A stretch of DNA of 12,457 nt from Paracoccaceae bacterium. Lineage in GTDB: Bacteria; Pseudomonadota; Alphaproteobacteria; Rhodobacterales; Rhodobacteraceae. The DNA lies in contig DQCI01000192.1 in the NCBI GenBank assembly GCA_003545125.1, positions 14,440-26,896 of the forward strand, read 5' to 3'. This document shows, piece by piece, positions 1-12,457 of the stretch (positions are counted from its first letter, which is position 1; each line of letters begins with the position of its first letter). Below the pieces are notes generated by a model. The model saw nothing but the letters and a program-made list of their open reading frames with translations, ran no database searches and was not told the DNA's origin. A program made the position numbers and the translations under genes.

Positions 1-776
1 AAAAGCTGCCGGTAGACGCGGCACAGGTCGGAAAAGCCGGTGGCCTGTGGAGACAGGCGCACCGCATCAATGCCAATCCGGGACAGCGTTTCGACCTGAT
101 ATGCGCTGCAAGCGTAGCTCTCGGACAGGGTCTGCACGCCGTTCATCGCCAGAAACGGCTGGCCGTCCATGGTGTGGACCTCCAGACCGTCGGGGTCTTG
201 CTCGCAGGCAAACTGGCAATTGTCCTTCGACCGGCCGTGCAGGCGCGCGTGGTAGCAGCGCCCGGAAATTGCCAGCGGCAGACGGCCGTGGCCCCAAACT
301 TCGACCGCAACGCCCAGATCACGAGCGGCCGCGGCAAGGGTCTTGACCGAAGCCAGCGGCAATTCGGGCGGCAGGCAGACCCGGGTCGCCCCGCGTGACG
401 CCAGCCAGGCCAGCGTGCCTTCGTTGTAGACATTGATCAGGGGACCGACGAAAAACTCCATGCCGTCAGGCAGATAGGTCAGCGCAGTCAGGTCGTTGAT
501 CTCGACTGTCGCACCCAATTCGGCCAGCTCGGCGGTCATCTTGCGCTCGCGTTTCAGGGTGACAAGAGCCAGGCTTGTCAGCGCGACCTGCTTGCCGGCT
601 GCCAACAGGGTCGAGATCGCGCCGGGTATCTGGGCCTGATAGAAGGGCAGGCGCTTGGAGCAGACCAGCTCGCCCAAAATGACCCGGTCGACCGGGCTGT
701 CGGCAAGCGTGTCATAGAGTGCCGACCAACGCTCGGGCGTCCAGAAAAACACGTTGGGGCCGACGGTCAGCTGCAT
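1..776 (-). CDS. ubiV: UbiV, O2-independent ubiquinone hydroxylation subunit (U32 family), 3' end cut by window edge
   Basis: UbiV acts with UbiU and UbiT in the cytosol to hydroxylate ubiquinone precursors without O2. The frame is open from an ATG at 776-774 to the window edge (258 complete codons; E. coli UbiV has about 290 residues), so the C-terminus is missing. The protein begins MQLTVGPNVFFW. Cysteines at residues 39, 174, 187 and 191 match the spacing of the four 4Fe-4S ligands known in E. coli UbiV (C39, C180, C193, C197), so the cluster site looks intact. The GLEVHTMDG and RLSPQATG stretches also fit U32 proteins of this group. The start lies 5 bp after the ubiU stop, with a GGAGG ribosome binding site embedded in the last ubiU codons about 8 nt upstream, so this is one operon. 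Such genes are often annotated 'peptidase U32', but a protease role is not supported. Family assignment is very likely. Confidence 0.93.
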   Translation of the reverse strand, partial: MQLTVGPNVFFWTPERWSALYDTLADSPVDRVILGELVCSKRLPFYQAQIPGAISTLLAAGKQVALTSLALVTLKRERKMTAELAELGATVEINDLTALTYLPDGMEFFVGPLINVYNEGTLAWLASRGATRVCLPPELPLASVKTLAAAARDLGVAVEVWGHGRLPLAISGRCYHARLHGRSKDNCQFACEQDPDGLEVHTMDGQPFLAMNGVQTLSESYACSAYQVETLSRIGIDAVRLSPQATGFSDLCRVYRQL

Positions 777-781
777 TGCCG

Positions 782-1759
782 CTACCTCCATGTCTTCTTG
801 TAGGCGCCCGCCGTCGTGGCCTGCCCCTCGGACAGGCGCGCGAGCATGCCCTCGGGCATCGGTTGGCCCGCCTCCAGCGCATCGACCGCCGCACGGAAAT
901 TGCGCACGACCTCGGCGACATAGGCGCGCGAGCGTTGCCGGCCCTCGATCTTGAGCGCGGTGACACCGGCCTTGGCGAGCTGCGGGATCAGGTGTTCGGC
1001 GTTCAGGCTGACCGGATCCGCGAACAGATGCCCGGTCTTGTCGCCGGTGCTGAAACACCCCTTGCACAACGTCGGGTAGGGCGCCGGTTCGCCCTGGCCC
1101 ACCTGGTGGATCGTGTAGCCGCCGAGCCGGGCATTGAGCGCCCCGGAATCTTCGTGGTATTCGACATGGCTCGCGGGCGAGCACACGCCGTTCATGTTGG
1201 GCGACAGCCCGGTCGCATAGGACGACAGCGAACAGCGCCCCTCCGCCATCACGCACAGGCCGCCGAACACGAAGACCTCGGTTTCCACCTCGGTTTCGGC
1301 ATTGATCGTGGCGATCTCGGGCACCGACAGGACGCGCGGAAGGACCACCCGCTTCACACCGAAGGCCTGCGCGTAGAAATTGATGATATCCGCGTTGGCC
1401 GCGGCGGCCTGGACCGAAAGGTGGCGGCGCAATCCCGGATGGTGCTTCGCGGCATGATCCAGCAGCCCCGGATCGGCCAGGATGACGGCATCGGTCCCGG
1501 CGGTCTCGGCGTCCGCCACGGCGCGGTGCCAGATCGCTTCGGCCCCGGCGCGAGGATAGGTGTTGATCGCGACCAGCACCTTGGCGCCGTTGGCATGGGC
1601 AAAGGCAATGCCATCTCGCATCTCGGCCCGGTCGAAATTCAACCCGGGGAAATTGCGGGCATTGGTTTCATCGGCATAGCCGCAATAGACGGTATGCGCT
1701 CCGGCCTTTACCGCCGCGCGCAAGGACGCAGGCGTGCCGGCCGGGCAAACGATTTCCAT
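782..1759 (-). CDS. ubiU: UbiU, O2-independent ubiquinone hydroxylation subunit (U32 family)
   Basis: UbiU forms a heterodimer with UbiV and is needed for anaerobic hydroxylation of ubiquinone precursors (family knowledge). The protein has 325 residues from the chosen start (E. coli about 331) and begins MEIVCPAGTP, the usual UbiU N-terminus. Numbered from this start, cysteines fall at 169, 176, 193 and 232, exactly the positions of the E. coli 4Fe-4S ligands, in GGLCVMAEGRCSLSSY, NGVCSPA and TLCKGC. This agreement argues against the longer frame that opens at 1795. The ATG overlaps the ubiT stop as TGATG, which points to translational coupling. A GAGGAG lies about 14 nt upstream, so GTG codons at 1765 or 1762 are possible alternative starts giving one or two extra residues. 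The middle gene of the ubiTUV operon; no defect is seen. Confidence 0.95.
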   Translation of the reverse strand: MEIVCPAGTPASLRAAVKAGAHTVYCGYADETNARNFPGLNFDRAEMRDGIAFAHANGAKVLVAINTYPRAGAEAIWHRAVADAETAGTDAVILADPGLLDHAAKHHPGLRRHLSVQAAAANADIINFYAQAFGVKRVVLPRVLSVPEIATINAETEVETEVFVFGGLCVMAEGRCSLSSYATGLSPNMNGVCSPASHVEYHEDSGALNARLGGYTIHQVGQGEPAPYPTLCKGCFSTGDKTGHLFADPVSLNAEHLIPQLAKAGVTALKIEGRQRSRAYVAEVVRNFRAAVDALEAGQPMPEGMLARLSEGQATTAGAYKKTWR

Positions 1760-2286
1760 CACCACGCCATCGTCTCCTCGCGGCGCGACAGACACACCCC
1801 GGTTCTGCGTTCCACCACGGCGGCTATGCGCCGGACCGCCCCGGCGAACGGCCCCGACATCGCGGCGACTTCGCCGGAAATGTCCAATTCGGCGTCATCG
1901 ACGGCATTGCGCAAGGCCAGGGCGGCGGCGGTATCGCCCTCGATCACCAGATCGCGCGAAAAAAACAGAGCGTCGCCGTCATAGGCCCCGTTGACCAGCC
2001 CCAAGAGTGCGGCCAGCGACCCCGCGATCCGCGCATCGCCGGTGACAGGCCCGCGTGTCGCGCTAACCCGCGGCACACCGCCGTTGGGCTCAAGGCAAAG
2101 GCTGATCGGCAGGTCGGTCGGATCAAGCACAAACCGGGCATGCGCGTGTTCGCCGAGCCGGCGAAAGAGACCTGGGTGTTGTTTGGCCAGCCTGCGTGCG
2201 TAGGTGGTCAACGACACCGAGATCGGCGCCAGCGGCGCGATACGTAACAACCGTGCGAGCGTCGGCGGGAACAACGGAAGTGACAT
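1759..2286 (-). CDS. ubiT: UbiT, SCP2-domain lipid-binding accessory factor of anaerobic ubiquinone synthesis
   Basis: UbiT (YhbT-like) carries an SCP2 sterol-carrier fold and is thought to bind the hydrophobic quinone intermediates and present them to UbiU/UbiV. From the ATG at 2286 the protein has 175 residues (E. coli 174) and begins MSLPLFPPTLARLLRIAPLAPI, a typical hydrophobic N-terminus. The family signature DGDALFFSRDLVIEGDTAAA sits at about residues 103-122. The frame opens earlier with a GTG at 2343, but the predicted transcript start near 2341 would exclude it. There is no good ribosome binding site before the ATG. An AAGGAA lies 6 nt before an in-frame TTG at 2301, which could be the true start and would add five residues. 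First gene of the ubiTUV operon, preceded by an FNR-type box. Confidence 0.9.
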   Translation of the reverse strand: MSLPLFPPTLARLLRIAPLAPISVSLTTYARRLAKQHPGLFRRLGEHAHARFVLDPTDLPISLCLEPNGGVPRVSATRGPVTGDARIAGSLAALLGLVNGAYDGDALFFSRDLVIEGDTAAALALRNAVDDAELDISGEVAAMSGPFAGAVRRIAAVVERRTGVCLSRREETMAW

Positions 2287-2373
2287 CGGGGACTGGGGCA
2301 AGTGCAGTTCCTTTCCGGGCGTCGTTGACAACGCGGTTCGCACGCACTTGGTATGGGCCGCCGACAGAAGACG

Positions 2374-2391
2374 AATTGACGATCGTCAATT
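2374..2391. promoter_or_regulatory. FNR/FnrL-type operator in the divergent ubiT/ubiD promoter region
   Basis: AATTGACGATCGTCAATT is a perfect 18-bp palindrome containing TTGAC-N4-GTCAA, a match to the FNR/FnrL half-site TTGAY. It lies between the divergent ubiTUV and ubiDX operons with its centre at 2382.5. If FNR bound at -41.5 in each direction, transcripts would start near 2341 (minus) and 2424 (plus). Weak -10-like hexamers are then seen at 2353-2348 (TACCAA, minus) and 2412-2417 (TAGGCG, plus), and both gene starts fall shortly downstream. Anaerobic activation of both operons is inferred. A Dnr/NnrR-type CRP-family regulator could use the same site. Confidence 0.8.
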
Positions 2392-2439
2392 TGCCGGGGC
2401 ATTTTTTCTGGTAGGCGCAAAGCGACACTCACCGGAGAG

Positions 2440-2519
2440 ATGCCGTTCGCGACCTCCCCTCATATCCCAGCCTACGCAGCTTCCTCGACAGGTGCCGGGA
2501 AACCGGCCAGTTCAAAGCC
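2440..2519 (+). other. ubiD: Displaced N-terminal coding segment of ubiD (apparent frameshift after the ATG)
   Basis: The frame of ubiD continues upstream of 2520 to a TAG at 2412 and encodes SYPSLRSFLDRCRETGQFKA just before the GTG. This matches the N-terminal helix of UbiD proteins (E. coli: YNDLRDFLTLLEQQGELKR). That stretch contains no ATG, GTG or TTG. The expected start, an ATG at 2440 preceded by CGGAGAG and about 16 nt from the inferred transcript start, is in another frame. One extra base right after the ATG (for example CCC instead of CC at 2443) would join ATG and ubiD into one open frame. The sequence therefore suggests a one-base deletion, either real or a sequencing error. Confidence 0.7.
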
Positions 2520-3953
2520 GTGCCTGATCCGGTTTCGGTCCGGCACCAGATCACCGCCGTACATCGGGCAGTGCTGGAGACGGGCGGGCCGGTTCTGCGC
2601 TTCGACCGGCCGATCCTCGACAGCGGCGAAGCGGCGGAGATGGCGGTGGTGGTCAACCTGTTCGGCAGTACCGAGCGGGTCGCCGCGGGGCTGGGGATAG
2701 GCCTCGACAAGCTCGATGACCTCGGCGCTTTCCTTGCCTCCCTGCGCACACCGACCCCGCCAGACGGGCTCCGCGACGCCTTGTCGCGCTGGCCGATGCT
2801 GAAAGCGGCCCTGACAACCCGTCCCAAGATCACGAAACACCCGCCGGCGCACCAGGTTGTGCGGGAAGGCGCGCAGGTTGATCTTGGCCAGATACCGGTT
2901 CAGACCCATTGGCCGGGCGACGCCGGGCCGCTGATCACCTGGCCTGTGGTGTTGACCCGGCCACATGGCACGGCCGCCGGGGACGTGGGCCAGTACAATG
3001 CTGGCGTCTACCGCGCCCAGGTGATCGGGCGCGACAAGGTGATCCTGCGCTGGCTGCCGCAACGGGGCGGGTCCGCTCATCACCGAAGCTGGGCGCGTCA
3101 CGGTGAGAAAGCCCCGGTCGCAATCGTGCTCGGGGCCGACCCGGCAACGCTGCTTTCGGCCGCCCTGCCGCTGCCCGAAACAATCTCCGAGCTGACCTTC
3201 GCGGGGGCGCTCGCTGGCACGCGGCCGCGGCTCGCCCCGGCCAAAACCGTGCCGCTATTGGTCCCGGCAGAGGCCGAGATCATCCTGGAGGGCTGGGTTT
3301 CGCCGACCGGGACCGCGCCCGAAGGTCCGTTCGGCGACCACACCGGCTATTACAACCCGGCCGAACCCTTTCCGGTCATGCAGATCACCGCGATGACCCA
3401 CCGGCAGGGGCCGCTGTATCTGTCGACCTATACCGGCCGGCCGCCCGACGAACCGGCGATCATCGGTGAGGTCTTCAACAGGCTTGCCTTGCCGACGATC
3501 CGTGCCCAGATCCCGGAGATACGCGACCTCTGGTTGCCGCCGGCGGCCTGTTCCTACCGCATGGCCGTGGTCAGCATCGACAAGCAATACCCCGGCCAGG
3601 CCCGCCGCGTGATGATGGCGTTGTGGGGGATGCTGCCGCAGTTCAGCTACACCAAGATGATCGTGGTGGTGGACGACGATATCGACCCGGCGAACTGGGA
3701 TGATATCGCCTGGGCGCTGGCCACACGTATGGACCCCGCCCGCGACGTGATGCTGTTGGAGAACACCCCGATGGACTATCTCGACTTCGCCTCGCCCCGG
3801 CCGGGATTGGCCGGCAAGATGGGCATTGATGCGACCACCAAGATCGAAAGCGAGACCACTCGCGCATGGGGCGAGGTGATGGAAACGGCCCCGGAAGACG
3901 CCGCCTTCGCCGCCGACCTGTTGTCTCGCCTCTTCACAGAGCGCCCGTCATGA
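2520..3953 (+). CDS. ubiD: UbiD, prenylated-FMN-dependent 3-polyprenyl-4-hydroxybenzoate decarboxylase
   Basis: UbiD removes the carboxyl group of 3-polyprenyl-4-hydroxybenzoate in ubiquinone synthesis, using the prenyl-FMN made by UbiX, the next gene. The open frame from GTG 2520 gives 477 residues; E. coli UbiD has about 497. Family motifs seen in order are VNLFGSTERVA (45-55), GPLITWPVVLTRP (136-148), NAGVYR (160-165, cofactor/metal region), RWLPQRGG (177-184), the acidic pair E268 and D273 in APEGPFGDHTGYYN, TYTGRPPDEPA, and near the end DPARDVMLLENTPMDYLDFASP. The core and C-terminus look complete. The GTG start has no clear ribosome binding site and lacks the N-terminal helix, which is encoded just upstream in the same frame without a start codon. 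Translation from ATG 2440 would need a frameshift. The stop overlaps ubiX as ATGA. Confidence 0.92.
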   Translation: MPDPVSVRHQITAVHRAVLETGGPVLRFDRPILDSGEAAEMAVVVNLFGSTERVAAGLGIGLDKLDDLGAFLASLRTPTPPDGLRDALSRWPMLKAALTTRPKITKHPPAHQVVREGAQVDLGQIPVQTHWPGDAGPLITWPVVLTRPHGTAAGDVGQYNAGVYRAQVIGRDKVILRWLPQRGGSAHHRSWARHGEKAPVAIVLGADPATLLSAALPLPETISELTFAGALAGTRPRLAPAKTVPLLVPAEAEIILEGWVSPTGTAPEGPFGDHTGYYNPAEPFPVMQITAMTHRQGPLYLSTYTGRPPDEPAIIGEVFNRLALPTIRAQIPEIRDLWLPPAACSYRMAVVSIDKQYPGQARRVMMALWGMLPQFSYTKMIVVVDDDIDPANWDDIAWALATRMDPARDVMLLENTPMDYLDFASPRPGLAGKMGIDATTKIESETTRAWGEVMETAPEDAAFAADLLSRLFTERPS

Positions 3954-4516
3954 GGGTCGCGCGCGTCGTGCTGGGCGTCGCCGGGGCCTCGGGAGCCGCC
4001 TTGGGCATCTCGGTGGCACGCCAACTGGCAGATCTCCGGGCCGAAATCGACCTGGTCACCAGCTCCGCCGCCGAACGGACCCTGTCGGAGGAATGCGGAC
4101 CGGACGCGCTCGCGGACCTGCGACGGCTCGCCACCAGAACCCACCCGATCGGCGATATCGGGGCCAGCATCGCCTCGGGCTCGGTGCCTTTGTCCGGCAT
4201 GATCGTCGCCCCTTGCTCGATGCGCAGCCTGGCGGCCATCGCCAACGGCCTCGACGACAACCTGCTGACCCGCGCGGCCGGCGTGCAACTCAAGGAACGT
4301 CGTCGCCTGGTGCTGCTGACCCGCGAAGCACCGCTGACGCTGGCGCATTTGAAGAACATGACCGCCGCCACCGAACTGGGCGCCATCATCCTGCCCCCGG
4401 TTCCGGCGTTCTACTTGCATCCGCGGTCGGTGTCGGAGATCACCGATCAGATCGCCGCCCGCGCGATCGACCTGCTCGCAATCGCCGATCCGGCTGCGCA
4501 GAGCTGGGCCGGCTAG
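3950..4516 (+). CDS. ubiX: UbiX, flavin prenyltransferase
   Basis: UbiX joins a dimethylallyl group to FMN to make the prenyl-FMN cofactor of UbiD. From the ATG at 3950 the protein has 188 residues (E. coli 189) and begins MRVARVVLGVAGASGAALG, the flavoprotein family N-terminus. S14 lies in GASGA, E47/E48 in LSEEC, and R108, K115, R125 and Y155 in TRAAGVQLKERR, LTREAP and PPVPAFY. These correspond to the catalytic and phosphate-binding residues described for Pseudomonas UbiX, with R, K, R and Y at a constant offset. The start overlaps the ubiD stop (ATGA), so the two are translationally coupled. The frame opens earlier, at 3866, but the extra N-terminus is low-complexity and lies inside ubiD. 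No obvious terminator follows. Confidence 0.95.
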   Translation: MRVARVVLGVAGASGAALGISVARQLADLRAEIDLVTSSAAERTLSEECGPDALADLRRLATRTHPIGDIGASIASGSVPLSGMIVAPCSMRSLAAIANGLDDNLLTRAAGVQLKERRRLVLLTREAPLTLAHLKNMTAATELGAIILPPVPAFYLHPRSVSEITDQIAARAIDLLAIADPAAQSWAG

Positions 4517-4940
4517 ATCGCTCCTCCCAAGGAACGGGGCGAAACCGGTCCACGCCTCTGGAAAAACCCCTGACACATTCGTTTTCCATTTGGCCTGAAC
4601 GGTTCAATTGGGCCGGAACCCCGTGGTCGACCGCAGTCTGGGTCGCCACGCTCTTGGGTACCTCTGGGATGGAAATGCTGCGCGGTGAAGCAAAGGTGTC
4701 TCTGGAGTGCCGCGACGCGGCATTGTAAAGCGTCGCGAACGACCGCAATGGGATGTCGTCGATCCGTTTGCTTGCTGACGGCGCAAAACACCAATATCTA
4801 AACCGCAGTAGGTTTGGGCTCGGAGCCGTCATTCGAGACATCGGACTTCAACGGCCGCTTTTGTGAGATTTAGATTATGGCGGCACCTTTGCCGCTCGTA
4901 CTTTGAGTCCGAGACCCGAAGAACGGCGAGCAGTCGCCAA
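4517..4940. other. Intergenic stretch between ubiX and the integrase, no gene recognised
   Basis: No frame here shows a recognisable protein, a coding start with a ribosome binding site, or a tRNA. A small perfect inverted repeat, TGCCGC-GAC-GCGGCA, lies at 4708-4722. A weak hairpin GGCGA-GCAG-TCGCC at 4925-4938 sits just beyond the integrase stop and is followed on the minus strand by GTTCTT, so it could end integrase transcription. The stretch contains neither a copy of the tRNA-Lys 3' end found at 6302-6348 nor an intact tRNA, so no element boundary can be placed in it. Confidence 0.6.
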
Positions 4941-6230
4941 CTATGCTCCATTGCTCACGAGCCGCACAACAGGCGGGTCCTCGTCACTCACGATCGACGT
5001 GACCATGTTGGCCCAAGCCTCCAGCGCGCGGCGCTTCTCGGCCGCGTAGTCGTGCCGCTGGTAGACCGACACGATCCCGGCGGTTGTGCCGCTCACGTGG
5101 TTGAGGACGGCCTCTGTGACGGGAATGGGAATGCCTAGCCGGGCAATCCCCGTCGCTGCCGTGCGCCGCAGGTCGTGGGGCGTCCATCGCTCAAGCTCAC
5201 GCCCCGCAAGCGCGTTCATCTCGGCGCGGATCCTGCCGAAGCCCTTGGTCCAGCCGTTTATCGGCACCCGGCCGTTGGTGGTCAGGACGTAGCTGCCATT
5301 GCGCTCGACGCCCGACAAGACGGCCATCGAGGCGCTCGACAGGGGCACGCCGTGGGCGCGGCCATTCTTGCTTCGCTCGGCCGGCAGGCGGAGGGTATCG
5401 CCTTCGAGCTCCGCCCACTCCATCCGGGCGATCTCGTTCAGCCGCTGGCCGGTGAGAAGCAACAGCTGCCCGCAGCTGCCGTAGGGGTAGCCAACCCTGG
5501 TGCAGGCCTCCCAGAACCAGCCGACCTCCTCGTCGGACAGGACACGCTCCCGCGGCCGTTCGTGGTACTTCTCGACGCCGGCGGCGGGGTTGTCGGCCCG
5601 CCACCCATGCCGCATGGAGAGGGAGAACAGCTTGGACGCCAAGGCTAGCGTGCGGTTCGCCTCGTAGGGCGTCGAGCCCAGCGAGCGGTGGAGCTTCACC
5701 ATGTCGTCGTGGTTCACGTCCTTGACCCTGACCTTGCCGAGCCGCGCCCAGCCCAAGATGTGCCGCTCGATCCTCCTCCGATCTTCCGCCCCAGTCTTCT
5801 TGTTGACAGCGTGCTTGGCGAGAAAGCCGGAGCACAGGTCGGCCACTGTCGGCAGCTCCCCCGCCGCCCTCTGCGTGCGCGCCGGGTCTTCGCCGTTCTT
5901 GCCACGGATCTTCCAGTCGCGTGCAATCTCGCGTGCCTGGTCGGGCGTCAGGTCTGAAGCCGAGCCGAGGGTGGGCTTGCGGGCGAGTGCTGCCCTTCCC
6001 CGGCCGATGCGATACTTCAGAATGTAGCTGCGGTGGCCGCTGGGGGTAACGCGCAGGCCAAGTCCGGGGACGGCCTCATCCCACCAAACGACTTCGCGAT
6101 CGCCGGGCTCGACGTTGGCGACGAAGGTCTTGGTCAGCTTGACGCGGTTCCTGATTGCGAGCTCCCTTCGAATGGTTGAGGTACCACGGAGGTACCACAT
6201 TTTGTTGGTGTCAGTTGAAACTGCGATCAA
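4941..6230 (-). CDS. Tyrosine-type site-specific integrase (P4/DUF4102 family)
   Basis: A phage/island integrase that recombines an element into a chromosomal att site. The protein has 429 residues from TTG 6230. An N-terminal arm-type DNA-binding (DUF4102-like) domain covers about 30-115 (KLTKTFVANV, VPGLGLRVTPSGHRSYILKYR). A core-binding domain covers about 125-220, and a catalytic domain about 230-410. The active-site set appears complete: R263 in LLTGQRLNEIARMEW, K288 in ERSKNGRAH, H352 and R355 in TPHDLRRTAAT, H378 in LNHVSG, and nucleophile Y390 in VYQRHDY. The start is uncertain: TTG 6230 has an AGGG upstream, ATG 6200 has none, and no ATG/GTG/TTG occurs between 6200 and the conserved KLTKTFV. 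Its 5' end lies about 70 bp from a tRNA-Lys 3' fragment, so tRNA-Lys is the likely target. No excisionase gene is seen beside it. Confidence 0.93.
   Translation of the reverse strand: MIAVSTDTNKMWYLRGTSTIRRELAIRNRVKLTKTFVANVEPGDREVVWWDEAVPGLGLRVTPSGHRSYILKYRIGRGRAALARKPTLGSASDLTPDQAREIARDWKIRGKNGEDPARTQRAAGELPTVADLCSGFLAKHAVNKKTGAEDRRRIERHILGWARLGKVRVKDVNHDDMVKLHRSLGSTPYEANRTLALASKLFSLSMRHGWRADNPAAGVEKYHERPRERVLSDEEVGWFWEACTRVGYPYGSCGQLLLLTGQRLNEIARMEWAELEGDTLRLPAERSKNGRAHGVPLSSASMAVLSGVERNGSYVLTTNGRVPINGWTKGFGRIRAEMNALAGRELERWTPHDLRRTAATGIARLGIPIPVTEAVLNHVSGTTAGIVSVYQRHDYAAEKRRALEAWANMVTSIVSDEDPPVVRLVSNGA
6178..6198. repeat. Tandem 10-bp direct repeat at the 5' end of the integrase gene
   Basis: GAGGTACCAC occurs at 6178-6187 and again at 6189-6198, an 11-bp period of about one helical turn. 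The repeat overlaps the first codons of the integrase frame, about 100 bp from the tRNA fragment. Arm-type integrase sites or an autoregulatory operator are possible, but nothing in the sequence proves either. Confidence 0.5.
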
Positions 6231-6301
6231 CTCTGGACCCTAGAGCTATGAAAATATGGAGTTTGTTGATGTGGATTTTAACAGGAGAACTCAGACTATA
6301 G
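6231..6301. promoter_or_regulatory. AT-rich leader between integrase and tRNA fragment (att flank and likely int promoter)
   Basis: This 71-bp stretch is clearly richer in A and T than the surrounding sequence. It must hold the integrase promoter if the gene starts at 6230 or 6200, and it forms the element-side flank of the presumed crossover site. On the minus strand AT-rich hexamers such as TTAAAA and CATATT are present, but no convincing -35/-10 pair can be named. The expected 5' half of tRNA-Lys is absent here. Confidence 0.4.
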
Positions 6302-6348
6302 GACTTTTAATCAGTGGGTCGCAGGTTCGAATCCTGCACGGCTCACCA
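6302..6348 (+). other. attachment site: 3' 47 nt of tRNA-Lys(UUU) without its 5' half
   Basis: The stretch reads as the end of a tRNA: GA before the anticodon loop CTTTTAA (anticodon TTT), TCAGT as the 3' strand of the anticodon stem, variable loop GGGTC, T arm GCAGG-TTCGAAT-CCTGC, acceptor strand ACGGCTC, discriminator A, and an encoded CCA at 6346-6348. The 5' side is missing: the acceptor partner GAGCCGT should start near 6273 but does not, no D arm is present, and only the two base pairs next to the loop can form in the anticodon stem. Together with the adjacent integrase this is best read as an att site, with the intact tRNA-Lys at the other end of the element. Confidence 0.85.
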
Positions 6349-6356
6349 CTCACTCC

Positions 6357-6386
6357 AAGGGCTTGGCCGGGACCGGCTGAGCCCTT
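6357..6386 (+). terminator. Strong hairpin after the tRNA-Lys 3' end
   Basis: AAGGGCTTGGCCGG at 6357-6370 and CCGGCTGAGCCCTT at 6373-6386 form a long stem with two G-T wobbles and a very short loop; the innermost pairs are probably open. It begins 8 nt after the CCA, where a tRNA transcript would end. No clean T-tract follows (GTGGGTTTAG), so it is only a likely terminator. It could also protect the 3' end of the convergent amylosucrase transcript. Confidence 0.45.
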
Positions 6387-6439
6387 GTGGGTTTAGGGGC
6401 CTGTGTGTTTTCAGGATAGTGCGCGACCCGTTTTCCCGG

Positions 6440-8332
6440 TCAGACAACCCAGGCCCGTGCATAGGGCGGCAGGGCGACGCCGCCGTCGGGGCTGTGGATC
6501 GGGGCGTCGGACAGCAGGTCATAGAGCCGCGTGACACCCTGGTTTGCGAACCAGGAGGCGGGCAGGCCGGTCCAGCTTTCGGTGAAATTGAAGACGCAAA
6601 CCACGGGCCCGGTCGGGGCGCGGCGCGCGATGGCGAACACGCCATCTCGCCCGGTGTCGAGCACCTCGGTCGGGACCGCGCCGTGAAACCCGGGAACGGC
6701 GGCCCGGCGCGCGAGGATGTGGCGGATCCCCTCATAGACGCGTGCGTGCGGTGTGTCGCGGTTGGCGCGGAGCTCGGCGACACGGGTCCAGTCCATCATG
6801 GGCCGGTGAATCCAGCGGCTGTCATGGGCGTGTTCGGGAACCTGGGTGTAGCCATAGTCGTTCAGAGCCGCGATCTCGTCGCCCATGTAGATGAGCGGAA
6901 TGCCACCCCAGGCGGCGATCAGCGAGTGACCCATGAGGATCCGGTCGATGGCGGTGTCGATCTCGTGGCCGTCGCCGCTTTCAAGCGCCAGTTCGAGCCC
7001 GGCGAGGGAGGCGGTGGAGCCGGATACACGTTTGTCGCCGGTGGTCTCGTTCACCTGGAACAGCGCGCCGCGGGCGAAACTGCCGGGAAAGATGCCGTCG
7101 TAGAAATCCGACAGGAAGGTGCGGTGACCGAACCCGGAGATGCCGACGGCGCCAGCGTCTTGATCGGTGACCGCCCAGCCGATGTCGTCATGGCAGCGCA
7201 GGTAGGTGGCGTAGGTGGCGTTCGCCACAGACGGCGGGAAATGTGCGCGTATCACATGGCTCATCAGGCCCACGTCGCGCGATGCCAGCGACGACCAGAA
7301 CTGGACCATCAGCGAATTGTGGTAGGCGAGGTTGCCTTCCTTGCCGGCGTGTATCCCGCGGCCGAGATAGGGGATCATCTCGGCGGGGCCGACGATCGCC
7401 TCTTCGAGGTGGATCACGGCGGGCGCGGCGATCCTCGTGGCGGCCCGCAGCGCGTGCAGCAGCACATGCACTTCCGGCTCCGACTGGCAACGGGTGCCCA
7501 TGCGTTTCCACAGGAAGGCCGGTGCGTCGAGGCGCAGGATGTCGACCCCCTTGTTGGCGAGGAACAGCATCACCCGGGTCATTTCGAGAAACACCTGCGG
7601 GTTGGACCAGTTCAGATCCCACTGGTGTTCGTTGAACGTGGTCCAGACCCAGCGGTCCATGTCCTGATAATAGGTGAAATTGCCGGGCGCGTTGGCGGGG
7701 AAAATCTCGACGAGGGTCGATTCGTAGGCCTTGGGCAGCATGTCGTCGGGGAACATGAAGTAGTAGTCACGAAAGCGCCCGTTGCCGGCGCGGGCCTTCT
7801 GCGCCCATTCGTGCTCCTTGGCGGTGTGGTTGACCACAAGGTCGATGCAGACCGACATGCCGCGCGCGTGGCAGGCGGCCGTGGTGGCCTCGAGGTCGTC
7901 CATCGTGCCGAGCGTGGGATTGACCTCGGTGTAGTCCATCACCGAATAGCCGCCGTCGCTGTCGCCGGGCCGGGGCTTCAGGCAGGGCATGAAGTGCAGG
8001 TAGGTGATGCCGAGGTCTTCGAGGTAGTCGAGCTTGTCGGGCACCTTGTCGAGCGTGCCGGCGAAACGGTCGATGTAGAACACGTAGCCGTTCATGCCGG
8101 GGCGCTGGAACCAGTCGGGCTCGAGGTCGCGTTCCATGTCGCGCCATTTGAGCCTGTCGGGGCGATCCTCCCAGAAGCCGCGCAGGGTTGCGATCAGGTC
8201 CTCGCTGAAGCGGTCATAGTCGGGCCGGTGGCCGTAGAGGCGCTCCAGCATGCCGAACAGGTCCGCGCGCGAGCGTTCCAAACGCATTTCGAACAGGCGT
8301 GCGTTGAAATCGCGCGGCGTGGTTTTCGGCAT
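6440..8332 (-). CDS. Amylosucrase (GH13 subfamily 4)
   Basis: Amylosucrase transfers glucose from sucrose to an alpha-1,4-glucan and releases fructose. The chosen ATG at 8332 gives 630 residues (Neisseria polysaccharea enzyme about 630) and has GGAGGG 5 nt upstream. The frame opens further back at 8521, but that extension shows no family similarity. Seen in order are SDGGYSVMDY (125-134), IDLVVNHTAKEHEWA (163-177), RLDAPAFLWKRMGT with nucleophile D269, HLEEAIVGP with acid/base E311, YLRCHDDIGW (378-386) with the transition-state Asp at about 382, and DSRWIHRP, which holds the sugar-binding Arg of this subfamily. NHTAKEHEW and FLWKRMGT favour GH13_4 over trehalose synthase. The close relative sucrose hydrolase is the main alternative. 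It lies 195 bp behind the SMP-30 gene and near the glycogen genes, so it may feed sucrose glucose into glycogen-like glucan. Confidence 0.9.
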   Translation of the reverse strand: MPKTTPRDFNARLFEMRLERSRADLFGMLERLYGHRPDYDRFSEDLIATLRGFWEDRPDRLKWRDMERDLEPDWFQRPGMNGYVFYIDRFAGTLDKVPDKLDYLEDLGITYLHFMPCLKPRPGDSDGGYSVMDYTEVNPTLGTMDDLEATTAACHARGMSVCIDLVVNHTAKEHEWAQKARAGNGRFRDYYFMFPDDMLPKAYESTLVEIFPANAPGNFTYYQDMDRWVWTTFNEHQWDLNWSNPQVFLEMTRVMLFLANKGVDILRLDAPAFLWKRMGTRCQSEPEVHVLLHALRAATRIAAPAVIHLEEAIVGPAEMIPYLGRGIHAGKEGNLAYHNSLMVQFWSSLASRDVGLMSHVIRAHFPPSVANATYATYLRCHDDIGWAVTDQDAGAVGISGFGHRTFLSDFYDGIFPGSFARGALFQVNETTGDKRVSGSTASLAGLELALESGDGHEIDTAIDRILMGHSLIAAWGGIPLIYMGDEIAALNDYGYTQVPEHAHDSRWIHRPMMDWTRVAELRANRDTPHARVYEGIRHILARRAAVPGFHGAVPTEVLDTGRDGVFAIARRAPTGPVVCVFNFTESWTGLPASWFANQGVTRLYDLLSDAPIHSPDGGVALPPYARAWVV

Positions 8333-8416
8333 GTGTCCCTCCATCTTGGGCGCGAGGAAACAGCGGGCGGCGGTTGGAATGCAACCGGAAACCGCAGTTG
8401 CGCGGCGATCGGTCCA

Positions 8417-8431
8417 GAGCGTTTCGCGCTC
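8417..8431. promoter_or_regulatory. Inverted repeat GAGCG-N5-CGCTC, possible operator upstream of amylosucrase
   Basis: GAGCG-TTTCG-CGCTC lies about 85 bp upstream of the amylosucrase start. It contains AGCG-N5-CGCT, the same architecture as the repeat at 8514-8528, and the AGCGTTT motif seen at other points around the SMP-30 gene. A regulator site, perhaps of the LacI family, is inferred. A small RNA hairpin is the alternative. Confidence 0.35.
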
Positions 8432-8513
8432 AATCGCCCCCACCGGCCGTCGCGAACGTGTTGTGCTCTGCAAACGCTGCTTCGCGACGGCCAGCGAGGA
8501 CATGGCGCCCATC

Positions 8514-8528
8514 AAGCGCAAAACGCTT
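8514..8528. promoter_or_regulatory. Inverted repeat AAGCG-N5-CGCTT at the end of the SMP-30 gene
   Basis: AAGCG-CAAAA-CGCTT overlaps the first base of the SMP-30 stop codon as read on the plus strand and lies about 180 bp upstream of amylosucrase. It shares AGCG-N5-CGCT with the repeat at 8417-8431, 97 bp away. It could be a second operator, or a short hairpin at the end of the SMP-30 transcript. Confidence 0.35.
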
Positions 8529-9385
8529 CAGAGGCGCACCCGCGGTTCCGGCCGGCCCGGCGCGCCTGCGGGCACGGTGAAGACCTGCCCTGCCAGCGGA
8601 TCCCCGGCGAGGCCGTCGGCGTCGTAGCCTTCCTGCGCGGTGGTGACGAAGAGCGTGTCGAGGTCGGTGCCGCCCAACGCCGGGCAGGAGGCCTTTTTTG
8701 CGCCCACCGGGACGGCGTGGAGGAAGCTGCCGTCGGGCGCATGCACCGCGACCCGCCCGGCCCCCCATTGCGCGATCCAGAGGTTGCCTGCCGCGTCGGT
8801 CACCGCGCCGTCTGGAACCAGACCATCCTTGGACAGGTCAATCAGCACGCTCGGCGCGCCTTCGGGCCAGCCGTTCGCGCCGAGTGGCTGGGCCATGACC
8901 TTGCGCGTTGGCGAGTCGGTGAAATAGGCCGTGCGCCCGTCCGGCGCGAAGCAGATCGCGTTGGGAATGGTGATGCCGGGGAAGATGCGGCGCACCTGGC
9001 CTTCGTAGAAACGATAGATCGCACCCGCCTGCGGTTCGGCATGTCGGCCCATGGTGCCGATCCAGAACCCGCCATGCGGGTCGGCGCGACCGTCGTTGGA
9101 GCGGGTTACCATGTTGTCGGCTTCGAGCGGCACGACTTCCCGGGCCGCCTCGGTCTCGAGGTCGAACAGGAACAGCGAGGTTTCGGAGGCGATCAGCAGG
9201 CGTGTGCGGTCGACCCAGCCCGCCGCCGAGACCATCTCGGTGAAGCTCCACTCGCGCGCCCTGTCGCCGTCGCGCGCCAGGAGTTTGCCGGCCGTTATGT
9301 CGAACCAGAACAGCTGGCCGCGCTCGGGGTGCCAGAGCGGGCCTTCGCCGAGGATGCAGGGTCTGGCGTCGAAAACCTGGGTCAT
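8528..9385 (-). CDS. SMP-30/gluconolactonase/LRE family sugar-lactone hydrolase
   Basis: A 285-residue six-bladed beta-propeller enzyme of the SMP-30 family, which usually hydrolyses aldonolactones with a divalent metal. E14 in CILGEGPLWHP, N142 in GITIPNAICFAPDG and D192 in GLVPDGAVTD match the metal ligands known in human SMP30 (E18, N154, D204). R95 and N97 in TRSNDGRADPHGGFWIGTM match its substrate-binding Arg and Asn. No signal peptide is seen, so it should be cytosolic. The ATG at 9385 has AAAGGA about 7 nt upstream. It is followed after 195 bp by amylosucrase on the same strand and is divergent from glgP. The natural substrate cannot be read from the sequence; a lactone of glucose, galactose or arabinose is possible. 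Confidence 0.88.
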   Translation of the reverse strand: MTQVFDARPCILGEGPLWHPERGQLFWFDITAGKLLARDGDRAREWSFTEMVSAAGWVDRTRLLIASETSLFLFDLETEAAREVVPLEADNMVTRSNDGRADPHGGFWIGTMGRHAEPQAGAIYRFYEGQVRRIFPGITIPNAICFAPDGRTAYFTDSPTRKVMAQPLGANGWPEGAPSVLIDLSKDGLVPDGAVTDAAGNLWIAQWGAGRVAVHAPDGSFLHAVPVGAKKASCPALGGTDLDTLFVTTAQEGYDADGLAGDPLAGQVFTVPAGAPGRPEPRVRL

Positions 9386-9813
9386 TCGGGATCCTTTCGC
9401 GCGGCGTCAGCCGATTCGTTTGCGCTCACATTAGCGCGTGGAAACGCTGCTGGCGCGGTGTCGGGAGCCGGTGCGAACCGGGATTTTTCGCGATTTTGAT
9501 GTCACAAAACCGCGTCCAAAGCGTTTTGACCCCTTTTCCTCAAGGGTATCGGTACCTAGTTTTTGCCTGCGTCGAAAAGGGCGCCAAAGAAGAATGAGCC
9601 GAGCCCGCCGTTATTGTTTCCGAATTAGCCGAAAGCCACGCATTGGACCCGTTTTCGCCCGAAATATCGGCTACGGGATGTGCGACCCCGCGGGCAAGGA
9701 TGCCCGCTGGCGGATGGGCGCGAGCGTCGGAAAACCGGTGAGGCAGAGTGGACTACGAGGCCCGATAGCGCTAGCAGCTGCCGGGATTGTCGCTGACGAG
9801 GAGAATCGACGCG
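9386..9813. promoter_or_regulatory. Divergent SMP-30 / glgP intergenic region
   Basis: This 428-bp region has no supported gene. It must hold the SMP-30 promoter (minus) and the glgP promoter (plus). A TTGACC at 9525-9530 with TATCGG at 9547-9552 (16-bp spacing) is a weak plus-strand promoter candidate, and an operator-like sequence overlaps its -35. An AAACGCT copy lies at 9442-9448. A 6-bp stem hairpin GCGGGC/GCCCGC with a 6-nt loop at 9690-9707 would lie in a long glgP leader. The region just before glgP contains AGGAGA at 9799-9804 as its ribosome binding site. Confidence 0.5.
9517..9528. promoter_or_regulatory. LacI-type operator candidate CAAAGCGTTTTG
   Basis: CAAAGC-GTTTTG is a near-perfect palindrome (5 of 6 positions) centred on CG, the usual layout of LacI/GalR-family operators. 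It overlaps a TTGACC -35 candidate for glgP and contains AGCGTTT, also present at 8418, 8472, 8521 and 9442 (in either orientation) around the SMP-30 gene. No LacI-family regulator gene lies in the window, so the binding protein is unknown. Confidence 0.4.
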
Positions 9814-12216
<2,403 letters not shown>

Positions 12217-12236
12217 TAACGACCTGGAGGAACCAC

Positions 12237-12457
12237 ATGACAGATCGTCCGTCCGCGGAACCCGGGACCACCGGGTTCAGAGTGCTTGACCCGGAAGCCT
12301 GGGCGATCGCGGAGGGACGACACGGTGATCCGTTCAGCGTGCTTGGGCCGAAAGACGGTCAGCTCGCTGTCTGGGCACCGGGGGCTGTCAGCCTGATGCT
12401 CAAACAGGGACGCGGCAAGCCTGCGCCGCTGACGGAGCACCCCGATTGCCCGCAGTT
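12237..12457 (+). CDS. glgB: 1,4-alpha-glucan branching enzyme, N-terminal part (cut by window edge)
   Basis: GlgB introduces alpha-1,6 branches in glycogen. Only the first 73 codons are in the window. They begin MTDRPSAEPG and contain GRHGDPFSVLGPKDG at about residues 27-41, the conserved start of the N-terminal carbohydrate-binding (CBM48) domain of bacterial GlgB. The ATG has GGAGG 6 nt upstream and lies 20 bp after the glgP stop, so the two are co-transcribed. The catalytic domain lies outside the window, so activity cannot be judged. Confidence 0.9.
   Translation, partial: MTDRPSAEPGTTGFRVLDPEAWAIAEGRHGDPFSVLGPKDGQLAVWAPGAVSLMLKQGRGKPAPLTEHPDCPQ

What the first reader, a model, noticed from the sequence alone, without database searches (positions are those of the whole stretch)
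1..6348. Anaerobic ubiquinone module as probable cargo of a tRNA-Lys-integrated element
An integrase with a complete active site lies next to a 47-nt 3' piece of tRNA-Lys(UUU) that lacks its 5' half. Such a piece is the distal att left when an element inserts in a tRNA gene; the intact, repaired tRNA is then at the other end. No intact tRNA-Lys or repeat of the piece occurs between ubiX and the integrase, so the element should continue leftwards over ubiX, ubiD and ubiTUV and past the window. This would make oxygen-independent ubiquinone synthesis a mobile trait here, plausibly moving with anaerobic respiration genes.
Basis: partly seen in the sequence, partly recalled or inferred. Interest (0 to 1): 0.72.

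Follow-up and report, generated by a model that had tools for sequence, protein, structure and literature searches.

The report
Mobile island carrying oxygen-free ubiquinone synthesis
In this alphaproteobacterium the genes for making the respiratory molecule ubiquinone without oxygen sit inside a 20-kilobase DNA element that inserted itself into a lysine tRNA gene, so this ability may be gained as one package rather than only inherited.

Summary
The window is C26:14440-26896 of a draft genome. An intact tRNA-Lys(UUU) lies 20.2 kb to the left, beside dapF; its 3' end matches the window fragment over 49 bp with two differences. These give the polarity: the window fragment has the form of the five genus mates with a readable copy, the intact tRNA a form that none of them has. 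A 21-bp double arm site occurs once inside each end and in none of 294 other family genomes (genus mates not sampled). ubiVUT and ubiDX are therefore cargo, with DUF2478, a Crp/Fnr-type regulator, a sulfatase module and a Tct transporter. No terminal reductase or transfer gene was found among the ORFs scanned. The site is a recurrent target: five other tRNA/att pairs show the same geometry with other cargo. In 394 family genomes UbiD tracks this ubiTUV type (43 of 45; 0 of 36 with only the other type), and an FNR-like box lies near the ubiT/ubiD gap in 63 of 75 loci. Present mobility and the source of the module are unproven.

The parts
3..776 (-). ubiV, 258 codons held; its 3' end runs into a 108-N scaffold gap left of the window (C26:14332-14439)
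   Evidence: NCBIfam quinone_UbiV 324.9 bits, cut-off 275; gap
782..1795 (-). ubiU (ORF; likely start at 1759)
   Evidence: NCBIfam quinone_UbiU 504.2 bits, cut-off 440; Pfam U32
1759..2286 (-). ubiT (SCP2 domain; likely start at 2286, ORF open to 2343)
   Evidence: NCBIfam SCP2_dom_UbiT 73.3 bits, cut-off 46.9, scanned as 1759-2295
2376..2389 (.). FNR-like box TTGACGATCGTCAA in the divergent ubiT/ubiD promoter region
   Evidence: only place matching TTGAYN4RTCAA in C26:1-20800; such a box in or within 120 bp of the ubiT/ubiD gap in 63 of 75 related loci tested
2520..3953 (+). ubiD
   Evidence: Pfam UbiD N, Rift and C domains; NCBIfam UbiD family 450.8 bits, cut-off 244.85, but below the PRK10922 equivalog cut-off
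3950..4516 (+). ubiX (ORF from 3866; likely start at 3950, overlapping the ubiD stop)
   Evidence: NCBIfam UbiX family 212.8 bits, cut-off 188
4941..6230 (-). tyrosine integrase of the element (ORF from TTG 6230; likely true start near 6143, judged by relative P0005)
   Evidence: Pfam, PHROG integrase, relatives
6178..6198 (+). right double arm-type site GAGGTACCACGGAGGTACCAC; its left partner is C26:689-709
   Evidence: binding is inferred
6302..6350 (+). distal att: 3' 47 nt of the native tRNA-Lys(UUU) plus 2 nt; left partner C26:572-620 in the intact tRNA (C26:543-618)
6356..6386 (+). hairpin, probably the native flank of tRNA-Lys; marks the chromosomal side of the right junction
   Evidence: fold z -3.33; similar flank directly behind intact tRNA-Lys in G005, G031, G227
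6440..8521 (-). amylosucrase-like gene, first gene of the chromosome outside the element
   Evidence: Pfam; homologue in 6 of 6 genus mates

Best explanation
The region C26:about 572-20789 (window 1-6350 is its right third) is a 20.2-kb integrative element, a genomic island without recognised transfer genes. Its tyrosine integrase inserted a circular form into the 3' half of the tRNA-Lys(UUU) gene downstream of dapF. The element's att restored a complete tRNA at the left end, and the original 3' half was displaced to the right end next to the integrase. Its cargo includes a self-contained package for making ubiquinone without oxygen: UbiU/UbiV hydroxylases, UbiT, and the prenylated-flavin decarboxylase pair UbiD/UbiX, read divergently from an FNR-like box, with DUF2478 and a Crp/Fnr-type regulator behind. 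A second module (sulfatase, anaerobic sulfatase maturase, Tct transporter, LysR) is also cargo. Inferred: in this family the aerobic pathway can use the oxygen-dependent UbiN instead of UbiD, so the package supplies both oxygen-free steps at once and lets reductases encoded elsewhere in the host work without oxygen. Shown by sequence: boundaries, polarity, gene content, linkage. Inferred: circular form, excision, binding at the arm sites, function of the cargo, direction of transfer.
For: Intact tRNA-Lys at C26:543-618. att match of 49 bp with 2 differences, only two copies found in the own genome. Polarity: the five genus mates with a readable copy and 4 of 11 other intact copies printed have GCAGG/CCTGC like the window fragment; none of these 16 has the GTAGG/CCTAC of the left tRNA. 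The right flank aligns with the flank of intact tRNA-Lys in G005 (38 of 49), G031 (40 of 48) and G227 (35 of 47) far better than the left flank does. Arm site at both ends only: 2 matches in the own genome, 0 in 294 others. Same-site elements with an integrase beside the distal att: 5 of 5 pairs examined. Cargo. UbiX-D/T-U-V-DUF2478-Fnr in this order in L181, L182, L183 and L198, which bridges the 108-N gap. UbiD with the window type of UbiU in 43 of 45, with the other type alone in 0 of 36. R. capsulatus mutants lacking ubiD-X or ubiU-V fail only without oxygen (PMC10626278, passages).
Against: The scaffold has N gaps at C26:12295-12341 and 14332-14439; the first is not bridged by synteny. 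The hairpin flank is not seen behind tRNA-Lys in G001, G002, G003 and G006. Composition is not foreign (GC 0.643 against 0.649 to the right). The Ubi tree does not reject common descent with the same-genus G006 module (AU p 0.104). No exact empty site with amylosucrase was found. The arm site and integrase were not searched for in genus mates. The ORF next to attL is only part of a longer protein, so the element may be decaying. One draft genome only.
Confidence: 0.9

Rival explanations
1. The element is real, but the ubi package was already resident in this genus and was captured by the island locally, so no transfer from outside the genus took place.
For: Genus mate G006 has the same type of module at 84% UbiU identity in another place; holding window and G006 together is not rejected (AU p 0.104).
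Against: In the best tree of five concatenated Ubi proteins the window groups with Maritimibacter fusiformis, not with G006 (support about 91, not starred). Concatenated identity to G006 is 76%, against up to 79% to other genomes. Mates G001 and G005 carry only the other ubiTUV type.
Confidence: 0.25
2. The island is a decayed, no longer mobile insertion; the ubi genes are now simply chromosomal.
For: No relaxase, type IV secretion or phage structural gene among the ORFs scanned; the attL-proximal ORF matches only the part from residue 274 on of a 725-residue relative; about 2 kb without clear genes around C26:10800-12860.
Against: Integrase ORF intact, att pair and both arm sites kept; many integrative elements move with help from others (recalled).
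Confidence: 0.45
3. Left tRNA and right fragment belong to two different insertions or to a scaffolding error, so the ubi genes are not between partner att sites.
For: N gaps in C26; tRNA-Lys is a recurrent target.
Against: Only two arm sites in the genome, one at each end and in the same orientation; no third att; the T-stem exchange fits one integration.
Confidence: 0.04

Closest known systems
Integrative elements/genomic islands inserted by tyrosine integrases into tRNA genes
   Same: tRNA target, att repeat, intact tRNA rebuilt at one end, integrase inside, arm-type repeats, metabolic cargo
   Different: Integrase sits at the distal att, not beside the intact tRNA (the same in the five other elements read at this site); no recognised replication or transfer gene; cargo is oxygen-independent ubiquinone synthesis, which the listings did not show on such an element
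ubiTUV (yhbTUV) O2-independent ubiquinone pathway
   Same: UbiT, UbiU and UbiV meet the NCBIfam equivalog cut-offs; FNR-like box
   Different: Joined with ubiDX in one divergent block and carried on an element; PMC11707229 (passages) describes ubiTUV as generally vertically inherited with one transfer event (Entomomonas moraniae)
ubiXDTUV set of Hyphomicrobium denitrificans (PMC12423496, passages)
   Same: ubiX, D, T, U and V in one set, co-regulated with denitrification; [quoted passage not shown]
   Different: No mobile element in the passages seen
Plasmid-borne ubiTUV-DX of Leisingera, Ruegeria, Paracoccus, Defluviimonas and others
   Same: UbiU and UbiD relatives adjacent on the same records (the top 20 records are the same 20); all five genes seen in the two records opened
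   Different: Plasmid, not tRNA-integrated; other neighbours, for example NnrS; both opened plasmids are typed non-mobilizable

Membership tests
tRNA-integrated element (tyrosine recombinase) | Direct att repeat, one copy within an intact tRNA gene, the other a 3' fragment | tested here: met
tRNA-integrated element (tyrosine recombinase) | Tyrosine integrase inside the element | tested here: met
   Pfam and PHROG
tRNA-integrated element (tyrosine recombinase) | Arm-type repeats near both ends | tested here: met
   Two matches in the own genome, none in 294 other family genomes; binding itself is inferred
tRNA-integrated element (tyrosine recombinase) | Empty site in relatives | tested here: inconclusive
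   dapF, intact tRNA-Lys and a similar hairpin in G005, G031, G227, not in four other genus mates; adjacency of tRNA-Lys to amylosucrase not found in the 6 genus mates
tRNA-integrated element (tyrosine recombinase) | Excision or circular form | not testable with these tools
   needs reads or PCR
Integrative and conjugative element (ICE) | Relaxase and type IV secretion genes | tested here: not met
   10 left-hand ORFs and 5 ubi/int ORFs scanned with Pfam show none; two of the ten have no family; shorter ORFs were mostly not scanned
Prophage | Phage structural or packaging genes | tested here: not met
   Of 7 ORFs scanned with PHROGs only the integrase matched; the other cargo is metabolic or regulatory
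O2-independent ubiquinone pathway (UbiTUV) | UbiT, UbiU and UbiV equivalogs over cut-off | tested here: met
Ubiquinone decarboxylase UbiD with UbiX | Equivalog for 4-hydroxy-3-polyprenylbenzoate decarboxylase | tested here: inconclusive
   UbiD family over cut-off, PRK10922 equivalog not (500 against 788); function of R. capsulatus ubiD-X is from the paper
FNR/FnrL oxygen sensor | Equivalog or subfamily cut-off | tested here: not met
   C26:12867-13652 best 67 bits against 228; a Crp/Fnr-type regulator only

The most novel reading that the evidence does not exclude
Ubiquinone synthesis without oxygen spreads through Rhodobacterales as one portable block (ubiDX joined to ubiTUV under an FNR-type promoter) on islands and plasmids. 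It supplies in one step both functions that the oxygen-dependent UbiN route lacks, and displaces the other ubiTUV type, so that anaerobic respiration capacity is partly a mobile trait of the quinone pool rather than of the reductases.
Probability: 0.4. Interest if true: 0.68.

Novelty: new member of a known kind. Interest (0 to 1): 0.52.

Why it matters
Published phylogenies treat ubiTUV as generally vertically inherited, with one transfer captured (PMC11707229, passages). Here the pathway is physically inside an integrated element, and its genes also sit together on plasmids of related bacteria. The tight link of UbiD to one ubiTUV type but not the other makes a testable question of which oxygen-free decarboxylase the other type uses; the UbiN authors note that some facultative anaerobes lack ubiD and might have another anaerobic decarboxylation system (PMC10626278, passages).

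Tried and rejected
A prophage or ICE reading was dropped because no such genes were found among the ORFs scanned. A denitrification island was dropped: no terminal reductase was found on the element, and the six molybdopterin-family genes found in the own genome lie on other contigs. Of the five that I named, three are TorA/BisC family (two over the BisC-family cut-off, one below), one is formate dehydrogenase and one is a weak match to several families; the sixth, on C229, was not examined. Foreign composition was looked for and not seen. The tree was meant to show import from outside the genus and does not prove it. The arm site was sought in viral contigs, 0 hits.

Limits of samples. The family samples hold the own genome and other genera, not the genus mates, so arm site and integrase were not sought in genus mates' genomes. 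The printed list is cut; among it I saw six pairs on one contig, read five and left out G069, whose two copies are 0.2 kb apart. Paper listings were cut (15 of 18, 10 of 12, 10 of 30 and 10 of 73 shown).

Correction made during the work: ARAGORN was fed wrongly and printed nothing, so the empty tRNA columns are void. The repeat with files found a tRNA in 6 of 84 related loci, none of them Lys. One search stopped on an error in its last line, after printing the DapF rows that I cite.

Not done: the neighbourhood of the 84% integrase relative P0005; UbiN in the own genome; structure prediction; further viral scans.
Full report
What is there. The window is G000:C26:14440-26896 of a 4.35-Mb, 343-contig, 89% complete draft. 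The window holds no complete tRNA. The piece at 6302-6348 is the 3' 47 nt of tRNA-Lys(UUU), and next to it lies a 429-codon integrase ORF with arm-binding and catalytic domains. ubiV, ubiU and ubiT read leftwards, ubiD and ubiX rightwards.

The missing end. A search of the own genome with window 6240-6400 gave two matches: the window itself and C26:572-620. There ARAGORN finds an intact tRNA-Lys(UUU) at 543-618. The ORF to its left, C26:1-369, reads as dapF (by eye); its homologues stand beside a tRNA-Lys in most of the relatives' loci tested. The two sites agree over 49 bp with two differences and part at once outside. No third copy with up to 18 differences over 46 bp exists in C26:1-27000. 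The element spans about 20.2 kb.

Polarity. The two differences form one base pair of the T-stem. The five genus mates with a readable tRNA-Lys(UUU) beside dapF (G001, G002, G003, G005, G006) have the window's version, as have 4 of 11 other intact copies printed; none of these 16 has the version of this genome's intact tRNA, in which the pairing is kept. In G004 the contig ends within the tRNA, so its 3' half cannot be read. The original 3' half is thus the window piece, and the element brought a new one. A hairpin follows the window piece (fold z -3.33). A similar flank directly follows intact tRNA-Lys beside dapF in same-genus G005 (38 of 49 positions alike) and in G031 (40 of 48) and G227 (35 of 47), and also follows it in G222 and G013 (35 of 47 each); the left flank aligns worse with these. 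Against this, the flanks in genus mates G001, G002, G003 and G006 resemble neither. G031 and G227 were the best matches after the own one in a search of 394 family genomes, of which 243 matched.

Arm sites. TGAGGTACCAC-C/G-GAGGTACCAC stands at C26:688-709 and 20616-20637, in the same orientation, about 70 bp inside the left end and about 100 bp inside the right end, just upstream of the probable integrase start. The 21-base pattern occurs twice in the own genome and in none of 294 other family genomes; genus mates were not in that sample. Binding by the integrase is inferred.

Same site elsewhere. Five genomes with two att matches on one contig, 9.7 to 34.7 kb apart (of six such pairs in the printed list; G069, 0.2 kb apart, left out), were read: in all five an intact tRNA-Lys stands next to dapF, and an integrase stands next to the distal att copy, as here; none shows a ubi gene at E <= 1e-10. 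So the site is a recurrent target, and this integrase position is usual for it.

Cargo, left to right in C26 coordinates: ORF 717-1079 and ORF 1102-2670 without families, the latter matching only the part from residue 274 on of a 725-residue relative; LysR 3761-4714; sulfatase 4803-6362 with a CxPxR motif (read by eye); TctC, B, A 6346-9407; anaerobic sulfatase maturase 9519-10796 (TIGR03942, 499 bits, cut-off 349); about 2 kb without clear genes, with a 47-N gap; Crp/Fnr-type regulator 12867-13652; DUF2478 13797-14327; a 108-N gap; ubiV, U, T; ubiD, X; integrase. The 108-N gap is bridged by synteny: of 84 related loci (82 distinct), 42 hold a DUF2478 relative and 28 a relative of the regulator within about 10 kb, in the same order as here in L181, L182, L183 and L198 among others; 81 hold UbiD and 77 UbiX. 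The 47-N gap is not bridged.

Two ubiTUV types. Among the 60 genomes, 16 have a UbiU-like match at E <= 1e-20. Near relatives fall into a window type (75-84% in G006, G022, G034, G016) and another type (53-55% in G001, G005, G009, G011, G013, G018, G025). In 394 family genomes, at E <= 1e-60, 45 have the window type, 37 the other, one both; UbiD at 65% or more is in 44. 43 of the 45 window-type genomes have UbiD, 42 of them within 2 kb and one at 3 kb; 0 of 36 genomes with only the other type have a UbiD match. Exceptions are G144 and G248 (window type, no UbiD found) and G019 (UbiD interrupted, no UbiU); six genomes with a more distant UbiD (51-54%) have no UbiU. An FNR-like box lies in or within 120 bp of the ubiT/ubiD gap in 63 of 75 loci that could be tested, against 106 boxes in all 1.44 Mb of those loci. 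Of the 6 genus mates only G006 has UbiD at E <= 1e-40; three of the others are less than 90% complete. In G006 the other-type UbiU is split over two frames, which may be an assembly fault.

Is it mobile more widely? In the plasmid collection 179 records match UbiU, 52 of them at 60% or more, and 150 match UbiD, 20 of them at 60% or more. The top 20 records of both lists are the same 20, with UbiU and UbiD side by side. A Leisingera caerulea plasmid of 70 kb carries ubiXD-TUV followed by NnrS; a Defluviimonas plasmid has a similar block; both are typed non-mobilizable. An integrase of this kind within 10 kb of the module was seen in 3 of 84 related loci (L196, L202 broken, L222 fragment), and a tRNA in 6 of 84, none Lys, so in the loci looked at the tRNA-Lys form is known from this genome alone. 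Close integrase relatives are few: 84% in one protein from an ENA source, then 59% and 56% (120 of 714 listed); 36-46% in 18 other genomes of 295 in the family sample; at most 38% on plasmids.

How it most likely works. Integration and tRNA repair follow from the sequence. Function of the package is inferred from families and papers. In R. capsulatus the flavin monooxygenase UbiN does decarboxylation and hydroxylation with oxygen, and mutants lacking ubiD-X or ubiU-V fail only without oxygen (PMC10626278, passages). In E. coli, strains lacking ubiD or ubiX made a limited amount of ubiquinone and only aerobically (PMC6747719, passages). In H. denitrificans a ubiXDTUV set is co-regulated with denitrification (PMC12423496, passages). 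The host shows no second UbiU at E <= 1e-20 or UbiD at 1e-40 in its incomplete draft, but has TorA/BisC-family reductases and a formate dehydrogenase on other contigs. The element would thus give the quinone supply to reductases already present.

Origin. In a tree of five concatenated Ubi proteins (80 rows, quick method) the window groups with Maritimibacter fusiformis, support about 91, not starred, and not with G006; a clade with G006 is not rejected (p 0.104). Import from outside the genus is plausible, not proven.

Prior work. PMC11707229 (passages) calls ubiTUV generally vertical, with one transfer captured, and reports FNR boxes. PMC13386864 (passages) reports a ubiquinone pathway outside Pseudomonadota. 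PMC10470549 (passages) covers UbiUVT in E. coli. PMC7713065 and PMC4741004 (passages) show Fnr-dependent ubiTUV in Sphingopyxis granuli with nar genes at nearby locus tags. The listings held no paper that I recognised, by title and abstract start, as describing ubiTUV on an integrative element; they cover only the held open-licence library, and some were cut.

Noticed in passing
L299-L304 (G128, G182, G297, G259, G411): Five other elements of about 10-35 kb inserted in the same dapF-side tRNA-Lys, each with an integrase at the distal att; cargo not studied beyond the absence of ubi matches.
   Followed up: partly
L059 (G006:C10:1167-2130): The other-type ubiU is split over two frames in a genome that also has a window-type module, as if one replaced the other; may be an assembly fault.
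   Followed up: partly
L196:14313-15572 and L202:13328-14225: Ruegeria arenilitoris strains carry an integrase about 1.5-2.5 kb beyond ubiV, one ORF in one strain and two pieces in the other, without a tRNA in the locus.
   Followed up: no
C26:4803-10796 (L003): Sulfatase, Tct transporter and anaerobic sulfatase maturase on the same element: a second cargo module that fits life without oxygen.
   Followed up: partly
C26:1102-2670 (L003): ORF beside attL with one distant homologue of 725 residues whose N-terminal part, with a GKGKT stretch, was not found here; possibly a remnant of the element's own replication gene.
   Followed up: partly
L062 (G016): The same ubiXD-TUV block is followed within 1 kb by genes that read like nosR and nosZ (by eye).
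   Followed up: no
window 6440-12216: Amylosucrase, gluconolactonase-like and glycogen phosphorylase genes; in genus mates the amylosucrase gene stands at different distances from tRNA-Lys (8 kb in G006, 28 kb in G005).
   Followed up: partly
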